A stretch of DNA of 64,000 nt. Origin: Dyella jiangningensis. Its GTDB lineage: Bacteria; Pseudomonadota; Gammaproteobacteria; Xanthomonadales; Rhodanobacteraceae. Position 1 is the stretch's first letter. Every line of letters begins with the position of its first letter. The translations under genes were made by a program, and so were the position numbers. The DNA lies in contig NZ_NFZS01000004.1 in NCBI RefSeq assembly GCF_003264855.1, positions 434,001 to 498,000 of the forward strand, given 5' to 3'. The notes under the pieces were generated by a model, which saw only the letters and a list, made by a program, of their open reading frames with translations, had not been told where the DNA came from and made no database searches. Positions 1 to 64,000 of the stretch are shown piece after piece.

Positions 1-178
1 GCAGCGAGCACAGCTGGTGCAGTTCGGCGCGGATCTCGTCGATATACGGCACCAGGTCGATGCCGGGGTTGCGGCACTTGAACTTGTACTCGACCTGGGC
101 GGCCGGATAGTGGTGCAGCACCACCTGCATCATGGAGAACTTGTACAGGTCGGTGTCGAGCAGGGAGGAAACGATCAT
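1..178 (-). CDS. pncB: nicotinate phosphoribosyltransferase, N-terminal part (runs off window)
   Basis: The first 59 codons of a minus-strand gene are present. They read [18 protein letters not shown], then a VLHHYP...[11 protein letters not shown] stretch, which is the characteristic N-terminus of nicotinate phosphoribosyltransferase. The enzyme turns nicotinate, PRPP and ATP into nicotinate mononucleotide in the NAD salvage (Preiss-Handler) pathway in the cytoplasm. The ATG is at 178-176 and the rest lies beyond the window start. Its upstream region carries several hairpins (265-302, 307-343 and 412-442), so the gene may have a structured leader. The identity is from recognised family sequence; catalytic residues are not in view. 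Confidence 0.9.
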
Positions 179-511
179 CGGTCGCTCGCGCGGCGCGGGG
201 GAAGGGTTGGATTATCCCGCTCCGGATGCCGGTGGCGCGAGCGCACGGGTCACGCAGGCAAATAAAAACCCCGGTAGCCAGGGGAGGGGCTACCGGGGTT
301 TTGTCAGGCCGGTCCTAACAAAGAGGGGGAAATGGGACCGACCCCCCAGTGGCACGACGAAGCTGCACCACTTCCTGTCGCCGTCACGGCGATACGGTTG
401 GTTAGTGTGGGCCGCGGGGACCTAGTTCAAGCGTCCCCGTGGATTCGTTCAGCTTTTGGCAAGCTGGCGGAGCCGCCTACAATCGGCGCCCTTGCCCTTG
501 GGAAAACTCCG
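179..511. other. divergent intergenic region with three hairpins, no gene seen
   Basis: This is 333 bp between the pncB start (minus) and the cytochrome start (plus). It contains the terminator-like hairpin at 265-302, a 9-bp helix at 307-315/335-343, and a 10-bp helix at 412-421/433-442. I see no convincing ORF. The promoters of both flanking genes should lie here, but no clear -35/-10 pair stood out. Confidence 0.5.
265..302 (-). terminator. strong hairpin with U-tract in pncB/cytochrome divergent region
   Basis: A perfect 15-bp inverted repeat (265-279 with 288-302, 8-nt loop) has A-runs on its left and T-runs on its right. Read on the minus strand the stem is followed by TTTTTATTTG, so it looks like an intrinsic terminator about 85 nt before the pncB start. 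Read on the plus strand the T-run is only four long. A minus-strand terminator ahead of a minus-strand gene could be an attenuator or could end an unseen small RNA. A second helix (307-315 with 335-343, with one G-U pair on the minus strand) lies directly before it. Confidence 0.6.
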
Positions 512-1333
512 ATGCCTGCCCTGCTCCGCCGCCTGTGCATGCTCGCCCTCTGCGTGGCCCTGCCCCTGCGCGCCGCCGAGCTGACTGTCGACCTTGGCCA
601 TGGCGCGCGCACCTACCGCACGGAGCAGCTGCTGGCCCGCGGCGACGCCCGCACGATCGACATTCCCGACGATGTGTCGTTCAAGCGCGCCATGCGCTAC
701 CGCGCCGTGCCATTGAAGGCCTTGCTGCAGGGCGCGAGACCGGAGGATGCGCTGCTGTTCGTGGCCTCCGACGGCTTCGCCGCCGAGATCCCCGCCACGA
801 CGATCCTGCAGGCGCATGGCTCGGAAGCGTGGCTGGCTGTCGAAGAACCCGCCCGCCCGTGGCCGCCGCTCGCCGAGAACAAGGTTGCAGGCCCGTTCTA
901 CGTGGTGTGGACCGACCCGCAGGCCATGCGCATCGGGCCGGAACAGTGGCCGTTCCAGCTGGCCGCCATCCGTCGCCTCGCACCCGTGGCGGAACGCTTC
1001 CCGGGCATCGTGCCCGATCTGGCGCTGAAACCCGACGGAGCGGTCCGCAAGGGTTTTGCCGTGTTCCAGCGCACCTGCTTCGCCTGCCACACGCTCAACG
1101 GCCAGGGCGAAGCCCGGCTGGGCCCTGATCTCAACATTCCGCACAATCCCACCGAGTACCTGCGGGAAGACCTGCTCCGCGCCTACATCCGCGACCCGCA
1201 ATCGCTCAGGCACTGGCCGCAGGCGCGGATGCCGGGCTTCGACCGCCAGGCGCTTTCGGATGCGGAGCTCGATGAGCTGCTTGCCTACCTGCGCCATATG
1301 AGCGGGCGCAAAGCGCATCCCACATCGCCTTAA
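512..1333 (+). CDS. periplasmic c-type cytochrome with N-terminal molybdopterin-binding-like domain
   Basis: This is a 273-residue protein. An N-terminal signal peptide ends near residue 22 (cleavage around LRAA). Residues about 25-150 resemble the oxidoreductase molybdopterin-binding-like fold found in small periplasmic proteins, but that match is weak by eye. Residues 175-265 form a class I mono-haem cytochrome c with haem-binding CFACH at 189-193 and a probable distal methionine at Met240 (ARMPGF). It should carry electrons in the periplasm; the partner is unknown. I start at ATG 512 because longer frames upstream lack a signal peptide. The TAA stop (1331-1333) lies inside the left arm of the palindromic element that follows. 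Confidence 0.75.
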   Translation: MPALLRRLCMLALCVALPLRAAELTVDLGHGARTYRTEQLLARGDARTIDIPDDVSFKRAMRYRAVPLKALLQGARPEDALLFVASDGFAAEIPATTILQAHGSEAWLAVEEPARPWPPLAENKVAGPFYVVWTDPQAMRIGPEQWPFQLAAIRRLAPVAERFPGIVPDLALKPDGAVRKGFAVFQRTCFACHTLNGQGEARLGPDLNIPHNPTEYLREDLLRAYIRDPQSLRHWPQARMPGFDRQALSDAELDELLAYLRHMSGRKAHPTSP

Positions 1334-1692
1334 GGCAACACTGACTAAGTATTGCCGTCGTCATGATGTCTGGAAGGCTCGCCGGCTGTGTCGCGTGGCG
1401 CCGGGAAGACTGGCCGTCTTGCCAAGCCGCGCGGCACGGTAGGCGGGCCTTCCAGACATCACCCATCATTGAAAATTCAACCGGCTGGGCCCGCCCTGTC
1501 TGTCCGCACGCCTTCGGTCCGCTGGCTCGACAGACGGCCAGTCTGCCTTCCTCGCTCCTCAAGGCTGCGGCCATCCATGGCCGCTGCCCGCGTGCGCCAA
1601 CGGCCCTGTGGCCTGCGAACAGACGGGGCGGGTGACGACGCGAAGCTAGTCCCGTGGGACGACGGCAATACTTCGTCAGTGTTGCCTTAAGG
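1328..1692. mobile_element. nested-palindrome (MITE-like / structured RNA) element, copy 1
   Basis: Outer inverted repeats of 35 bp (1328-1362 and 1658-1692) match at 34 positions and begin with CCTTAAGGCAACACTGACTA. Inside are arm 1 (1365-1383 with 1442-1460, 18 of 19) and arm 2 (1490-1512 with 1610-1632, 20 of 23). Arm 2 encloses CAGAC/GTCTG (1530-1544) and the palindrome at 1567-1584. Within arm 1, 1386-1395 pairs with 1430-1439 using two G-U pairs, and the tip reads AAGA-CTGGCCG-TCTT followed by GCCAAGCCG. The stop codons of both flanking genes fall in the outer arms. No ORF inside is convincing. The same plan recurs at 38535-38802. Confidence 0.8.
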
Positions 1693-2769
1693 TTCACCGC
1701 TGGCGGCGAGCCGTTGCTGCAGGGCCTGCTCACGCTGCGCCGCGGGCAGCCGCGAGAGCGCCCGCACGTTGGTGTAGAACGCGGGCCACTGCCCTTCGGC
1801 CTGCCGGAACAGCGTGGCGAAGGCCGGCGTCCAGCGGTCGTAGAGCCCGAACGGCAGCAGCCGCGCGTTGTTGATCGGTGCAGCCACCCACGCATCGTAA
1901 CGATGATCGTCCGGCCAGTTCTTCGCACGCCACTGCGCGTAATGCGCGCGGAAATCGGCGATCTCACGCTGCTTGCCGGCTTCCATGGCGGACGCGTCGA
2001 CACCGCTGGCGTACAGCCTCTTCAGGCGATCGCGCAGGTCCAGCACCTGTTGCGTGAAACCGTCATCCATCGCCTTGCTTCGCGCGTCCTGCGGCGCCAT
2101 GCCTCGCGACTGTCGCCACTGGCGCAGCCCCTCCTCCTGCACGAAGGTGGCGAAGGACTCGTTGAACGCGCTGTCGTCCTTGACGTAAACCAGCTGGTGG
2201 GCCAGTTCGTGAAAGATCGTGCCGGCCAGCTCGTCGTCGTCCCAGCGCATCATGCTGCTGAGGATGGGATCGGCGAACCATCCGAGCGTGGAATAGGCGG
2301 GAACGCCGCCGACGTAGACATCGTCGCCTTTGGCCTCGAGCCGTGCCGCCTCCTGCTTCGCCCTGTCATGCGAAAAGTAGCCGCGGTAGGCCACGCAACC
2401 GGCGAACAGGAAGCAGTGCGTCACCGGCGCCACCGAATAGCGCGGCGTGGCGAACACGTTCCATACCACGTAGGGGCGATCGAGCTGGACGTAACTGGTG
2501 TAGCTGCGGTTATCCGGCAGGGCGAGCGCCGTCGTGGCAAACCGGCGCGCCTGTTGCGCCAGCGCCAGGCGCCGCTTCACGGCGGGGTCCGTGGAGGGAT
2601 CGGCAACCACCTCGGCGATGTCTCGGCGGTGCAGCACCAACTCGCCCTGCCCTTCGGCGACATGCGCGTAATAGCCCACCGTGCCGCAGCCAGAAAGCAT
2701 GAGGCCCATCGCCAGAGCGATGGGCCTGAACAGTGCGTGGGTTGGCGGCATGCAGGTAGACAACCTCAT
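1687..2769 (-). CDS. predicted aminopeptidase-family zinc lipoprotein
   Basis: This is a 360-residue protein. A lipoprotein signal with lipobox LSGC (Cys28) should anchor it in the envelope. Zinc-protease motif HELAH is at 187-191, with NESFA at 203-207 supplying the likely third ligand Glu204. The layout fits the predicted aminopeptidase family (COG4324/PF10023). Activity and substrate are unproven. ATG 2769 was chosen; ATG 2751 is a possible internal start that keeps the lipobox. The TAA stop lies in the right arm of the palindromic element. The next gene upstream (2790-3185) points the same way, 20 bp away, so the two may be co-transcribed. Confidence 0.75.
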   Translation of the reverse strand: MRLSTCMPPTHALFRPIALAMGLMLSGCGTVGYYAHVAEGQGELVLHRRDIAEVVADPSTDPAVKRRLALAQQARRFATTALALPDNRSYTSYVQLDRPYVVWNVFATPRYSVAPVTHCFLFAGCVAYRGYFSHDRAKQEAARLEAKGDDVYVGGVPAYSTLGWFADPILSSMMRWDDDELAGTIFHELAHQLVYVKDDSAFNESFATFVQEEGLRQWRQSRGMAPQDARSKAMDDGFTQQVLDLRDRLKRLYASGVDASAMEAGKQREIADFRAHYAQWRAKNWPDDHRYDAWVAAPINNARLLPFGLYDRWTPAFATLFRQAEGQWPAFYTNVRALSRLPAAQREQALQQRLAASGEP

Positions 2770-2789
2770 GCCGCGATTGTGCCCTGACT

Positions 2790-3185
2790 TCAGTGGCCGT
2801 GGTTGCCGTTCCAGCTGCCACGGTTGCCATGCCAATTGCCGTGTCCGGAATAGCCGCCATGGCCGCCGTAGTAACCGCCGTGGCCGTAGTAACCACCGTG
2901 ACCGTAGTAGCCGCCATGGTTGTAGTAGTGCGAATGACCGCCGTACCACACGCCGCCGATGCCGACGCTCACGGCAGGGCCGTAGCAGCAGCCATATCCA
3001 TAGCCGTAATAACCGTAGCTCGGGTAGTAGTAGCCCGGCGCAGCGCTGTAGGTGACGCCACTGCCGTAATAGGCATCGCCATACGTCGCCACGGGGCGCA
3101 CGTAGCTGTAGCCAGGATCGTAATAACAACCGGATAACGCCGCGGTGGCGACCGCGAGGGCAACACCGGCAAGCACGCGTTTCAT
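2790..3185 (-). CDS. Gly/Tyr/His-rich small lipoprotein
   Basis: This is a 131-residue protein starting MKRVLAGVALAVATAALSGC, a typical lipoprotein signal with Cys20. The mature part is low complexity: a Tyr/Gly-rich half followed by tandem HGGYYG-type repeats. The ATG at 3185 has a good ribosome site (GAGG, 8 nt upstream). The dense histidines suggest metal binding or surface adhesion, but this is inference; I do not recognise a named family. It probably shares a transcript with the downstream aminopeptidase-like lipoprotein. Confidence 0.75.
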   Translation of the reverse strand: MKRVLAGVALAVATAALSGCYYDPGYSYVRPVATYGDAYYGSGVTYSAAPGYYYPSYGYYGYGYGCCYGPAVSVGIGGVWYGGHSHYYNHGGYYGHGGYYGHGGYYGGHGGYSGHGNWHGNRGSWNGNHGH

Positions 3186-3319
3186 GACCATCACCTCACG
3201 GGTAGATGACTCCACTCTGGACCCGATCGATTAAGTGCGTGCTGAATGCGCTTTTCGCACGGCCGGGAGGCACGGGCCGCCCAGCCATGCGCTTGCGAAC
3301 GACGGTTTCCGGCACCGGT

Positions 3320-4045
3320 TCAGCCGTTGCCGCCGCGTTCGGGAGGCTGCCGGATGTGACCGTAGACCGCTTCGCTGGACACGCCCATGCCGGAGTTGCC
3401 ATTGCCCTGGTTGCCGGTGTCGCTGGAAGGCGGCTGATCGGCGCCGGGCCACGTCGGGCCTTGTTTCACGCGCTCCTGCTTCGCTTCGAGCAGGGCCTGG
3501 ATGTGCGCGGCCGCTTCCTGCGGCGTCAGCTGTTTCTTGGCCGCCTTGCGCGGTGACGCCGCCCGCGGACGTACAACCCGCTTCGGTGCCGCCGTCTTGT
3601 GTGCTCGGCGCGGCGCGGTCTTGCGCGTCGTGGCCTTGGTCGCGGCGGTCTTGCGTGTCGCGGCCTTTTTTGCCGGGGTCTTTTTCGCCGCGGCCTTGCG
3701 CGCCGTCTTGCGCACGGTCTTCTTCGCCGTCTTCCTGGCGGCGGTGGTCTTGCGCGTTGCTGGCCGCTTGGCCGTGGATTTGCGGGCGGAGGTCTTGGCT
3801 GCCGTCTTGCGGGTGGCGCTCTTGCGCGCCGTCGTCTTGCGGGCAGCGGTTTTCCTGGGCGTGGCTTTCTTGGCAGTGGTCTTTCGCGCGGAGGATTTCC
3901 GGGCGGCCGTCTTTCGGGAGGTCACTTTCTTGGCAGGCGCCTTGCGTGCGGCGCTCTTGCCGGTGGCGGTCTTGCGGGTGCTTTTGCGGGTGGCTGCTTT
4001 CCTGGCCGAGGATTTCTTCGCGGCCGGCTTGCGCGTCGTTGCCAT
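3320..4045 (-). CDS. Lys/Ala/Arg-rich histone H1-like DNA-binding protein
   Basis: This is a 241-residue protein. Residues 1-165 are almost entirely short Lys/Arg-Ala-Thr repeats (KKxAARK, ARKTxARK), like the C-terminal domain of eukaryotic histone H1 and the bacterial AlgP/Hc-like proteins. A less basic segment containing LTPQEAAAHIQALLEAK follows, then a Pro/Gly/Asn-rich tail. Such proteins bind DNA non-specifically and condense or regulate chromosomes. The repeat makes its length prone to change. Many long frames on the other strand over this repeat are shadows. Start ATG 4045 gives MATTRKPAAKK. Confidence 0.75.
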   Translation of the reverse strand: MATTRKPAAKKSSARKAATRKSTRKTATGKSAARKAPAKKVTSRKTAARKSSARKTTAKKATPRKTAARKTTARKSATRKTAAKTSARKSTAKRPATRKTTAARKTAKKTVRKTARKAAAKKTPAKKAATRKTAATKATTRKTAPRRAHKTAAPKRVVRPRAASPRKAAKKQLTPQEAAAHIQALLEAKQERVKQGPTWPGADQPPSSDTGNQGNGNSGMGVSSEAVYGHIRQPPERGGNG

Positions 4046-4157
4046 GCGTCTTCACTCCTGCGGTTGTCGAGAGTGCCCGACGCCCTGCTCGCCAGGCAAA
4101 ACGAGCATTAGCACCGCGAAGATGTATCCGATGTGAGCAACTCCGCGAGTCGTCCGC

Positions 4158-4760
4158 TCAGAAGCGCGGCTGCGCAAGCTGCGACAGGAAATACGAGAAC
4201 ACTTCGGGCCGCAGCAGCAGCGTGAACGCCACACCGAACGCGGCGCCCCACAGGTGCGCGCTGTGATTGACGTTGTCCTGCGCACGGCGATCCATGTAGA
4301 TCGAATAGGCCAGGTAAAGCACCGCGTAGATGATGGCCGGCATCGGCACCACGAACACGATGATGCGTGACCACGGCGCCAGCAGGATGTAGGCGAACAA
4401 CACGGCGGATACCGCACCCGACGCGCCCAGGCTGCGATAGTTCGGGTTTCGCCGGTTCTTGAGATAGGTCGGCAGGATCGAAACCACCATCGCCACGATG
4501 TAGAACAGGGCGAAGCCCAGCATGCCCAGCCGCGCCGTATAGAAGCCCTCCATCGAGCGGCCGAAGAAGAACAGCGTGATCATGTTGAACAGCAGGTGGT
4601 TGAAATCCGCATGCACCACGCCGTAGGTCACCAGCCGGTGATACTCGCGATGCCGCGTGATGGCCGGCGGCCACAGGATCAGGTCGTTCATGAGGCGGAC
4701 GTTGTTGAACGCCATGAAGGACACGATGCAGGTGATGGCAATGATGGCCAGGGTGATCAT
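4158..4760 (-). CDS. rhomboid-family intramembrane serine protease
   Basis: This is a 200-residue protein with about six membrane segments. Rhomboid motifs are present: HADFNHLLFNM (50-60), the catalytic serine in GASG (Ser114) and the catalytic histidine in HSAHLWG (His169). It should cut transmembrane substrates within the inner membrane; the substrate is unknown. The ATG at 4760 is chosen because it starts directly at the first membrane segment; the longer frame upstream has no sensible sequence. It is divergent from the PhzF-like gene. Confidence 0.88.
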   Translation of the reverse strand: MITLAIIAITCIVSFMAFNNVRLMNDLILWPPAITRHREYHRLVTYGVVHADFNHLLFNMITLFFFGRSMEGFYTARLGMLGFALFYIVAMVVSILPTYLKNRRNPNYRSLGASGAVSAVLFAYILLAPWSRIIVFVVPMPAIIYAVLYLAYSIYMDRRAQDNVNHSAHLWGAAFGVAFTLLLRPEVFSYFLSQLAQPRF

Positions 4761-4921
4761 GCGGTTTCCGTGAGAATCATCGGGACAAAGAGCCCGCATC
4801 TTGGCCGCGCGCGCCCGGCTTGTCGACACCGCCTGCGCGCCGGACGCCGCGCACGGCCTGCCTTTCCGCACTATCATTCGCGGCTTCGCGCGTTTTCCCC
4901 ACGCCTGCAGGCCCCCTCCCC

Positions 4922-5803
4922 ATGTCGATCCGTTACCTGCATCTGGACGTCTTTGCCGCCACGCCTGGCGGCGGCAACCACCTGGGTGTCGTCACCGACG
5001 CCACCGGCTGGAGCGATGCCCGCATGCAAGCCTTCGCCCGCTGGACCAACCTGGTCGAGACCACCTTCCTGCTCCCGCCGAGCCAATCCGACGCGAGCTA
5101 CCGCGTGCGTATCTTCACGCCGCACAAGGAAATTCCCTTTGCCGGGCATCCCAGCATCGGCAGCGCGCATGCCGTGCTGCTGTGCGGCCTGGCTGCGCCC
5201 GTGAATGGCGTGCTGTGGCAGGAATGCGGTGCGGGCGTGCTGCCCATCCGCGTCGAGGGCAGCGGTGAGGATCGCCAGCTGTTGCTGAAATCGCCGCACG
5301 CCGTGGTGGAAAAGACCGGCCTGGACGCCCATCCGCTGCTGCAGGCGGCGCTAGGTGGCATCGGCCTTGGCGCCCTGCCGCCGGCCTACGTCGCCGGTGG
5401 ACGCCACTGGTGGCTGGCCGAGTGCGCCGACGAGGCCTCCCTGCGCCACTGGCAGCCGGATCATTCGGCGATCGGCGCGTTGGCGCACGCCACCGACAGC
5501 CTGGGTCTTTGCGTGTTCGCGCGCAGCTCACACCCCGACTACCCGCTGGTGGTGCGCGCCTTCCCGGCCGGCGTCGGCATCGTGGAAGACCCCGCCTCCG
5601 GCGCCGCCAATGGCCTGATTGCTGCCTACATTGCCCACGCCGAGCCACATGGCCCGCTCGCCGGCGGCTACATGGTGAGCCAGGGCCGCGAGATCGGCCA
5701 CGACGCCAGCCTCGCCGTACGCATCGACGGTGATGTCGTGTGGATCGGCGGGCGCACCAACACCATCATCGACGGCACGCTGCACTGGAACGGCGCGGCG
5801 TGA
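4922..5803 (+). CDS. PhzF-family isomerase/epimerase
   Basis: This is a 293-residue protein with the diaminopimelate-epimerase-like fold of the PhzF family. It has the N-terminal [12 protein letters not shown] segment, the conserved acidic residue in NLVETTF (Glu46), and the DPASGAAN signature in the second half. In PhzF the glutamate is the acid/base of the isomerisation of dihydro-3-hydroxyanthranilate. There are no phenazine genes nearby, so the substrate here is unknown. The start at ATG 4922 gives the usual MxxxYLxLDVF opening. Its stop overlaps the next start by GTGA, indicating translational coupling. Confidence 0.85.
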
Positions 5804-6276
5804 ATCCCGCCGCGCAGATCTGGGTGGATGCGGACGCCTGTCCGGCGGCCATCAAGGAAGTGCTGTTTCGCGCCGCCGAGCGCGAGCAGGTATCGGTGAC
5901 GCTGGTGGCCAACCAGTGGCTGCGCACTCCGCCTTCGAAGTACGTGCGCGCCATCCAGGTGCCCGGCGGCTTCGATGTGGCCGACAACGAGATCGTGGAA
6001 CGCGTGGCCGCGGACGACCTGGTGGTCACGCAGGACATTCCCCTGGCCGCCGCCGTGATCGCCAAGGGCGCGCTCGCCATGCATCCACGCGGCGAGCTGT
6101 ACACCGCCGACACCATCGCGCAGCGCCTTGGCATGCGCAATTTCATGGATGAATTGCGCGGCGCCGGCATCGACACGGGCGGCCCGGCGGCATTCCATCC
6201 GCGCGACAAGCAGGCGTTCGCGAACCAGCTGGATCGTTGGTTGACGCGGCGCAGGCAGGCGAAACCACGTCTGTAG
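5800..6276 (+). CDS. UPF0178 / YaiI-YqxD family protein
   Basis: This is a 158-residue protein with the family opening [20 protein letters not shown] and the [11 protein letters not shown]...[11 protein letters not shown] core. The fold is NYN/PIN-like in appearance, suggesting a nuclease-type fold, but the biochemical role is not established. The start is a GTG at 5800 that overlaps the PhzF-like stop codon; the longer in-frame ATG reads through unrelated sequence. Its TAG stop (6274-6276) is built into the first bases of a GTAG-type REP repeat. Confidence 0.85.
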
Positions 6277-6355
6277 GAGCGCACCCAGTGCGCGACCGCG
6301 GCGCTGGGTAGTCATCCGCTTCGCAGGCTTATCGCGCACTGGGTGCGCTCCTACA
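6272..6355. repeat. GTAG-type REP pair (REPIN), family A copy 1
   Basis: Two copies of a REP face each other. Each starts TGTAGGAGCGCACCCAGTGC and holds a GCGCAC-CCA-GTGCGC hairpin. The inverted mate ends at 6355. GTAG-headed REPs are spread by RAYT transposases; none is in this window. Other copies lie at 33404-33538, 35891-36025 and 52107-52175. This one overlaps the stop codon of the UPF0178 gene. Confidence 0.9.
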
Positions 6356-6367
6356 TGAGAGCGTTTG

Positions 6368-7255
6368 TTACAGCTTGCGCTCGTCCAGATGCGCGCGCCG
6401 CGCGGCGACCTGAGCCATGATCGACCAATCCACGTCCTCGTCGCCCGCCGACAGCGCCTCCAGCAGGCTGTCGTGCAGCAGGCTGGCCAGCGGTAGCGGT
6501 ACACGCGTGGCGTCGGCGGCGGACAAGGCCAGGCCGATGTCCTTGTAGCCCAGCGGCAAGGCGAACCCGGCCGGCGTGTAGCGTTGTTCGGCGATCAGCT
6601 TTGCATAGCCCTGGAAGGCCGGCGACGCAAACAGCGTGCTGGTCATCACTTCGAGAAAGTCAGCCGCGCTGACGCCATGGGCGCGCGTGAGCGCCGATGC
6701 TTCGGCCATGCTCTCGATGGCGGCACCCAGCATGAAGTTGCCGGCGATCTTCACGACGTTGGCGCGTTCGGGCGCATCGCCCAGCGGCCAGATGCGGCTG
6801 CCCATGGTTTCCAGCAGCGGCCGCACGCGCTCGATCACGCCCGGCCTGCCGGCGGCAACGATGTTGAGCTTGCCGGCCGCGGCCACATCCGGACGTCCGA
6901 AGACGGGAGCGGCGACATAGTCGATGCCGCGCTTGGCGTGTTCTGCCGCCAGCTCCTTGGCGAGCGCCACCGAGATGGTGGCGTGATTGACATGCACGAT
7001 GCCCTTGTCCATCGCGTCGAGCAGCCTGCCTGCAAGGAAGACATCGCGCACGGCCTGGTCGTTGGCCAGCATGCTGAACAGCGCGTCGCCGAGCACGGCA
7101 CGATCTGCAGTCTTCACCACTTTGGCGCCCAGCGATGCCAGCGGCTCGGTGGGGCCCGGCGAACGGTTCCATACCGTTACCTCGTGGCCGGCCTTGATGA
7201 GGTTGCTCGCCATGGCACTGCCCATGGCGCCGAGGCCGATGAAACCGACTTTCAT
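6368..7255 (-). CDS. NAD(P)-dependent beta-hydroxyacid dehydrogenase family oxidoreductase
   Basis: This is a 295-residue cytoplasmic enzyme of the 3-hydroxyisobutyrate / 6-phosphogluconate dehydrogenase superfamily. The N-terminal Rossmann domain begins MKVGFIGLGAMG (GxGxxG at 7-12), and the catalytic lysine sits in KIAGNFMLG (Lys169). The C-terminal all-helical domain completes the fold. Substrates in this family include hydroxyisobutyrate, tartronate semialdehyde and glyoxylate; the sequence alone does not decide. A good ribosome site (GGAGAAG) precedes the ATG at 7255. Confidence 0.85.
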   Translation of the reverse strand: MKVGFIGLGAMGSAMASNLIKAGHEVTVWNRSPGPTEPLASLGAKVVKTADRAVLGDALFSMLANDQAVRDVFLAGRLLDAMDKGIVHVNHATISVALAKELAAEHAKRGIDYVAAPVFGRPDVAAAGKLNIVAAGRPGVIERVRPLLETMGSRIWPLGDAPERANVVKIAGNFMLGAAIESMAEASALTRAHGVSAADFLEVMTSTLFASPAFQGYAKLIAEQRYTPAGFALPLGYKDIGLALSAADATRVPLPLASLLHDSLLEALSAGDEDVDWSIMAQVAARRAHLDERKL

Positions 7256-7319
7256 GTGTTCTTCTCCACGTTCTGCAGCGCCGCCAGTGGATCACGGCGC
7301 GCGTTCAGCTCATGCGAAA

Positions 7320-8498
7320 TCAGACCACTTCACCTGCCGCGTGGCCCGATGCCCATGCCCACTGGAAGTTGTAACCGCCCAGCCAACCGGTGACGTCCAC
7401 CACTTCACCAATGAAGAACAGACCCGGAACCAGTTTCGATTGCAGGGTCGACGACGACAGACCATCGGTATCGACGCCACCCAGGGTGACTTCCGCCGTG
7501 CGGTAGCCCTCGGTGCCGCTGGCGACGATGGGCCAGTCGTGCAGTTGCGCGCCGATCTGCGCGAGTTCCGCTTCGCGGTACTGGCGCATGGGCCTGCTTT
7601 CGAACCACAGCTCGCACAGGCGCTGCGCGAGGCGTCGCGGCAGCAGGTCGGCAAGCACGTTCTTCAACTCGGCCGCCGGACGGGCCACGCGCTGTTCCTG
7701 CAACCAGGCGCCGGCATCCGCTTCGGGCAACAGATCGATGCGCAGGTCATCGCCCGGCTGCCAGTACGAGGAAATCTGCAGGATGGCCGGCCCGCTGATG
7801 CCGCGATGCGTGAACAGCATGCCGGCGCGAAAACTGCGTTTTCCTACGCGCGCTTCGACAACGGGCAACGCGACGCCGGAGAGATCCTGATAACGCTCCT
7901 GGTGTTTTCCACTGAGCGTCAACGGCACCAGCCCCGCGCGTGTAGGCAGCACGTTGTGGCCGAACTGCCGGGCCAGCTCATAGCCGAAACCCGTTGCGCC
8001 CATGCTGGGAATGGACAGCCCGCCCGTGGCGACCACCAGCGACTGCGCATGCACTTCGCCATGGGCGGTAAGAACGTTGAAACCCTCTTCCGTGCGCTGC
8101 GCGCGCGTCACACCACAACTCGCTTCGATGCGCACGCCGGCCTGCGCGCATTCATCCAGCAGCATGCGCACGATCAGCTTGGAGGATTCGTCACAGAAGA
8201 GCTGGCCGAGCTCCTTCTCGTGGTAGGCGATGCGGTGCTTTTCCACCATCGCGATGAAATCCCACGGCGTGTAGCGCGCCAATGCCGACTTGGCGAAGTG
8301 CGGGTTGCCCGAGAGATAACACGACGGCGTCACGCCCATGTTGGTGAAATTGCAGCGGCCACCGCCCGACATCAGGATCTTCTTGCCGACCTTGTTGGCG
8401 TGATCCACCACCAGCACCGAGCGCCCGCGCTGGCCGGCCACCATGGCGCACATGAGCCCGGCGGCACCGGCGCCGATGACCAAGACATCCACTTTCAC
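7320..8498 (-). CDS. yhiN: HI0933/YhiN-family FAD-binding oxidoreductase
   Basis: This is a flavoprotein of about 392 residues. The N-terminal dinucleotide-binding motif VLVIGAGAAGLMCA is followed by the family signature KILMSGGGRCNFTN. Near the C-terminus, GLFFIGEVVDVTGWLGGYN is the second FAD contact typical of HI0933-like proteins. The family is predicted to reduce organic substrates, but the E. coli YhiN role is unknown. I prefer the GTG start at 8498 (MKVDVLVIGAG); an in-frame ATG at 8528 would add ten residues. It is divergent from yajQ. Confidence 0.85.
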   Translation of the reverse strand: MKVDVLVIGAGAAGLMCAMVAGQRGRSVLVVDHANKVGKKILMSGGGRCNFTNMGVTPSCYLSGNPHFAKSALARYTPWDFIAMVEKHRIAYHEKELGQLFCDESSKLIVRMLLDECAQAGVRIEASCGVTRAQRTEEGFNVLTAHGEVHAQSLVVATGGLSIPSMGATGFGYELARQFGHNVLPTRAGLVPLTLSGKHQERYQDLSGVALPVVEARVGKRSFRAGMLFTHRGISGPAILQISSYWQPGDDLRIDLLPEADAGAWLQEQRVARPAAELKNVLADLLPRRLAQRLCELWFESRPMRQYREAELAQIGAQLHDWPIVASGTEGYRTAEVTLGGVDTDGLSSSTLQSKLVPGLFFIGEVVDVTGWLGGYNFQWAWASGHAAGEVV

Positions 8499-8605
8499 GC
8501 ACGCACCGCCGTCATGGCCTGCTCCCATTGCAAGCCGCGCATTATCCGCCAGCCGAGGCCATATCGCTTAAACTTCGGCTTTCCATCGCATACGGGACGG
8601 CCGCC

Positions 8606-9088
8606 ATGCCCTCTTTTGACGTAGTTTCCGAAGTCGACAAGCACGAGCTGACCAATGCCGTGGACCAGGCCAACCGCGAGTTGACCAGCCGCTTCGACTT
8701 CAAGGGCACCGACGCCAAGTTCACGCTGGACGACTTCGTCATCACGCAGACCGCACCCAGCGAATTCCAGTTGCAGCAGATGCTGGACATCCTGCGCGGC
8801 CGACTGACCACGCGGAAGATCGACATCCGCGCGCTGGAAGTGGGCGACCCGGAAACCAACCTGGGCGGCTCCCGCCAGAAGGTCACCGTCAAGCAGGGCA
8901 TCGAGCAACCGATTGCCAAGAAGCTGGTGGCCGCGTTGAAGGAAGCCAAGCTCAAGGTCGAGGCGCAGATCAACGGCGACAAGCTGCGCGTGACCGGCAA
9001 GAAGCGCGACGACCTGCAGCTGGCCATGGGCGTGCTGCGCAAGGCCGACGTGGAACTGCCGCTGCAGTTCGACAACTTCCGCGACTGA
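8606..9088 (+). CDS. yajQ: YajQ-family nucleotide-binding protein
   Basis: This is a 160-residue protein starting MPSFDVVSEVDKHELTNAVD, the standard YajQ opening, with RFDFKGTDA and two RNP-like alpha/beta repeats. YajQ proteins bind nucleic acids. In Xanthomonas campestris the homologue (XC_3703) binds cyclic di-GMP and affects virulence genes, so a c-di-GMP effector role is plausible here. Length is normal for the family. The start is taken at ATG 8606, as upstream residues do not match the family. Confidence 0.92.
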   Translation: MPSFDVVSEVDKHELTNAVDQANRELTSRFDFKGTDAKFTLDDFVITQTAPSEFQLQQMLDILRGRLTTRKIDIRALEVGDPETNLGGSRQKVTVKQGIEQPIAKKLVAALKEAKLKVEAQINGDKLRVTGKKRDDLQLAMGVLRKADVELPLQFDNFRD

Positions 9089-9135
9089 GAAAGCCCTTCG
9101 ACGCTCGTCCGGCCACGGCCGGACAAGCGCGGCGA

Positions 9136-9822
9136 TCAGGCCACCAGGCCGGCGGCGATATTCACGCTGATCGCGATGATGAACACGTTGAAGAAGAACG
9201 CGATCACGCTGTGCATAAGCGCCACGCGACGCAGATAACGGCTGGTGATCTGCACGTCCGAGACCTGAAAGGTCATGCCGATCACGATGGCGAAGTAAGC
9301 GAAGTCCCAGTAGTCGGGCTGCGGCGTGCCCGGGAACTCAAGGCCTTCGTGCTTCTTGCCGAAATCGCCGTAATAGCCATGTGCGTAATGCATGGCGAAC
9401 ATGATGTTGAGGAACAGCCACGACAGCACGATGCTGCTCGCGGCGATCACCAGGCCCTGCACGCCGCCGCCGTGCGCGGCGCCCAGTTCGGTGGTGAGCG
9501 CCACCGCGACGACGCCGATTAGGCCCAATGCCGTCCACAGCACGCCCCAGCGCCCGGTGTCCTGCCGACGCGCCTGGCCCCGCATCATCTCCATGGTCGA
9601 GCAGCGCCCGAACAACCTCGCCAGTGCAATGAGATACACCAGTACGCCCAAGTCGAATCCGAGCAGCAGCGCCTTGGCCGGTTTCATGTGGAAGGCAAGC
9701 CACAGCACCAGCCAGGTCGCCAGGAAAAACGCCGTGGAAGCGGCCAGCCGCGGGCGGGCGCGCAACATGCGGAAGTGGACTCGCCTGCCGGGCGACGGCG
9801 CATTTCCGGTGGGCGTATTCAT
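9136..9822 (-). CDS. DUF1345 integral membrane protein
   Basis: This is a 228-residue protein with five or six hydrophobic segments. The conserved DUF1345 block contains [11 protein letters not shown] and [22 protein letters not shown]. The function of the family is unknown. The Asp/Trp/Tyr-rich motif between membrane segments is its most conserved part and may bind an ion or substrate. Start is ATG 9822; no strong ribosome site is visible. It is convergent with yajQ. Confidence 0.85.
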
Positions 9823-9922
9823 GCATAGGCCCCGACGGGCAACGAGCGGCTGACGATCAAGACGGTCTCTCCCATGGCCCGGCAGCGGGCATGGCGCATC
9901 TTAATGCCGTTTTGCGAACCGC

Positions 9923-10198
9923 TCAGATATGCAGGTCCTGGTACTCCGGATGGCGCGTCATCCAGATTTCGGAATAGGAACAGGCAGGATCGACCTTCCA
10001 ATGCTCCGCACGCGCCATGTCGAGCGCGGTTCGCACCAGGTTGGAAGCAATGCCACGGCCGCCGACCGCCGAGGGCACGATGGTGTGCGTGATCGTCATG
10101 ACGCCATCGATCAAGGTGTAATCCAATACGCAAGGGACACCGTCGACCTTGGTCTCGAAACGGTGCGTCCTTGGGTTGTGGTTGATCTCGGCCTGCAT
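9923..10198 (-). CDS. small GNAT-type N-acetyltransferase (YjdJ-like)
   Basis: This is a 91-residue protein of the short COG2388-type acetyltransferase group. Its acetyl-CoA-binding signature is VGGRGIASNLVRTAL, preceded by the ITHTIVP strand. The C-terminal WKVDPACSYSEIWMTRHPEY segment matches this group. The substrate is unknown. The start is ATG 10198 with ribosome site AGGGTGAG upstream; the longer frame to 10324 lacks similarity. Confidence 0.85.
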   Translation of the reverse strand: MQAEINHNPRTHRFETKVDGVPCVLDYTLIDGVMTITHTIVPSAVGGRGIASNLVRTALDMARAEHWKVDPACSYSEIWMTRHPEYQDLHI

Positions 10199-10348
10199 GA
10201 AACACTCACCCTGATGAAACGATGGCGCGCAGCGTAATGCATCGCACGGCAAACCGCGCGTGAAGGTTACGGTTGTCGCCGTTCGCGTTTCTTGCATGAG
10301 CGGATGGGCACACTCACCAAGCAACCGGTCACTGCGCGAGGCACCACC

Positions 10349-10774
10349 ATGAAGAGGACAGCGTCCGCCGCCTGGGCCGGCGGCCTGAAGGAAGGCACCG
10401 GCACGATCTCCACGGCCACCGGCGTGCTGCGTGATGCGCCCTACGGTTTTCGTTCACGCTTCGAAGACGGCCCGGGGACGAACCCGGAAGAACTGCTGGG
10501 CGCCGCACATGCCGGCTGCTTCAGCATGGCGCTCGCGTTGGGGCTGGAACAGGCGGGATTCGTCGCCAAGCACATCGAAACCAAGGCCGTCGTCACGCTC
10601 GACAAGGATGGCGACGGCTTTGCCATCACCACCGTGGACCTGACCTGCAGGGCGAGTGTTCCTGGCATCGACGCTCAGGCATTCGACAAGGTCGCGCAAG
10701 CCACCAAGGCGGGCTGTCCGGTGTCGAAGGTGCTGAAGGCACAGATCAATCTGGACGCCCAACTGGAAAGCTGA
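10349..10774 (+). CDS. osmC: OsmC-type organic hydroperoxide peroxidase
   Basis: This is a 141-residue protein starting MKRTASAAWAGGLKEGTGTI, very close to E. coli OsmC. The two redox cysteines are in HAGCFSMAL and AGCPVSKVL, as expected for the OsmC/Ohr superfamily, which reduces organic hydroperoxides in the cytoplasm. The ATG at 10349 has a GAGG site 8 nt upstream. It is a single-gene unit convergent with aroG. A second OsmC-like gene lies in the arginine operon (61314-61793). Confidence 0.9.
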   Translation: MKRTASAAWAGGLKEGTGTISTATGVLRDAPYGFRSRFEDGPGTNPEELLGAAHAGCFSMALALGLEQAGFVAKHIETKAVVTLDKDGDGFAITTVDLTCRASVPGIDAQAFDKVAQATKAGCPVSKVLKAQINLDAQLES

Positions 10775-10901
10775 ACTCGGCGTCGTGACGCGGCAAGCGG
10801 CGCCTGCCATCCTCGCCACCGCACGAATGTTCGACCGTGAACCGCGCCTCGCGCATTTCACGGCAAGGACACCTCCGCCCGCGATACAGCCGAGGCGTGC
10901 C

Positions 10902-11999
10902 TCAGCACCCGGCCGCCAGACGCACCGGACGTGACGCGGCGCGCTGCAACGCCCGCCGTTCACGCACGGCCTGCGCCAGCCGTTCCAGCACGTCCACCGA
11001 CGCATCCCAATCGATGCAACCGTCGGTGATGCTCTGGCCATAGCGCAACGGCTGATCCGCAACCAGCTCCTGGCGGCCGCCAACGAGATGGCTCTCGACC
11101 ATCACGCCGACGATGCGCCGTTCACCGCCTGCCAGCTGCACCGCGATGTCCTCGATCACGCGCGGCTGGTTTTCCGGCTGTTTGCTGCTGTTCGCATGAC
11201 TGGCGTCGATCATCACGCGGCTGTCGAGGCCCGCGCCGCCGATCGCCTTGCAGGCCGCGTCGACATTGGCTGCATCGTAGTTGGGCGTCTTGCCGCCGCG
11301 CAGGATCACATGGCAGTCCGTGTTGCCGGTAGTCGCGGCGATGGCCGTCTGGCCGTCCTTCGTCACCGCCATGAAATGGTGGGGCTGCGACGCTGCCTGC
11401 ACGGCATCCACTGCGATCTTCACGTTGCCATCGGTGCCGTTCTTGAAACCCACCGGGCAGGAAAGCCCGGATGCAAGCTCGCGATGCACCTGGCTCTCCG
11501 TGGTGCGTGCACCGATCGCGCCCCAGGCCACCAGGTCGGCGATGTATTGCGGCGTGATCATGTCGAGGAACTCACAACCGGCCGGCACGCCGAGTTCGTT
11601 GATGTCGCGCAGCAGGCCGCGCGCCATCCGCAGGCCCTTGTCGATCTGGAAGCTGCCGTCCAGGTCCGGGTCGTTGATCAGCCCCTTCCAGCCCACGGTG
11701 GTGCGCGGCTTTTCGAAATACACGCGCATGACGATTTCCAGCTCCTCCGCATGGCGCTGGCGCTGCTCGGCGAGGCGTTCGGCGTACTCGAGCGCGGCCG
11801 CCGTGTCGTGGATCGAGCACGGCCCGATGACCACGGCCACCCGGTCGTCATCGCCGTTGAGGATGCGGTGCAAGGCCTCGCGCGATGCGCTCACGGTGCC
11901 GGCCGCGCGCCCGCTCATGGGGAAATCGCGCATCACGTCGGCGGGCGTGCTGAGCCGTGTGATAGCGCGAATGCGCAGGTCGTCGGTGGAAGGGTTCAC
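10902..11999 (-). CDS. aroG: 3-deoxy-7-phosphoheptulonate (DAHP) synthase, class I
   Basis: This is a 365-residue enzyme condensing erythrose-4-phosphate and phosphoenolpyruvate, the first step of aromatic amino-acid synthesis. Visible AroFGH-type motifs are VVIGPCSIHD, MRVYFEKPRTTVGWKG, GARTTESQVHRELASG, GFKNGTDG and MIDASHANSSKQ. The start is a GTG at 11999 with AGGAG seven bases upstream. The 5' leader contains a Tyr/Phe/Trp-rich peptide (12092-12175) and a terminator (12039-12072), so expression appears to be attenuated by aromatic aminoacyl-tRNA supply. Which aromatic acid feeds back on the enzyme cannot be told from sequence alone. Confidence 0.95.
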   Translation of the reverse strand: MNPSTDDLRIRAITRLSTPADVMRDFPMSGRAAGTVSASREALHRILNGDDDRVAVVIGPCSIHDTAAALEYAERLAEQRQRHAEELEIVMRVYFEKPRTTVGWKGLINDPDLDGSFQIDKGLRMARGLLRDINELGVPAGCEFLDMITPQYIADLVAWGAIGARTTESQVHRELASGLSCPVGFKNGTDGNVKIAVDAVQAASQPHHFMAVTKDGQTAIAATTGNTDCHVILRGGKTPNYDAANVDAACKAIGGAGLDSRVMIDASHANSSKQPENQPRVIEDIAVQLAGGERRIVGVMVESHLVGGRQELVADQPLRYGQSITDGCIDWDASVDVLERLAQAVRERRALQRAASRPVRLAAGC

Positions 12000-12038
12000 G
12001 GTGGTCTCCTGGTCGGGGGTTTCCACTCGCGGCCCAAG

Positions 12039-12072
12039 AAAAAGGCCGCCAGTGGTGGCTGGCGGCCTTTTT
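12039..12072 (-). terminator. aroG leader attenuator terminator
   Basis: A perfect 14-bp stem (12039-12052 with 12059-12072, 6-nt loop) ends in a U-run on the minus strand, 40 nt before the aroG start. Its 5' arm contains CCGCCAG. That arm can instead pair with CTGGCGG in the leader-peptide coding region (plus positions 12115-12121), which would prevent termination. CTGGCGG can in turn pair with CCGCCAG at 12152-12158, just before the aromatic codons. This is the classic 1:2, 2:3, 3:4 attenuator plan. Confidence 0.88.
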
Positions 12073-12091
12073 GGGTTCTGGTGTCGAAGTC

Positions 12092-12175
12092 TTAGGACAT
12101 TCGCGACCGACCCTCCGCCAGCGGCATCGGATAGCCGTAAAACCAAAAATACTGGCGGGCGGTGGTGTGGGTCAT
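12092..12175 (-). CDS. aroG leader peptide (Tyr/Phe/Trp control codons)
   Basis: This is a 27-codon ORF, too short for normal gene calling, beginning MTHTTARQ and continuing YFWFYGYP. Six of seven consecutive codons specify Tyr, Phe or Trp. These codons lie in the loop between segment 1 (codons 6-8, CCGCCAG) and segment 2 (codons 18-20, CTGGCGG). A ribosome stalled for lack of any aromatic aminoacyl-tRNA would cover segment 1, free segment 2 to pair with the terminator arm, and allow transcription of aroG. No strong ribosome site is visible. The mechanism is inferred from the layout. Confidence 0.85.
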   Translation of the reverse strand: MTHTTARQYFWFYGYPMPLAEGRSRMS

Positions 12176-12247
12176 GGCGAGAAGAGATAACACAGCTTTT
12201 TCGCGCATGCAAAGGATGCATTTGAAACCAAGCGATACACTTCCTCC

Positions 12248-13189
12248 ATGATCACGCCATGGAAGCTGCTCTCACGGCCCGCGCGCGAACCCATCCGTCG
12301 CTGGGTACTGAGCGCCTTTCCGCGCGGCGGCGGCGGTCACGTCGATTACGACCAGCCCCTCGGCGACCCCGGCCTGTTCGGGCCAGACAGCGCCACCTGG
12401 CGCGTGCATGCCGACTTTCCCGGCATGCTCGCCGGCGGCCTCGCGGCACTGATGCTGCAGACGTTGCATCCGCTCGCGCTGGCCGGCGTGTGGGACCACT
12501 CCAACTTTCGCGACGACCTGGTCGGAAGGCTGCGTCGCACCACCTCCTTCGTCAGCGGCACGACGTATGCGCCGCGCGAGCAGGCACAGCAGCTGATCGA
12601 CCGGGTGAAGGCCATCCACGCGCAGGTCCATGGCCAGACCGAGGATGGACGTCCCTATGCCGCCGACGATCCGGTACTGCTGACCTGGGTGCATGTGACC
12701 GAGGCATACAGCTTCCTCCAGGGCTATCGACGCTACAGCCATGCATCGCTGCCCGCCGGCGCCGCCGATCGCTACTACGACGAAGTACGATGCGTGGCCG
12801 AAGCGCTGGGTGCGAAGGACGTGCCTGCTTCCGAAGCACAGGTGACCGCGTATTTCCACGGCGTGCAGCGGCAACTGCGTTTCGACCACCGCTCCCGCGA
12901 AGTGCTCGACGTGCTTTCGCGCGTGCACCTGCCAGTGCCGGCGGCGGGGTTGTCGCGCGATGTGTTCCTGCAGGCCGGCGCCGCCCTGCTGCCGGCATGG
13001 GCCACGACGCTGCTCGAACGCACGCCGCTGCAGCAGGCGCAGGCGCGGCTGGCATCGCGGGCGCTATGGTCGGTGGCGCCGATCTTCCGCGCGGCATTGC
13101 ACGATGGCATCGCGGCGCGGGCCTGCGCGCGTGTCGGCGTGGCGAGCGATACGCTGCAGCACTGGCCCCGCGTCAGCCCTCGGCCATGA
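12248..13189 (+). CDS. oxygenase MpaB-family (DUF2236) protein
   Basis: This is a 313-residue protein of the DUF2236/MpaB superfamily, which includes latex-clearing oxygenase and fungal MpaB. Family features are LMLQTLHPLALAGV near residue 75, the RRTTSFVSGTTY strand, and the TWVHVTEAYSFLQGY helix. The conserved histidines and Arg are thought to hold a b-type haem. The substrate here is unknown. It starts at ATG 12248 shortly after the aroG promoter region and is divergent from aroG. Its last 17 bases overlap the end of the convergent VOC gene. Confidence 0.8.
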   Translation: MITPWKLLSRPAREPIRRWVLSAFPRGGGGHVDYDQPLGDPGLFGPDSATWRVHADFPGMLAGGLAALMLQTLHPLALAGVWDHSNFRDDLVGRLRRTTSFVSGTTYAPREQAQQLIDRVKAIHAQVHGQTEDGRPYAADDPVLLTWVHVTEAYSFLQGYRRYSHASLPAGAADRYYDEVRCVAEALGAKDVPASEAQVTAYFHGVQRQLRFDHRSREVLDVLSRVHLPVPAAGLSRDVFLQAGAALLPAWATTLLERTPLQQAQARLASRALWSVAPIFRAALHDGIAARACARVGVASDTLQHWPRVSPRP

Positions 13190-13637
13190 GCGCATCATAG
13201 CGGCGCTGCATTTCTTCGGGGCTCACGTCCTCGATGCTGTGGCCGATCAACCACTCATGACCAAACGGATCGCGCACCGTGCCGCCCCGTTCGCCGTAGA
13301 ACGCGTCCTGCGCCGGGCGTATCAGCGTGCCGCCCGCGGCCACCGCTCGCGCCAACGCGTTGTCGGCGTTGTCGACATGCAGGTGGATGGAGACGCTGGT
13401 GCCGCCCACGCTCTCGGGCCCGAGGATGTCGCATTCGGGATATTCGTCGGACACCATCAGCACCGCCGAGCCCAGCTCCAGCTCCGCATGCCCTACCCTG
13501 CCCGTGCCCGGTTCGTCGAGGCGAAGCCGCAATCGCGCCCCGAAGGCGCGCTGGTAGTAGTCGATGGCGGCGCTTGCGCCGCGCACGCGCAGATAGGGAA
13601 ACAACTCATGGACGATCGGCGGGGGATACGTGCTCAT
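13173..13637 (-). CDS. VOC-superfamily (PhnB/glyoxalase-like) protein
   Basis: This is a 154-residue protein with the two beta-alpha-beta-beta-beta repeats of the VOC fold: ELFPYLRVRGASAAIDYYQRAFGA in the first half and TVRDPFGHEWLIGHS in the second. Such proteins bind metals and act as glyoxalases, dioxygenases or antibiotic-binding proteins; this one is PhnB-like. ATG 13637 has a GGAG site. The reading frame is open further upstream across the helicase gene, but that is an antisense shadow. Its 3' end overlaps the MpaB-like gene. Confidence 0.85.
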   Translation of the reverse strand: MSTYPPPIVHELFPYLRVRGASAAIDYYQRAFGARLRLRLDEPGTGRVGHAELELGSAVLMVSDEYPECDILGPESVGGTSVSIHLHVDNADNALARAVAAGGTLIRPAQDAFYGERGGTVRDPFGHEWLIGHSIEDVSPEEMQRRYDALMAEG

Positions 13638-13787
13638 CGTGGGACTCCGTGAGGGCGAAAGGCGTGCGATGGACCTTACGCCGGCCGCCTCCCGGCGTCT
13701 TGGAGAAAATCCGAGCCCCGGCCCGCCAGAATTGACAGTCGGCCGCGATCCGCTAACGTCGCCGCATCGGAACGCCCAGGGGCCGTG

Positions 13788-15659
13788 ATGGCGACACTCA
13801 TTCCTTCCCGAAACAGCTGTCTTTCCCGCATGACCAGCGGCGAGAAGCGGCTGTCCGAACGGCTGGAACAGAAGCTCGAGGAGGACTACCTGCTGTGGTA
13901 CGACGTGCCGATCGGCCCCAAGCAGCGCTGCCCCGACTTCATCGTGTTCCACCCGCGCCGCGGCCTGCTCGTGCTGGAAGTGAAGGACTGGAAGCCCGGC
14001 ACCATCCAGCAGGCCGACCGCACGCTGTTCACCCTGCTCACCGGCAGCAGCAGCGTGAAGGAACACAATCCGCTGATGCAGGCGCGCGATTGCGCCAACG
14101 AGATCTACAAGGTGCTGCAGCACGACCCCGCGCTGCGCTATCCGCCCGGCCATGCGTACGAAGGCCAACTGCTGATGCCATGGGGCTACGGCGTGGTGCT
14201 GGCCAACATCAGCCGCAAGCAGTTCGAGGCGGGTGAGCTCGACGCGGTGATTCCCGCGCACCTGGTGATCTGCCAGGACGAGATGTACGAATCGGTGGAG
14301 TCCGAAGCGTTCCAGGAACGGTTGTGGGCGATGTTCCCGCAGGTATTTCCCACCGCGCTCACGCTGCCGCAGATCGATCGCGTGCGCTGGCATCTTTTCC
14401 CGGACATCCGCGTGGAACCGGGCGAAGGCCAGTTCGGCCTCTTTGCGTCCAGCGATCGCGCCAGCGTGACCAAGGTGGAAGTGCCCGACCTCATCAAGGT
14501 GATGGACGCGCAGCAGGAACTGCTCGCGCGTTCGCTGGGCGACGAGCATCGCATCATTCACGGCGTGGCCGGGTCGGGCAAGACGATGATCCTGGGCTTT
14601 CGCGCGATGGAGCTGGCGCGCGCGCTGTCCAAGCCGATCCTGGTGCTCTGCTACAACACGACGCTGGCCGCGCGTCTCGAACAATTGATGGGCGAGCGTG
14701 GCCTCAGCGACAAGGTGCAGGTCTACAACTTCCACACGTGGTGCCGCAGCATGCTCACGGCCTACCACGTGCCGCTGCCGCCCGAGGGTCCGCGCTTCGC
14801 GGAGGAACTGCCGCCGGCGGTGATCGAGGGCGTGGATCGCGGGCAGATCCCCCGTTTCCAGTACGGCGCGGTGCTGATCGACGAAGGCCACGACTTCGAA
14901 CCGGAGTGGTACAAGCTGATCGTGCAGATGATCGATCCCAACACCAACTCGCTGCTGGTGCTGTACGACGACGCACAGAACATCTACGGCCAGGCCAACC
15001 GCAAGAAGATCAGCTGGAAAAGCCTGGGCGTGCAGGCGCAAGGCCGCACCACCATCCTCAAGCTCAATTACCGCAACACGCTGGAGATCCTCTCGGTGGC
15101 GCGCGGCTTCGCCAACGAACTCCTGCTCGAACGCAGCGAAGACGACGACAGCGTGCCGCTGATCGCGCCGCAAAGCGCGGGCCGGCGTGGCGCGCTGCCG
15201 GAACTGATCCGCGTGGAGCGACAGGAAGACCAGTTGCCGGCCATCATCGATCGCTTGCGCCAGGAGCACGGCCACGGCCGGCGCTTGTCGGACATGGCAG
15301 TGATCTTCCGCAATGCCTGGGAAGGCGAAAAACTGCACGAAGCGTTGCAGCGCGCAGGCATTCCCAGCCGCCTGGCGGAAGGTAACGGCAAGCGCTCGCT
15401 GTTCGTCGTCGAAGACACCGTGAAGCTCGTCACCATGCATTCCAGCAAGGGCCTGGAGTTTCCGCTGGTGATCATTCCCGGGCTCGGTTCGCTGCCCAAG
15501 CCGGGCAAGGACGAGGCCGACGAAGCGCGCCTGCTGTATGTCGCGATGACGCGCGGCACCGAGCGGCTGGTGATGATTCATCACGAGGATTCGATCTTCA
15601 GCCAGCGCATCCGCAACTCCATCAACGAGGTGCAGGGGCAACTGGCGGAGATCGCCTGA
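13788..15659 (+). CDS. NERD-domain UvrD/Rep-type superfamily I helicase
   Basis: This is a 623-residue protein. The N-terminal nuclease-related (NERD) domain shows CPDFIVFHPRRGLLVLEVKDW around residues 48-68, with a D...ExK pattern (Asp50, Glu64, Lys66) resembling a restriction-endonuclease active site. The helicase part has Walker A GVAGSGKT (259-266), Walker B VLIDEGHD, KLNYRNT, VKLVTMHSSKGLEFP and LLYVAMTRG. It probably unwinds DNA 3'-5' and may cut it. Its cellular role could be repair or phage defence; it stands alone with no recognised defence partner. I chose ATG 13788 over the adjacent GTG 13785. Confidence 0.88.
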   Translation: MATLIPSRNSCLSRMTSGEKRLSERLEQKLEEDYLLWYDVPIGPKQRCPDFIVFHPRRGLLVLEVKDWKPGTIQQADRTLFTLLTGSSSVKEHNPLMQARDCANEIYKVLQHDPALRYPPGHAYEGQLLMPWGYGVVLANISRKQFEAGELDAVIPAHLVICQDEMYESVESEAFQERLWAMFPQVFPTALTLPQIDRVRWHLFPDIRVEPGEGQFGLFASSDRASVTKVEVPDLIKVMDAQQELLARSLGDEHRIIHGVAGSGKTMILGFRAMELARALSKPILVLCYNTTLAARLEQLMGERGLSDKVQVYNFHTWCRSMLTAYHVPLPPEGPRFAEELPPAVIEGVDRGQIPRFQYGAVLIDEGHDFEPEWYKLIVQMIDPNTNSLLVLYDDAQNIYGQANRKKISWKSLGVQAQGRTTILKLNYRNTLEILSVARGFANELLLERSEDDDSVPLIAPQSAGRRGALPELIRVERQEDQLPAIIDRLRQEHGHGRRLSDMAVIFRNAWEGEKLHEALQRAGIPSRLAEGNGKRSLFVVEDTVKLVTMHSSKGLEFPLVIIPGLGSLPKPGKDEADEARLLYVAMTRGTERLVMIHHEDSIFSQRIRNSINEVQGQLAEIA

Positions 15660-15779
15660 CCATCATCCGTTTCGGCAGCGTTTTCCTTCCTGAAGGCGGG
15701 GCATACCGCTTACATGGGATTGACGATGCCTTCTCATGAGCGGGGGTCTGATCGGGTCGCATACCCACGAGAGACCTCG

Positions 15780-16595
15780 ATGCGACGCTATCACTGGACG
15801 TTCCTGCTTTCGTTGGCCCTTGCGGGCCCGGCAGCCGCACAGGGCGCCAACGGCGTCATCACCTCGTACGTCGACCTGTACGCCGGCCCCGACATCGGCT
15901 ATCCCCCCGTCGCCGAACTGCCTGCAGGCACCCCGGTTGCCATCCAGGGTTGCCTGGACGGCTGGAGGTGGTGCGACGTGATCACGATGGGCACGCGCGG
16001 CTGGGTGGCGGGCACGTTCGTGCAATACACGTACGACAACCAGCCCGTGATCGTCGCCGACTACGGCCCGCGCATCGGCATTCCCGTCATTGCGTTCTCC
16101 ATCGGCGTGTATTGGGACCGCTACTACCGGGACCGGCCGTTCTATCGTGAGCGCGACCGCTGGTACAGCCGCCCCATCGAATCCCGTCCGCCGCCGCGCC
16201 CGCCGGGGTGGCGCGGCGGCGACCACGATCGCGACCGTGACGACCGCGGTCGCCCTGCTCCGGCACCGGGTCGCCCACCGCCGCCTCCGGTCCACCCCTC
16301 GGTGCCCCCGGAGGGACGCCCCATGCCATCGGCCGGCTATCGGCCGCAGCCCGACCGCGCGCCGGAGCATCGTCCGCCGGAAAACCGCCCGCCTTCGCCG
16401 GCCTATCGACCGCAGCCCGGCGCCAACCGCCCGCCGCCCGAGGAAGGTCACCGCCCGCCTGCGCCGAACCCGGGCGCCCGACCCGCGCAGCCCGTACAGC
16501 GACCGCCGCAGGGCGAAAACCATGGCGGCCAGAAGCCGGCGCAGAAAGCCGCGCCGCATCCGGAGCCCAAGAAGCAGGACGACAACGGGCACTGA
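15780..16595 (+). CDS. secreted SH3-domain protein with Pro/Arg-rich tail
   Basis: This is a 271-residue protein. A signal peptide ends at GPAAAQ near residue 20. Residues 25-90 form a bacterial SH3 domain (SYVDLYAGPDIGYPPVAELPAG then WRWCDV...RGWVAG), a cell-wall-binding module. A YYRDRPFYRERDRWY segment follows, then about 130 residues very rich in Pro, Arg and Gly that are probably disordered. It may bind peptidoglycan. A perfect intrinsic terminator follows at 16616-16640. Confidence 0.8.
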   Translation: MRRYHWTFLLSLALAGPAAAQGANGVITSYVDLYAGPDIGYPPVAELPAGTPVAIQGCLDGWRWCDVITMGTRGWVAGTFVQYTYDNQPVIVADYGPRIGIPVIAFSIGVYWDRYYRDRPFYRERDRWYSRPIESRPPPRPPGWRGGDHDRDRDDRGRPAPAPGRPPPPPVHPSVPPEGRPMPSAGYRPQPDRAPEHRPPENRPPSPAYRPQPGANRPPPEEGHRPPAPNPGARPAQPVQRPPQGENHGGQKPAQKAAPHPEPKKQDDNGH

Positions 16596-16615
16596 GCCAT
16601 TCCACCCGTTCACCG

Positions 16616-16644
16616 AAAGCCGCGGGTCGCCCGCGGCTTTTTTT
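16616..16644 (+). terminator. intrinsic terminator after SH3-protein gene
   Basis: Stem AAAGCCGCGGG (16616-16626) pairs perfectly with CCCGCGGCTTT (16630-16640) across a 3-nt loop and is followed by four more T residues. It lies 20 nt after the stop codon of the SH3 gene. Confidence 0.92.
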
Positions 16645-16772
16645 GTCATGCATTGACCCACGGCGTCGCTAGAACCCGCGGAAGCGCCTTGCGCCGGCCT
16701 TTCCGGGCCAAAAGGCAGCGCCTGGCATGCCTAAAACATGGGATCTGCGGGCGCAGCGAGGCTGGCGCCCCA

Positions 16773-16787
16773 TGGCACGACTCTTGC
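16773..16787 (+). promoter_or_regulatory. sigma-54 (RpoN) promoter match upstream of polysaccharide genes
   Basis: TGGCACG-ACTC-TTGC fits the -24/-12 consensus TGGCACG-N4-TTGC exactly. It lies 150 bp before the glycosyltransferase start, in the right direction, in a gene-free stretch (16645-16937). Transcription would begin near 16799. It would need an AAA+ enhancer-binding activator; no such gene is in the window. The rest of the stretch shows nothing else I can name. Confidence 0.65.
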
Positions 16788-16937
16788 CAAGACATCTGCA
16801 AGGGAACAGGGCCATACACCACGTCGACGAGGGCTGCCCAGCCGGCATGACCGGACGAGCGCCTCTCCTACCGGGCAACGACCGGCGGGCAGGGACGGTT
16901 TGTACCTGCGGCGCGTCAATACACGATCGGAGCACCC

Positions 16938-18338
16938 ATGAGCATCAATGCGGAAGAGTGGCGGGAACAGCCAGCGAGGGGAAAGTCGCTTCCGCTCACC
17001 CTGGCCGCCGCCAACGACAGCAAGGTGCATCGCCGCTCGTATGTCTCGGTGCGGCTGAAGTTCGCGCTCACGTTGATCTTCTCCCTTGCCTGGGCCGCGT
17101 TCTCGTATTCGCTGGCGCAGCGCTGGATCCATGAGCTCAGCGGCGAAGTGGGCTCGGCGCTCGCGCACGTGATGATCTTCGGCATCGCCATCCTGCCGGG
17201 CTTCATGAACGCCTTCCTGGTGGTCGGACTGCTGCTGGATCGCCGTCCTCCCCGCTCGCATTTCTCGGATGCCGACCTGCCCGGCATCACCGTGCTGGTC
17301 GCCGCATTCAACGAGGAAGAATCGATCCTCGCCACCATCGCGAGCATCGCGCAGCAGGAATATCCCGGCCCGATCGAAGTCATGGTGATCAACGACGGCT
17401 CGACCGACGGCACCATGGACCGCCTGCGCACCGTGTCCTTCCCCTGGCTGCACGTGATCGACCTCAAGTGCAACGGCGGCAAGGCCAAGGCGCTGAATGT
17501 CGGGCTGCGCCACGCCTCGTATCCGCTGACGGTCACGCTCGACGCCGATTCGTACCTCTATCGCAACGCGCTGCGCCGGCTGGTGGAGCGCTACCTGAGC
17601 GATCCGCCGAACACCGCGTCGGTGGCCGGCGCCGTGCTGGTGCGCAACTCGCGGGTCAACCTGGTCACGCGCATGCAGGAGTGGGATTACTTCCACGGCA
17701 TCGCCGCGGTGAAGCGCCTGCAGAGCCTGTTCCAGGGCACCCTGGTGGCGCAGGGCGCGTTCTCGCTGTACCGCACCGACATCCTGCGCGTGGTCGGCGG
17801 CTGGCCCGAATGCGTGGGCGAAGACATCGTGCTCACCTGGGCCATCCTGCGTGACGGCCACCGCGTGGGCTACTGCGAAGACGCCATCACCTTCACCAAT
17901 GCACCCACCACGCTGCGCCAGTTCATCCGCCAGCGCCAGCGCTGGTCGCGCGGCCTCATCGAGGCCTTCAAGGCGCACGGCGGCCTGCTGTTCCATCGCC
18001 GCATGAGCACGATCTTCATCTGGTGGAACCTGCTGTTCCCGTACATGGACCTGATCTACACGCTGGTGTTCATCCCCGGCCTGCTGCTCGCCTGCTTCGG
18101 CATCTACTGGCTGGCCGGGCCGATGACACTGCTGGTGCTGCCGATGGCCGGCCTGGTGAATTACCTGATGTACATGATCCAGTCGCGCATGTTCCGCGAG
18201 CAGAACCTCACGGTCCGCCGCAATCCGTTCGGCTTGATGATGTACACGCTGTTCTATGGCGTGGTGCTGCAGCCGGGCTGCGTGATGGGCTACCTGGCCG
18301 AGCTGTTCAGGATGCGCAAGCGGTGGGGAACGAAATGA
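16938..18338 (+). CDS. membrane glycosyltransferase family 2 (PgaC/BcsA-like polysaccharide synthase)
   Basis: This is a 466-residue processive glycosyltransferase. Two N-terminal membrane segments are followed by the GT-A catalytic domain with NDGS (152-155), DAD (202-204), the acceptor loop QGAFSLYR, GED (294-296, catalytic base) and QRQRW (332-336, product binding). Several C-terminal membrane segments form the export channel. This set is that of poly-N-acetylglucosamine, hyaluronan and cellulose synthases; the polymer here is not determined. A sigma-54 promoter match lies upstream. The stop overlaps the next start (ATGA), so it is coupled to an outer-membrane protein gene. Confidence 0.85.
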   Translation: MSINAEEWREQPARGKSLPLTLAAANDSKVHRRSYVSVRLKFALTLIFSLAWAAFSYSLAQRWIHELSGEVGSALAHVMIFGIAILPGFMNAFLVVGLLLDRRPPRSHFSDADLPGITVLVAAFNEEESILATIASIAQQEYPGPIEVMVINDGSTDGTMDRLRTVSFPWLHVIDLKCNGGKAKALNVGLRHASYPLTVTLDADSYLYRNALRRLVERYLSDPPNTASVAGAVLVRNSRVNLVTRMQEWDYFHGIAAVKRLQSLFQGTLVAQGAFSLYRTDILRVVGGWPECVGEDIVLTWAILRDGHRVGYCEDAITFTNAPTTLRQFIRQRQRWSRGLIEAFKAHGGLLFHRRMSTIFIWWNLLFPYMDLIYTLVFIPGLLLACFGIYWLAGPMTLLVLPMAGLVNYLMYMIQSRMFREQNLTVRRNPFGLMMYTLFYGVVLQPGCVMGYLAELFRMRKRWGTK

Positions 18339-19747
18339 ACCGCCGGCTTCCCTTGCTCGCGCTCTTGCTGCTGCCAGCGGCGCACGCGCAAACCGCTTCG
18401 ATCGCGAGCGATATCCAGGCAGGCCGGGCTGCGCTGTCGGACAACCAGCCCGCACGCGCGCGCAGCTTGTTTGCTGCAGCGCTGGCGCAGGACGGCGGCT
18501 CGCACGACGACCGCTACGCCGCCGCGATGGGGCTAGGCCAATCCACCTTGTGGCTGGGCCAGTATCCCGCCGCGGCGGATGCGTTCCGCATCGCGCAGCA
18601 GGAGGCCGCGGGCACGCCTGCACGCCAGGCGGCCGACACGGGCCTCGCGCAGGCCTTGAACGCACAGGATTACCCGCGCGCCGCCTATGCGCTGGTTGCG
18701 CCCTTCGCGATGGGCCAGACGCGTCCCACGGTGGAACTGATGCGCGCCACGCAGTCGCTGGGCTGGGAAGATCGCGGCGAGAGCTATCTCGATGCGGCCC
18801 CCGCACCGACGACACAAGGCTACCTCGCTACGCAGTACCGCCTGCTCGGCGACGACATCCGCCTCGCGCTGTCGTCGCAGCTGCAAGGCGACTTTGCCTA
18901 CAGCCACGACAGCGACGGGCTGGACACCTGGCATGTCGGTGGCGCCTATCGCTTCGCCCCGTCCGGGCATGACGGCTGGACGCAGCGCTGGGGCATCGCT
19001 GCTGGCACCACGCATGTGGAAGACGACCTGCAGTCGCGCCGCCTCGACGATCTCTCCCTGCTCGGCGAATTGCACCTGGGCGATGACAACCGCATCGATC
19101 TCGATCTCGGTCCGGGGCGCAGCGGCAGTTGGAACTACCTGCAGGGCAGCGCGCGCTGGACGCTGCAACCTAGCGACAGCTTCAGCCTGTCGACGGGTGC
19201 CGAACGCGCGCCGGTGCCGACGGATACGGCCATCGCCGACCGCCTGATCTACGACGTCTACAGCGTGGGCGTCAGCCTGCGTCCGGCCTCGCGCTGGTAC
19301 GTCGTGCCGACGTACTACCGCCAGGATTTCAGCGACGGCAATCACCGCGACGGCGGCACGATGAAGGTGCTGCTGAGCCCCTACGACATACCCGACACCG
19401 GCGGCGCGATCGGCGCGGAGTTTTCCGCGCGCATCTTCCACAGCAGCCAGCCCAGCCACGGCGTGTACTTCAATCCGGCCAACTACCGCACCGCACAGGT
19501 CGGCCTGGTCGGCGTGTACAGCCTCAGCCAGGAATGGAAGGTGCGCGGCGTGGCGGCCGTGGGTCGCCAGGTGACCGACGGCGCGGGCGCCAGCGTGTAC
19601 ACGATCGGTGCTTCGCTCAGCGGACGGCTGCCAGGCAATGGGCGACTGGAACTGCAGCTGGGCCGCAGTTCCGCGGCATCGGCCAACGGTGGCGGTTCGG
19701 GCTACTGGTGCAACAGCATCAACCTCTCGGTGCGCTACCCGCTCTGA
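18335..19747 (+). CDS. outer-membrane beta-barrel protein with N-terminal TPR-like region (PgaA-like role)
   Basis: This is a 470-residue protein with a signal peptide (MNRRLPLLALLLLPAAHAQ). Residues 25-150 are Ala-rich helical repeats like TPRs (ARSLFAAALAQ, AAADAFRIAQQEA). The remainder alternates aromatic and polar residues in beta-strand fashion and ends in SVRYPL, plausible for an outer-membrane barrel. With the coupled glycosyltransferase it forms a two-gene synthase/exporter module, by analogy to PgaC/PgaA. There is no deacetylase (PgaB) or PgaD next to it. The 3' end overlaps the convergent gene by 29 bp. Confidence 0.7.
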   Translation: MNRRLPLLALLLLPAAHAQTASIASDIQAGRAALSDNQPARARSLFAAALAQDGGSHDDRYAAAMGLGQSTLWLGQYPAAADAFRIAQQEAAGTPARQAADTGLAQALNAQDYPRAAYALVAPFAMGQTRPTVELMRATQSLGWEDRGESYLDAAPAPTTQGYLATQYRLLGDDIRLALSSQLQGDFAYSHDSDGLDTWHVGGAYRFAPSGHDGWTQRWGIAAGTTHVEDDLQSRRLDDLSLLGELHLGDDNRIDLDLGPGRSGSWNYLQGSARWTLQPSDSFSLSTGAERAPVPTDTAIADRLIYDVYSVGVSLRPASRWYVVPTYYRQDFSDGNHRDGGTMKVLLSPYDIPDTGGAIGAEFSARIFHSSQPSHGVYFNPANYRTAQVGLVGVYSLSQEWKVRGVAAVGRQVTDGAGASVYTIGASLSGRLPGNGRLELQLGRSSAASANGGGSGYWCNSINLSVRYPL

Positions 19748-20216
19748 GTCCATCGGGCTTGCACCAGGGCCACCAACCCGTGCCGCGACGCGCGTAGCGA
19801 TCCGCGGCGCGCTCGAACCGGTTGCGTGCGCTGATGCCACCGTGCAGCACGTACAGCGGAAGGAACAGCGGCCCCAGCACCATGTACTGGTAGACGTGCG
19901 CGCGCTCATGGTCGGCCAGCGAAATGAACGGCTCATCGCCTTGGCCGGCGCGATGGGCGTAGGTCGCGCACGGCACATCCAGTTGCGCGCCGGTGTGGAG
20001 AATGATGTTGCCGAGCGTGAGCGCGCCGCCCACGCCATGCCACGGCATATGACGGAACACCAGCGCGCAGTCGCGGGGCCGCCATTGCGGCCGCGCGCCC
20101 CACGGCAGGCATGCGAGGCCCGCCAACAATCCCAGCAGGCTGTTGGGTGACGTCCAGCAGATGCCCAGGATCATCGCTAGGCGCGCCATGACTCGCCGGT
20201 CGCGACCGCCATCCAT
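19719..20216 (-). CDS. membrane protein with HExxH motif, function unknown
   Basis: This is a 165-residue protein with one or two hydrophobic segments near the N-terminus and the sequence [28 protein letters not shown] fits the HExxH zinc-protease signature, followed by another hydrophobic segment and [12 protein letters not shown] do not recognise a named family. The start at ATG 20216 is supported by a strong ribosome site (GGAGGGG). The C-terminus overlaps the end of the outer-membrane protein gene. Confidence 0.65.
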
Positions 20217-20293
20217 CCGCTCCCCTCCACCTTGTTTCAGGGCCTCGCCATCACCATCTGACGCGACATCGAGTGTTCGCCACGAGGCCCGCC

Positions 20294-20731
20294 ATGTCCA
20301 CCACGCTGGATATCCCCTGCCCCCATTGCAGTGCGCTCAATCGCGTGCCGTCCGAACGGCTCGGCGAACATCCGGTGTGCGGCCGCTGCAAGCAGGCCTT
20401 GTTCCAAGGCAAGCCGGTGGAGCTGACTTCAGGCAACTTCGACGCCGTGGCCGGCCGTGGCGACCTGCCCGTCGTGGTGGATTTCTGGGCGCCCTGGTGC
20501 GGCCCCTGCCGCAACTTCGCGCCTGTGTTCACGGAGGCGGCACGTGCGCTGGAACCACAGCTGCGGCTCGCGAAGGTGGATACCGAGGCCCAGCCGGCGC
20601 TGGCGCAGCGCTTTGGCATCCGCAGCATTCCCACGTTGCTGGTGCTGCGTGGCGGCCGGGAGGTCGGCCGCCAGGCCGGCGCGCTCAATCCCATGCAGCT
20701 GCGTCAGTTCCTCGCCAACACGCTGCACTGA
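20294..20731 (+). CDS. trxC: thioredoxin 2 (TrxC)
   Basis: This is a 145-residue protein. The N-terminal zinc module has CPHC (9-12) and CGRC (29-32). The thioredoxin domain carries WCGPC (68-72) and the cis-proline loop RSIPTLL. TrxC reduces protein disulfides and is often induced by oxidative stress. The length and the extra zinc domain distinguish it from TrxA. ATG 20294 is preceded by GAGG. Confidence 0.95.
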
Positions 20732-20742
20732 GCGGCACCCAG

Positions 20743-20756
20743 GGCAACACTGACTA
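20743..20756. repeat. solo 14-bp copy of the outer-arm motif of element 1
   Basis: GGCAACACTGACTA matches the outer arm of the element at 1328-1692 exactly. It lies between trxC and selO, and the selO stop codon (TAG on the minus strand) falls in its last three bases. In the full element, too, the neighbouring stop codons fall in the arm. Confidence 0.5.
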
Positions 20757-22313
20757 GGAACTGCACGAGAGCATCGAACAACCGGCCTTGTGCATCGCCC
20801 AGTCGGGACGCTTCCGCGCGAAACGTTCGCGTCCCGGCTGATCGTCGTAAGGACGGCGCATCACATCCAGCAATTCATCGATGCCGGCGTAGTCGCCCTG
20901 CATGGCGCGATCGATCGCTTCCTGCGCGAGGTAGTTGCGCAACACGTAGCGGGGGTTGGCGGCGTTCATGCGTGCTCGCCGTTCTTCTCCTTGCAGCGGA
21001 TCATCGATGGCACGCGCCGCGTAACGCGTCAGCCATGCCAGGAAAGCGGGCTCCGCGGCCACGCGCATCGCCTCGTCGTAGAACGCCTCGTGCAGCGGTG
21101 CCAGCGCGGGTTGCCGCGGATCCACGTCGGCGAGCGCACGGAAGAACAACGTCATGTCGACATTCGCTTCCGCAAGCAGCGTGTGCAGAGAGCGCATGAG
21201 CTCCACATCCTCATCGCGACATGCCGCGAAGCCGAGCTTGGCTGCCACGTTCTCGCGATCGGCGGCGGCGTACGCTGCAGCATAACGATCCAGGCCCGCC
21301 TGCAGCAGCTCGACGCCGGAGAACAGCGGCGACAGCGCCATCGCCAGCCGGCTCAGGTTCCACCATGCCACGTTGGGCTGCTGGCCGAAGCGATAGCGGC
21401 GACGCCCGGCGTCGGTGGTGTTGGGTGTCCACTCCGGGTCGAAGTTGTCGATCCAGCCGTAGGGGCCGTAGTCGATGGTGAGCCCGAGAATGGACATGTT
21501 GTCGGTATTCATCACGCCATGCACGAAGCCCACGCGCATCCAGTGCGCCATCGTCACGGCGGTGCGCTCGCACACCTGGGCGAACCATTCCGCATAGAGT
21601 GCTTCGCCCTCGCCATCGAGCCCCGGAAAATCACGCGCGATGGTGAAGTCCACCAGCTGCTTCAACAGGGCGAGGTCTCCTCGCGCGGCCGGCAGTTCGA
21701 AGTTGCCGAAGCGGATGAACGACGGCGACACGCGGCAGACGATGGCGCCAGGCTCTTCCTGCGGATGCCCGTCGTAGAACATGTCGCGCACCACCGTGTC
21801 GCCGGTGACGACCAGGCTCAACGCGCGCGTGGTGGGCACGCCCAGATGGTGCATGGCCTCGCTGCAGAGGAATTCGCGGATGGACGAACGCAACACCGCG
21901 CGGCCATCGGCGCCGCGGGAATACGGCGTGGGGCCCGCCCCCTTGAGCTGCAGTTCCCAGCGCCGGCCGCTCTCGCCGAGCACTTCACCGAGCGAAATGG
22001 CGCGTCCGTCGCCGAGCTGGTCAGCCCAGACGCCGAACTGGTGACCGCCGTAGTTCGCGGCGTAAGGCTGCATGCCTTCCAGCAGGACATTGCCACCGAA
22101 GACCTGAGCGAACTCGGCGCTGGCGACGTCCGCATCGGACAGGCCAAGCGCGCTGGCCATCTCGCGCGACCATGCAACCACGCGGGGCGCGGCTACCGGC
22201 GTCGGTTGCACGGAGGAATGCAACGCGCCCAGTACCTGGCGCCGATGCGCACCTTGCTCGGGGTCGCCGGAAAGCTCACGGATGAAGCGGTTGTCGAAGC
22301 GGAGAGATCGCAT
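20754..22313 (-). CDS. selO: protein adenylyltransferase SelO (YdiU)
   Basis: This is a 519-residue pseudokinase-fold enzyme that transfers AMP from ATP to protein hydroxyls. Typical segments are [13 protein letters not shown] at the N-terminus, [46 protein letters not shown], and the metal-binding region [24 protein letters not shown]. The C-terminus ends SCSS, as in the family. E. coli SelO modifies redox proteins, and its neighbour here is trxC. I start at ATG 22313; a TTG two codons upstream is also possible. Confidence 0.93.
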
Positions 22314-22769
22314 ATGCAATGAGACTTGCCGGGTAAAAGCTGACTGTAGCTATATCGGCGCGCGAGCTTCGCCATGCAAGGCATTGCCTGCAAACGGCAC
22401 CTGTCATCGACCTTCACGTATGTGAAGAAAAGGCCTTTGATTCCGCAAACTTACGGAAGAATTCAGTGACGATTGGCATTTGTGTATCGCCCGTGAAGAT
22501 GATTAGATGAGCTCGCGGCTGCACAGGGGCAGCCCGGAGTCCACACAACATGCACATGCTTCTTGCCCGTTCCGCCATCGAGCGCGGAATGCAGCTGGTC
22601 GCAGGGATGCTTCATCGGGACACGCAGGACGCTGGAAAAACCCACACCCAGGAGGACGCCAGGTTCAGACTGGTTTCCTGGCAGCCCGGCGCGCACTCGC
22701 GCAGGGAAGACGAACTCGCGCGACGCCGCGATCAACCGTTCGGTTGATCGATCGCGAACACCGTCGCGT
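22314..22769. other. 456-bp intergenic region, mostly empty
   Basis: Between selO and rsuA. Its first 200 bp are less GC-rich than the surroundings and probably hold the selO promoter. The only ORF of note is a 65-codon plus-strand frame (22550-22747). Near its end lies the palindrome CGATCAACCG-tt-CGGTTGATCG (22729-22750), which could act as a transcription stop but has no T-run. Confidence 0.4.
22550..22747 (+). CDS. possible small protein, unknown
   Basis: This is a 65-codon ORF beginning MHMLLARSAIERGMQ, with GGAG ten bases before the ATG. It is hydrophilic and Arg-rich in its second half, with no membrane segment or motif I know. It fills part of a gene-free stretch. It could be chance; nothing beyond the ribosome site supports it. 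Confidence 0.2.
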   Translation: MHMLLARSAIERGMQLVAGMLHRDTQDAGKTHTQEDARFRLVSWQPGAHSRREDELARRRDQPFG

Positions 22770-23483
22770 TCAATCTCGCGACGGCGGCGCAAAGATTTTC
22801 GCCACATCGTCCTGGTCGAGCGCGCGCCATTGCCCCGCCGCAAGATCTCCCAGCGTCAGCGCTCCCACCGAGACACGCGCCAGCGTCTCCACGTGATTGC
22901 CCACGGCGGCGAACATGCGTCGCACCTGGTGGTAGCGCCCCTCCGTCAAGGTCAATCGCGCGCGCCGCGGCTCCAGCACTTCGAGCGTGGCCGGCTCCAG
23001 CGGTTCCTTTTCCGATTCGAGCATCAGCATGCCGCTGGCGAACACGGCGCCTTCGTCGCCGCGGAGATCGTTGGCCAGGGTTGCTTCGTAGACCTTCGCC
23101 ACCTGCGCGCGTGGCGAAATGATCCGATGCAGCAGGCCGCCGTCATCGGTGAACAGCAACAGCCCGGACGTATCGCGATCGAGCCGGCCCACCGTCGACA
23201 GCGCCGGATCACGCACGCGGTAGCGTGGCGGCAACAAGTCATACACCACGCGTCCCTGATCCTTGCGCGAACAGGTGGCGCCCAGCGGCTTGTTCATCAT
23301 CAGCACGAGGCCCGCCGGCGGATCGAGCGGTTCGTCGTCGATGCGGATGTGCTCGTGGGGCACCTTGTCGTCGGCGTAGAGCACTTCGCCGTCCGGATCG
23401 GTGACACGGCCTTCGCGGAACATCATGGCCACGTCCTTGCGGCTGCCGTAGCCAAGATTGGCAATCAGCTTCACCAGTTTCAT
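22770..23483 (-). CDS. rsuA: 16S rRNA pseudouridine-516 synthase
   Basis: This is a 237-residue protein. An S4-like RNA-binding domain at the N-terminus (MKLVKLIANLGYGSRKDVA) precedes the pseudouridine-synthase domain with catalytic GRLDRDTSGLLLF. LTEGRYHQVRRMFAAVGN is the C-terminal family motif. RsuA converts U516 of 16S rRNA. The start overlaps the stop of the upstream methyltransferase gene (ATGA), so both rRNA-modifying enzymes are made from one transcript. The assignment to RsuA rather than a sister family is by sequence resemblance. Confidence 0.88.
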   Translation of the reverse strand: MKLVKLIANLGYGSRKDVAMMFREGRVTDPDGEVLYADDKVPHEHIRIDDEPLDPPAGLVLMMNKPLGATCSRKDQGRVVYDLLPPRYRVRDPALSTVGRLDRDTSGLLLFTDDGGLLHRIISPRAQVAKVYEATLANDLRGDEGAVFASGMLMLESEKEPLEPATLEVLEPRRARLTLTEGRYHQVRRMFAAVGNHVETLARVSVGALTLGDLAAGQWRALDQDDVAKIFAPPSRD

Positions 23484-24547
23484 GCGTGCACTCCGCGAGC
23501 TTCGATCACCTTGAATCCTTCCTGCACCGTCACGGTGCGCACATCGGCGAAACGTGACGCGAGCGTTGCCTCATAAGGGAGATGCCGGTTCGCCACCAGC
23601 CAGAGGCGTCCGTGCGGACGCAGCGCTTCGGCGGCAGTCTGGATGAAGGCGCGTCCCAGCGCAGGCAGGTCTTCGCGCCCTTGATGGAACGGCGGATTGC
23701 TGACGATGACGTCGTACCGATGGCCCAGGCCCTGGGTGACGTCGTGCCAATGCAACGCCACCTCCACGTGCCTGTCGGATTCGCGCTGCGCGTCTTCCAG
23801 GTTGAGCCGAGCCGGCTCCAGCGCGCGTGCTTCCGCTTCGTACAGGTCGATGGCAGTCACGGCCGGGCACCGCCGGATCAGCTGCGTGGAGAGATAACCG
23901 TAGCCTGCGCCGAGATCGGCAACGTGGCCGGCGAGGTCCGCCGGCAGATGATCGGCCAGCAAGGCAGACGCGGCATCGACGCGATCCCAGGCGAACAGGC
24001 CGGGCCGGCTCACATAGCCGGCGTCGTTGCGTTGCGGTGCATCGAATGCCCGCCAGGAAGCCAGCAATTCGCCATCGACGCGCTCATGCAGTGGCGACGT
24101 CCAGAACACCCGGCATTTGTGCTTGGAAAGCTGCTGCACCGCGCCGGCCAGGCGCATCAGATCGCCTTCGGCCGACTTGGCGCCTTCCGCGTTCGGCACC
24201 GCGGCCAGCACCACGCCACCGGGAGCGACGCGCTCCAGGGCCTGTGCGAACAAGGCGCGTGCTTCATCGCGTTGCCGGGGCGGCAGCAACATCACCAGCG
24301 AAAACCGCCCGGCATCGCCATGCTCGGCCAGGCGCAACCCGCTGCGCTGCAGGGCCTCGGCGAACGGCTTGAAACTCTGCTCGCAGACCCAGCCGGGCCG
24401 CGCCATTTCGCGCAGCCGGAAACCGTCGCGCGCCCGCAGGAAAAGCACGCGCCCGTCCGCCGGCCAAGCCAGCGCGCCGGTTTCGAAGGGCACGAACAAG
24501 GCTTCCAGTGCCGCATCGGGAGCAGTGGAGAAGACGGCGGACGTCAC
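23480..24547 (-). CDS. rsmC: 16S rRNA m2G methyltransferase, RsmC/RlmG type
   Basis: This is a 355-residue SAM-dependent methyltransferase with the duplicated domain layout of RsmC. The N-terminal half is a degenerate methyltransferase domain (SLVMLLPPRQRDEARALFAQAL). The C-terminal half has the SAM site VADLGAGYGYLS and the catalytic VSNPPFHQG (NPPF motif for N2-guanine methylation). The target is probably G1207 of 16S rRNA. The start is the GTG at 24547. It is translationally coupled to rsuA. Confidence 0.85.
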   Translation of the reverse strand: MTSAVFSTAPDAALEALFVPFETGALAWPADGRVLFLRARDGFRLREMARPGWVCEQSFKPFAEALQRSGLRLAEHGDAGRFSLVMLLPPRQRDEARALFAQALERVAPGGVVLAAVPNAEGAKSAEGDLMRLAGAVQQLSKHKCRVFWTSPLHERVDGELLASWRAFDAPQRNDAGYVSRPGLFAWDRVDAASALLADHLPADLAGHVADLGAGYGYLSTQLIRRCPAVTAIDLYEAEARALEPARLNLEDAQRESDRHVEVALHWHDVTQGLGHRYDVIVSNPPFHQGREDLPALGRAFIQTAAEALRPHGRLWLVANRHLPYEATLASRFADVRTVTVQEGFKVIEARGVHA

Positions 24548-24661
24548 GCGTGAAGATTTCCAAAGGGCCAGCGACGCATTTTAGCGAGGCGGCGAAGGCT
24601 TTGCGCTTTCGCCACCGGCGCGGCTGGGCAGCTCAACGCGATATGAGGTTGCCGGACCGCC

Positions 24662-25540
24662 CTACTCCGGTCGCACCAATTCCAGCTCGCTGACGAATTC
24701 GCGCTGCCTGCCGTTCAATGGGTCGACGAAAGACAGCCTCTTCGCCAGCAGCTGCAGCGGCCTTGCATGATCGTCCGGCGCCGGCTCGGCCAGCTCCGGA
24801 TAAAACGGATCATGCAGAATCGGTGCGCCGAGGCTGGCCATGTGCACCCTCAACTGGTGCTTCCTGCCCGTAACCGGTTGCAGCGCATAGCGCCAGTGAA
24901 GGCCCGCGCGCTCGATCACGTCGATCCGCGTCTCGCTGTTGGGTTCACCTTCGACTTCACGCATGCGAAAGAACGGCTCGCCATGTTCGATCCGCGACCG
25001 ATGCGCATGCGGAAACGCCAGCCCGGACAATGGCGGCGCCCACGCCTCGTAATGCTTGTCGATGCGGCGCCGGGGAAAGAGCGACTGATAGGCAGCGCGA
25101 CTGGAGGGATGCGCGGAAAACATCACCAGGCCTGCCGTGTGGCGATCGATGCGGTGCAGCGGCACGAGGTCATGATTGCCCAGCTTGCGCACCAACCGGT
25201 TCAGCAGCGTTTCCTCCACGAAGCCGCCCGCCGGCGTCACCGGCAGGAAATGGGGCTTGTCGACCACCACCAGATGCGCATCGACGTGCAGCAGCGTTTC
25301 CTGGAAGGGAATGACCGCCTCGTCATCCACCTCGCGGAAATAGCGCACGCACAAGCCAGCCCGGTGCGGCATGTCCGCCGCCAGCGGCGCACCGGCTTCG
25401 TCCTGCACCCTGCCGCGGGCGAAGCGGTCCAGCCACTGCTCGCGGCCGATCTGCGGAAAGCGGGCGCACAAGGCATCCAGCACCGTCGCCCATGGCCCGG
25501 GTGGCAGTTGCAGGGTGCTGGCGGCGATGGGATCGGGCAT
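24662..25540 (-). CDS. RluA-family RNA pseudouridine synthase
   Basis: This is a 292-residue protein with the catalytic motif VPLHRIDRHTAGLVMFS and the C-terminal RKHQLRVHMASLG signature of RluA-type enzymes. The N-terminal 80 residues resemble the extra domain of the TruC/RluA group (TVLDALCARFPQIGREQWLDRFARGRV). The target RNA cannot be decided from sequence. ATG 25540. Confidence 0.88.
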   Translation of the reverse strand: MPDPIAASTLQLPPGPWATVLDALCARFPQIGREQWLDRFARGRVQDEAGAPLAADMPHRAGLCVRYFREVDDEAVIPFQETLLHVDAHLVVVDKPHFLPVTPAGGFVEETLLNRLVRKLGNHDLVPLHRIDRHTAGLVMFSAHPSSRAAYQSLFPRRRIDKHYEAWAPPLSGLAFPHAHRSRIEHGEPFFRMREVEGEPNSETRIDVIERAGLHWRYALQPVTGRKHQLRVHMASLGAPILHDPFYPELAEPAPDDHARPLQLLAKRLSFVDPLNGRQREFVSELELVRPE

Positions 25541-25730
25541 GTATCGCTCCGGTGCGATGGGCGCAGCTTAGTGCCAGGCGCGCCATAAAGGGACATCCGC
25601 ATGGCCTTGCGAAGCCGCGGGCGTGGCAGCGTCATGGCCGGCGCCCCGCCCCGTTTCGTTGCAAGAAACCTTCGCTACACTCGGCGCGGGATCGGCGCCG
25701 CCGTGGCGCCAGCGACATCGAGGGGAGTCC

Positions 25731-27749
25731 ATGGATCAGCGGGCAGTTCGCGTTCGGCACGTGACCACAACGAAGCTCCGGCGGATTCGGCGTACCGCCG
25801 TCTTGCTCGCCTGCCTGGCCCTTGCACCGGCACTGCGCGCCGCCACGCTCGATCCCGCCGAACTGCCGCATGTGCAGGCCGCGACGTTCGAGGTGGTGAT
25901 TCCCAAACCGGTGAACGATCCGCTCACCTACGAACGGCCGCTGCCGCTGGACCAGCTGCCGTTCCAGCAGCGCAACGACAAGTATTACTCGGTCGGCACG
26001 GCCTTCGCGCTGGGCGACAACCATTTCGTCACCGCCGGCCACGTCCTCTCGCTGGGCATCGACAGCCTGATGGGCGAACCGGCGTTGCGCGATGCGAGCG
26101 GCCATGTGTTCGCCATCGACAAGGTCACGCGCTTCTCGCTGCAACAGGATTTCGTCGAATTCACGCTGAAGGACCCGCCGAAGGTCACCCCGCTGGAACC
26201 CAATACCCACGCGACCATGAACGACGTGGTCTATGCCGTGGGCAACGCGCTCGGTACCGGCATCGTGATCCGCGATGGCCTGTACACCTCGCAGACGCCC
26301 GAGGAGGAAGACGGACGCTGGCAGTGGATGCGCTTCTCCGCCGCCGCATCGCCGGGCAACAGCGGTGGTCCATTGCTGGACAAGGACGGCAAGGTCGTCG
26401 GCGTGGTGTTGATGAAGTCGCCCGACGAAAACCTCAACTACGCCCTGCCCATCGACTTCGTGCTCAAGGCCCCAGCCAACCTCGCGGTGGCGGACACGCG
26501 CGGGCTCTATCAACTGGACGTGATCGACAGCAAGCAGTCCGGCCGGTTCAAGACGGAATTTCCGCTGCCCAAGAGCTTTGCGGATTTCAGCGCGGCCTTC
26601 CAGAAGGCCTACAACGCGAGCGCCGACCGGCAGCTGCACGATCTGCTGGCGGAGAACGCCAGCACGATGTTCCCCAAGGGCGCAGGCTCCGCGCGCCTGT
26701 TGCATACGGGCTCCAACCTCGATGCCTTCCCCACCCTGCTCCATCGCAGCAGCAACGGCACCTGGGTCATCGCCGGCACCAATGAAACCAAGAGCACGCT
26801 CGCGCACAACGGCTTTGTGGCCAAGGCGGCCGTCGGCAGCCAGTTGATGTTCCACATGCGCAAGCCCGATGACATCAGCAGCAAGCAGCTTTACGGCGAT
26901 TCGAAGCTGTTCATGGACCTGCTGCTGAAGGCCGCGCCGCTGCAGCGCCACGTGGGCGCCGAGCAGGTGAAGGTGACCTCGCTGGGCAAGCCATCGGTCG
27001 AGCACGTGTACACCGATGCCTACCAGCGTCGCTGGCAGGTGCGCGAATGGCCGATGGCCTACGACAATTCCGTGTTGATCGCCTTCCTGCTGCCCGTGCC
27101 GGATGGTTATGCAGCGATGATGCGCATCGCACCCGCCAAGAACGAACACGAGGAGATGGGCGACCTCAAGGCGCTCACCGACTTCGTCTATCTCGCCTAC
27201 AGCGGCACGCTGGCGCAGTGGAAGGACTTCCTTGCGAACACCGAGCTGCTGCCCTCGGTGCTCACGGACATCGCCATCCGCTTCGACTATGGCACCGACT
27301 TCCGCTACCGCTCGCGGCGCCTGGGTTTTGCCTATACGCCGGAGCTGCAGAAGATCGACCAGAACAGCCAGCTGGTGCTCGGCATGTCCTATTTCGAGGA
27401 CCGCGGCAAAGTGGTGTGGGACGTCAGCAACGTGGTGGTGAAGTCCAACGTCGACAACGCCGAGCGCATCAGCTTCAACCGCCACATCGCGCCGAGCGAC
27501 GAGCTGGACGACAGCTATCGCAACTCCTGGGGCAAGATCGTGCAGCGCAGCCATCCTGACGACGGCGTGCCCTACAGCGAAAACGACATGACCTACATCG
27601 GCACCGTCGGCGGCACGCCGGTATCGGCACAGGCCCAGCCGGGCGTGCTGTACACGGCGTTCTACGGCGTGGACGGGCCGCGACCGGAAGACACCATGAA
27701 GGGCAAGCTCAACCTGCTGATGAAGGACGTGCAGATCAGCGAGCATTGA
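25731..27749 (+). CDS. secreted trypsin-like serine protease, large
   Basis: This is a 672-residue protein with a signal peptide (hydrophobic 22-37, APALRAA). Residues 85-250 carry a trypsin-like triad: His104 in FVTAGHVLSLG, a probable Asp140 in QQDFVEF, and Ser211 in SPGNSGGPLLDKDGKVVGV. The remaining 400 residues form a large C-terminal region of unknown fold that seems specific to this group. It should act in the periplasm or outside the cell. ATG 25731 has a strong GAGGGGAG ribosome site. A REP pair follows. Confidence 0.8.
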   Translation: MDQRAVRVRHVTTTKLRRIRRTAVLLACLALAPALRAATLDPAELPHVQAATFEVVIPKPVNDPLTYERPLPLDQLPFQQRNDKYYSVGTAFALGDNHFVTAGHVLSLGIDSLMGEPALRDASGHVFAIDKVTRFSLQQDFVEFTLKDPPKVTPLEPNTHATMNDVVYAVGNALGTGIVIRDGLYTSQTPEEEDGRWQWMRFSAAASPGNSGGPLLDKDGKVVGVVLMKSPDENLNYALPIDFVLKAPANLAVADTRGLYQLDVIDSKQSGRFKTEFPLPKSFADFSAAFQKAYNASADRQLHDLLAENASTMFPKGAGSARLLHTGSNLDAFPTLLHRSSNGTWVIAGTNETKSTLAHNGFVAKAAVGSQLMFHMRKPDDISSKQLYGDSKLFMDLLLKAAPLQRHVGAEQVKVTSLGKPSVEHVYTDAYQRRWQVREWPMAYDNSVLIAFLLPVPDGYAAMMRIAPAKNEHEEMGDLKALTDFVYLAYSGTLAQWKDFLANTELLPSVLTDIAIRFDYGTDFRYRSRRLGFAYTPELQKIDQNSQLVLGMSYFEDRGKVVWDVSNVVVKSNVDNAERISFNRHIAPSDELDDSYRNSWGKIVQRSHPDDGVPYSENDMTYIGTVGGTPVSAQAQPGVLYTAFYGVDGPRPEDTMKGKLNLLMKDVQISEH

Positions 27750-27772
27750 GAGGCGCGGCTGCGACCCCGATC

Positions 27773-27919
27773 CGTCATTCCGGCGCAGGCCGGAATCCAG
27801 TAACGGTAGCGGTTCGATTCTCTCCGTCATCGCCGCTCGGCTTTCTGGCAAAAGCGTCTTGACGCGCTGCGACAGCCAGGCCGTGCGGCTACTGGATTCC
27901 GGCCTGCGCCGGAATGACG
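27773..27919. repeat. REP pair, family B copy 1
   Basis: CGTCATTCCGGCGCAGGCCG begins at 27773. Its inverted mate ends at 27919 after a spacer of about 90 bp. Each half contains ATTCCGGC-GCAG-GCCGGAAT as a hairpin. A second pair lies between argC and argH (56340-56463). Confidence 0.88.
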
Positions 27920-27947
27920 GCCGCCTGGGGCCCGGAGTGCTCCGCTT

Positions 27948-29204
27948 TCACGACGCCTCTTCCTGCAGCTCCACTTCCACCGCAGGCACCCGCGGCGCCG
28001 GTGGCGATCGCGGGGTCAGGCGCTGGTACCAGCGCCATGACCACCAGCCGACCAGGGTCAGCGTGCTCGCACCCAGCGCGAGGTAGAGCATGCGGCCGGA
28101 CAGCATCGGCGACATCACGCCCGCAATGAACGCGCACAGCAGCAGGCTGCAGAACGCCTGCACCGAAGATGCGCCACCGCGCCGGTGCGGAAAGCGATCC
28201 AGCAAGAGCAGCGTCAGTGTCGGGAACGCGAGCTGCACGCCGACGCCGTGCAGCACCAGCGGCAGCACTGACCATGGCAACACCGGGTCCGTGGTCACCA
28301 GCGCAATCAACACGTGCAGCGCGCAGGCTGCCAGCAGCGCCCCGTAGCCGAGGTTGACGGTGAACACCACGCTGCGCCGGCTGGCCAGGCGACCGGACAA
28401 CCAGGCGCCCATCACCAGACCGCCGACCACCGGCAGGAACAACCACGGGAACCCTTGTGCCGACAGGTGCAGCAGGTCGCGCACGATGTGCGGCGCCGAG
28501 GAGATGTAGAGGAACAGCCCGGCGAAATTCACCGACAGCGAGATCAGCAACGGCCAGAACACGCGGTCCTGCCCGAAACTCAGGTAGCCACGCACCAGGT
28601 CGCCCAGGTGGAACGACGTACGCGCCGCCGGCGGATGGGTCTCCTCGAGAAACAGCATCAGCGCCACCGACAGCATCAGCGTGAAACCCATCAGCACCCA
28701 GAAGATGCCGTGCCATCCGTTGAGGAACAGCAGCTGCGCACCGACGATCGGTGCGATCACCGGCGCCACGCTGAAGATCATCATCACGCGCGACATCAGC
28801 TGCTGCGCAGCCGCGCCTTCCAGGCTGTCGCGCACGATGGCGCGTCCGACCACTAGGCCTGCACCGGCGCACACGCCCTGCAAGGCGCGACAGGTCAGCA
28901 GCATGGTGTAGGAGGTGGACATCGCCGCGCCGGCCGAGGCGAGCGAGTAGACCACCATGCCCGCCACGATCACCGGCTTGCGACCGATCGCATCGGCGAT
29001 GGCGCCGTGGAACAGGCTCATCACCGCATAGGTGATCAGGTACATGCTGATCATCTGCTGCAGCTGCGTGCTGTCCACCCCGAAGTGGCTGCCGATCAGC
29101 GGGAACGCCGGGAACACGGCGTCGATCGAGAACGGACCGATCATCGACAGACCCGCCAGCAGCCACGGCAGGCTGCGCCGGACGGGGCGCGGGGTAAAAG
29201 TCAT
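27948..29204 (-). CDS. MFS multidrug efflux transporter, Bcr/CflA type
   Basis: This is a 418-residue protein with twelve membrane segments. The MFS motif A appears as GAIADAIGRKPVIVAG after the second segment, and GRAIVRDSLEG with MSRVMMIFSVAPVIAPIVGAQ is typical of the Bcr/CflA drug-resistance branch. Likely a proton-driven exporter of small toxic compounds. The C-terminal tail is Pro/Glu-rich. It is divergent from the fluoride unit. Confidence 0.88.
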   Translation of the reverse strand: MTFTPRPVRRSLPWLLAGLSMIGPFSIDAVFPAFPLIGSHFGVDSTQLQQMISMYLITYAVMSLFHGAIADAIGRKPVIVAGMVVYSLASAGAAMSTSYTMLLTCRALQGVCAGAGLVVGRAIVRDSLEGAAAQQLMSRVMMIFSVAPVIAPIVGAQLLFLNGWHGIFWVLMGFTLMLSVALMLFLEETHPPAARTSFHLGDLVRGYLSFGQDRVFWPLLISLSVNFAGLFLYISSAPHIVRDLLHLSAQGFPWLFLPVVGGLVMGAWLSGRLASRRSVVFTVNLGYGALLAACALHVLIALVTTDPVLPWSVLPLVLHGVGVQLAFPTLTLLLLDRFPHRRGGASSVQAFCSLLLCAFIAGVMSPMLSGRMLYLALGASTLTLVGWWSWRWYQRLTPRSPPAPRVPAVEVELQEEAS

Positions 29205-29296
29205 GGCAGGGTGCAGGCGGGCGAGGAGCGCAAAGTATAGCGGCGCCTCATAGCCTACCGAGCCATGACGTTCGGCCGATCATCCGCTAGCATGGC

Positions 29297-29372
29297 CGGC
29301 AGGGAGATGGCATGCCTCCCGCTCCGGCCTCGCGCACGGGGCAAACCACCCTCGGGTTGATGATGCCTGCAC
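29297..29372 (+). promoter_or_regulatory. fluoride riboswitch (crcB motif)
   Basis: The sequence GGGAGATGGCATGCCTCCC, a linker with AAACC, then TTGATGATGCCTGC matches the fluoride aptamer consensus. P1 pairs 29299-29303 with 29366-29370, and the second stem pairs GGGAG 29302-29306 with CTCCC 29316-29320 across the conserved ATGGCAT loop. It ends 87 nt before the crcB start. CAGGC-gcgt-GCCTG-TTT at 29392-29407 may be the expression-platform terminator that fluoride binding prevents. Confidence 0.9.
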
Positions 29373-29458
29373 CGCCGGGACTTCCGGGGCGCAGGCGCGT
29401 GCCTGTTTCCGCGAAGTCCTCGATACGTATGAAGTCCCCAAGACTCAAGGAGACGAAC

Positions 29459-29845
29459 GTGGGCTTTACCGGTTTTGTGGCTGTTGGCATCGGGGGCGCG
29501 CTGGGCTGCTGGCTGCGCTGGACCCTGGGCGTGCTGTTCAACCCCGTCTTTCCCACCGTGCCGCTGGGCACGCTGGCCGCCAACCTGCTGGGCGGCCTGC
29601 TGATGGGCATCGTGCTGGGCGTGTTCGACCACTTCCAGACCCTGCCGCCGGAAGTGCGCCTGTTCGCGGCGACCGGCTTCCTTGGCGGGCTCACCACGTT
29701 CTCCACCTTCTCGGCCGAATCCACCACCCTGCTGCTGCGCCAGCAGTATCTTTGGTTCGGCGGGCACCTGGCCCTGCATCTGGCCGGATCCATCGCGATG
29801 ACCGTCTCGGGCATCGTCCTCACCCGCGCCGTGCTACGCAGCTAG
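29459..29845 (+). CDS. crcB: fluoride ion channel CrcB/Fluc
   Basis: This is a 128-residue protein with four membrane segments. Family features are GGALGCWLRW near the N-terminus, GTLAANLLGG (the conserved Asn of the pore) and GGLTTFSTFS (Na+ site and the pore phenylalanines). It exports fluoride as a dual-topology dimer. The start is a GTG at 29459 with AGGAG six bases upstream; the longer ORF would run into the riboswitch. It is preceded by a fluoride riboswitch and followed 11 bp later by DUF190. Confidence 0.95.
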   Translation: MGFTGFVAVGIGGALGCWLRWTLGVLFNPVFPTVPLGTLAANLLGGLLMGIVLGVFDHFQTLPPEVRLFAATGFLGGLTTFSTFSAESTTLLLRQQYLWFGGHLALHLAGSIAMTVSGIVLTRAVLRS

Positions 29846-29856
29846 GAGAAGACGAC

Positions 29857-30192
29857 ATGGAAACCCAGGGCGTTTTGATCAGTTTCTACTGCCACACGCG
29901 TGCGCGGCACGACGGCAAACTCGTCTACGAATGGTTGCTGGAACATGCGAAGAAGCATGGCATCGGCGGCGGCTCCGCCTTTCGCGCGATCTGCGGCTAT
30001 GGCCGTCATGGCGTGCTGCACGAAGAGCAGTTCTTCGAACTGGCCGACGATCTCGCCGTGAAGGTGGAATTCCTGCTGAATCCACAGCAGGCCAAAACGC
30101 TGCTGGATACCGTGAGAACCATCGGCGTCGACGCAGTGTATGCAATGAGTCCCGCAAGCTTCGGTACGTTGGGCAAGAACGCCGTGGACTGA
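29857..30192 (+). CDS. DUF190 protein, crcB-associated
   Basis: This is a 111-residue cytoplasmic protein of the DUF190 family, with a PII-like ferredoxin fold. The HDGKLVYEWLLEHAKKHGIGGGSAFRAICGYG block is the family core. DUF190 genes often sit next to crcB, and a regulatory or accessory role in fluoride tolerance is inferred. AGGAG precedes the ATG. It shares the riboswitch-controlled transcript. Confidence 0.88.
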   Translation: METQGVLISFYCHTRARHDGKLVYEWLLEHAKKHGIGGGSAFRAICGYGRHGVLHEEQFFELADDLAVKVEFLLNPQQAKTLLDTVRTIGVDAVYAMSPASFGTLGKNAVD

Positions 30193-30275
30193 CGGCTGTG
30201 CTCGCCTCCCGGCGATGGCCGTGGAGGCATCCTGCATTCGCCAGCCAGGTCTTCGTCACGCCACACGAGGAACGC

Positions 30276-31394
30276 ATGAGCCAGGATTCACTGAAGTCAC
30301 GCGCCGCCGCTCTGCTTGAGCATGCCGGCATCCATCTCGATGGTTCCGCGCCGACCGACCTGCGCGTGCATGATGAACGCCTCTACGCGCGCGTGTTTGC
30401 CCATGGTTCGCTGGGTTTCGGCGAAAGCTACATGGACGGCTGGTGGGACGCGGACGACCTGCCTGGCATGTTCACCCGCATGCTGCGCGCCCACATCGAT
30501 GCCGAACTGAAGACGCTGGATACGCTGCTTGCCCACTTCAAGGCACGCTTCATCAACCTGCAGCGCGGCGAACATGCGTTCGAGATCGGCAAGGCCCACT
30601 ACGACCGCGGCAACGACCTGTTTCAGGCCATGCTCGGCAAGCGCCTGGTGTATTCCTGCGGCTACTGGGCGAAGGCTGGCAACCTCGACGAGGCCCAGTT
30701 CGCCAAGCTCGACCTGATCTGCCGCAAGCTGAACCTGCAGCCTGGCCAGCGGGTGCTGGACATCGGCTGCGGCTGGGGCGAAGCACTCAAGTACGCCGCC
30801 GAGAACTACGGCGTGGAAGGCGTGGGCGTGACCGTGTCACAGGAGCAGGCCGAGTTCGCCCGCGAGCTGTGCGCCGGCCTGCCGGTGGAGATCCGCCTGC
30901 AGGACTACCGCGAACTGGACGAGCCCTTCGATGCGATCTTCTCCATCGGCATGTTCGAGCACGTCGGCGCACTCAACTACCGCACCTATTTCGAAGTGGC
31001 GCGTCGCTGCCTGCGCGAGGATGGCCTGTTCCTGCTGCATTCGATCGGCAGCAACAGCGCGCCCAGCCGGCCTGACCCGTGGATCGAGAAGTACATCTTC
31101 CCCAATTCGATGATTCCCTCCGCGGCACAGGTCACCGCCGCGCTGCAGGATCTGTTCGTGGTGGAAGACTGGCACAACTTCGGCGCCGACTACGACCGCA
31201 CGCTCACCGCGTGGCGAGCCAACTTCGATGCCGCATGGCCCGAGCTATCCAAACGTTACGACAACCGCTTCCGCCGCATGTGGCATTTCTACCTGTCCGT
31301 GTCCGCGGCCGTGTTCCGCAGCCGCCGCGACCAGCTCTGGCAGCTCACGCTGAGTCCACGCGGCGTGCTGGGCGGCTATCGCGTGCCACGCTGA
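30276..31394 (+). CDS. cfa: cyclopropane-fatty-acyl-phospholipid synthase
   Basis: This is a 372-residue enzyme that adds a methylene group from SAM to unsaturated acyl chains of membrane phospholipids. SAM-binding motif RVLDIGCGWGEA (159-170) and the preceding AHYDRGNDLFQAML and LVYSCGYW segments are diagnostic of Cfa. GMFEHVG carries a conserved active-site Glu/His pair. Length is close to E. coli Cfa (382). ATG 30276 has a GAGG site. It follows the fluoride unit by 83 bp and may be separately transcribed. Confidence 0.93.
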   Translation: MSQDSLKSRAAALLEHAGIHLDGSAPTDLRVHDERLYARVFAHGSLGFGESYMDGWWDADDLPGMFTRMLRAHIDAELKTLDTLLAHFKARFINLQRGEHAFEIGKAHYDRGNDLFQAMLGKRLVYSCGYWAKAGNLDEAQFAKLDLICRKLNLQPGQRVLDIGCGWGEALKYAAENYGVEGVGVTVSQEQAEFARELCAGLPVEIRLQDYRELDEPFDAIFSIGMFEHVGALNYRTYFEVARRCLREDGLFLLHSIGSNSAPSRPDPWIEKYIFPNSMIPSAAQVTAALQDLFVVEDWHNFGADYDRTLTAWRANFDAAWPELSKRYDNRFRRMWHFYLSVSAAVFRSRRDQLWQLTLSPRGVLGGYRVPR

Positions 31395-31457
31395 TCCGCT
31401 TGCGCCCCCGGCGACCGCGCACGATAGTGAGCGGACCATTCCGGGGGGAAGGTTTTC

Positions 31458-32498
31458 ATGAAAGCACGACTGCTTTTGCTGCTCGTCGCCGGCTGGCTGT
31501 GCTGCAGCCTGGCCATGGCCTCACAGACACCGACGCTGGCTTCCTATTTCGACCGCAACGGACACGACGACGTGCTCAGCGGCGGCGTGAAGCAGATCGA
31601 AATCAACACGCCCAAGGGCAAGTTCCACGTCTGGACCAAGCGGGTGGGCAACAACCCGAAGCTCAAGGTGTTGCTGCTGCACGGCGGCCCCGGCGCCACG
31701 CATGAATACTTCGAAGCCTTCGACAGCTATTTCCCGGCCGCCGGCATCGAGTACTACTACTACGACCAGCTCGGCTCGGCCTACAGCGACCAGCCCAAGG
31801 ACGACTCGCTGTGGACCACCGACCGCTTCGTCGACGAGGTGGAACAGGTGCGCCAGGCGCTGCACCTGGACAAGGACAACTTCTGCCTGCTCGGCCATTC
31901 ATGGGGCGGCGTTCTCGCCATCGAGTACGCGCTGAAGTACCCGCAGCACCTCAAGTGCCTGGTGATTTCCAACATGATGGATTCGATTCCCGCGTACAAC
32001 GCCTATGCGCGCGACGTGATCGAACCGGCGATGGATCCAAAGCAGCTGGCCGAAGTGAAGCAGATGGAGGCCAGCGGCCACACCGACGACCCGCGCTACA
32101 TGGCCATCCTCACGCCCATGCATTACGAACAGCACGTGCTGCGCATGCCGCAGGCGCAGTGGCCCGATCCGGTCAATCGCGCCTTTGCGCACATGAACGA
32201 GCACGTGTACGCCTTGATGCAAGGCCCCAGTGAGCTGGGTGCGAGCGGCCGCCTGGAACACTGGGACCGCAGCAAGGACCTGCACGAGATCACCGTGCCG
32301 ACCCTGGTGATCGGCGCGCAGTACGACACCATGGACCCGCGCTACATGAAGGCCATGGCCGCGAAATTGCCGCGTGGCCGGTTCCTGCTGTGCGCCAAGG
32401 GCAGCCACATGGCGATGTACGATGACCAGCAAACCTATTTCAGCGGCCTGACGCGCTTCCTGCTCGCCGTGGAGAACCAGCCGGCCGCCTCGCACTGA
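31458..32498 (+). CDS. secreted proline-iminopeptidase-like alpha/beta hydrolase (S33)
   Basis: This is a 346-residue protein with a signal peptide (MKARLLLLLVAGWLCCSLAMA). Family motifs are HGGPG (75-79, oxyanion hole), GHSWGG (nucleophile Ser148) and the acid in IGAQYDTMDP, with the histidine in KGSHMAMYD. These define the proline-iminopeptidase/tricorn-interacting branch of family S33, which removes N-terminal Pro or other residues from peptides. Export suggests scavenging of peptides in the periplasm. Strong ribosome site GGAAGG. Confidence 0.88.
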   Translation: MKARLLLLLVAGWLCCSLAMASQTPTLASYFDRNGHDDVLSGGVKQIEINTPKGKFHVWTKRVGNNPKLKVLLLHGGPGATHEYFEAFDSYFPAAGIEYYYYDQLGSAYSDQPKDDSLWTTDRFVDEVEQVRQALHLDKDNFCLLGHSWGGVLAIEYALKYPQHLKCLVISNMMDSIPAYNAYARDVIEPAMDPKQLAEVKQMEASGHTDDPRYMAILTPMHYEQHVLRMPQAQWPDPVNRAFAHMNEHVYALMQGPSELGASGRLEHWDRSKDLHEITVPTLVIGAQYDTMDPRYMKAMAAKLPRGRFLLCAKGSHMAMYDDQQTYFSGLTRFLLAVENQPAASH

Positions 32499-32518
32499 GG
32501 CGCGCCACAGGAGTCGTA

Positions 32519-33394
32519 GTGAACTTGCTCGCCCGTTTTGCCGCTGCCCTCGTCCTCAATCTGCTGCTGGTCGCCACGGCGTTCGCCGAGCCGGGCTTGT
32601 GGGTTGTGCGGCGCGGTGAGGCCACCATCTACCTCTTCGGCACCGTGCACCTGCTGCCATCGGACACGAACTGGCGTTCGCCCGCGCTGGACAAGGCATT
32701 GGCGGAAAGCCAGCGGCTGAGCATCGAGATTGTCGACGATGACAGCCCGGCGATGCAGGCGCTGGTGATGCAGCACGGCGTGGACTTCGGCCATCCGCTG
32801 TCGACGAAGCTCGACGATCGCGACATGCGCCGCCTCGAAAAGGCCGCCGAAGAGGCCAAGGTGCCGGGCGGCGTGGCCGCGCTGCAGCCGATGCGCCCGT
32901 GGCTGGCCGCGCTGACGCTCACCGTGGCGCCGCTGGTGCAGGCCGGCATGGACCCCGGCCAGGGCGTGGACAAGCAGCTCAAAGCTCGCATGCAGCAGGC
33001 TGGCAAGCCAGTCGATGGCCTGGAGACGTCCGAAAAGCAGATCCGCATGCTGGCCGACCTGCCCGAGTCGATGCAGCTGGATTTCCTGCGCCAGTCGTTC
33101 AAGGAAGTGGCCGACGGCCCAGCCAAGCTGCGCGAACTGGTCGACGCCTGGCGCCGCGGCGACACCGACGCCATCGCCAAGGTCGAGGACGAAGACCTCC
33201 GCAAGGAAAGCCCCACGCTGTACCAACGGCTGATCGTCGAGCGCAATCAGGCCTGGGCCAACACCATCGCCGAGCGCCTCAAGCAGCCCGGCGTGAGCTT
33301 CATCGCCGTGGGCGCCGGCCACCTGGCGGGCCCGGACAGCGTGCAGGCGCAGCTGCGCAAGCTGGGGGTCGAGAGCACGCGCGTCCGGGAGTAA
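32519..33394 (+). CDS. TraB/GumN-family secreted protein
   Basis: This is a 291-residue protein with a signal peptide. Conserved TraB/GumN features are LFGTVHLLP near residue 40, the helical core, and FIAVGAGHLAGPDSVQAQL near the C-terminus, with paired GxH motifs thought to bind metal as in TIKI proteases. In Xanthomonas gumN adjoins the gum cluster but its function is unclear. The start is a GTG at 32519 with AGGAG. It lies 20 bp after the peptidase gene, likely one operon. Confidence 0.85.
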   Translation: MNLLARFAAALVLNLLLVATAFAEPGLWVVRRGEATIYLFGTVHLLPSDTNWRSPALDKALAESQRLSIEIVDDDSPAMQALVMQHGVDFGHPLSTKLDDRDMRRLEKAAEEAKVPGGVAALQPMRPWLAALTLTVAPLVQAGMDPGQGVDKQLKARMQQAGKPVDGLETSEKQIRMLADLPESMQLDFLRQSFKEVADGPAKLRELVDAWRRGDTDAIAKVEDEDLRKESPTLYQRLIVERNQAWANTIAERLKQPGVSFIAVGAGHLAGPDSVQAQLRKLGVESTRVRE

Positions 33395-33403
33395 TTGCTC
33401 CTC

Positions 33404-33538
33404 TGTAGGAGCGCACCCAGTGCGCGACCGCAGCGCTTCGATACACCGCAGTCACGCGAATGGACGAAAACCCATCAGGAACCGCCATTACCGCGTCTCC
33501 GCCCTGTTGGCTTTTCGCGCACTGGGTGCGCTCCTACA
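33404..33538. repeat. GTAG-type REP pair, family A copy 2 (long spacer)
   Basis: TGTAGGAGCGCACCCAGTGC at the left and its inverted mate at the right enclose about 80 bp of spacer. The spacer is clearly related to that of the copy at 35891-36025 (both contain CCGTTGGCTTTTCGCG-like or CTGTTGGCTTTTCGCG ends). The two copies flank parC. Confidence 0.88.
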
Positions 33539-33641
33539 GGGGCGGCGCCAGCGGGTCTGCCCCTAGGCCTCTCGCCCCCCTTTCTGGCACCATCCCTCGG
33601 TTAAGCGCGCCGTCCGCGCGCAGTCCAAACGACGCAACTCC

Positions 33642-35879
<2,238 letters not shown>

Positions 35880-35890
35880 CGACACTCCCC

Positions 35891-36025
35891 TGTAGGAGCG
35901 CACCCAGTGCGCGACCGCGGCGCCCCAATGCACCGCGGTCGCGCTACTGGAAGAGAGCCCAACGGGAACAGCCGTTACCGCATTCCCGCTCCGTTGGCTT
36001 TTCGCGCACTGGGTGCGCTCCTACA
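35891..36025. repeat. GTAG-type REP pair, family A copy 3 (long spacer)
   Basis: The two facing REPs start TGTAGGAGCGCACCCAGTGC and end GTGCGCTCCTACA. The spacer contains CCGCGGTCGCG and a CAACGGGAACAG / CCGTTGGCTTTTCGCG segment shared with copy 2 on the other side of parC. Confidence 0.9.
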
Positions 36026-36146
36026 GCGCACGGATCAAGACAGCGGCATGAACAGGAACTTCGCACCCAACCTGGGAATCCAACGGAAACGTGTACACAC
36101 CGGCGACGGTTGCGCGTTAGATGTCATACGTCCCCGGAGTTTTTCC

Positions 36147-36662
36147 ATGAAGACTGCCCGCACCACTGCCTTCCTCGCCGCCTGCCTGCTGTCCGCGACC
36201 GCCTGGGCGCAGAGCGGCAACGCACCGTTGAACCTGAAGATTCCCGCGAACATGCCGGCCGCGTCGGCCAGCACCGCGACGCCGGCGACGGCCGCTACGA
36301 CCCAGACCGCTTCCCCTTCCGCGCCCCATCCGACCGCATCGGCCACGACGCCCCAGGCCAACACCGGCGACAGCGGCTACGCGAAGGACCCGCCGGGCAC
36401 CTATTACGGCGATACCAGCGGCCGTATGGGGGATTCGCAGGCAGCGCTGAGCCAGCAACCCGCCGTTACCTGCGACGACGCCACCTACAACCAGCCCCAG
36501 ATGCACGGCGCCGTCGGCATGGGCGTGATGTCCGGCAAGCACGTCAGCGGCAGCTACACCGGTGGCGGCGTCACGCTCAGCCAGGCCTTCGGCAGTTGCG
36601 AGCACCCGACCGGCGGCGTGAGCATTTCGGTGAGCGGCACCAATTCGCATTACGGCCACTAA
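36147..36662 (+). CDS. secreted protein of unknown function
   Basis: This is a 171-residue protein. The signal peptide ends after LSATAWAQ. An Ala/Thr/Pro-rich, probably disordered stretch (residues 30-75) precedes a small domain with two cysteines (VTCDDATYN and SCEHPTGG), which may form a disulfide, and a Gly/Ser-rich C-terminus. I do not recognise the family. ATG 36147 has GGAG upstream; longer frames read back into the REP repeat. Confidence 0.65.
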   Translation: MKTARTTAFLAACLLSATAWAQSGNAPLNLKIPANMPAASASTATPATAATTQTASPSAPHPTASATTPQANTGDSGYAKDPPGTYYGDTSGRMGDSQAALSQQPAVTCDDATYNQPQMHGAVGMGVMSGKHVSGSYTGGGVTLSQAFGSCEHPTGGVSISVSGTNSHYGH

Positions 36663-36877
36663 GGCCTCGCCGCGCCCCGCATCCCCTGAATGCCGGGATC
36701 GGCCGCCATCCTCGTGGATGGCCTGATCCGCAGAAAAACACGCTGTTTTGCAGGCCTCCGGGGTCGAAAGTTCTTGGAAAGGCAGCGCCGCCAGACTGGT
36801 CGCATGGTTTACTGTCACTTCCCCAAGCGCCAGCCGCTTAGCCTCACGTCCCCGTCCTGCTGCACCGGAGCTTCCCT

Positions 36878-37717
36878 GTGATCCAGAACGTCGAGTTCCG
36901 CTTCGAGGGCGGCCGCAGCGGTGTGCTGCTTATCCACGGCCTCACCGGCACGCCGGCCGAGATGCGCCTGGTCGGCAAGGGCCTGAACCGTGCCGGTTTC
37001 AGCGTGTACGGCATGCAGCTGGCCGGTCACTGCGGTGACGCCAAGGACCTGCTCGCCACCGACTGGCACGACTGGTACGCCAGCGTCGTGAAGGCCGCCG
37101 AGCAGTTCCGCCAGGAAGTGGACCACTTGTTCGTCGCCGGCCTGTCGATGGGCGCGGTGCTCGCGCTGAAGCTCGCCGCCGATCATCCCGACTGGGTGAA
37201 GGGCGTGGGCGTCTACGGCGCCACCTTCAAGTACGATGGCTGGGCCACGCCGTGGTACGGCAAGTTCTCCTTCCTGCTGCCGCTGATAGACAAGCTCGGC
37301 ATCGGCCGCAACTGGATGGTGCATGAGGAAGAACCCTATGGCCTGCGCGATGAGCGCCTGCGCCAGCAGATCAGCTCGCTGATGCTGGGCGGCGACAGCG
37401 CCGCGGCCGGCCTGCCGGGCAACCCGTGGCCGTCGCTCGCCGAGATGTACAAGATGGCCGCCGTGGTGCGTCGCGACCTGCCCAAGGTCAACGCGCCGTG
37501 CCTGATCGCACACGCCACCGAAGACGACATCGCGAGCATCGAGAATGCCTACCTGGTGGAGCGCTCGGTGTCCGGCCCGGTGGAAACGCTGTGGCTGGAA
37601 GACAGCTATCACATGATCACCATCGACCGCGAACGCCGCGTGCTGATCGATCGCTCCGCCGCGTTCTTCCAGCAGATCGCCGCCACCTACGAACCCGCCG
37701 CCCGCGCTGCAGCCTGA
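36878..37717 (+). CDS. alpha/beta hydrolase, carboxylesterase/monoacylglycerol-lipase type
   Basis: This is a 279-residue cytoplasmic hydrolase. It has the oxyanion HGLTGTPAEM motif, nucleophile GLSMG (serine near residue 90), an acidic residue in THATEDDIASIE-like context (HATEDD) and the histidine in DSYHMITID. This is the pattern of short-chain carboxylesterases and thioesterase-like lipases. The GTG start at 36878 has GGAG upstream. It begins a run of tightly spaced genes (next start 9 bp later), so it may hydrolyse an acyl ester or thioester in that pathway; this is inference. Confidence 0.82.
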   Translation: MIQNVEFRFEGGRSGVLLIHGLTGTPAEMRLVGKGLNRAGFSVYGMQLAGHCGDAKDLLATDWHDWYASVVKAAEQFRQEVDHLFVAGLSMGAVLALKLAADHPDWVKGVGVYGATFKYDGWATPWYGKFSFLLPLIDKLGIGRNWMVHEEEPYGLRDERLRQQISSLMLGGDSAAAGLPGNPWPSLAEMYKMAAVVRRDLPKVNAPCLIAHATEDDIASIENAYLVERSVSGPVETLWLEDSYHMITIDRERRVLIDRSAAFFQQIAATYEPAARAAA

Positions 37718-37726
37718 GGAAGTCGC

Positions 37727-38092
37727 ATGACTCCCCTGGTCGTTGCACTGTGGCTGTTGAACGTCACCCTCGACACCGTCGGCCAGCTCGCCTTCAAGGC
37801 GGCGGCCGGCGATCCGCGTGCGGGTGACGGCGTCGCGCGCTGGAAGTACATGGCGTCGCGCCCGTGGATCTGGATCGGCGTGGTGTCCTACGTCGTCGAA
37901 TTCCTGGTGTGGATCGCCTTCCTCTCGCTGGTGGATCTCTCCGAAGGCGTGCTGCTGGGCTCGATCAACATCGTGGTGATCATGATCGCCGGCCGCATCC
38001 TGTTCAAAGAAAAGCTGACCCCGCTGCGCGTGACCGGCATCCTGCTGGTAACCGCGGGCGTGGCCATCGTCGGCGTGGCGGGCGGAGGTTGA
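37727..38092 (+). CDS. EamA/SMR-like four-helix membrane protein, first of a pair
   Basis: This is a 121-residue protein with four predicted membrane segments, the size of one half of an EamA transporter, with SMR-like GSINIVVIMIAGRILFKEKLTPLRVTGILLVTAGV at its end. Two such half-proteins in tandem recall ArnE/ArnF, which flip aminoarabinose-lipid across the inner membrane. It is followed 4 bp later by the second half. The cargo is unknown; the nearby ACP, ketosynthase and aminotransferase suggest a lipid-linked product. Confidence 0.8.
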   Translation: MTPLVVALWLLNVTLDTVGQLAFKAAAGDPRAGDGVARWKYMASRPWIWIGVVSYVVEFLVWIAFLSLVDLSEGVLLGSINIVVIMIAGRILFKEKLTPLRVTGILLVTAGVAIVGVAGGG

Positions 38093-38096
38093 TCGC

Positions 38097-38534
38097 ATGA
38101 GTCGCACCCGCTTCTACGCCATTGGCTTCACCATCCTGGTGCTGTTCGACACCCTGGTGCAGCTGAGCTTCAAGTACGCCGGCAACCATGCCTTCCCGCC
38201 CGAGGCGAACTGGGCGTGGATCGTGCGCGTGTTCGGTCATCCGTGGATCTACGTCGCGGTGATCGGCTACGTCGGCAACTTCTTCACCTGGATGACGCTG
38301 CTCAAGCACGCGCCCATCGGCCCGGCGTTCGCCGTCACGCATCTCGAAGTAGTCAGCGTGATGCTGTTCTCCGTGTGGCTGTTCCAGGAACCGCTGACGT
38401 GGCCGCGGGTGATCGGCGCCGCGACCATCGTCGCGGGCATCATCTGCCTCGCGTTCGCCGAAAGCAGCGCACACCCCGAGAACGACGCACCGACCGAAGC
38501 GAAGGGTGCGCTGGGCGTGACCGCGGGCGACTAG
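38097..38534 (+). CDS. EamA/SMR-like four-helix membrane protein, second of a pair
   Basis: This is a 145-residue protein with four membrane segments and the EamA-type end VTHLEVVSVMLFSVWLFQEPLTWPRVIGAATIVAGI, then a polar tail. With the gene before it this probably forms a heterodimeric transporter or flippase. The TAG stop (38532-38534) is followed at the very next base by the palindromic element at 38535. Confidence 0.8.
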   Translation: MSRTRFYAIGFTILVLFDTLVQLSFKYAGNHAFPPEANWAWIVRVFGHPWIYVAVIGYVGNFFTWMTLLKHAPIGPAFAVTHLEVVSVMLFSVWLFQEPLTWPRVIGAATIVAGIICLAFAESSAHPENDAPTEAKGALGVTAGD

Positions 38535-38802
38535 AGAGCCTGCCCCATGCCGTTCCATAGCCCGCGTTGCTCCAGTGAGACCCCCAGAGCGTGGTGGACG
38601 GCGCGGCGCCTGGCTGGCCGCCAGGTCAAGCCGTACGCCGTGCTATGGGGGTCTCACTGGAGCAACCCTTTGGGCCGGGTCTGTTTGCCCACAGGCCTGC
38701 GTCATCGTTCGATCGTGTATCGACATACACTCACTCTCTCTTCCTTGACCTGCGGGCAAACAGCTTCCGGCGCGGGCTATGGAACGGCATGGGGCAGGCT
38801 CT
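38535..38802. mobile_element. nested-palindrome (MITE-like / structured RNA) element, copy 2
   Basis: Perfect 32-bp outer inverted repeats (38535-38566 and 38771-38802) begin AGAGCCTGCCCCATGCCGTT. Arm 1 is a perfect 20-bp repeat (38567-38586 with 38646-38665). It is continued by a wobble-containing helix (38588-38598 with 38634-38644) and a tip CTGG-CTGGCCG-CCAG followed by GTCAAGCCG. Arm 2 (38681-38697 with 38747-38763) encloses GTGTAT-cgac-ATACAC (38715-38730) and a pyrimidine-rich run. It fills the gap between the EamA stop and the aminotransferase ATG exactly. Core and fold match the element at 1328-1692; the outer arms do not. Confidence 0.82.
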
Positions 38803-38803
38803 A

Positions 38804-40012
38804 ATGACCCGCGAGCTGCCGCCCACCGCTGGACTGCCGCTCCACCTGAACGACCTGTGGCCGGGCCAGGCACCGTTCGCCGAACGTGTGGCTGCCTGGC
38901 TGGGCGTGCCGCACCTGCAGCTCGAATGCTCCGGCACTGCCGCCATGGTGGTGGCGTTGCGCGCGATGCATCGCCTGCGTCCGCAACGCGATGAAGTGAT
39001 CGTGCCCGCGTGGACCTGCCCGCTGGTGGCTTTGGCCATCCATCGCGCCGGCCTGAAGCCGCGCCTGTGCGATCTCGCGGTGAACCATTTCGACATGGAC
39101 ATCGTGCAACTGGCCACCTTGGCGAATGCGAAGACGCTCGCCATCGTTCCCACCCATATTGCCGGTCGCGTGGCCGACGTGAACGCTTCGCTCGACATCG
39201 CGCACCGCGCGGGCGCCTACGTGCTGGAAGACGCGGCACAGGCGCTGGGTGCGCAGCAGGATGGCCGCAGCGTCGGCCTGCTGGGCGATGCGGGCTTCTT
39301 CAGCCTCGCCGTGGGCAAGGGTCTCACCCTGTTCGAGGGCGGCCTGCTGCTGACGCGTGACGTGGTGCTGCGCGATGCCTTCGGCGCGAGCCACGACGCC
39401 ACCATCAAACCCGACCGGCGCATGGACTGGCAACGGGCGCTGGAACTGATCGGCTACACGCTCGCCTATCGCCCTTCCCTGCTGCCGCTGGCCTACGGGC
39501 GTCCGCTGCGCAAGGCGCTGGCGGCGGGCGATCCGGTGGCGGCCGTCGGCGACGATTTCGGTCCGGACATACCGCTGCACACGGTCAGCCGCTGGCGGCA
39601 GGCGGTCGGCACGCGTGCATTGCGACGATTGCCGGCCTTCCTGGAAGCCACGCGGGCACAGGCTTTGCCGCGCGTATCGCGCCTGCGCCACATCGCCGGC
39701 ATCACGGCATTCGATGACGCGCCCGGCCAGCGCGGCGCGTGGCCGTTCCTGCTGCTGACGCTGCCCGACCAGGCCCAGCGCGACAAGGCGCTGCAGACGC
39801 TATGGACCGCCGGCCTCGGCGTCAGTCGCCTGTTCATCCACGCCCTGCCTGACTACGGCTACCTGCGCGACGTGGTTACCGACGCGCCGCTGCCGAACGC
39901 CCGCGATTTCGCTGCGCGCTCGCTGACCATCACCAACAGCCCATGGCTGGACGACGCCACCTTCGAGTCGATCTGTACCGTGCTGGAGCGCACCGTGAAG
40001 CCGTCGCGCTGA
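38804..40012 (+). CDS. DegT/DnrJ/EryC1/StrS-type PLP aminotransferase
   Basis: This is a 402-residue protein. Family motifs are CSGTAAMVVAL (phosphate binding), the WTCPLV loop, LEDAAQALGA with Asp143 contacting the PLP ring, and the Schiff-base lysine in FFSLAVGKGLTLFEGG (Lys172). Such enzymes aminate keto-sugars or related carbonyls on lipid or nucleotide carriers (compare ArnB). ATG 38804 follows the palindromic element by one base, so its promoter or translation signal must come from the element or from read-through. It is convergent with the CPBP gene. Confidence 0.82.
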   Translation: MTRELPPTAGLPLHLNDLWPGQAPFAERVAAWLGVPHLQLECSGTAAMVVALRAMHRLRPQRDEVIVPAWTCPLVALAIHRAGLKPRLCDLAVNHFDMDIVQLATLANAKTLAIVPTHIAGRVADVNASLDIAHRAGAYVLEDAAQALGAQQDGRSVGLLGDAGFFSLAVGKGLTLFEGGLLLTRDVVLRDAFGASHDATIKPDRRMDWQRALELIGYTLAYRPSLLPLAYGRPLRKALAAGDPVAAVGDDFGPDIPLHTVSRWRQAVGTRALRRLPAFLEATRAQALPRVSRLRHIAGITAFDDAPGQRGAWPFLLLTLPDQAQRDKALQTLWTAGLGVSRLFIHALPDYGYLRDVVTDAPLPNARDFAARSLTITNSPWLDDATFESICTVLERTVKPSR

Positions 40013-40016
40013 TCAC

Positions 40017-40832
40017 TCAGCGCGCGTCGGGAACGGCTGGCGAGCCACGCTTGCCGCTGGAAAGAAAGAGCAGCGCTCCCGCGGCCAGCACGAGGCATGG
40101 ACTGATCAACGATGCTCCAACCCCGGCGGGCACCACCACGCCGAGCATGACGATGGCATTGCTGGCGGCATGCATGAAGACGCACAGCAGGATGCTGCGC
40201 GTACGGCTGTAGAGCCAGCCGAACAGCAAAGCGTTGCCCGCGACGCCCACCAGAAACGGACCGAACTGGCCGTGGTATTGGCTGACCCCGGGCAGGAAGA
40301 ACAGCGGCAGGTGCCACACCGCCCAGATCGGGCCAATCAACCATGCAGCGCGCGCCTGGCCCAGCATCGGTCCCCATGCCTCCTGGGCAACGCCGCGCCA
40401 ACCCAATTCCTCCAGGCCACCACCGATGATGGTCATGGCGAACAGCAACGGGAACACATACCAGGGCTTGATGGCCAACTGCCCCCACGTGGCAGGATGC
40501 AACGCCCCCGCGATGCCGACGGCAACGAAAGCCAGCACGATCGGCGTGCCTATCGCCACGGCATACCACGCTGGCGGTAACCGCCAGCGCAGCACACGCT
40601 GATTGAATTCGCACAACGGCACGTCGGTCCGGGTCAGGTAGACGGCGCCGTAGGCGGCGATGGTCGGTCCCAGGCCACCGAGTACGTACAGCGACATGAA
40701 AGGCCATTCGCCGTAAGCGGTTGCCTGGTGCTGCGCCATGAGGATCAGCGCTCCCCACGCGCACCAGCTGATGCCAAAGGCGAGCGCGAGAAACGTCCGC
40801 ACGCGACGATGGGAGGAAATGAGCTCGACCAT
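40017..40832 (-). CDS. CPBP-family intramembrane metalloprotease
   Basis: This is a 271-residue protein with about eight membrane segments. CPBP/CAAX-like motifs are present: GGGLEELGWRG (EExxxR), PIWAVWHLPLFF and FMHAASNAIV. Bacterial members cleave peptides within the membrane or serve as bacteriocin immunity proteins. The link to its neighbours is unknown. The start is ATG 40832; upstream codons do not fit the family. Confidence 0.85.
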   Translation of the reverse strand: MVELISSHRRVRTFLALAFGISWCAWGALILMAQHQATAYGEWPFMSLYVLGGLGPTIAAYGAVYLTRTDVPLCEFNQRVLRWRLPPAWYAVAIGTPIVLAFVAVGIAGALHPATWGQLAIKPWYVFPLLFAMTIIGGGLEELGWRGVAQEAWGPMLGQARAAWLIGPIWAVWHLPLFFLPGVSQYHGQFGPFLVGVAGNALLFGWLYSRTRSILLCVFMHAASNAIVMLGVVVPAGVGASLISPCLVLAAGALLFLSSGKRGSPAVPDAR

Positions 40833-40942
40833 AGCGAACGCACCGTCCAAACGGGCCACCGGAATGAGCCGGCACTCCGCCACGCTTGCCGCCTTATATC
40901 TACGCCATGCCTGCCCTGCCGATGGAGCGTCGACCGATCCCC

Positions 40943-41818
40943 TTACACGCTGCTTTCCGCGATCGCCGCGAGCAGGCGGCTGTTGAAGGCGCGCTGCTGC
41001 GCCTGCCATGCGTCCAGCTCGCTTTGCGGGATCGGCTCCTGCCCATCCATGCCGCTGAGCAAGCGTTTCCACCACGTGCGGTACTGGTACGCGGAGACTT
41101 CGCCGTTGATGTCGCTTGCGATGATGCGTCCGCGCAGCGCCTCGATGATGGCCAACGCATGGTCTTCTTCCATGCGCCCCTGGTCCCAGTTGGTACGTGC
41201 GGTGTCGACGCTGAATGCATCCTTGTCGATCGAGAGATAGGTGGCCTGCGGCGCCTGCCGCAGCTGCTGGACGAAGGCTGCGGTGAGCTCGTCCGGATCA
41301 TCGAAACGCCGGAACGCATCGGACAGGCCCAGCCTGGCCGCCCAGTCCACGTTCACGTCCATGCACCAGTAGCTGAGCTTGCCGGCCTGCAGCGGACGCA
41401 GGTAGTTCTCCCACGCATGCTTCGCGCCGATGTCGCCCGAGGTGATGCCCACGACGTGCACGTGCGTGACATAGGGCAGCATGGCCACGCGACGCACCCA
41501 TGAACCGCAATGGATGCCCCACGGGAAACGCATGTTGTCCGGATGATTGTCGAACACCACCAGCTGGAACGGCCCACGTGCGCGCTGGCGCTCAACCAGC
41601 GGCCAGGTGAGATGGTGATAGTCGCCCGAACCCATCAGCACCGTGCCGTAGCTGGCCGGCGCCTCGCCATCGAGCTTCGCGCGAAGCCGGTTGAACGTCC
41701 GCAACGTGCAACCGAAACGGATCGCTTCCTGCCAGTCCGACAGGGCGATCGTCGTCGCACCCGGCAAGTCGCCCACCGAGCCGTCGAAGTCCAGAATCAG
41801 CGGTTCACGCCTGTTCAT
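40943..41818 (-). CDS. arginase/ureohydrolase-fold protein
   Basis: This is a 291-residue protein with the metal-binding layout of the arginase fold: GSGDYHH (63-69), VFDNHPDN (D90, H92, D94) and LSIDKDAFS (D198, D200). These match the GGDH, DxHxD and SxDxD motifs of ureohydrolases, with some changes. It may hydrolyse a guanidino compound or be a relative with another amidohydrolase role. Its first 14 bases overlap the end of the GNAT gene, so both are translated together. Substrate not deducible. Confidence 0.75.
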   Translation of the reverse strand: MNRREPLILDFDGSVGDLPGATTIALSDWQEAIRFGCTLRTFNRLRAKLDGEAPASYGTVLMGSGDYHHLTWPLVERQRARGPFQLVVFDNHPDNMRFPWGIHCGSWVRRVAMLPYVTHVHVVGITSGDIGAKHAWENYLRPLQAGKLSYWCMDVNVDWAARLGLSDAFRRFDDPDELTAAFVQQLRQAPQATYLSIDKDAFSVDTARTNWDQGRMEEDHALAIIEALRGRIIASDINGEVSAYQYRTWWKRLLSGMDGQEPIPQSELDAWQAQQRAFNSRLLAAIAESSV

Positions 41819-42863
41819 GCGTTGCCCATTGGCTGTCGCTTTCGAAGAACCGGCCCAACTTTCGCGCCAGCATGCGCAACAGCGGATTGCGCAGGTAGAT
41901 CGCGTGCCGGGTCAGGGTGAATTTTGCACCCAGATAGGACTTGATTTCAGGGTCCGTCCAGCCCGCCACGTAATGCGTGAGGCCCTGTTCGCGCGCAAAG
42001 GCCAGATTGTGGAACCAGCTGGTGAAATAAAGGTTCTGTTCGCGTGCTTGCGGATAGGCAAAACCGACGTACTTGTCGATCAGCTTGCCTGCCACCACGA
42101 AGCACAGGTTCCAGCCGATCGTCACATCCTGGTGACGATAGACGAACACCACACCACCGTTGGCGGCGTCACGCAGCACGGCGGCGAAGAAATCGCGACT
42201 CAACTTGTCGAAATGGATTTCGCTCTGCGCGTACACGTTCTCGTAAAGCGCGTAATACGCATCGACCGTGGCGTCATCGACGAACATCGCATCGCCGCAG
42301 CGCACCGGTTCCACCACTACGTCGTCGCGCTTGCGCAACTTGCGCCGGATGTCCTTGCGCCGACCTGAAGAAAGGCGTGCGAGGTACTCGTCTTCGCTGG
42401 CGAAATCGATCGGCACGTAGGCCAGCGCCTGGCCTTCCAGCAGCACGAAGCCGTTGTCGGCACATGCGTCGCCAAACCGGCGACACCATTCGGCCGCATC
42501 GGCGTCGAACAACGGCGAGGCTTGCGGTATGTCCTTCACGATCAGCAGGCGTTGCCTGCGTCCCAGTGCGTCGCGCAGGGCACGCGCCAGCGCGTAAGGA
42601 TCGGCACCGCGCGGAAACAGCGCGTACTCGGACACCGTCGTGCCCACGAACGCCGTGCGCCAACGCAACAGCTTTCCCCACCACCGGTAACCGGGCGCGT
42701 GCATCACCTTGTCCCGCGCCTCGGCATCGGCCGTGGTGAGCAGGTCGAACGGCGCGATGAAGGCCGGCGTGCCGGCCGCCTCGAGCACGCTGAAACCGAT
42801 GGGGGGATGCTCGGCGAAACGGGCGACCAGGGCATCCGGCTCAAGCTGATTCAGATACCGCAC
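41805..42863 (-). CDS. GNAT-superfamily (FemAB/BioF2-like) acyltransferase
   Basis: This is a 352-residue protein of the Acetyltransf_6 type. Its EYLARLSSGRRKDIRRKLRKRD motif and the C-terminal KYVGFAYPQAREQNLYFTSWFHNLAF then YVAGWTDPEIKSYLGAKF are typical. Members transfer aminoacyl or acyl groups to amines in cell-wall, exopolysaccharide or lipid synthesis. It is divergent from an acyl-carrier-protein gene, which is a natural acyl source. Chosen start: GTG 42863 with GGGAA upstream; a longer ORF to 42998 lacks similarity. Confidence 0.75.
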   Translation of the reverse strand: MRYLNQLEPDALVARFAEHPPIGFSVLEAAGTPAFIAPFDLLTTADAEARDKVMHAPGYRWWGKLLRWRTAFVGTTVSEYALFPRGADPYALARALRDALGRRQRLLIVKDIPQASPLFDADAAEWCRRFGDACADNGFVLLEGQALAYVPIDFASEDEYLARLSSGRRKDIRRKLRKRDDVVVEPVRCGDAMFVDDATVDAYYALYENVYAQSEIHFDKLSRDFFAAVLRDAANGGVVFVYRHQDVTIGWNLCFVVAGKLIDKYVGFAYPQAREQNLYFTSWFHNLAFAREQGLTHYVAGWTDPEIKSYLGAKFTLTRHAIYLRNPLLRMLARKLGRFFESDSQWATHEQA

Positions 42864-43092
42864 GTGGTGTTTCCCAGGGATACAGACCGCATAGCATAAG
42901 GCCCCGCCTGCTCCGGCGGCAGGCCCCGCGGCCTGCCAAAGATTCGTGAAAGGCAGCCACGGCACGATGATCGCGTACCGTTCCGTATGCACCGGCATTC
43001 TGGACTTTGCCGTGGCGGTTGGTCAGGCTTGTGCAGGGGGCTTCCTAGCGATGCCCTACCACCCCGGCGCCATGGAAACCAGGAAAGCAAAC

Positions 43093-43347
43093 ATGAGCAC
43101 AGTTCAGCAGGAAACCTTCGACATCATTGCCAAGCAGGCCAAGATCGACATCGCCACGATCAAGCCCGAGTCCACCCTCAAGGACCTTGGCATCGCCTCG
43201 CTGGACGCCATCGAAGTGCTGTTCGACCTGGAAGAACACTTCAACATCAACCTGCCGAACGAAGACACCGACTTCGACAACGGCACCGTCGGCCAGCTTG
43301 TCGAGGCGATCGAACGCCAGATCGCCCAGAAGGCCACCGAGGGCTAA
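43093..43347 (+). CDS. specialised acyl carrier protein (NodF-like)
   Basis: This is an 84-residue protein. The phosphopantetheine attachment site is DLGIASLDAIE with Ser36, a variant of the DSL motif with Ala before the serine. The flanking helices VLFDLEEHFNINLPNED are acidic as in ACPs. The variant site and its ketosynthase partner resemble NodF/NodE, which make special acyl chains, rather than the housekeeping AcpP. Ribosome site AGGAAAG precedes ATG 43093. An in-frame ATG at 43072 is possible. Confidence 0.88.
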   Translation: MSTVQQETFDIIAKQAKIDIATIKPESTLKDLGIASLDAIEVLFDLEEHFNINLPNEDTDFDNGTVGQLVEAIERQIAQKATEG

Positions 43348-43365
43348 GCAAAGAGCCTGCTGAAC

Positions 43366-44580
43366 ATGCGTCGTATCGTCATCACCGGCATGGGCGCGAT
43401 CTGCGCCCTGGGCCACGATGCGCCTTCCGTGTGGAAGGCGATGACCGAAGGCCGTTCCGGCATCGGTCCCATCCATCACATCCAGCCGGGGCAACTGCGC
43501 AACGGCGGCATCGCCGCGGAAGTCACGGATTACGATCCGGCGAACTTCTTCGACGACGCGCGCCGTTCGCTGCTCGATCCCTTCAGCGAATACGCGCTGA
43601 TCGCCGCCCGGGAGGCCATCCAGCAATCGGGCATCCGCTTCGAAGGCGAGGCGGCTTCGCGAGCGGCAGTGGTGATCGGCACGGGTGCCGGTGGCGAGAC
43701 CACGCGCGACGATCTCTACGAGCGTCTTTACGGCGAACACCAGGGGCGTTTCCACCCGCTGGGCATCGTACGCATGATGATGAACGCGCCGGCCAGCCAG
43801 GTGAGCATGGTGCACGGCATCACCGGCCCCTCCTTCGTGGTGGCCAGCGCCTGCGCCTCGTCGAATCACGCGTTCGCGCAGGCCGCGCTGATGATCCGCA
43901 GCGGCATGATCGACGCCGCCGTAGTGGGCGGCACCGAAGCCTGCATCACGCTGGGCACGTTGCGCGCGTGGGAAGCCATGCGCGTGCTGGCGCCCGACAC
44001 CTGCCGCCCCTTCAGCCAGGGTCGTCGCGGCCTGGTGCTGGGCGAAGGCGCAGCCATGTATGTGATCGAAACGCTGGAGTCCGCTCGCGCACGCGGCGCG
44101 GAAATCATCTGCGAACTGGTTGGTACGGGCATGAGTTCCGATGCCGGTGACATCGCTGCTCCGTCGGATATCGGTGCAGCCGCTGCCATGAACATGGCCC
44201 TGCGCGATGGTGGCGTGTCACCCGACCAGGTGGACTACATCAACGCGCACGGCACCGGCACCGTGGCGAACGACAGTACCGAGACGCGCGCCATTCACCG
44301 CGTCTTTGGTGAGCATGCGCGCGAGCTGTGGATTTCCTCGACCAAGCCCATGCACGGCCACGCCTTGGGCGCCGGCGGTGCGCTGGAACTGGTGGCGGCG
44401 ATCGGCGCCATCCACGACGGCATCGTGCCGCCCACGCTGAATTACCTCGGCCCCGATCCGGCCTGCGACCTCGACTATGTGCCGAACGAAGCACGCGAGC
44501 GCAAGGTCGATGTTGCCATCAGCAACTCGTTCGCCTTCGGCGGCCTCAACGCGGTCATTGCGATTCGCCGCGCGCCTTGA
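43366..44580 (+). CDS. beta-ketoacyl-ACP synthase (FabF/NodE-like)
   Basis: This is a 404-residue condensing enzyme with the Cys-His-His triad: Cys163 in ASACASSNHAF, His295 in NAHGTGT and His332 in MHGHALGAGG, plus Lys327 in STKPMHG and the C-terminal SNSFAFGGLNA. It elongates acyl chains on the ACP encoded 18 bp upstream. It is stand-alone and outside any fab cluster, so a dedicated lipid or secondary-metabolite role is likely. A GC-rich hairpin repeat follows the stop directly. Confidence 0.9.
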   Translation: MRRIVITGMGAICALGHDAPSVWKAMTEGRSGIGPIHHIQPGQLRNGGIAAEVTDYDPANFFDDARRSLLDPFSEYALIAAREAIQQSGIRFEGEAASRAAVVIGTGAGGETTRDDLYERLYGEHQGRFHPLGIVRMMMNAPASQVSMVHGITGPSFVVASACASSNHAFAQAALMIRSGMIDAAVVGGTEACITLGTLRAWEAMRVLAPDTCRPFSQGRRGLVLGEGAAMYVIETLESARARGAEIICELVGTGMSSDAGDIAAPSDIGAAAAMNMALRDGGVSPDQVDYINAHGTGTVANDSTETRAIHRVFGEHARELWISSTKPMHGHALGAGGALELVAAIGAIHDGIVPPTLNYLGPDPACDLDYVPNEARERKVDVAISNSFAFGGLNAVIAIRRAP

Positions 44581-44582
44581 CC

Positions 44583-44620
44583 CCCTCTCCCCTCCGGGGA
44601 GAGGGCTGGGGTGAGGGGCA
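44583..44620. repeat. GC-rich hairpin repeat, family C
   Basis: CCCTCTCCCC (44583-44592) pairs perfectly with GGGGAGAGGG (44596-44605), followed by CTGGGGTGAGGGG. The same repeat type occurs as a facing pair inside argE (59468-59559). Here it starts two bases after the ketosynthase stop codon. Confidence 0.75.
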
Positions 44621-44647
44621 ACCTGGCGACAGCGCCAGAGAAAATCA

Positions 44648-45022
44648 CTAAGCGCCGACGCGCTGCCTCACGGCATCCATGTCACGCACCGGGCGCACTT
44701 CGATGCGTCCCGTACGAGCCCAGGGAAACGAACTGGCGATGCGCAGGGCGTCGTCCATGTTCTCCGCTTCGATCAGGTTGAAACCGCCGAGGTATTCCTT
44801 GGCCTCGGCGAATGGGCCATCCATCACGCTCATCTTGTTGTCGCGCATGCGCAGCGACTTGGCCTGCGCCGGCGATTCAAGCTGCATCGAATCGAGCAGG
44901 CAGCCCTCTTCGCGCAGGGCATCGGCCTTTTCGAAACAGCCCTTCATCATAGTGTCGAACTCGCCTTGCGGCAGTGCGTCGAGCAGGGTGTCGTCGTTGT
45001 AGATCATGACCAGGAACTTCAT
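44648..45022 (-). CDS. YCII/DGPF-domain protein
   Basis: This is a 124-residue protein of the YciI-like superfamily with the DGPFAEAKEYLGGF signature and MKFLVMIYND start. Relatives are often encoded next to ECF sigma factors or act as small dehalogenase-like enzymes; neither partner is here. ATG 45022 follows GGGAGG by four bases. Function unknown. Confidence 0.85.
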   Translation of the reverse strand: MKFLVMIYNDDTLLDALPQGEFDTMMKGCFEKADALREEGCLLDSMQLESPAQAKSLRMRDNKMSVMDGPFAEAKEYLGGFNLIEAENMDDALRIASSFPWARTGRIEVRPVRDMDAVRQRVGA

Positions 45023-45161
45023 GCTGCCTCCCATGGCGAGCGCGGCGTGATCGCGCCGCCCATGATGCCGTCATCCCGCGGGGGATGCACGTTCAGGCGC
45101 GTCCCAGGCCGATGTGCGACCGCGGCACGACGCGGTCATGCCAAGGTCCTACACTCGACCC

Positions 45162-46196
45162 ATGCTCAAGATCGATACCCACGCCCATATCCTCCCTCGT
45201 GACTGGCCCAACCTGGCGGCCAAGTACGGCGACGAGCGCTTCCCGGTGATGATCCACAACGATGGACGCCACCGCATCTACAAGGACGGAAAGTTCTTCC
45301 GCGAGGTATGGGATTCGGCCTTCGACCCGCAGCAGCGCATCGACGACTACGCGCGCTTCGGCGTGGATGTGCAAGTGGTGTCCACCGTGCCGGTATTGTT
45401 CTCGTACTGGGCGCCGGGCTATCAGGCGCTGGAATTGCATCGCCATCTCAACGACAGCATGGCGGCGCTCTGCGACGCCTATCCGCGCCATTATGCGGGG
45501 ATCGGCACCGTGCCATTGCAGTCGCCGGATCTCGCCATCCGCGAACTGGAACGCTGCATCGACGAGCTGGGCCTGCAAGGCGTGCAGATCGGCTCGCACT
45601 GCAACGACTGGAACCTGGATGCGCCGGAGCTGTTTCCCTTCTTCGAGGCCGCCGCCGACCTGGGCGCGGCCGTGATGGTGCATCCCTGGGACATGATGGG
45701 CGCCGCCAGCATGCCCAAGTACTGGCTGCCCTGGCTGGTCGGCATGCCGGCCGAGCAGTCGCGCGCCGGCTGCTGCCTGGTGTTCGGGGGCGTGCTGGAG
45801 CGCCTGCCCCGCCTGCGCGTGATGCTGGCCCATGGCGGCGGCAGTTTCCCCTGGAGCATCGGCCGCATCGAGCACGGCTTCCGCATGCGCCCGGACCTGG
45901 TGGCCACCGACAACCCGCGCAACCCCCGCGAATACCTGCAAAGGCTGTATTTCGACTCCTGCGTGCATGACCCGCACGCCCTGCGCTATCTCCTGGATGT
46001 GACCGGGGTCGAGCGCGTCATGCTGGGGACCGATTATCCTTTCCCCTTGGGGGAACAGCATCCTGGCAGTGGCATCGAGGCCTTGGGCCTGGATGATGCT
46101 GCCCGTGCGCAGCTCTTCCACGGCACGGCCCTGGAGTGGCTGGGTCTGCCAAAACACCGATTCGAACCCCATATCGCCTCACAGGAGCAGGCATGA
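45162..46196 (+). CDS. 2-amino-3-carboxymuconate-6-semialdehyde decarboxylase (ACMSD)
   Basis: This is a 344-residue amidohydrolase-superfamily enzyme. Zinc ligands are visible: His7 and His9 in KIDTHAHIL, His174 in VMVHPWDM and Asp291 in VMLGTDYPF; His224 in LAHGGG matches the catalytic histidine. ACMSD decarboxylates the product of 3-hydroxyanthranilate dioxygenase and diverts kynurenine carbon from quinolinate/NAD toward catabolism. Kynureninase lies 1.7 kb downstream. Start ATG 45162. It is coupled by ATGA overlap to a small secreted-protein gene. Confidence 0.92.
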   Translation: MLKIDTHAHILPRDWPNLAAKYGDERFPVMIHNDGRHRIYKDGKFFREVWDSAFDPQQRIDDYARFGVDVQVVSTVPVLFSYWAPGYQALELHRHLNDSMAALCDAYPRHYAGIGTVPLQSPDLAIRELERCIDELGLQGVQIGSHCNDWNLDAPELFPFFEAAADLGAAVMVHPWDMMGAASMPKYWLPWLVGMPAEQSRAGCCLVFGGVLERLPRLRVMLAHGGGSFPWSIGRIEHGFRMRPDLVATDNPRNPREYLQRLYFDSCVHDPHALRYLLDVTGVERVMLGTDYPFPLGEQHPGSGIEALGLDDAARAQLFHGTALEWLGLPKHRFEPHIASQEQA

Positions 46197-46699
46197 GCTT
46201 CTTCCGCAACACGGTTTTCGTCGCCGCCTTCGTGCTGGCCGGCGCAGTGCAGGCCACCGATGTCAGCATGGCGGGCGGCAGCGTCAGCTTCAGCACGCCC
46301 GATCAGTGGGTTGGCATCATGGAAACCCAAGGCGATCCGGAAGTGCGCGTGTTCCAGGTGCCCGACTCCTCGCCGACCGGCAGCAACAGCCTCGCCCGCG
46401 TGACGGTGACGGTGAAGCAGGTAGCCGATGTGGCTGCGTTCCAGCAGTACGTGAGCGGCGCCATGAGCAAGGCCAAGTCACTCACCGGATACCAGGCGGC
46501 CACGAGCCAGGGCGCCGACAACTTCGTGTACACGGCGCAGGAGAACGGCGCTCCGTACAGCTATAGCGAGCGCTACTGGTTCAAGGACAACCACGCCATC
46601 CAACTACGTTGCGTGCGTCCCTCGCAGAGCCAAGCGGGCGCGCAGTGGAAGGCCGCCTTCGACAAGGGCTGCGATGCCATTGCGGGGCAGTTGAAGTAA
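46193..46699 (+). CDS. small secreted protein, unknown
   Basis: This is a 168-residue protein. The signal peptide ends at AGAVQA (near residue 21). The rest is a compact beta-rich domain (GGSVSFSTPDQWVGIMETQGD) resembling secreted domains of unknown function found in Xanthomonadales. Its two cysteines (LRCVRP, KGCDA) may form a disulfide. The start overlaps the ACMSD stop, which suggests co-translation but gives no obvious functional link. Confidence 0.7.
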   Translation: MSFFRNTVFVAAFVLAGAVQATDVSMAGGSVSFSTPDQWVGIMETQGDPEVRVFQVPDSSPTGSNSLARVTVTVKQVADVAAFQQYVSGAMSKAKSLTGYQAATSQGADNFVYTAQENGAPYSYSERYWFKDNHAIQLRCVRPSQSQAGAQWKAAFDKGCDAIAGQLK

Positions 46700-46829
46700 C
46701 AAAAGCTGCAGGGCTCTTTATTGATGGCCTCAGCTGAAACAGAAAAACGCTACATGCCCGATAATAGTTAGCCGACTAATTCATTAGCAGCATTGCATGG
46801 ACTCTCACCGCCAAGCCGCAGAATGATGT

Positions 46830-46855
46830 GAATGTCGCAATTTTTTGCGGCATTC
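46830..46855 (+). promoter_or_regulatory. hairpin in the leader of the low-GC secreted-protein gene
   Basis: GAATGTCGCA (46830-46839) pairs with TGCGGCATTC (46846-46855), with one G-U pair, across ATTTTT. It lies 26 bp before the ATG, just ahead of a GGGGAG ribosome site. It could affect mRNA stability or translation. The surrounding 46700-46881 is noticeably AT-rich and otherwise empty. Confidence 0.4.
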
Positions 46856-46881
46856 ATTAATTTTCGTTCGGGGAGTCACTA

Positions 46882-47781
46882 ATGAAGCGCTATTTCCACA
46901 GTGTTTTTTTCGCCCTCTTTTGCTTGTGCACAGCAAGCAACGCCTTCGCCTATGACGGCGTTGTCGATCAGTGCACATGGTGCACAACCGATGCAATATT
47001 TCGCCAAACAGCGAAGCAATATTACGACCTGGGAGGCGTCACGCTGTATAACCTCAAGACCGGCACTATTCACTCGTATGTGTTTGGCCTGAAGCGGGGC
47101 TATACCGATCAGGTTGAGCCGCCACCGGAAGCCATCGAAGTCAGCGAAATACCGACTGACCCCAGCATCTACAATGCCTTTGTCAACGTAAGCAGCTTCT
47201 ACCAGTTCGCCGGATACAAATTGCAGGCGGCCATAACTGTCCCTTACACCGACCTGGGATCGAACATACCCGGCCTCAATCAAGGTACATCTGCGTACAA
47301 CGTCACCGAAGATGCAAACCTACGCAACCGCATCGGCATCGAGATCGTCAATAGCAAAGATCGCTGGAATCAGGTTCGGTCCTTTTACAATACGATCAAT
47401 GAAGCCGGACTCGTCTACTTCGGCCTGAAGAGTGAGATAGTCCTTGAAGTTCGCATCGTCTTTGCCGATGGCAGCAGCGCCCTGTATCGCATGACGGCCA
47501 ATAGCCCTAACTCAACAAAGCTTGAGTTTGTCCCAGGTAGCGCCACGACTCCAAGAAATCAACTTATCCCAGATTCCAACCAGCCACAAAATCAAGGCAC
47601 TTGGTATGGTCCAAGTGCTGGCGGCGATGATTTGAACCGTTTTGGCCAACATATGAATACCATCGGGGCGCCTACCAATTGGTCCTCCAGCGGAGGATCG
47701 CCGTCACCCAAGGAAGTTCGCTGTACATGGAAAGCCGGTCAGACTGGCAACACCCTCGTGTGTGCTGCTACGGCTTACTGA
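46882..47781 (+). CDS. secreted protein of unknown function, low GC (probable transfer)
   Basis: This is a 299-residue protein with a signal peptide (MKRYFHSVFFALFCLCTASNAFA). The mature protein is rich in Asn, Thr, Tyr and Gln, has an N-terminal CTWCTTD cysteine pair and a C-terminal CTWKAGQTGNTLVC pair that may be disulfides. I do not recognise a family. Codon use (AAT, ATA, TTT, CAA) and base composition differ from all neighbours, which points to recent acquisition. It lies between ACMSD and kynureninase. Strong GGGGAG ribosome site. Confidence 0.75.
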   Translation: MKRYFHSVFFALFCLCTASNAFAYDGVVDQCTWCTTDAIFRQTAKQYYDLGGVTLYNLKTGTIHSYVFGLKRGYTDQVEPPPEAIEVSEIPTDPSIYNAFVNVSSFYQFAGYKLQAAITVPYTDLGSNIPGLNQGTSAYNVTEDANLRNRIGIEIVNSKDRWNQVRSFYNTINEAGLVYFGLKSEIVLEVRIVFADGSSALYRMTANSPNSTKLEFVPGSATTPRNQLIPDSNQPQNQGTWYGPSAGGDDLNRFGQHMNTIGAPTNWSSSGGSPSPKEVRCTWKAGQTGNTLVCAATAY

Positions 47782-47900
47782 CACTTGGCAGTAAATCGAG
47801 GGCTTTCATCCGTGGGTGGGCCCTCGATTCACCCAAGGCGTGACTGGAGTATTGACGCCGGGACATGGCAATCTAGCTTTCTACCGCCACGTGACTATTT

Positions 47901-49181
47901 ATGCCTATCGCGTACGAAGCCACCCTCGCCTGGGCCCAGGCCCAGGATGCCGCCGATCCGCTGCGCGGCTTCCGCGACGAGTTCCTGATTCCTCCGCACG
48001 AAGACCGCGATAGCCACTACTTCTGTGGCAACTCGCTGGGTCTGCAACCGCGTGCCGTGCGTCCAGCGCTCAGCGCGGAACTCGATTACTGGGGCGAGCT
48101 GGGCGTGGAAGGCCATTTCAAGGGCCGCCTGCCGTGGATGGATTATCACGAGTTCGTGCGTGACGATCTCGCCGCAGTGGTCGGCGCACAGCCGCACGAA
48201 GTGGTGGCGATGAACACGTTGGGCGTGAACCTCCATCTGATGATGGTGAGCTTCTACCGCCCGACGCCGGAGCGCCACGCGATCCTGATCGAGGCGGGCT
48301 CGTTCCCCACCGATCGCTACGCAGTGGAGTCGCAGGTTCGCTTCCATGGCTTCGATCCGGCCACCGCGCTGATCGAACTGGAGAGCGACCAGCCCAACGG
48401 CACGATCTCCATGGAGGCGATCGAGCGTGCGCTGGCCGAGCATGGCTCGCGCATCGCGCTGGTGATGTTGCCGGGTATCCAGTACCGCACCGGCCAGGCG
48501 TTCGACCTCGCGGCCATCACGCGCCTCGCCAATCGCCACGGCTGCATGGTGGGCTTTGACCTCGCGCATGCCGTGGGCAACCTGCCCTTGCAACTGCACG
48601 ACAGCGGCGCCGATTTCGCCATCTGGTGCAGCTACAAGTACCTCAACAGCGGCCCAGGCGCCGTCGGCGGCGCCTTCGTGCACGAGCGCCATGCACGCAC
48701 GACCCTGCCGCGTTTCGCCGGCTGGTGGGGCCACGACAAGACCACGCGCTTCCAGATGGGTCCGCAATTCGTACCGACCTATGGCGCGGATGGCTGGCAG
48801 CTCAGCAATCCGCCGATCCTCGCACTCACGCCCCTGCGCGTTTCGCTGGAGATCTTCCGACGTGCCGGCATGCAGCGCCTGCGCGACAAGTCGTTGCAGC
48901 TGACCGGCTACCTCGAATGGCTGGTGCACAGCCAGTTGAACGATGTGCTGGAAGTGGTCACGCCCGGCGATCCCGAGCGCCGCGGCGCCCAGCTGTCCAT
49001 CCGCGTGCTGGGCGGCCGCGAACACGGCCGCTCGCTGTTCGAGTACCTGATGGAGCACGGCATCATCGGCGACTGGCGCGAACCGGATGTCATCCGCATC
49101 TCGCCCACGCCGCTGTACAACCGCTTCGCCGACTGCGTGGCGTTTGCCGAAGCCGTGCGCGGCTGGGCCTCGCGCAGCTGA
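47901..49181 (+). CDS. kynU: kynureninase
   Basis: This is a 426-residue PLP enzyme that cleaves kynurenine or 3-hydroxykynurenine to anthranilate or 3-hydroxyanthranilate plus alanine. Diagnostic stretches are FCGNSLGLQPR near the N-terminus, VGFDLAHAVGN with the PLP-contacting Asp220, and IWCSYKYLNSGPG with the Schiff-base Lys246. Length fits the family. No strong ribosome site precedes ATG 47901, only ATTT. It is convergent with the MFS gene, with stop codons adjacent. Together with ACMSD it marks a tryptophan-kynurenine pathway. Confidence 0.95.
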   Translation: MPIAYEATLAWAQAQDAADPLRGFRDEFLIPPHEDRDSHYFCGNSLGLQPRAVRPALSAELDYWGELGVEGHFKGRLPWMDYHEFVRDDLAAVVGAQPHEVVAMNTLGVNLHLMMVSFYRPTPERHAILIEAGSFPTDRYAVESQVRFHGFDPATALIELESDQPNGTISMEAIERALAEHGSRIALVMLPGIQYRTGQAFDLAAITRLANRHGCMVGFDLAHAVGNLPLQLHDSGADFAIWCSYKYLNSGPGAVGGAFVHERHARTTLPRFAGWWGHDKTTRFQMGPQFVPTYGADGWQLSNPPILALTPLRVSLEIFRRAGMQRLRDKSLQLTGYLEWLVHSQLNDVLEVVTPGDPERRGAQLSIRVLGGREHGRSLFEYLMEHGIIGDWREPDVIRISPTPLYNRFADCVAFAEAVRGWASRS

Positions 49182-50441
49182 TCAGACGGCGCTGAGCGCC
49201 TTGCGCTTTGCGAGGCTGTCACCCGCGAAAGCCAGCACGCAGAAGGCCACGCAGAGTACGCAGACCCCGCTCCATCCGGCGACGGCCCACGCGCTGCCCG
49301 CGGCCACCGCGCCAGCACCCCCACCGATGAAGAACACACCGACGAACAGCCCATTCAATCGGCTGCGGGCAGCAGGATCGAGCATGTTGACCGCGCGCCG
49401 TCCCAGCGTCTGATCTCCAATGGCGCCTGCGTCGATGACGATGGCGGCGAGCACCAGCAGCCCCAGCGCCACCCTCGGATGGGCCGCCATGTCGAATCCC
49501 AGCCATCCGCCGCCAGCCATGCCTGCGACCAGCACGCCCGCGACGACTACTGCATGCGCGATCGACATGCCGACAGCGCTGTAGCCGCGATCGCCCGCTT
49601 TGCCCGCCAGCGGCGCCACGATCGTGCCGGCAACGCCGGCCAGCGCGAACCAGGCGATGCCGTGACTGTCGAGCGCAAACGGCGCCTGCACAAGTCGCAG
49701 CGCGACGGCCGTCCAGAACGCGCTGAAGGCAGCCATCATGATGGCGGACGAGATCGCGTAGCGACGCAAGACCGGTTCGTCGCGCCAGAGCCCCCACATG
49801 GACGCCATCAATGCCCAATACGGCGCGTGTCCGGGCGGACGCCGCCGGGGCAGCGCAAACCAGAGCATCGCCGCAAGCAGGGCATCCGCGGCGCCAAGCA
49901 GGCCATAACACGCACGCCAGCCCCAGGTGCCTTCGATCAGGCTCGCCAGTGGGCGCGACAGCAGGATGCCCAGCATCACGCCGCTCATGACGTTCCCCAC
50001 CGCACTGCCACGGCGCTCAGGATGGGCCATCGCGGCCGCCAGCGGCACCAGGATCTGGATCGCACACGACGTGGCGCCCGCGATGCAGAGCGCCAGCAGC
50101 AACCACCACGCCTGCGACGCGACGGCAGCGAGAGCGAGCGCCACGGCGCAGGCCGCGAGCGTCAGCACGGTCAGCCTGCGGTTTTCAAACAGGTCCGCCA
50201 ACGGCACCAGGAACCACATGCCGACCGTATAGCCGAGTTGGGGCAGCATGGCGACCAGCCCTGTCCACGCCGGCGGCAGGCGCATGGCGCGTGCAACCGG
50301 GCCAGCCAGCGGCTGCGCCGCGGTGAGGTTGATGATGATGACACCCACCGCAAACGCAAACAGCAGGGTCAGCGGCGTAGTGAGCTCGACCGACACTTCG
50401 CGGGGAACAACATCGACGTGGCGACGAGGAAGGTATTGCAT
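49182..50441 (-). CDS. MFS transporter
   Basis: This is a 419-residue protein with twelve membrane segments. The MFS motif appears as WFLVPLADLFENRRLTVLTL after the second segment, and SAVGNVMSGVMLGILLSRPLAS in the fifth is typical of the drug/sugar-efflux branch (YfcJ/EmrD-like predicted exporters). It is divergent from a LysR regulator with only 110 bp between, so that regulator probably controls it. Substrate unknown. ATG 50441. Confidence 0.85.
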   Translation of the reverse strand: MQYLPRRHVDVVPREVSVELTTPLTLLFAFAVGVIIINLTAAQPLAGPVARAMRLPPAWTGLVAMLPQLGYTVGMWFLVPLADLFENRRLTVLTLAACAVALALAAVASQAWWLLLALCIAGATSCAIQILVPLAAAMAHPERRGSAVGNVMSGVMLGILLSRPLASLIEGTWGWRACYGLLGAADALLAAMLWFALPRRRPPGHAPYWALMASMWGLWRDEPVLRRYAISSAIMMAAFSAFWTAVALRLVQAPFALDSHGIAWFALAGVAGTIVAPLAGKAGDRGYSAVGMSIAHAVVVAGVLVAGMAGGGWLGFDMAAHPRVALGLLVLAAIVIDAGAIGDQTLGRRAVNMLDPAARSRLNGLFVGVFFIGGGAGAVAAGSAWAVAGWSGVCVLCVAFCVLAFAGDSLAKRKALSAV

Positions 50442-50520
50442 GACCGGGCCTTGCCAACAGGAAGGCCATGGATGCTAAATACCTCCGCACCATGATTACA
50501 GTGAATAATATTTATATATA

Positions 50521-50539
50521 ACATGCGCCATTCGCATGT
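50521..50539. promoter_or_regulatory. inverted repeat, candidate LysR-regulator operator
   Basis: ACATGCG-CCATT-CGCATGT is a perfect 7-bp inverted repeat centred 22 bp before the LysR start. It sits next to an AT-rich run (AATAATATTTATATATAA) that could hold overlapping promoters for both divergent genes. It is larger than, but compatible with, the T-N11-A boxes bound by LysR-type regulators. Confidence 0.5.
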
Positions 50540-50551
50540 CATGGAACAAGC

Positions 50552-51451
50552 ATGAACACCCGGGACATCAAGGCATTCATCGCAGTGGTGGACACAGGTT
50601 CCATCGTGCAGGCGGCGGCGCAACTCCATCTCACCCAGCCTGGTGTGACGCGTCGTGTGCAGAGCCTCGAAGCGCTATTGGGCGTGGAGCTGCTGGATCG
50701 CCAATCCAAGCCGCTGCGTCCTACGGCGGCCGGCCGCGAGATCTACCAAAAGGGGCGCCAGCTTCTGCATGCGGAAGCCGACCTGCTGGCGCTGTCGCGC
50801 AACGACGCCGAACCCACTGGCGAGTTGCGCCTGGGCATGCCGCCGTTCCTGGCCGAGCGCGCGCTGACCGGACCCGTCGATGCATTGCGCTCGCGCTTTC
50901 CCGGGCTGGGTCTGCGCATCCTGGCGGGCTGGTCGCCCGGTCTGATCGACCAGGTCGTGCAGGGTGCACTCGATGTCTCGGCGGTCGTGCTGCCGGAACA
51001 GACACCGCCTCCGGTGGGCATGGAGGCGCACGCCTTCGATCGGCAACCGATTCGCGTGGTGGTATCCCCCTCGCTGGGACTACGCAGCCGGGTGAACCTC
51101 GAACAGCTCTCCGCTTTTCCATGGGTGCTCAGCCAGAACGGTTGTGGCATGCGTTCCACCCTCCGCCGCTCGCTGGAAGAGCGGGGACTTCCGTGCGATG
51201 TGGGCGTCGAAGCCTTCGGCGCGGACCTGCAGCTGTCGCTGGTGGCCCGTGGTGCCGGAGTCGGCCTGATTACGCCCGACCTGCTGGCGACAAGCCCGTA
51301 TCGCAAGCAGCTGAAAATCGTCACGGTCAGTGACTTCCATATGGATGTCGTGGCATGGCTGGTCCACAAGGCCCTGCCGCCCCGCCTGGAAACACCGGTC
51401 GCCGTGTTGCTGGAGCAGCTACGCAAGGTCACGGTGGACCGCGCCAGGTAA
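50552..51451 (+). CDS. LysR-family transcriptional regulator
   Basis: This is a 299-residue protein. The N-terminal winged-helix domain is standard (MNTRDIKAFIAVVDTGSIVQAAAQLHLTQPGVTRRVQSLE). It is followed by a helical linker and a periplasmic-binding-protein-like effector domain from residue 90. It is divergent from an MFS transporter gene, the usual arrangement for a regulator and its target. The inducer is unknown. An inverted repeat lies just upstream. Confidence 0.92.
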   Translation: MNTRDIKAFIAVVDTGSIVQAAAQLHLTQPGVTRRVQSLEALLGVELLDRQSKPLRPTAAGREIYQKGRQLLHAEADLLALSRNDAEPTGELRLGMPPFLAERALTGPVDALRSRFPGLGLRILAGWSPGLIDQVVQGALDVSAVVLPEQTPPPVGMEAHAFDRQPIRVVVSPSLGLRSRVNLEQLSAFPWVLSQNGCGMRSTLRRSLEERGLPCDVGVEAFGADLQLSLVARGAGVGLITPDLLATSPYRKQLKIVTVSDFHMDVVAWLVHKALPPRLETPVAVLLEQLRKVTVDRAR

Positions 51452-51594
51452 ACACGCATCGGGAACGCCCGTGAGCAGCTCCCGGCGTCATCGCGACGGA
51501 CAGGAGCGTTGCAATGACCAGACGTCTAGCCGTCCTTTCGCCATGGACATTCGGATGGCTCTAATCTCCAGGACTACCCACCGAGGGAACTGCC

Positions 51595-52089
51595 ATGTCC
51601 AAGCCGAGCCTGACCAGCCTAGCCCTGCTCATGATCCCGCTGATGACCTGTCCCGGGGCACGTGCCGGTGCGCCTGACGGCCTTCCTTCGGGCGATGCGC
51701 TGGTGAAGACGGTGAACGACCTCGATACCAAGGTATTCGACGCCTACAACACGTGTGACCTCGATACGTTCGGCAAGTACTTCGACGCCAACGTGGAGTT
51801 CTACCACGACAAGGGCGGCCTCATGACGACGCGCGAAGCGGTGGTCGACGCGACACGAAAGAACATCTGCCACAAGGTGCGTCGCGAACTCGTAGGCAAG
51901 CTCGAGGTGTACCCGATCAAAGACTTCGGCGCGATCGAGGCCGGCACGCACCGTTTCTGCGCGATCGGCAGCAAGACCTGCCAGGGCCAGGGCAAATTCC
52001 TCCACATCTGGCGCTACAAGGATGGCCAGTGGCAGATGACGCGCGTGGTGAGCTATGACCACCGGAGCATCGAGAATCCAATCAAGTAG
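51595..52089 (+). CDS. secreted SnoaL/DUF4440 (NTF2-like) protein
   Basis: This is a 164-residue protein. The signal peptide ends near ARAG (residue 25). The NTF2-like domain has VFDAYNTCDLDTFGKYFDANVEFYHDKGGLM and FLHIWRYKDGQWQMTRVVSYDH, the DUF4440/SnoaL-3 pattern. Such cone-shaped domains bind small ligands or act as isomerases. Role here unknown. GAGG precedes the ATG. A GTAG REP pair follows. Confidence 0.85.
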   Translation: MSKPSLTSLALLMIPLMTCPGARAGAPDGLPSGDALVKTVNDLDTKVFDAYNTCDLDTFGKYFDANVEFYHDKGGLMTTREAVVDATRKNICHKVRRELVGKLEVYPIKDFGAIEAGTHRFCAIGSKTCQGQGKFLHIWRYKDGQWQMTRVVSYDHRSIENPIK

Positions 52090-52106
52090 AGCCGTCTCCT
52101 ATCGCC

Positions 52107-52175
52107 TGTAGGAGCGCACCCAGTGCGCGATCGCTCCGCATCAGGCTGCGGTCGCGCACTGGGTGCGCTCCTACA
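52107..52175. repeat. GTAG-type REP pair, family A copy 4 (short spacer)
   Basis: TGTAGGAGCGCACCCAGTGC faces GCGCACTGGGTGCGCTCCTA with a short GATCGC...GCGGTC spacer. It lies between the convergent NTF2-like gene and proA, where it may cap both transcripts. Confidence 0.9.
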
Positions 52176-52212
52176 AGGAAGAGCCCATCTGTGGCCGCAA
52201 TGTAAAGCCGCT

Positions 52213-53478
52213 TCAGCCGACGTGACTCTCCGGATGACGAATCTGCCCGTCACCGTGTACCACGAAGCGCTCGATGGTGAGCGACTCGGCTCCCATCGGT
52301 CCGTAAGCGTGCAGACGCGTGGTCGAGATGCCAATCTCGGCGCCCAGCCCGATCTGGCCACCGTCTGAAAAGCGCGAAGACGCGTTGACCATCACCACGG
52401 CCGAGCGCAGTGACTGCACGAAGCGCCGGGCGGCTGCCTCGTCTCGGGTCGCTATCACCTCGGTATGGTCGGACCCGTAGCGCCGAATATGCGCGATCGC
52501 CTCATCGAGGCTGTCGACCACACGCACCGCCAGAATCAGATCGAGGAACTCGGCGGCGTAGTCGTCATCGCTTGCCTGGGACGCGCACGGCACCAGCGCA
52601 CGCGTGGCATCGTCACCGCGCATCTCCACCCGGCGTTTCTTCAGCGCGGCAGCGGCCAGCGGCAGGAACTCGGCGGCCGCGTCCCGGTGGACCAGCAAGG
52701 TCTCCAGCGCATTGCACACGCCGGGCCGCGAGGTCTTTCCGTCCACCAGCAGGTCGAGCGCCAGCAGGGGATCGGCCGCTCGATCGACGTACAGATGGCA
52801 AACGCCTTTGTAGTGCTTGATGACGGGCACGCGCGCGTGCTCGGTGACGAAGCGGATCAGGCCTTCGCCGCCGCGGGGAATGGCGAGGTCGACGATGTCG
52901 GTGAGCTGGAGCAGCTCGACCATGGTTTCGCGCCGGAGGTCTTCCACCAGCGTGACGACGGCTTGAGGAAGCCCGTGTGACTCAAGGGCCTCATGCAGCG
53001 CCGCGGCGATCGCACGGTTGGAATGGATGGCCTCCGATCCTCCTCGCAGGATCACCGCGTTGCCCGCCATCAGGCACAGGGCAGCGGCATCGGCGGTCAC
53101 GTTGGGCCGCGCCTCGTAGATCATCGCCACAACGCCCAACGGGATGCGCACGCGCTCGACGACGATGCCGCTGGGCCGAACCTCCCGACGCGTCACCATG
53201 CCGACCGGATCGGAAAGTTCGGCCACCTCGCGCAGCGCCTGCGCGATGTCGGCAACGCGCCCTTCATCCAGCTTCAGGCGGTCGAGCATGGCACCTTGAA
53301 GGCCCTTCTCGGACGCCGCGCGCATATCGAGCGCATTCGCTTCGAGAATGGTGGCCGTGCGGCGTCCCAGCGAGGAGGCCATGTCGCGCAGCAACGAGCG
53401 CTTGGCCTCGGTATCAAGCATGGCCACCGCCGGTGCCGCGTCACGACAGGCCAGTGCCAGCGAACGAATGTCGCTCAT
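52213..53478 (-). CDS. proA: gamma-glutamyl phosphate reductase
   Basis: This is a 421-residue NADPH-dependent enzyme of the aldehyde-dehydrogenase superfamily, the second step of proline synthesis. Catalytic cysteine is in [14 protein letters not shown], with [21 protein letters not shown] nucleotide region ([10 protein letters not shown]) and [12 protein letters not shown]. Its ATG overlaps the proB stop by four bases (ATGA). It is the last gene of the arg-pro operon. Confidence 0.96.
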
Positions 53479-54635
53479 GTGTCGCTTTCCCCCGTTTCGA
53501 TATCGGCCACGGTCGCCAGGTCGTCACGATGGACGATCTCCGCGCCATAGCTGTAGCCCAGCAAGGATTCGATCTCGCGGCTGTGTTTCCCCGCCAGCCG
53601 GCGGGCTTCCGCAACACCGTATTGACTGAGTCCGCGAGCGACGTGCCGCCCGGCGCCGTCGACGATCTCGACCAGGTCGCCGCGATGGAACTCGCCGCTG
53701 ACCTCGAGCACACCGCCGGGCAGCAAGGAAGCCCGACCGCCCGCCAGCGCACGCACGGCGCCGGCATCCACGTGGATACGGCCGGGCGCGGCAGGAGCAT
53801 GTCGAAGCCAGTACTTGCGCGCCTGCATGCGGCTGCGTCCCGCGGCGAACAGCGTCCCGCGAAGCTGGCCCTCACCCAGCAAGCCGGCTGCTGTCGGGTC
53901 GCGGCCGCTGAACAAGGCGGTCGGAATGCCCGCGGCGGACGCCTTGGCCGCGGCTTCGAGCTTCGTACGCATGCCACCGGTGCCGACCGTGCTTCCGCTG
54001 CCACCAGCCATGGCGAGGACCTCCGGCGTCAGTGCGTCGACGCGCGTGATCGGCGTGGCGCTCGCATCGAGGCGCGGATCGGCGCTGTACAGCGCATCGA
54101 TGTCCGAGGCGATCAGCAGCAGGTCGGCGTCCACCAGCGCGGCGACGATAGCCGCCAGGTTGTCGTTGTCGCCGAGCTTCAGCTCGTCCACCGCCACCGT
54201 GTCGTTCTCGTTCACCACAGGCAGCACATCGAGCGCGAGCAGCTCGCGCAAGGTGGCGCGGGCGTTGAGATAACGACGGCGGTTTCGCAGGTCGTCGTGG
54301 GTGAGCAGCACCTGGGCCACCGGACGTGGACTGAGCGACTGCCACAGCGCGATCATCGGCGCCTGGCCCAGCGCCGCCAGCGCCTGCCGCGCCGCCAGGT
54401 CGCTTCCAAAGGGTGCATGCGCGCGCAGTTGCGCACGACCCGCCGCCACGGCGCCCGAAGAAACCAGCACTACCTGTCGCCCGACCGCCCGACTGGCGGT
54501 GATGAACGCTGCCAACGCTTCGGCGTAGCGCGTCGTGAGGCCGCCGCCGTCGGCAGCCAGGAGGTTGCTGCCCACCTTGAGGACAGCGCGCCGCCACGGG
54601 GACAGCGCCTGGCTGGCGATAGTCGTGGGACTCAT
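53475..54635 (-). CDS. proB: glutamate 5-kinase with PUA domain
   Basis: This is a 386-residue kinase for the first step of proline synthesis. The amino-acid-kinase domain starts VLKVGSNLL and contains [30 protein letters not shown] and [12 protein letters not shown]. The C-terminal 90 residues are a PUA domain ([11 protein letters not shown]...[21 protein letters not shown]). ProB is normally feedback-inhibited by proline. It overlaps both its upstream neighbour (cupin) and proA by ATGA. Confidence 0.95.
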
Positions 54636-54991
54636 GCGGCAGGCTCCTCCTGCACGTCGATCCGGTCGCCATGGCTGCGCGGCGAGGAAACCACCAGCAT
54701 TCGCGTGTCGGCGGCCGCAGCGTTGCGCACTTGATGAGCCAGGCCGGGAGGGACATGCAACCCCTCGCCCGCGTGCAACCGGTGGGCTACGCCGTCCAGC
54801 TCGATCATGAGCTCGCCTTCGAGCACGTAGAAGAACTGTCTCGCGCGAACATGCCGGTGACGGACTTCGGCCGTCCCCGCGGGCATGCGCTCCTCGATCA
54901 CGCTCAGGTCAGCGACGGCCAGCAGATGCCAGCCATCGCAACCCTGTCCCCAGCTGTAGTGTTCGGCATTCCCCGTACTGACAGTCCCCAT
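54632..54991 (-). CDS. cupin-domain protein in the arg-pro operon
   Basis: This is a 119-residue single-domain cupin. Motif 1 is RHRHVRARQFFYVLEGELMIE and motif 2 is HVPPGLAHQVRNAA, giving the usual His/His/Glu/His metal site. Small cupins act as isomerases, dioxygenases or ligand sensors; the reaction here is unknown. Translational overlap with proB and a 13-bp gap from argH tie it to amino-acid synthesis. Confidence 0.85.
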   Translation of the reverse strand: MGTVSTGNAEHYSWGQGCDGWHLLAVADLSVIEERMPAGTAEVRHRHVRARQFFYVLEGELMIELDGVAHRLHAGEGLHVPPGLAHQVRNAAAADTRMLVVSSPRSHGDRIDVQEEPAA

Positions 54992-55004
54992 GCCGAACTC
55001 CCGT

Positions 55005-56300
55005 TTAGCCGTCCAGACGGCTTAGTCGATCCCGCAACTCACCCAGGCGCAGGTCGTGGCCCGAACCGGGCGAGACGCGTGCCGCCAGGCTACCCTCGGG
55101 CGTGCGCCCCTCGCCTGCAGATGCTGCGGCATCAGCGGCCGCACGGTACGCGTCGCGGAAAGGCACGCCCGCTGCCGCCTGTTCGATCGCCACGTCGGTG
55201 GCGTACATCGCCGGCTCGATCGCCGCGCGCATGGCCGGCTCGTTCCAGGCGAGACGGGCAAGAAGATCCGGGACCAGTTCGAGCGCGGCAAGGCCATGAC
55301 GGCAGCCGTGGAACAACGAGCCCTTGGAGAACTGCAGGTCGCGCTGGTAGCCCGAGGGCAGCGACAGCAGCTGCTCGATCTCGGTACGCGCCGCCGCCAC
55401 GCTGGCATAGCTTGCGCGCAGCAGCTCAACCACGTCGGGGTTGCGCTTGTTCGGCATGATCGAGCTGCCCGTGGTGTATTCGGACGGCAGCTTCACGAAG
55501 TCGAATTCCGCTGTCGTGAACAGCGAGAGGTCCCAGGCCAGGCGGCGCACGTCCAGCAGTGCGCCCGCGATGGCCTCCAGCACGGCCATCTCGAACTTGC
55601 CGCGCGAGAGCTGCGCATAGATCGGCGACACCTGCATGCGTGCAAAGCCCAGCGCGTGGGTAGTGTGTTCGCGATCGAGCTTCAGGTTGACGCCGTAGCC
55701 GGCCGCGGTGCCCAGTGGGTTGGCATCAATCAACGCGGCGGTCTGCTTCGCACGCAGGGCGTTGTCGATGAAGCCTTCGGCAAAGCCGGCGAACCACATC
55801 GCCGTGGACGACACCACGGCGCGCTGCAGATGCGTGTAACCCGGCAGCGGAATCGGCGGCTGCGCTGCACGGTCGAGGCACACTTGGGCAATGGCCTTGC
55901 AGTGCTGTTCCAGCGACGCCAGCTGCTCTTTCAGCCACAGGCGCGTGGCGACCAGGATCTGGTCGTTGCGGCTGCGGCCCGTGTGCACGCGGCGGCCGGC
56001 ATCACCCAGGCGTTCGGTCAGGCGCGCCTCGATGGCCGAGTGGCCATCCTCGTAGCGTTCGTCCAGCACGAAGTTGCCTGCGCGGAAATCTTCAGCCAGT
56101 ACGTCCAGCTCGCGCTTGAGCGCAGTCGCTTCGTCGGCGCTCACCACGCCGATATTGGCGAGGCCTTCGACATGCGCCTTGCTGGCGGTGATGTCGTGCA
56201 GGAAGAATTCGCGATCCAGCAGCACGTCGTCGCCCGCGAGGAACTTCATGATGCGGGCATCGATCTTGATATTGGATTTTTGCCAGAGGGGCTGGGTCAT
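55005..56300 (-). CDS. argH: argininosuccinate lyase
   Basis: This is a 431-residue enzyme that splits argininosuccinate into arginine and fumarate. Family motifs are HTGRSRNDQ (106-114), the catalytic histidine in GYTHLQRA (His157), and the signature loop [12 protein letters not shown] with catalytic Ser near 279. The start is ATG 56300 with AGGA upstream; the longer reading frame upstream runs through a REP pair. A 164-bp gap with that REP pair separates it from argC. This could lower or modulate read-through. Confidence 0.95.
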
Positions 56301-56339
56301 TGCATTGTCCTGACAAGATGTAAAGCGCGACCTTTTGCT

Positions 56340-56463
56340 CGTCATTCCGGCGCAGGCCGGAATCCAGTAGCGATAGCGCTTGGCTCTGCGAGAAGAGTGG
56401 CTGGATGCTTTCCACGAAACCGATCCATTTCGCCACTGGATTCCGGCCTGCGCCGGAATGACG
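56340..56463. repeat. REP pair, family B copy 2, inside the arg operon
   Basis: CGTCATTCCGGCGCAGGCCG at the left and its inverted mate at the right match the pair at 27773-27919. It lies between argC and argH; its end is one base from the argC stop codon. In mRNA it would form a stable hairpin pair between two cistrons. Confidence 0.9.
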
Positions 56464-56464
56464 G

Positions 56465-57421
56465 TTACGCTAACGGAATGGCCGTGTACTCGTCCACGCC
56501 GATGGCGCGATTGATGTTCTGCATGGCCTGGGTCGCGGCGCCCTTGAGCAGATTGTCCAGTGTCGCCACCACCACCACGCGCTTGCCATCGTTGGACACG
56601 GCGAAACCGCCGATGTCCACATGGTGCTTGTGCGCGATCCGGCTCACCCACGGTGCCTCGTCGACAACGTGCACCAGCTTCTCGCCGTCATAGGCGCCAT
56701 GGAAGCGGCTGACGATATCCTCGCGCTTGACCTGGCGCGACAGGTACAGGTTGGTGGTCACGGTAAGGCCGCGGAAATGCGGCGCCACGTGCGGCATGAA
56801 CTCCACCGGCACGCCGAGATGGCGACTGGCTTCCTTCTCGTGCATGTGCCCGGTGAGTGAATACGGCATCAGGTTGTCGCGCAGCTTTTCAGGGTCGTTC
56901 TTATCGGATGGCGTGGTGCCCGCACCCGAGTAGCCCGACACGCCGAAGCTCACCGGCGGCGCCGCCAGCAGATCCTTCAACGGCGCGATGGAAAGCTGCA
57001 CGGCCGTCGCATAACAACCCGGATTGCTGATGCGTTTCTCGCCACGCCAGCGCTCGCGCGTCAGCTCGGGCAGGCCGTAGTACCACTTCTCGTTGAAGCG
57101 ATAGTCCGCGGAGAGATCCACGATCAACGTCTCCGGCTTCGCCTTGTCGATCGCCTCCACATACGGTGCTGCCTTGCCGTTCGGCAGGGCCAATACAACC
57201 ACGTCGGCGCCTTGCGCAGCCACGGCCTCAGGATCGAGACTGGCGTAGCGCAGGTCGCCATCGAAGCCTTCGACGTGATCGGCAACGCGCTGACCGTCCA
57301 GTTCGCGCGAGGAAACGAAAGCCAGTTCCAGCGCCGGATGCGCTGCCACCAGGCGGATCAGTTCGGCGCCGGTATGGCCCCGTGCGCCAACGATGCCGAT
57401 GCGATGCTTGGTCGTGCTCAT
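56465..57421 (-). CDS. argC: N-acetyl-gamma-glutamyl-phosphate reductase
   Basis: This is a 318-residue NADPH enzyme for the third step of arginine synthesis. N-terminal [16 protein letters not shown] binds NADP, and the catalytic cysteine is Cys136 in [24 protein letters not shown] and the C-terminal [12 protein letters not shown] also fit. It starts 3 bp after the kinase/synthase stop, so coupling is tight. The version is the shorter type found in Xanthomonas. Confidence 0.95.
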
Positions 57422-57424
57422 GAT

Positions 57425-58741
57425 TCAGTCCACCAGGGTCGGCAAGCGTTGGGCGCAGTGCGCCACGCAGCGTGCGATCGTGTCGAAGTCTTCGATGCCG
57501 TACCAGAACACCTTCCAGCGCGGCTGCTTGAGGCAGCCATCGGATTCGGCATAGTAGAAATGGTTGACGTTGTTGCCGTGGCGCGAGCGCCAGAACAACT
57601 GCGGGTTCTCCTCGCGCATCACCTGCCACACGGCGCGGCCCAGGCCTTCGCCCTGCGCATCGTCCAGCACCGCGAACTTGTCGAGGTACGGCAGGCCGTC
57701 TTCCAGCGTAAGGATCATCGCGGTGCGATAGTTCTCGCTCACGTACACGCGGAACGGCTTGGTGCGCTCGAAGTAATCCGGCACCAGCGTGCGGCCGAAG
57801 CTCGACTCAATCAGCTCGCGCATGCGCGCCAGGTCGATGCCTTCCCACGACTCGAAGCGCTTTACCTTCTCGCCACGGCGCACCAGCGTGCCCGAACCCT
57901 TGTGGGTGAACAGCTCCTTGGCGAGCTCCGACGGCTGCGTGATCGACACCGACGAGGTGAGCGGCAGGTCGTTGAGCAGGTCGGCGATCTGTTCGATCTT
58001 CACGCGCATGCCGCCGTTGATCCACGGCTGCGACATCAGGTGCTCGAACTCGGTGCTGAGGTTGATCGAGTCGATGATGCGTCCCTGGTCATCCAGCAGG
58101 CCGCCCGTGCCGGTGAGGAACACGATCTTGTACGGCTGCAGCACGCGCACCAGTTCGTTCGCGGCGAAGTCGGCGTTGACGTTGAGGATCTGGCCCTCCT
58201 CCGTCTCGCCCATGCTGGCGATCACCGGGATCGAACCGGCGCGAAGGCTGGCCTCGATCGGCGCCAGGTTGATGCGGCTGACCTTGCCCACCAGGCCGTA
58301 GGTATCGCGATCGAGATACGTGGAAGTGAACACGCCCGACAGCACCGAGGTGGCGCGGGTGTCCATGGTCTGCAGCGCTTCGACCAGGCGCAGGTTCTGT
58401 TCCTGGAACACCTTGCGCACGATCGCCAGCGCCTTGGGCGTCGTCACGCGCAGGCCGTTCACCGTCTGCTTTTCGATGCCGGCGGCGGACAGCTCCTCGT
58501 CCAGCTGCGGACCTGCGCCATGCAGCACGATCGGCGTGAGGCCGACCTGCTGCAGGAAGGTCAGCGACGAGGTCAGCGCCGGCAGGTCATCGCGCAGCAC
58601 CGCGCCACCGACCTTCACCACGGCGAAGCGCTTGGCGTCGAGCTGCGAGAAACGCTTGAGGTATTGCTGGATCTCCTTCGCGCTGCCCATGCTCGAAAGC
58701 AGGCGGACGATGGTTTTCCTGGTGTGCTTGTGGGCTTCCAT
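57425..58741 (-). CDS. argB: bifunctional N-acetylglutamate synthase/kinase (NAGS-K)
   Basis: This is a 438-residue fusion carrying out the first two steps of arginine synthesis. Residues about 1-285 are an amino-acid kinase domain ([43 protein letters not shown]). Residues 290-438 are a GNAT domain of the vertebrate-like NAGS class ([45 protein letters not shown]). Xanthomonas campestris NAGS-K has the same layout and is arginine-inhibited. It starts 2 bp after the argE stop. Confidence 0.94.
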
Positions 58742-58743
58742 AG

Positions 58744-59991
58744 TTATCCTTTGCGCTCATCCGTGAGCGTGGGATCAAAAAGTGGCCTTCCCTGGCCACA
58801 CTTTTCAACGATGCGGTAGATGGTTTCTGCGTAATGCTTCAGTTGTTCGAGCGCGACCCACTCGTCGGCGGTGTGCGCCTGCGCGATGTCGCCGGGGCCG
58901 TAGACGAAGCAGATGTAGCCCGCGGCCGAGAACAGCGCTGCCTCGGTCCAGAAGTCCACGGCGTTGCCGATCGGGATATCCAGCTCGTCGGCGAGATCGC
59001 GCGCGGCGAGGCGGCGCGCCTCGGCCGTGGCCGTATCGCCAGCCGGCAGCGAATCGCCGCGGAACAGTTCGTCGAATTCGATAGGCTGCGGCTCGACCAG
59101 CGTGCGGAACGTTTCCAGCAGCTGATCGGGATTCATGGTGGGCAGCGGACGAAAGCCGAAACGGACGTCCGCCGAGGGCGCGATCATGTTGGCCTTGATA
59201 CCGCCATCCACACGGCCGATGTTGAAGCGCAGGCCGGTCAGTCCACCGAAGCGTTCATGCGCCTGCTTCTCGACGTAATCGAGCGCCGCACCGCCCCAGC
59301 GAATGGCCTGGTGCACGGCGCTATCGCTAGGCTTCTGCTCGCCCGAGGCATGCCCTGCGCTGCCCTTGAAGCGCATCTGCACCGAATGGATGCCGCGATG
59401 CGCCAGCACCGCCTCGCCCTTGGTGGGCTCCGCCACAATCACCGCTTCATAGCCCACACGCGCAAAGCCCCTCTCCCCTCGGGAGAGGGGTTGGGGAGAG
59501 GGTGCGGCCGAAGCAGAGTGCGCGGCATGACCCGAACCCTCTCCCGCAGGGAGAGGGGGAAAAGCCCGCAAGAAACCAGCGATGCAGCGCGGATCGTTGG
59601 CCTCCTCGTCGGTGGACAACAGCAGTGCCATATCGCCCTCCGTGGCATTGGCCACCGCGAGCAACGCGGCCGCCGCGCCCTTGATGTCACAGGCGCCCAA
59701 ACCGATGGCGCGATCTTCCGTCACCCGCAACTCGTGCGGGTTGGCCGTCCAGTGCGGCGAGTCGGGCACGGTGTCCAGGTGCACGTTGAACAGCACCTTG
59801 GGGTTGCCGCGCACGGCATGCAAAGTCACGGCGCCCGCGCCGTAATCGGTCACGCTGACATCGAAGCCCGGCAGGTTGTCCCGCAGGTAGTCGAAAATGC
59901 CGCCCGTGCCGATCTCGCGCGGCGGATTGCGCGTGTCATGGCTGACCAGCGCGCGAAGATGTCGAAGGGTGTCGTCCAGTAATGCGCTCAT
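58744..59991 (-). CDS. argE: N-acetylcitrulline/N-acetylornithine deacetylase with in-frame repeat insertion
   Basis: This is a 415-residue M20-family zinc enzyme. Metal ligands appear in FNVHLDTVP (His71, Asp73), GACDIKG (Asp102), STDEEAND (Glu129/130) and VAEPTKG; the dimerisation domain follows. Because the operon has ArgF', the natural substrate is probably N-acetylcitrulline. Residues about 145-177 ([15 protein letters not shown] ... [12 protein letters not shown]) are encoded by a facing pair of family-C repeats and break the protein between GFLRAF and [10 protein letters not shown]. The frame stays open, so the protein may still work with an extra loop. Confidence 0.9.
59468..59559. 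repeat. family-C repeat pair inserted in the argE coding region
   Basis: Two GC-rich hairpins face each other: CCCCTCTCCC/GGGAGAGGGG at 59468-59490 and CCCTCTCCC/GGGAGAGGG at 59537-59557. The same motif follows the ketosynthase gene at 44583. Here it is in frame with argE and adds about 30 codons. Confidence 0.85.
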
Positions 59992-60079
59992 GCGATCCGT
60001 CTGGTGGTATTGAATAGCAAGGCCCAAGGCAGAGCTCATGCACGCCATCCCAGCCAGCGCCGGAATGGCGTGCAGCGCG

Positions 60080-61273
60080 TCAGCTGCGGTTGATCTCGGC
60101 CCACAGCGTGCTGCTCATGCCGAACAGCTTGATGAAGCCCTCGGCCTCTTCCACACCCCAGTCCGCCGACTGCGCATAGGTCGCGCCCTTGGCGTTGAGG
60201 ATGTGCGGCGAGCGCACTTCGACCGCAGTCACCAATGCACCGTTGGTTTCCAGCACCACTTCACCATTCACGCAGGCCTGGCTGGACGCGAGAAACGCCT
60301 CCAGGTCGGTCTTGACCGGATCGTGGAAGAAACCTTCATACACGACCTCGACCCACTTGCGTGCCACTTCCGGCTTGAAGCGATTCTGCTGCTTGGTCAG
60401 CACGGCCTCTTCCAGAGCACGGTGCGCGGCCAGCAGTGAAATCAGGCCCGGCGCTTCATACACGATGCGGCCCTTGAGGCCGATGGTGGTGTCGCCGGTG
60501 TACATGCCGCGGCCCACGCCGTATGGCGCGAACAGCTCGTTGAGCTTGGCGAGCAGCTTGGCGCCCGGCAGCTTCTCGCCATTGAGCGACACCGCCTCGC
60601 CCTTCTCGAAGCCGATCGTCACCGACAGCTTTTCGGACGGCCATTCGGCGCGCGGCTTGCACCAGCCGCGAGCGCCCTCGCCCGGCGTCTTCCAATGGTC
60701 GATCTCGCCACCGGACAGCGTCACGCCCAGCAGGTTCTCGTTGATGGTGTAGCTCTTCTGCTTGGCACGCACGTCGAAACCGCGCTCTTCCAGATAGGCC
60801 TGCTCGTAGGCACGCGTCTGGGTGTGCTCCTTCTGGATCTCGCGGATCGGCGCCACGATCTCGTAGTCACCCAGCGCCTTCACCGCAAGGTCAAAACGGA
60901 CCTGGTCATTGCCCATGCCGGTGCAGCCGTGCGCGATGGCCTTGGTGCCCAGCTCCTTGGCGCGCGCAATGGCGGCGTCCACGATCAGGTAGCGATCGGA
61001 CACCAGCAGCGGGTACTGGCCCTGATAGGCCTCGCCGGCCTGCACGAAAGGCTTGACGAAGCCGTTCCAGATGGCCGGGCCACCGTCCACCGTGACATGG
61101 CTGGCCACGCCCAGCTCCTTGGCGCGCTGTTCGATGTAGGCGCGCTCCTCGGCGTCCACGCCGCCGGTGTCGGCGAACACGGTGTGCACAGCCCAACCGC
61201 GCTCCTTGAGGTAGGGCACGCAGAAGCTGGTGTCGAGGCCGCCGGAGAAGGCGAGGACGATGTCTTTGCTCAT
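60080..61273 (-). CDS. argG: argininosuccinate synthase
   Basis: This is a 397-residue enzyme joining citrulline and aspartate with ATP. The N-type ATP pyrophosphatase P-loop is [13 protein letters not shown] at the N-terminus. [14 protein letters not shown] binds citrulline/aspartate, and [17 protein letters not shown] lies in the C-terminal oligomerisation part. Start ATG 61273, 40 bp after the OsmC-like gene; 88 bp separate it from argE. Confidence 0.95.
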
Positions 61274-61313
61274 GGCTTGCAGATCCTGGATGGAAGGCTA
61301 AACGGAAATAGGG

Positions 61314-61793
61314 TCAAACCGATTCGACAATGATGCGCGGTTCGCAGCGCACCGGGAAGTTGACAGAGTTGGCGATGAAACAGGCGTGGTGCGCAGGTTC
61401 GTGCGCCGCCTCCGCCTTGGCCGGGTCGCTGGCAACCGTGATGGTTACTTCGGGCCGCAGCACCACCTCGAGGAAACGACCGCCATGGGCGTCGGTTTCC
61501 ATGGTGCCTTCGGCATGATCGACGTAGCCGGTCACCACCACGCCCGCCAGCACCGCCTGGTGCAGATAGGACAGCATGTGGCAGGTGGACAACGCCGTGA
61601 CGAGCATGTCCTCGGGGTTGTGCTTGCCGGCGTCACCGCGGAACAGCGGATCGGACGATCCCATCAGCACCGGCTTCCCGGCGATGTGGATTTCATGGTC
61701 GCGGCCATAACCCTGATAGGTCTTGGTACCGCTGCCCTGGTTGCCGGTCCAGAGGGTTTCGACCTGGTACTTGTGCTGGTGCGACTTGCTCAT
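61314..61793 (-). CDS. OsmC/Ohr-superfamily protein in the arg operon
   Basis: This is a 159-residue protein with the OsmC fold. The redox cysteine is present in ALSTCHMLSYLHQA, and a second cysteine is in HHACFIANSVNFPVRCEP. It probably reduces hydroperoxides, though this branch is poorly studied. Its start overlaps the stop of the paiB-like gene (ATGA). Why it sits between argF' and argG is unclear; position in the operon is the main clue. Confidence 0.88.
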   Translation of the reverse strand: MSKSHQHKYQVETLWTGNQGSGTKTYQGYGRDHEIHIAGKPVLMGSSDPLFRGDAGKHNPEDMLVTALSTCHMLSYLHQAVLAGVVVTGYVDHAEGTMETDAHGGRFLEVVLRPEVTITVASDPAKAEAAHEPAHHACFIANSVNFPVRCEPRIIVESV

Positions 61794-62431
61794 GACCTGC
61801 CCTTTTCCTGTTGAGGGATGTCCTGTTGCGACATGAGCTCGGCGAGTTCCGCATCAGCACGACGGGCGCGCTCATGCAGACCCGCAACGACACCGGCACG
61901 ATTGGCCGCCGGATGGTTCTGGCTCAGTTTGAACTTGCCTTCGATGCGCTCGATGTCGATCTCCAGGCCGGTAATGGCCTTGAGCATCTTTTCGATGTGA
62001 TCTTCCGGCGCGTCGGTCACGTGCCACGGTTCCGGCTGCCCGGCCTCGTGGCGGTCGGTCAACCTTTCCAGCAGGCTGCGCAGCCACACGGGATCGTGGG
62101 TGACACGCAGGCGGCCATGGACGTGCACCACCGCGTAGTTCCACGTCGGCACTTCGCGGTGGGTTTCCCGCTTGCTCGGGTACCAGTTCGGACTCACATA
62201 GCCGTCCGGGCCGCGGAAGATCACCAGCACCTCGGCGCCGTCGAGCTTCGCTAGCTCGTTGCCGCGTGCCACGTGGCCGTGCAGCTGCGTGTCGCTCACC
62301 AGTTCCAGCGGAAGGTGGTTGGCGCATACGCCACCCTCGCCCTGGGCGACCACGGTGGCGAACGGGTACTCACGCATCAGCGCGTGCAACTTCTCGCTGC
62401 GCGTTTCCTTGAAGTGCGTGGGCAGGTACAT
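61790..62431 (-). CDS. FMN-binding PaiB-like protein
   Basis: This is a 213-residue protein of the PaiB family (FMN-binding negative transcriptional regulator), a split-barrel flavin fold. Typical parts are MYLPTHFKE at the start, HLPLELV, VIFRGPDGYVSPNWYPSK and VPTWNYAVVHVHGRL, and KLSQNHPAANR near the end. Bacillus PaiB affects sporulation and protease genes; the role here is unknown. It starts two bases after the argF' stop and overlaps the osmC-like gene. Confidence 0.88.
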   Translation of the reverse strand: MYLPTHFKETRSEKLHALMREYPFATVVAQGEGGVCANHLPLELVSDTQLHGHVARGNELAKLDGAEVLVIFRGPDGYVSPNWYPSKRETHREVPTWNYAVVHVHGRLRVTHDPVWLRSLLERLTDRHEAGQPEPWHVTDAPEDHIEKMLKAITGLEIDIERIEGKFKLSQNHPAANRAGVVAGLHERARRADAELAELMSQQDIPQQEKGRS

Positions 62432-62433
62432 GT

Positions 62434-63441
62434 TCAGCGCTGACCGATCAGCGACGCCATCACCGCCTTCTGCACATGCAGGCGGTTCTCGGCTTCGTCG
62501 ATGGCGATGCAGGCGGGCGAATCCATCACCGCGTCGGTAGCCTTCACGTTGCGACGCAGCGGCAGGCAATGGCTGAACAGACCGTTGTTGGTCAGCGCCA
62601 TCTTCTGCTCGTCCACGATGAAGTGCTTGTGCGCGTCGCGGATCGGCTTTTCCTGGTCCCAGCGGCCGAAGAACGGCAGCGCGCCCCAGCTCTTCGCATA
62701 GACCACATCGGCGCCACGGTAGGCTTCCTCGATGTTGTGGCTGACCTTCAGCGAACCGCCGTTTTCCTTCGCGTTCTGATAGCCGAACTCCATGTAGCGC
62801 TCATCGAGCACGTAGTCCGGCGTCGGGCACAGCAGCGTCACGTCCATGCCCATCTTGGTGGCGATCAGCAGCGCGGAGTTGGCCACCGCGGTGTTGAGCG
62901 GCTTGGGGTGGTAGGTCCAGGTCAGCACGTACTTCTTGTTCTGCAGGCTGCCCAGGTGCTCCTTCATCGCCATGGCATGCGCGAGCTCCTGGCACGGATG
63001 GGTGATGGTCTCCATGTTGATCACCGGCACCGTGGCGTACTTGGCGAATGCCTTGATGACGTTGTCCTGCCGATCCACCGACCAGTCCTGGAACTTCGGG
63101 AAAGCGCGCACGGCGATCAAGTCCACGTAGCGCGACAGCACGCGCGCCACTTCGGCGATGTGCTCTTCGGTATCGCCGTCCATCACCGTGCCGACCTCGA
63201 ACTCGATCGGCCACGCGTCCTTGCCCGGCGCCAGCACGATGGCGTGGCCACCCATATGGAACGCACCCAGCTCGAAACTGGTGCGCGTGCGCATCGACGG
63301 GTTGAAGAACATCAGCGCCACGGACTTGCCGGCCAGCTGCTGGCCGCGAGGCGAGCGCTTGAAGGCGGCGGCCTGTTCAAGCAGCGCATCGATCTCGGCG
63401 CGGCTGTAGTCCTGGGTAGTCAAGAAATGGCGGAGAGTCAT
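62434..63441 (-). CDS. argF': N-acetylornithine carbamoyltransferase
   Basis: This is a 335-residue transcarbamylase that makes N-acetylcitrulline from N-acetylornithine, the variant step of Xanthomonadales. Carbamoyl-phosphate loop FFNPSMRTRTSFE is at 45-57, HPCQ at 148-151, and HCLPLRRNVK at 291-300. The Pro-Leu-Arg-Arg-Asn-Val-Lys form is that of acetylornithine rather than ornithine enzymes; Lys300 probably corresponds to the carboxylated lysine of the X. campestris enzyme. First gene of the operon; an attenuator-like leader lies upstream. Confidence 0.95.
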   Translation of the reverse strand: MTLRHFLTTQDYSRAEIDALLEQAAAFKRSPRGQQLAGKSVALMFFNPSMRTRTSFELGAFHMGGHAIVLAPGKDAWPIEFEVGTVMDGDTEEHIAEVARVLSRYVDLIAVRAFPKFQDWSVDRQDNVIKAFAKYATVPVINMETITHPCQELAHAMAMKEHLGSLQNKKYVLTWTYHPKPLNTAVANSALLIATKMGMDVTLLCPTPDYVLDERYMEFGYQNAKENGGSLKVSHNIEEAYRGADVVYAKSWGALPFFGRWDQEKPIRDAHKHFIVDEQKMALTNNGLFSHCLPLRRNVKATDAVMDSPACIAIDEAENRLHVQKAVMASLIGQR

Positions 63442-63483
63442 GATCGTGGATGCCTTTGTCGAATCTTGGATTCCGGAAACAAA

Positions 63484-63508
63484 AAAACCCGGCTGCTGGC
63501 CGGGTTTT
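63484..63508 (-). terminator. arg operon leader terminator (candidate attenuator)
   Basis: A perfect 10-bp stem (63484-63493 with 63499-63508, 5-nt loop) is followed on the minus strand by a run of seven T. It lies 42 nt before the argF' ATG and after the leader ORF. Its minus-strand 5' arm ACCCGGCC (plus positions 63498-63505) is exactly complementary to GGCCGGGT at the end of the leader ORF (plus 63543-63550), so an antiterminator can form. Confidence 0.85.
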
Positions 63509-63540
63509 GTCGTCGATACACATGAAACGCGTGCGACAGC

Positions 63541-63645
63541 CTACCCGGCCGAGTGTCGGACCAGCGGTCGGCGAGCACGCGACGTCATGCCAGCGGCCAT
63601 GCGGGCGCTGGTAAGGACAGTAGCGGTATAGACGGCTGCGGACAT
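63541..63645 (-). CDS. candidate arginine leader peptide
   Basis: This is a 34-codon ORF starting MSAAVYTATV (ATG 63645, GGAA upstream), with alternative internal starts at 63600 and 63588. It ends MTSRARRPLVRHSAG: four Arg codons (CGT, CGC, CGA, CGA) within eight positions shortly before the stop. The stop lies 32 nt ahead of the terminator. A possible promoter TTGCAT-17-CATGAT lies just upstream. A ribosome held at the Arg codons could change leader pairing. Peptide identity and start are inferred, not proven. Confidence 0.6.
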   Translation of the reverse strand: MSAAVYTATVLTSARMAAGMTSRARRPLVRHSAG

Positions 63646-63720
63646 GGGTGTTCCGGGTGGTAGAACGTTCATCATGACGGGATTTTCGCTGCCATGCAAC
63701 AAGATATCGGGCCTGGATGC

Positions 63721-63748
63721 CAAAACGCCGCCCGGAGGCGGCGTTTTG
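63721..63748 (-). terminator. intrinsic terminator of the glycine-zipper gene
   Basis: CAAAACGCCGCC (63721-63732) pairs perfectly with GGCGGCGTTTTG (63737-63748) around a 4-nt loop. It lies just after the stop codon of the partial minus-strand gene and separates it from the arg operon promoter. Confidence 0.9.
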
Positions 63749-63753
63749 TGATC

Positions 63754-64000
63754 TCAATCAGCGGGAGAAACGCTGACCCGTACCCTCAGGCGCTCGCCCG
63801 GGTCGTAGTTGAGCCGGGAGACGTACACCTCACCGCGATAGCGGTATTCGACGTCGTAACCCATGATACGACGCTGCTCGCTGACGGCAGCCACCTGCCG
63901 GCAATGCGTCTCGGTGGTTTCGTATTCGCCACCGCCCGAGCGGGACACGCTGTTGCCCACTGCGCCACCCGCCACCGCACCGGCAACCGTGGCCGCCGTG
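63754..64000 (-). CDS. glycine-zipper 2TM-domain envelope protein, C-terminal part
   Basis: The last 82 codons of a minus-strand gene are present; it runs off the window. A Gly/Ala-rich zipper (AGAVAGGAVGNSVSRSG) is followed by a conserved ETTETHCRQV and YDVEYRYRGEVYVSRLNYDPG domain. This is the layout of the 17-kDa surface antigen/YcfJ-type outer-membrane proteins, which are usually lipoproteins of unknown function. A perfect terminator follows. Confidence 0.8.
   Translation of the reverse strand, partial: TAATVAGAVAGGAVGNSVSRSGGGEYETTETHCRQVAAVSEQRRIMGYDVEYRYRGEVYVSRLNYDPGERLRVRVSVSPAD

Follow-up and report, generated by a model that had tools for sequence, protein, structure and literature searches.

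Two nested palindromes and their neighbours

The window analysed here, 64,000 nucleotides of the Dyella jiangningensis genome (contig NZ_NFZS01000004.1), contains two elements built of nested inverted repeats. Copy 1 sits in a duplicated TTAA between the convergent genes of a cytochrome c domain protein (512-1333) and a putative aminopeptidase of family PF10023 (1687-2760, minus strand), the stop codons of both genes falling inside that duplication. Copy 2 directly follows the stop codon that closes an EamA-like gene (38097-38534), and a single base separates its right end from the start codon, ATG, of a DegT/DnrJ-type aminotransferase gene (38804-40012). Both fold far better than shuffled versions of themselves (copy 1, z -14.4 with 0/100 shuffles as good; copy 2, z -15.6 with 0/200), and their parts are given in Table 1.

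A preliminary description of this DNA had reported a nested palindrome at 1328-1692 with a partner at 38535-38802, and both are present as described. The outer arms of copy 1 (1328-1362/1658-1692; 35 nt, 97% complementary), its arm 1 (1364-1399/1426-1461) and a repeat shared across its arms (1404-1419/1532-1547) were recovered, as were the matching parts of copy 2 (38535-38566/38771-38802, 32/32 pairs; 38566-38602/38630-38666). The extent of copy 1 has to be revised: its arms are real, but the sequence and the uninserted sites assign their outermost 6 bp to the target, CC-TTAA-GG, leaving 1334-1686 as the element proper.

Table 1. Features of the two elements, in window coordinates
Feature	Position	Strand	Basis
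Copy 1 (F1), left terminal inverted repeat / 5' strand of outer stem P1 (GGCAACACTGACTAAGTAT..)	1334..1362	+	arm 1328-1362; sister copies
Copy 1, right terminal inverted repeat / 3' strand of P1	1658..1686	+	arm 1658-1692
TTAA target copy left of copy 1, contains stop codon of upstream gene (1331-1333)	1330..1333	.	uninserted sites CCCTAAGG/CCCTAGGG in L341-L343
TTAA target copy right of copy 1, contains stop codon of convergent gene (1687-1689, minus)	1687..1690	.	sequence; uninserted sites
Copy 1, arm 1 (P2), hairpin, plus-strand sense	1364..1461	+	
Copy 1, P2 tip motif (..AAGAC UGGCC GUCUU GCCAAGCC..)	1398..1430	+	
Copy 1, arm 2 (P4), contains first nested insert	1490..1632	-	
Copy 1, P4 tip motif as in P2 (..CAGAC UGGCC GUCUG UCGAGCC..)	1521..1553	-	
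Nested insert in copy 1, other repeat family, 46 nt, hairpin GCGGCCATCCATGGCCGC	1551..1596	.	
Small palindromic nested insert in copy 1, 24 nt, hairpin GTCCCGTGGGAC	1641..1664	.	
Copy 2 (F2), left terminal inverted repeat / 5' strand of P1 (AGAGCCTG..)	38535..38566	+	
Copy 2, right terminal inverted repeat / 3' strand of P1	38771..38802	+	
Copy 2, arm 1 (P2), 101-nt hairpin, plus-strand sense, tip C-UGGCC-G then CAAGCC	38566..38666	+	
Copy 2, small hairpin P3 (CCC TTT GGG)	38666..38674	+	
Copy 2, arm 2 (P4), conserved inner hairpin 38715-38730, conserved loop sequence (minus: CAAGGAAG .. TGACGC)	38675..38770	-	

Copy 1 has been enlarged by the two later inserts of Table 1, both of which are missing in the sister copies L018-L021, L023 and L024 and present in L017. 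The longer one, nested in arm 2, belongs to a second and commoner repeat family (CTCGCTCCTCAAGGC..GCCATCCATGGC..CCCGCGTGCG), of which about 20 more partial copies occur in the same genome and many in genomes G017 and G007; at L040, sequence of this kind replaces arm 1. Fourteen stretches around this family (L043-L056) were left out of the analysis. The shorter palindromic insert (GCTAGTCCCGTGGGACGACG) stands in tandem in L022, and read on the minus strand it starts with CGTC followed by a palindrome, resembling the CGTC-tagged REPs outlined in excerpts of PMC3733652.

Neither element matches an Rfam 15 family at the gathering score in a search of the whole window; copy 2 gives five matches, all below gathering, four of them to microRNA hairpins and the best with an E value of 0.00015. 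Elsewhere in the window, a fluoride riboswitch at 29294-29376 lies barely over its Rfam gathering score (34.3 vs 34).

Terminal repeats, insertion sites and spread

The two copies, taken at first for a two-member family, are part of a larger one. The window's own genome (4.76 Mb, seven contigs) has at least nine copies of the F1 type and at least 19 of the F2 type, which are lower bounds since 40 candidates were scored in each search; 13 of the 19 F2 copies are near full length (250-279 nt) and six are shorter (160-211 nt). F2 matches occur in 17 of 20 genomes of the genus. A covariance model of arm 1 (P2), built from 48 sequences, finds matches in 78 of 147 genomes of the bacterial family and in 20 of its 26 genera, with 27 candidates scored per genome and many genomes reaching that number; in a sample of the class, matches were found in 2/274 genomes, the window's own included. 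The named records that carry the tip, among the 80 of 107 stretches listed, come from Dyella, Rhodanobacter, Fulvimonas, Luteimonas, Xanthomonas, Pseudoxanthomonas, [Pseudomonas] boreopolis and one proteobacterial bin, the family being frequent in Dyella, Rhodanobacter and Fulvimonas and present in some Xanthomonas, Luteimonas and Pseudoxanthomonas. Such a covariance-model search of relatives had been proposed in the preliminary description, which would have been contradicted by a lack of further copies or by pairs drifting without compensation; the copies found are numerous and their pairs compensated. Copy 2 gave no match in a search for phage or plasmid homes.

The outer stem P1 is 29-37 bp long with 0-4 mismatches in all 60 genus copies examined, which were picked from among the long F2 matches. 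Its outer part (AGAGCCTG) and its inner part (CCCGCG) are conserved around a variable middle. The ends of insertion sequences (IS) in other genera that encode a PF13340 domain read AGAGCCTGTTCAAAGTCT(C), on both sides at L171 and with the right side one base off at L173 and L187, and the commonest F2 end, AGAGCCTGTTCAATGTCTC, is one base away from these. The outermost ends of L171 are flanked by TGA on either side. Among F2 copies, 18/74 carry the same TNA triplet on both sides, against 8.1 in shuffles (0/2000 reach 18), and in other genera 8/33 do so, against 2.8 (3/2000). The 3-bp TNA duplication is thus a mark of young F2 copies, and the proportion differs by genome, from 9/10 in G009 to 2/11 in G010 and 1/9 in G012; the triplets flanking copy 2 itself, AGA and TAA, are not identical.

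Uninserted sites were found for both copies. The site of copy 2 is empty in 19/19 relatives, in which the genes on either side adjoin closely at a TGA stop codon, and the element is absent from the copy 1 site in all 18 alignable loci. One of the loci inspected, L344, proved to be the wrong locus for the copy 1 site; in its genome the flanks are about 54 bases apart. At L356 the site is occupied by about 320 bases of other sequence. At the orthologous site in G005 (L355), a lone F2 outer arm (AGCCTGTTCATGATCTCCGCGTGGCCCGCG) stands beside the stop codon, either a deletion remnant or the product of a one-ended event.

These observations show that P1 is a terminal inverted repeat and that both copies were inserted by an IS-like route. 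Transposon-like ends, target duplications and empty sites together therefore identify both copies as MITEs, and with the many copies and the strong covariation described below they bear out the earlier view of a mobile, structured element. That the outer arms of the two copies are unrelated, as had been noted, is also correct, because each pair belongs, as inverted repeats, to an IS-like system of its own. The elements have no coding capacity: at most 12 of 53 F2 copies of 268 nt are free of stops in any single frame, and a protein-coding reading was rejected as most copies have no open frame.

The mover appears not to be resident in most genomes of the genus, since no PF13340 domain was found in the 12 genus genomes searched and no DDE_Tnp_1 domain in 15 of 20, the window's own among them. 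Three other candidates were tried and rejected. No DUF772 transposase (PF05598) was found in the window's genome; among 20 loci examined for an autonomous IS of the F1 type, only end pairs 160-288 bases apart were present, and no IS was found for the F1 ends; and the presence of RAYT (PF01797) does not follow the copies, being absent from 8/17 genus genomes with F2 matches and present in G014 and G019, which have no F2 match. In another genus, the 3.5-Mb genome G035 combines 25 PF13340 matches, 34 F1-type end matches and many P2 matches, and is a promising genome in which to seek an active system.

Compensated pairing, strand preference and the tip motif

The interior was compared in two alignments, A1 with 48 rows (41 of the 74 F2 copies, near-copies being dropped by eye, and seven of the nine own F1 copies, without L020 and L022) and A2 with 41 F2 rows. 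Length is closely held, with 53/74 F2 copies exactly 268 nt (three truncated copies unmeasured). In P2, 34 of 40 pairs are changed on both sides, and 98.2% of cells are paired, compared with 71.6% after shuffling and 31-41% when slid. Six same-site comparisons between species give 54 double changes that keep pairing and one that breaks it, where both-sides changes of any kind expected by chance sum to about 14.5; the 54 are not 54 events because the six comparisons share members, and one same-site pair, L110 and L125, is less alike than its own flanks and could be a replacement. Single changes at these sites were kept as G-U in 20 cases and broke the pair in 25. It is thus shown that the two interior hairpin arms change in sequence yet stay paired, also between same-site copies in different species. 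The elements diverge as fast as or faster than the flanking DNA at most of these sites.

Compensation alone could have another origin, and such a reading was considered here: a neutral MITE with functionless arms, in which pairing is restored by arm-to-arm DNA correction (template switching in quasi-palindromes) and variant masters spread again. The rapid divergence just described accords with it, as do the lack of a resident transposase and of any visible host use and the mismatches of P1, which are balanced between A-C (72) and G-T (32) apart from one fixed A.C site that accounts for 44 of the former. Correction and neutral drift predict no strand preference, yet P2 has one, and its U-G pairs, 1x1 mismatches and tip loops are kept and not corrected to Watson-Crick; moreover the tip is common to elements with unrelated ends. 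We regard this reading as unlikely and already weakened.

The strand preference of P2 had been noticed in the preliminary description as G-U pairs readable only on the plus strand, and it holds across the family. Counted over pairs with a Watson-Crick majority, taken from folds of either strand, the plus strand has 75 G-U against 9 A-C cells; an earlier count of the lower 21 pairs, made without folding, gave 36:7. U-G is the commonest state at alignment pairs 27/76 (27/48) and 34/69 (36/48), and the consensus energy is -88.3 on the plus strand and -59.1 on the minus. A ratio of 137:2 in 40 copies from other genera was set aside, these being the top of a structure-model search that rewards G-U over A-C and the full 101-nt length; the set, as assigned, also includes G021, G055 and G153, which correspond to records named Dyella. 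It was replaced by counts in copies found by the exact tip pattern, which lies outside the counted pairs (80/107 stretches covered). These give 57:15 for 29 copies from non-Dyella records and 30:12 for 39 copies from Dyella records, after 1/30 and 2/41 distinct copies, respectively, were dropped for forming fewer than 70% of the outer pairs.

For arm 2, P4, the same description had found mismatches that do not favour the plus strand. In the genus the bias is barely towards the minus strand (27:20, that is, A-C 27 and G-U 20 as read on the plus strand), but the arm is not neutral everywhere: in other genera the minus strand is favoured, with 40 A-C against 7 G-U on the plus strand in 33 copies, which are those of the 40 with a full outer stem and were not selected on P4. 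A first count of 63:14 is superseded by the genus figure, its pairs having been folded on the favoured strand, where the new rule is strand-symmetric. In the genus the plus and minus strands of P4 have energies of -25.7 and -42.0, in other genera of -20.5 and -41.4. A strand-specific constraint on P2 is thereby shown: on these counts P1 behaves like DNA ends and P2 like a plus-strand hairpin; P4 behaves, less firmly, like a minus-strand hairpin.

The F1 tip, AGAC-UGGCY-GUCU in a 3x2 internal loop closed by GGC/GCC, occurs in P2 on the plus strand and again in P4 on the minus strand, so that each arm shows it when read from its own end inward. Under a strict pattern, 11 of 17 F1-type copies have both tips, four have one and two have none; of the ten additional F1-type loci whose ends pair, eight contributed to this count, after two with end spacings of 160 and 173 bases were dropped. 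In nine of the 17 (nine of the 11 with two tips) the tips are equidistant from both ends, from 65/65 to 69/69, while in copy 1 (W1) and L017 one tip is shifted by the nested inserts. A possible kissing-loop joining the tips of F1 is not used as evidence, because complementary loops follow from the inverted duplication. F2 has a shorter motif, CAGG.CRAG, at 88 on the plus strand and 51 on the minus (46/107 copies with length 268), so its arms are not mirror images. A third kind, F3, comes from G325, a genome of another bacterial family with six P2-model matches (loci L400, L402 and L404): L402 and L404 have outer arms AGGGAAGCTCTGCA.AACCTGTCGCGG, an F2-like P2 tip and the P4 stretches CAAGGAAG and TGACGC, and L400 is more diverged. 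The ends of F1, F2 and F3 are unrelated and their interiors alike; one kind of interior therefore rides on at least three pairs of ends.

Possible roles and relation to known systems

The best reading of the data is that these are MITEs with a pair of opposed hairpins under selection as RNA or single-stranded DNA, the function being inferred. In the form that we tentatively favour, both arms would work as hairpins of RNA, in transcripts that run into the element from one side or the other. The elements would have been moved in trans by a transposase of the IS5 type that is no longer resident; P2 would act in transcripts from the left and P4 in those from the right, so that with one arm per direction the element could work in either landing orientation. 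Folded stably right behind the neighbouring gene's stop codon, the arms might protect or process the 3' end of its message. In 55/86 cases a gene that points inward has its stop codon between -15 and +10 nt relative to the element. Several results count against the RNA-hairpin reading: the weak minus-strand bias of P4 in the genus and F2 arms that do not mirror each other; the lack of a resident mover and of an IS for F1 ends; the AGA and TAA flanks of copy 2 and the few identical triplets in G010 and G012; and, at copy 2, the lack of any promoter or intrinsic terminator pattern.

The neighbouring genes offer a check on how the strand preference arises. Of 121 copies, 85 were classifiable from gene directions assigned by a codon-usage script, itself checked in-sample only (36/36 pieces); both genes run along the element in 36, both opposite in 28, and they are convergent in 11 and divergent in 10, which is no clear bias in orientation (36 vs 28; 21 vs 10 in a stricter earlier count). 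The P2 ratio is 31:5 where the upstream gene reads into P2 (26 copies) and 25:5 where it does not (23 copies), copies forming fewer than 32/40 pairs and three fixed wobble positions having been dropped. A strand bias set by the upstream gene of each copy is thus unsupported. This equality argues against a constraint acting through the present neighbour and keeps single-stranded DNA in play; the constraint may stem from master copies that are active, or from a role in which neighbours play no part.

The earlier suggestion that the element possibly acts as RNA accordingly stands in that arm 1 is a strand-specific hairpin, and does not stand as a choice of RNA over single-stranded DNA, which these data do not separate. 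G-T pairs beat A-C in DNA hairpins too, and U-G as the commonest state of a pair, as at P2 pairs 27/76 and 34/69, is more typical of RNA. On the DNA reading, the arms would be hairpins of single-stranded DNA to which a strand-specific enzyme or host protein binds, in the way that RAYT transposases bind REP hairpins, within a giant REPIN-like unit that also gained IS ends. Besides the indifference of the strand bias to gene direction, two opposed imperfect hairpins, one per strand, are the pattern of REP pairs in the portions of PMC2817692 that treat them. That RAYT does not track the elements, and that they have target duplications and DDE-type ends, speaks against it, as do those U-G pairs, and we consider it rather unlikely. 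A bidirectional transcription terminator, stopping transcription from either side, would suit stable folds on both strands at the 3' ends of genes but is improbable, given that copy 2 has no T-run after a stem and splits a gene pair tightly spaced in relatives, and that 64/85 classifiable copies lie between same-direction genes and only 11 between convergent ones.

It is possible, if somewhat doubtful, that the family is a two-headed mobile nucleic-acid device, in which one hairpin unit was duplicated in inverted form, each unit is selected as RNA (or single-stranded DNA) read from its end inward, and the whole persists by swapping unrelated transposon ends, at least three (F1, F2, F3), its arms also being recognised by some factor.

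As a MITE, the element is of a known kind. MITEs are generally regarded as transposons in decay whose hairpins are incidental. In this family the interior has been preserved, covaries at most of its pairs, shows opposite strand preferences in its two arms and is common to elements with unrelated ends, which opens to direct test whether a selfish element harbours a functional RNA and what such an RNA does once it has landed in an operon. We take the IS5-type group with PF13340 to be IS1031-like, with a TNA target; F2 shares with it the terminal sequence, bar one base, and the 3-bp TNA duplication, but has no transposase gene and an unrelated interior. To our knowledge, opposed strand-biased arms and the exchange of ends have not been described for bacterial MITEs, and no paper was recognised as describing this family among open-access listings and the starts of abstracts.

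With REP pairs, BIMEs and REPINs, which go with RAYT transposases, the elements share two inverted imperfect palindromes, one per strand, and many intergenic copies, as far as the relevant portions of PMC2817692 describe them. The opposed orientation of the two units, seen in the F1 tips and in the strand biases, is likewise REP-like. The arms here are about 100 nt long, whereas REP palindromes have 20-40, target duplications are present and RAYT presence is uncoupled; no GTAG/CGTC tag of REPs was seen at the arms on inspection of the copies. Also among the closest known kinds are the folding bacterial MITEs, such as NEMIS, ERIC, YPAL, RUP, Bcr1 and Nezha, which in the sections of PMC3733652 devoted to them have 70-300 bp, terminal inverted repeats of 15-30 bp, no coding capacity, positions adjoining genes and a stable structure, all as here. 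Compared by description only, the present family differs from these in a conserved multi-arm interior on at least three unrelated pairs of ends, in hypervariable stems that are compensated and in arms that prefer opposite strands. The two copies of the window thus belong to a gene-less jumping DNA element, in dozens of copies in related soil bacteria, whose hairpins vary in their letters and keep their pairing, in the manner of a working RNA (or single-stranded DNA).
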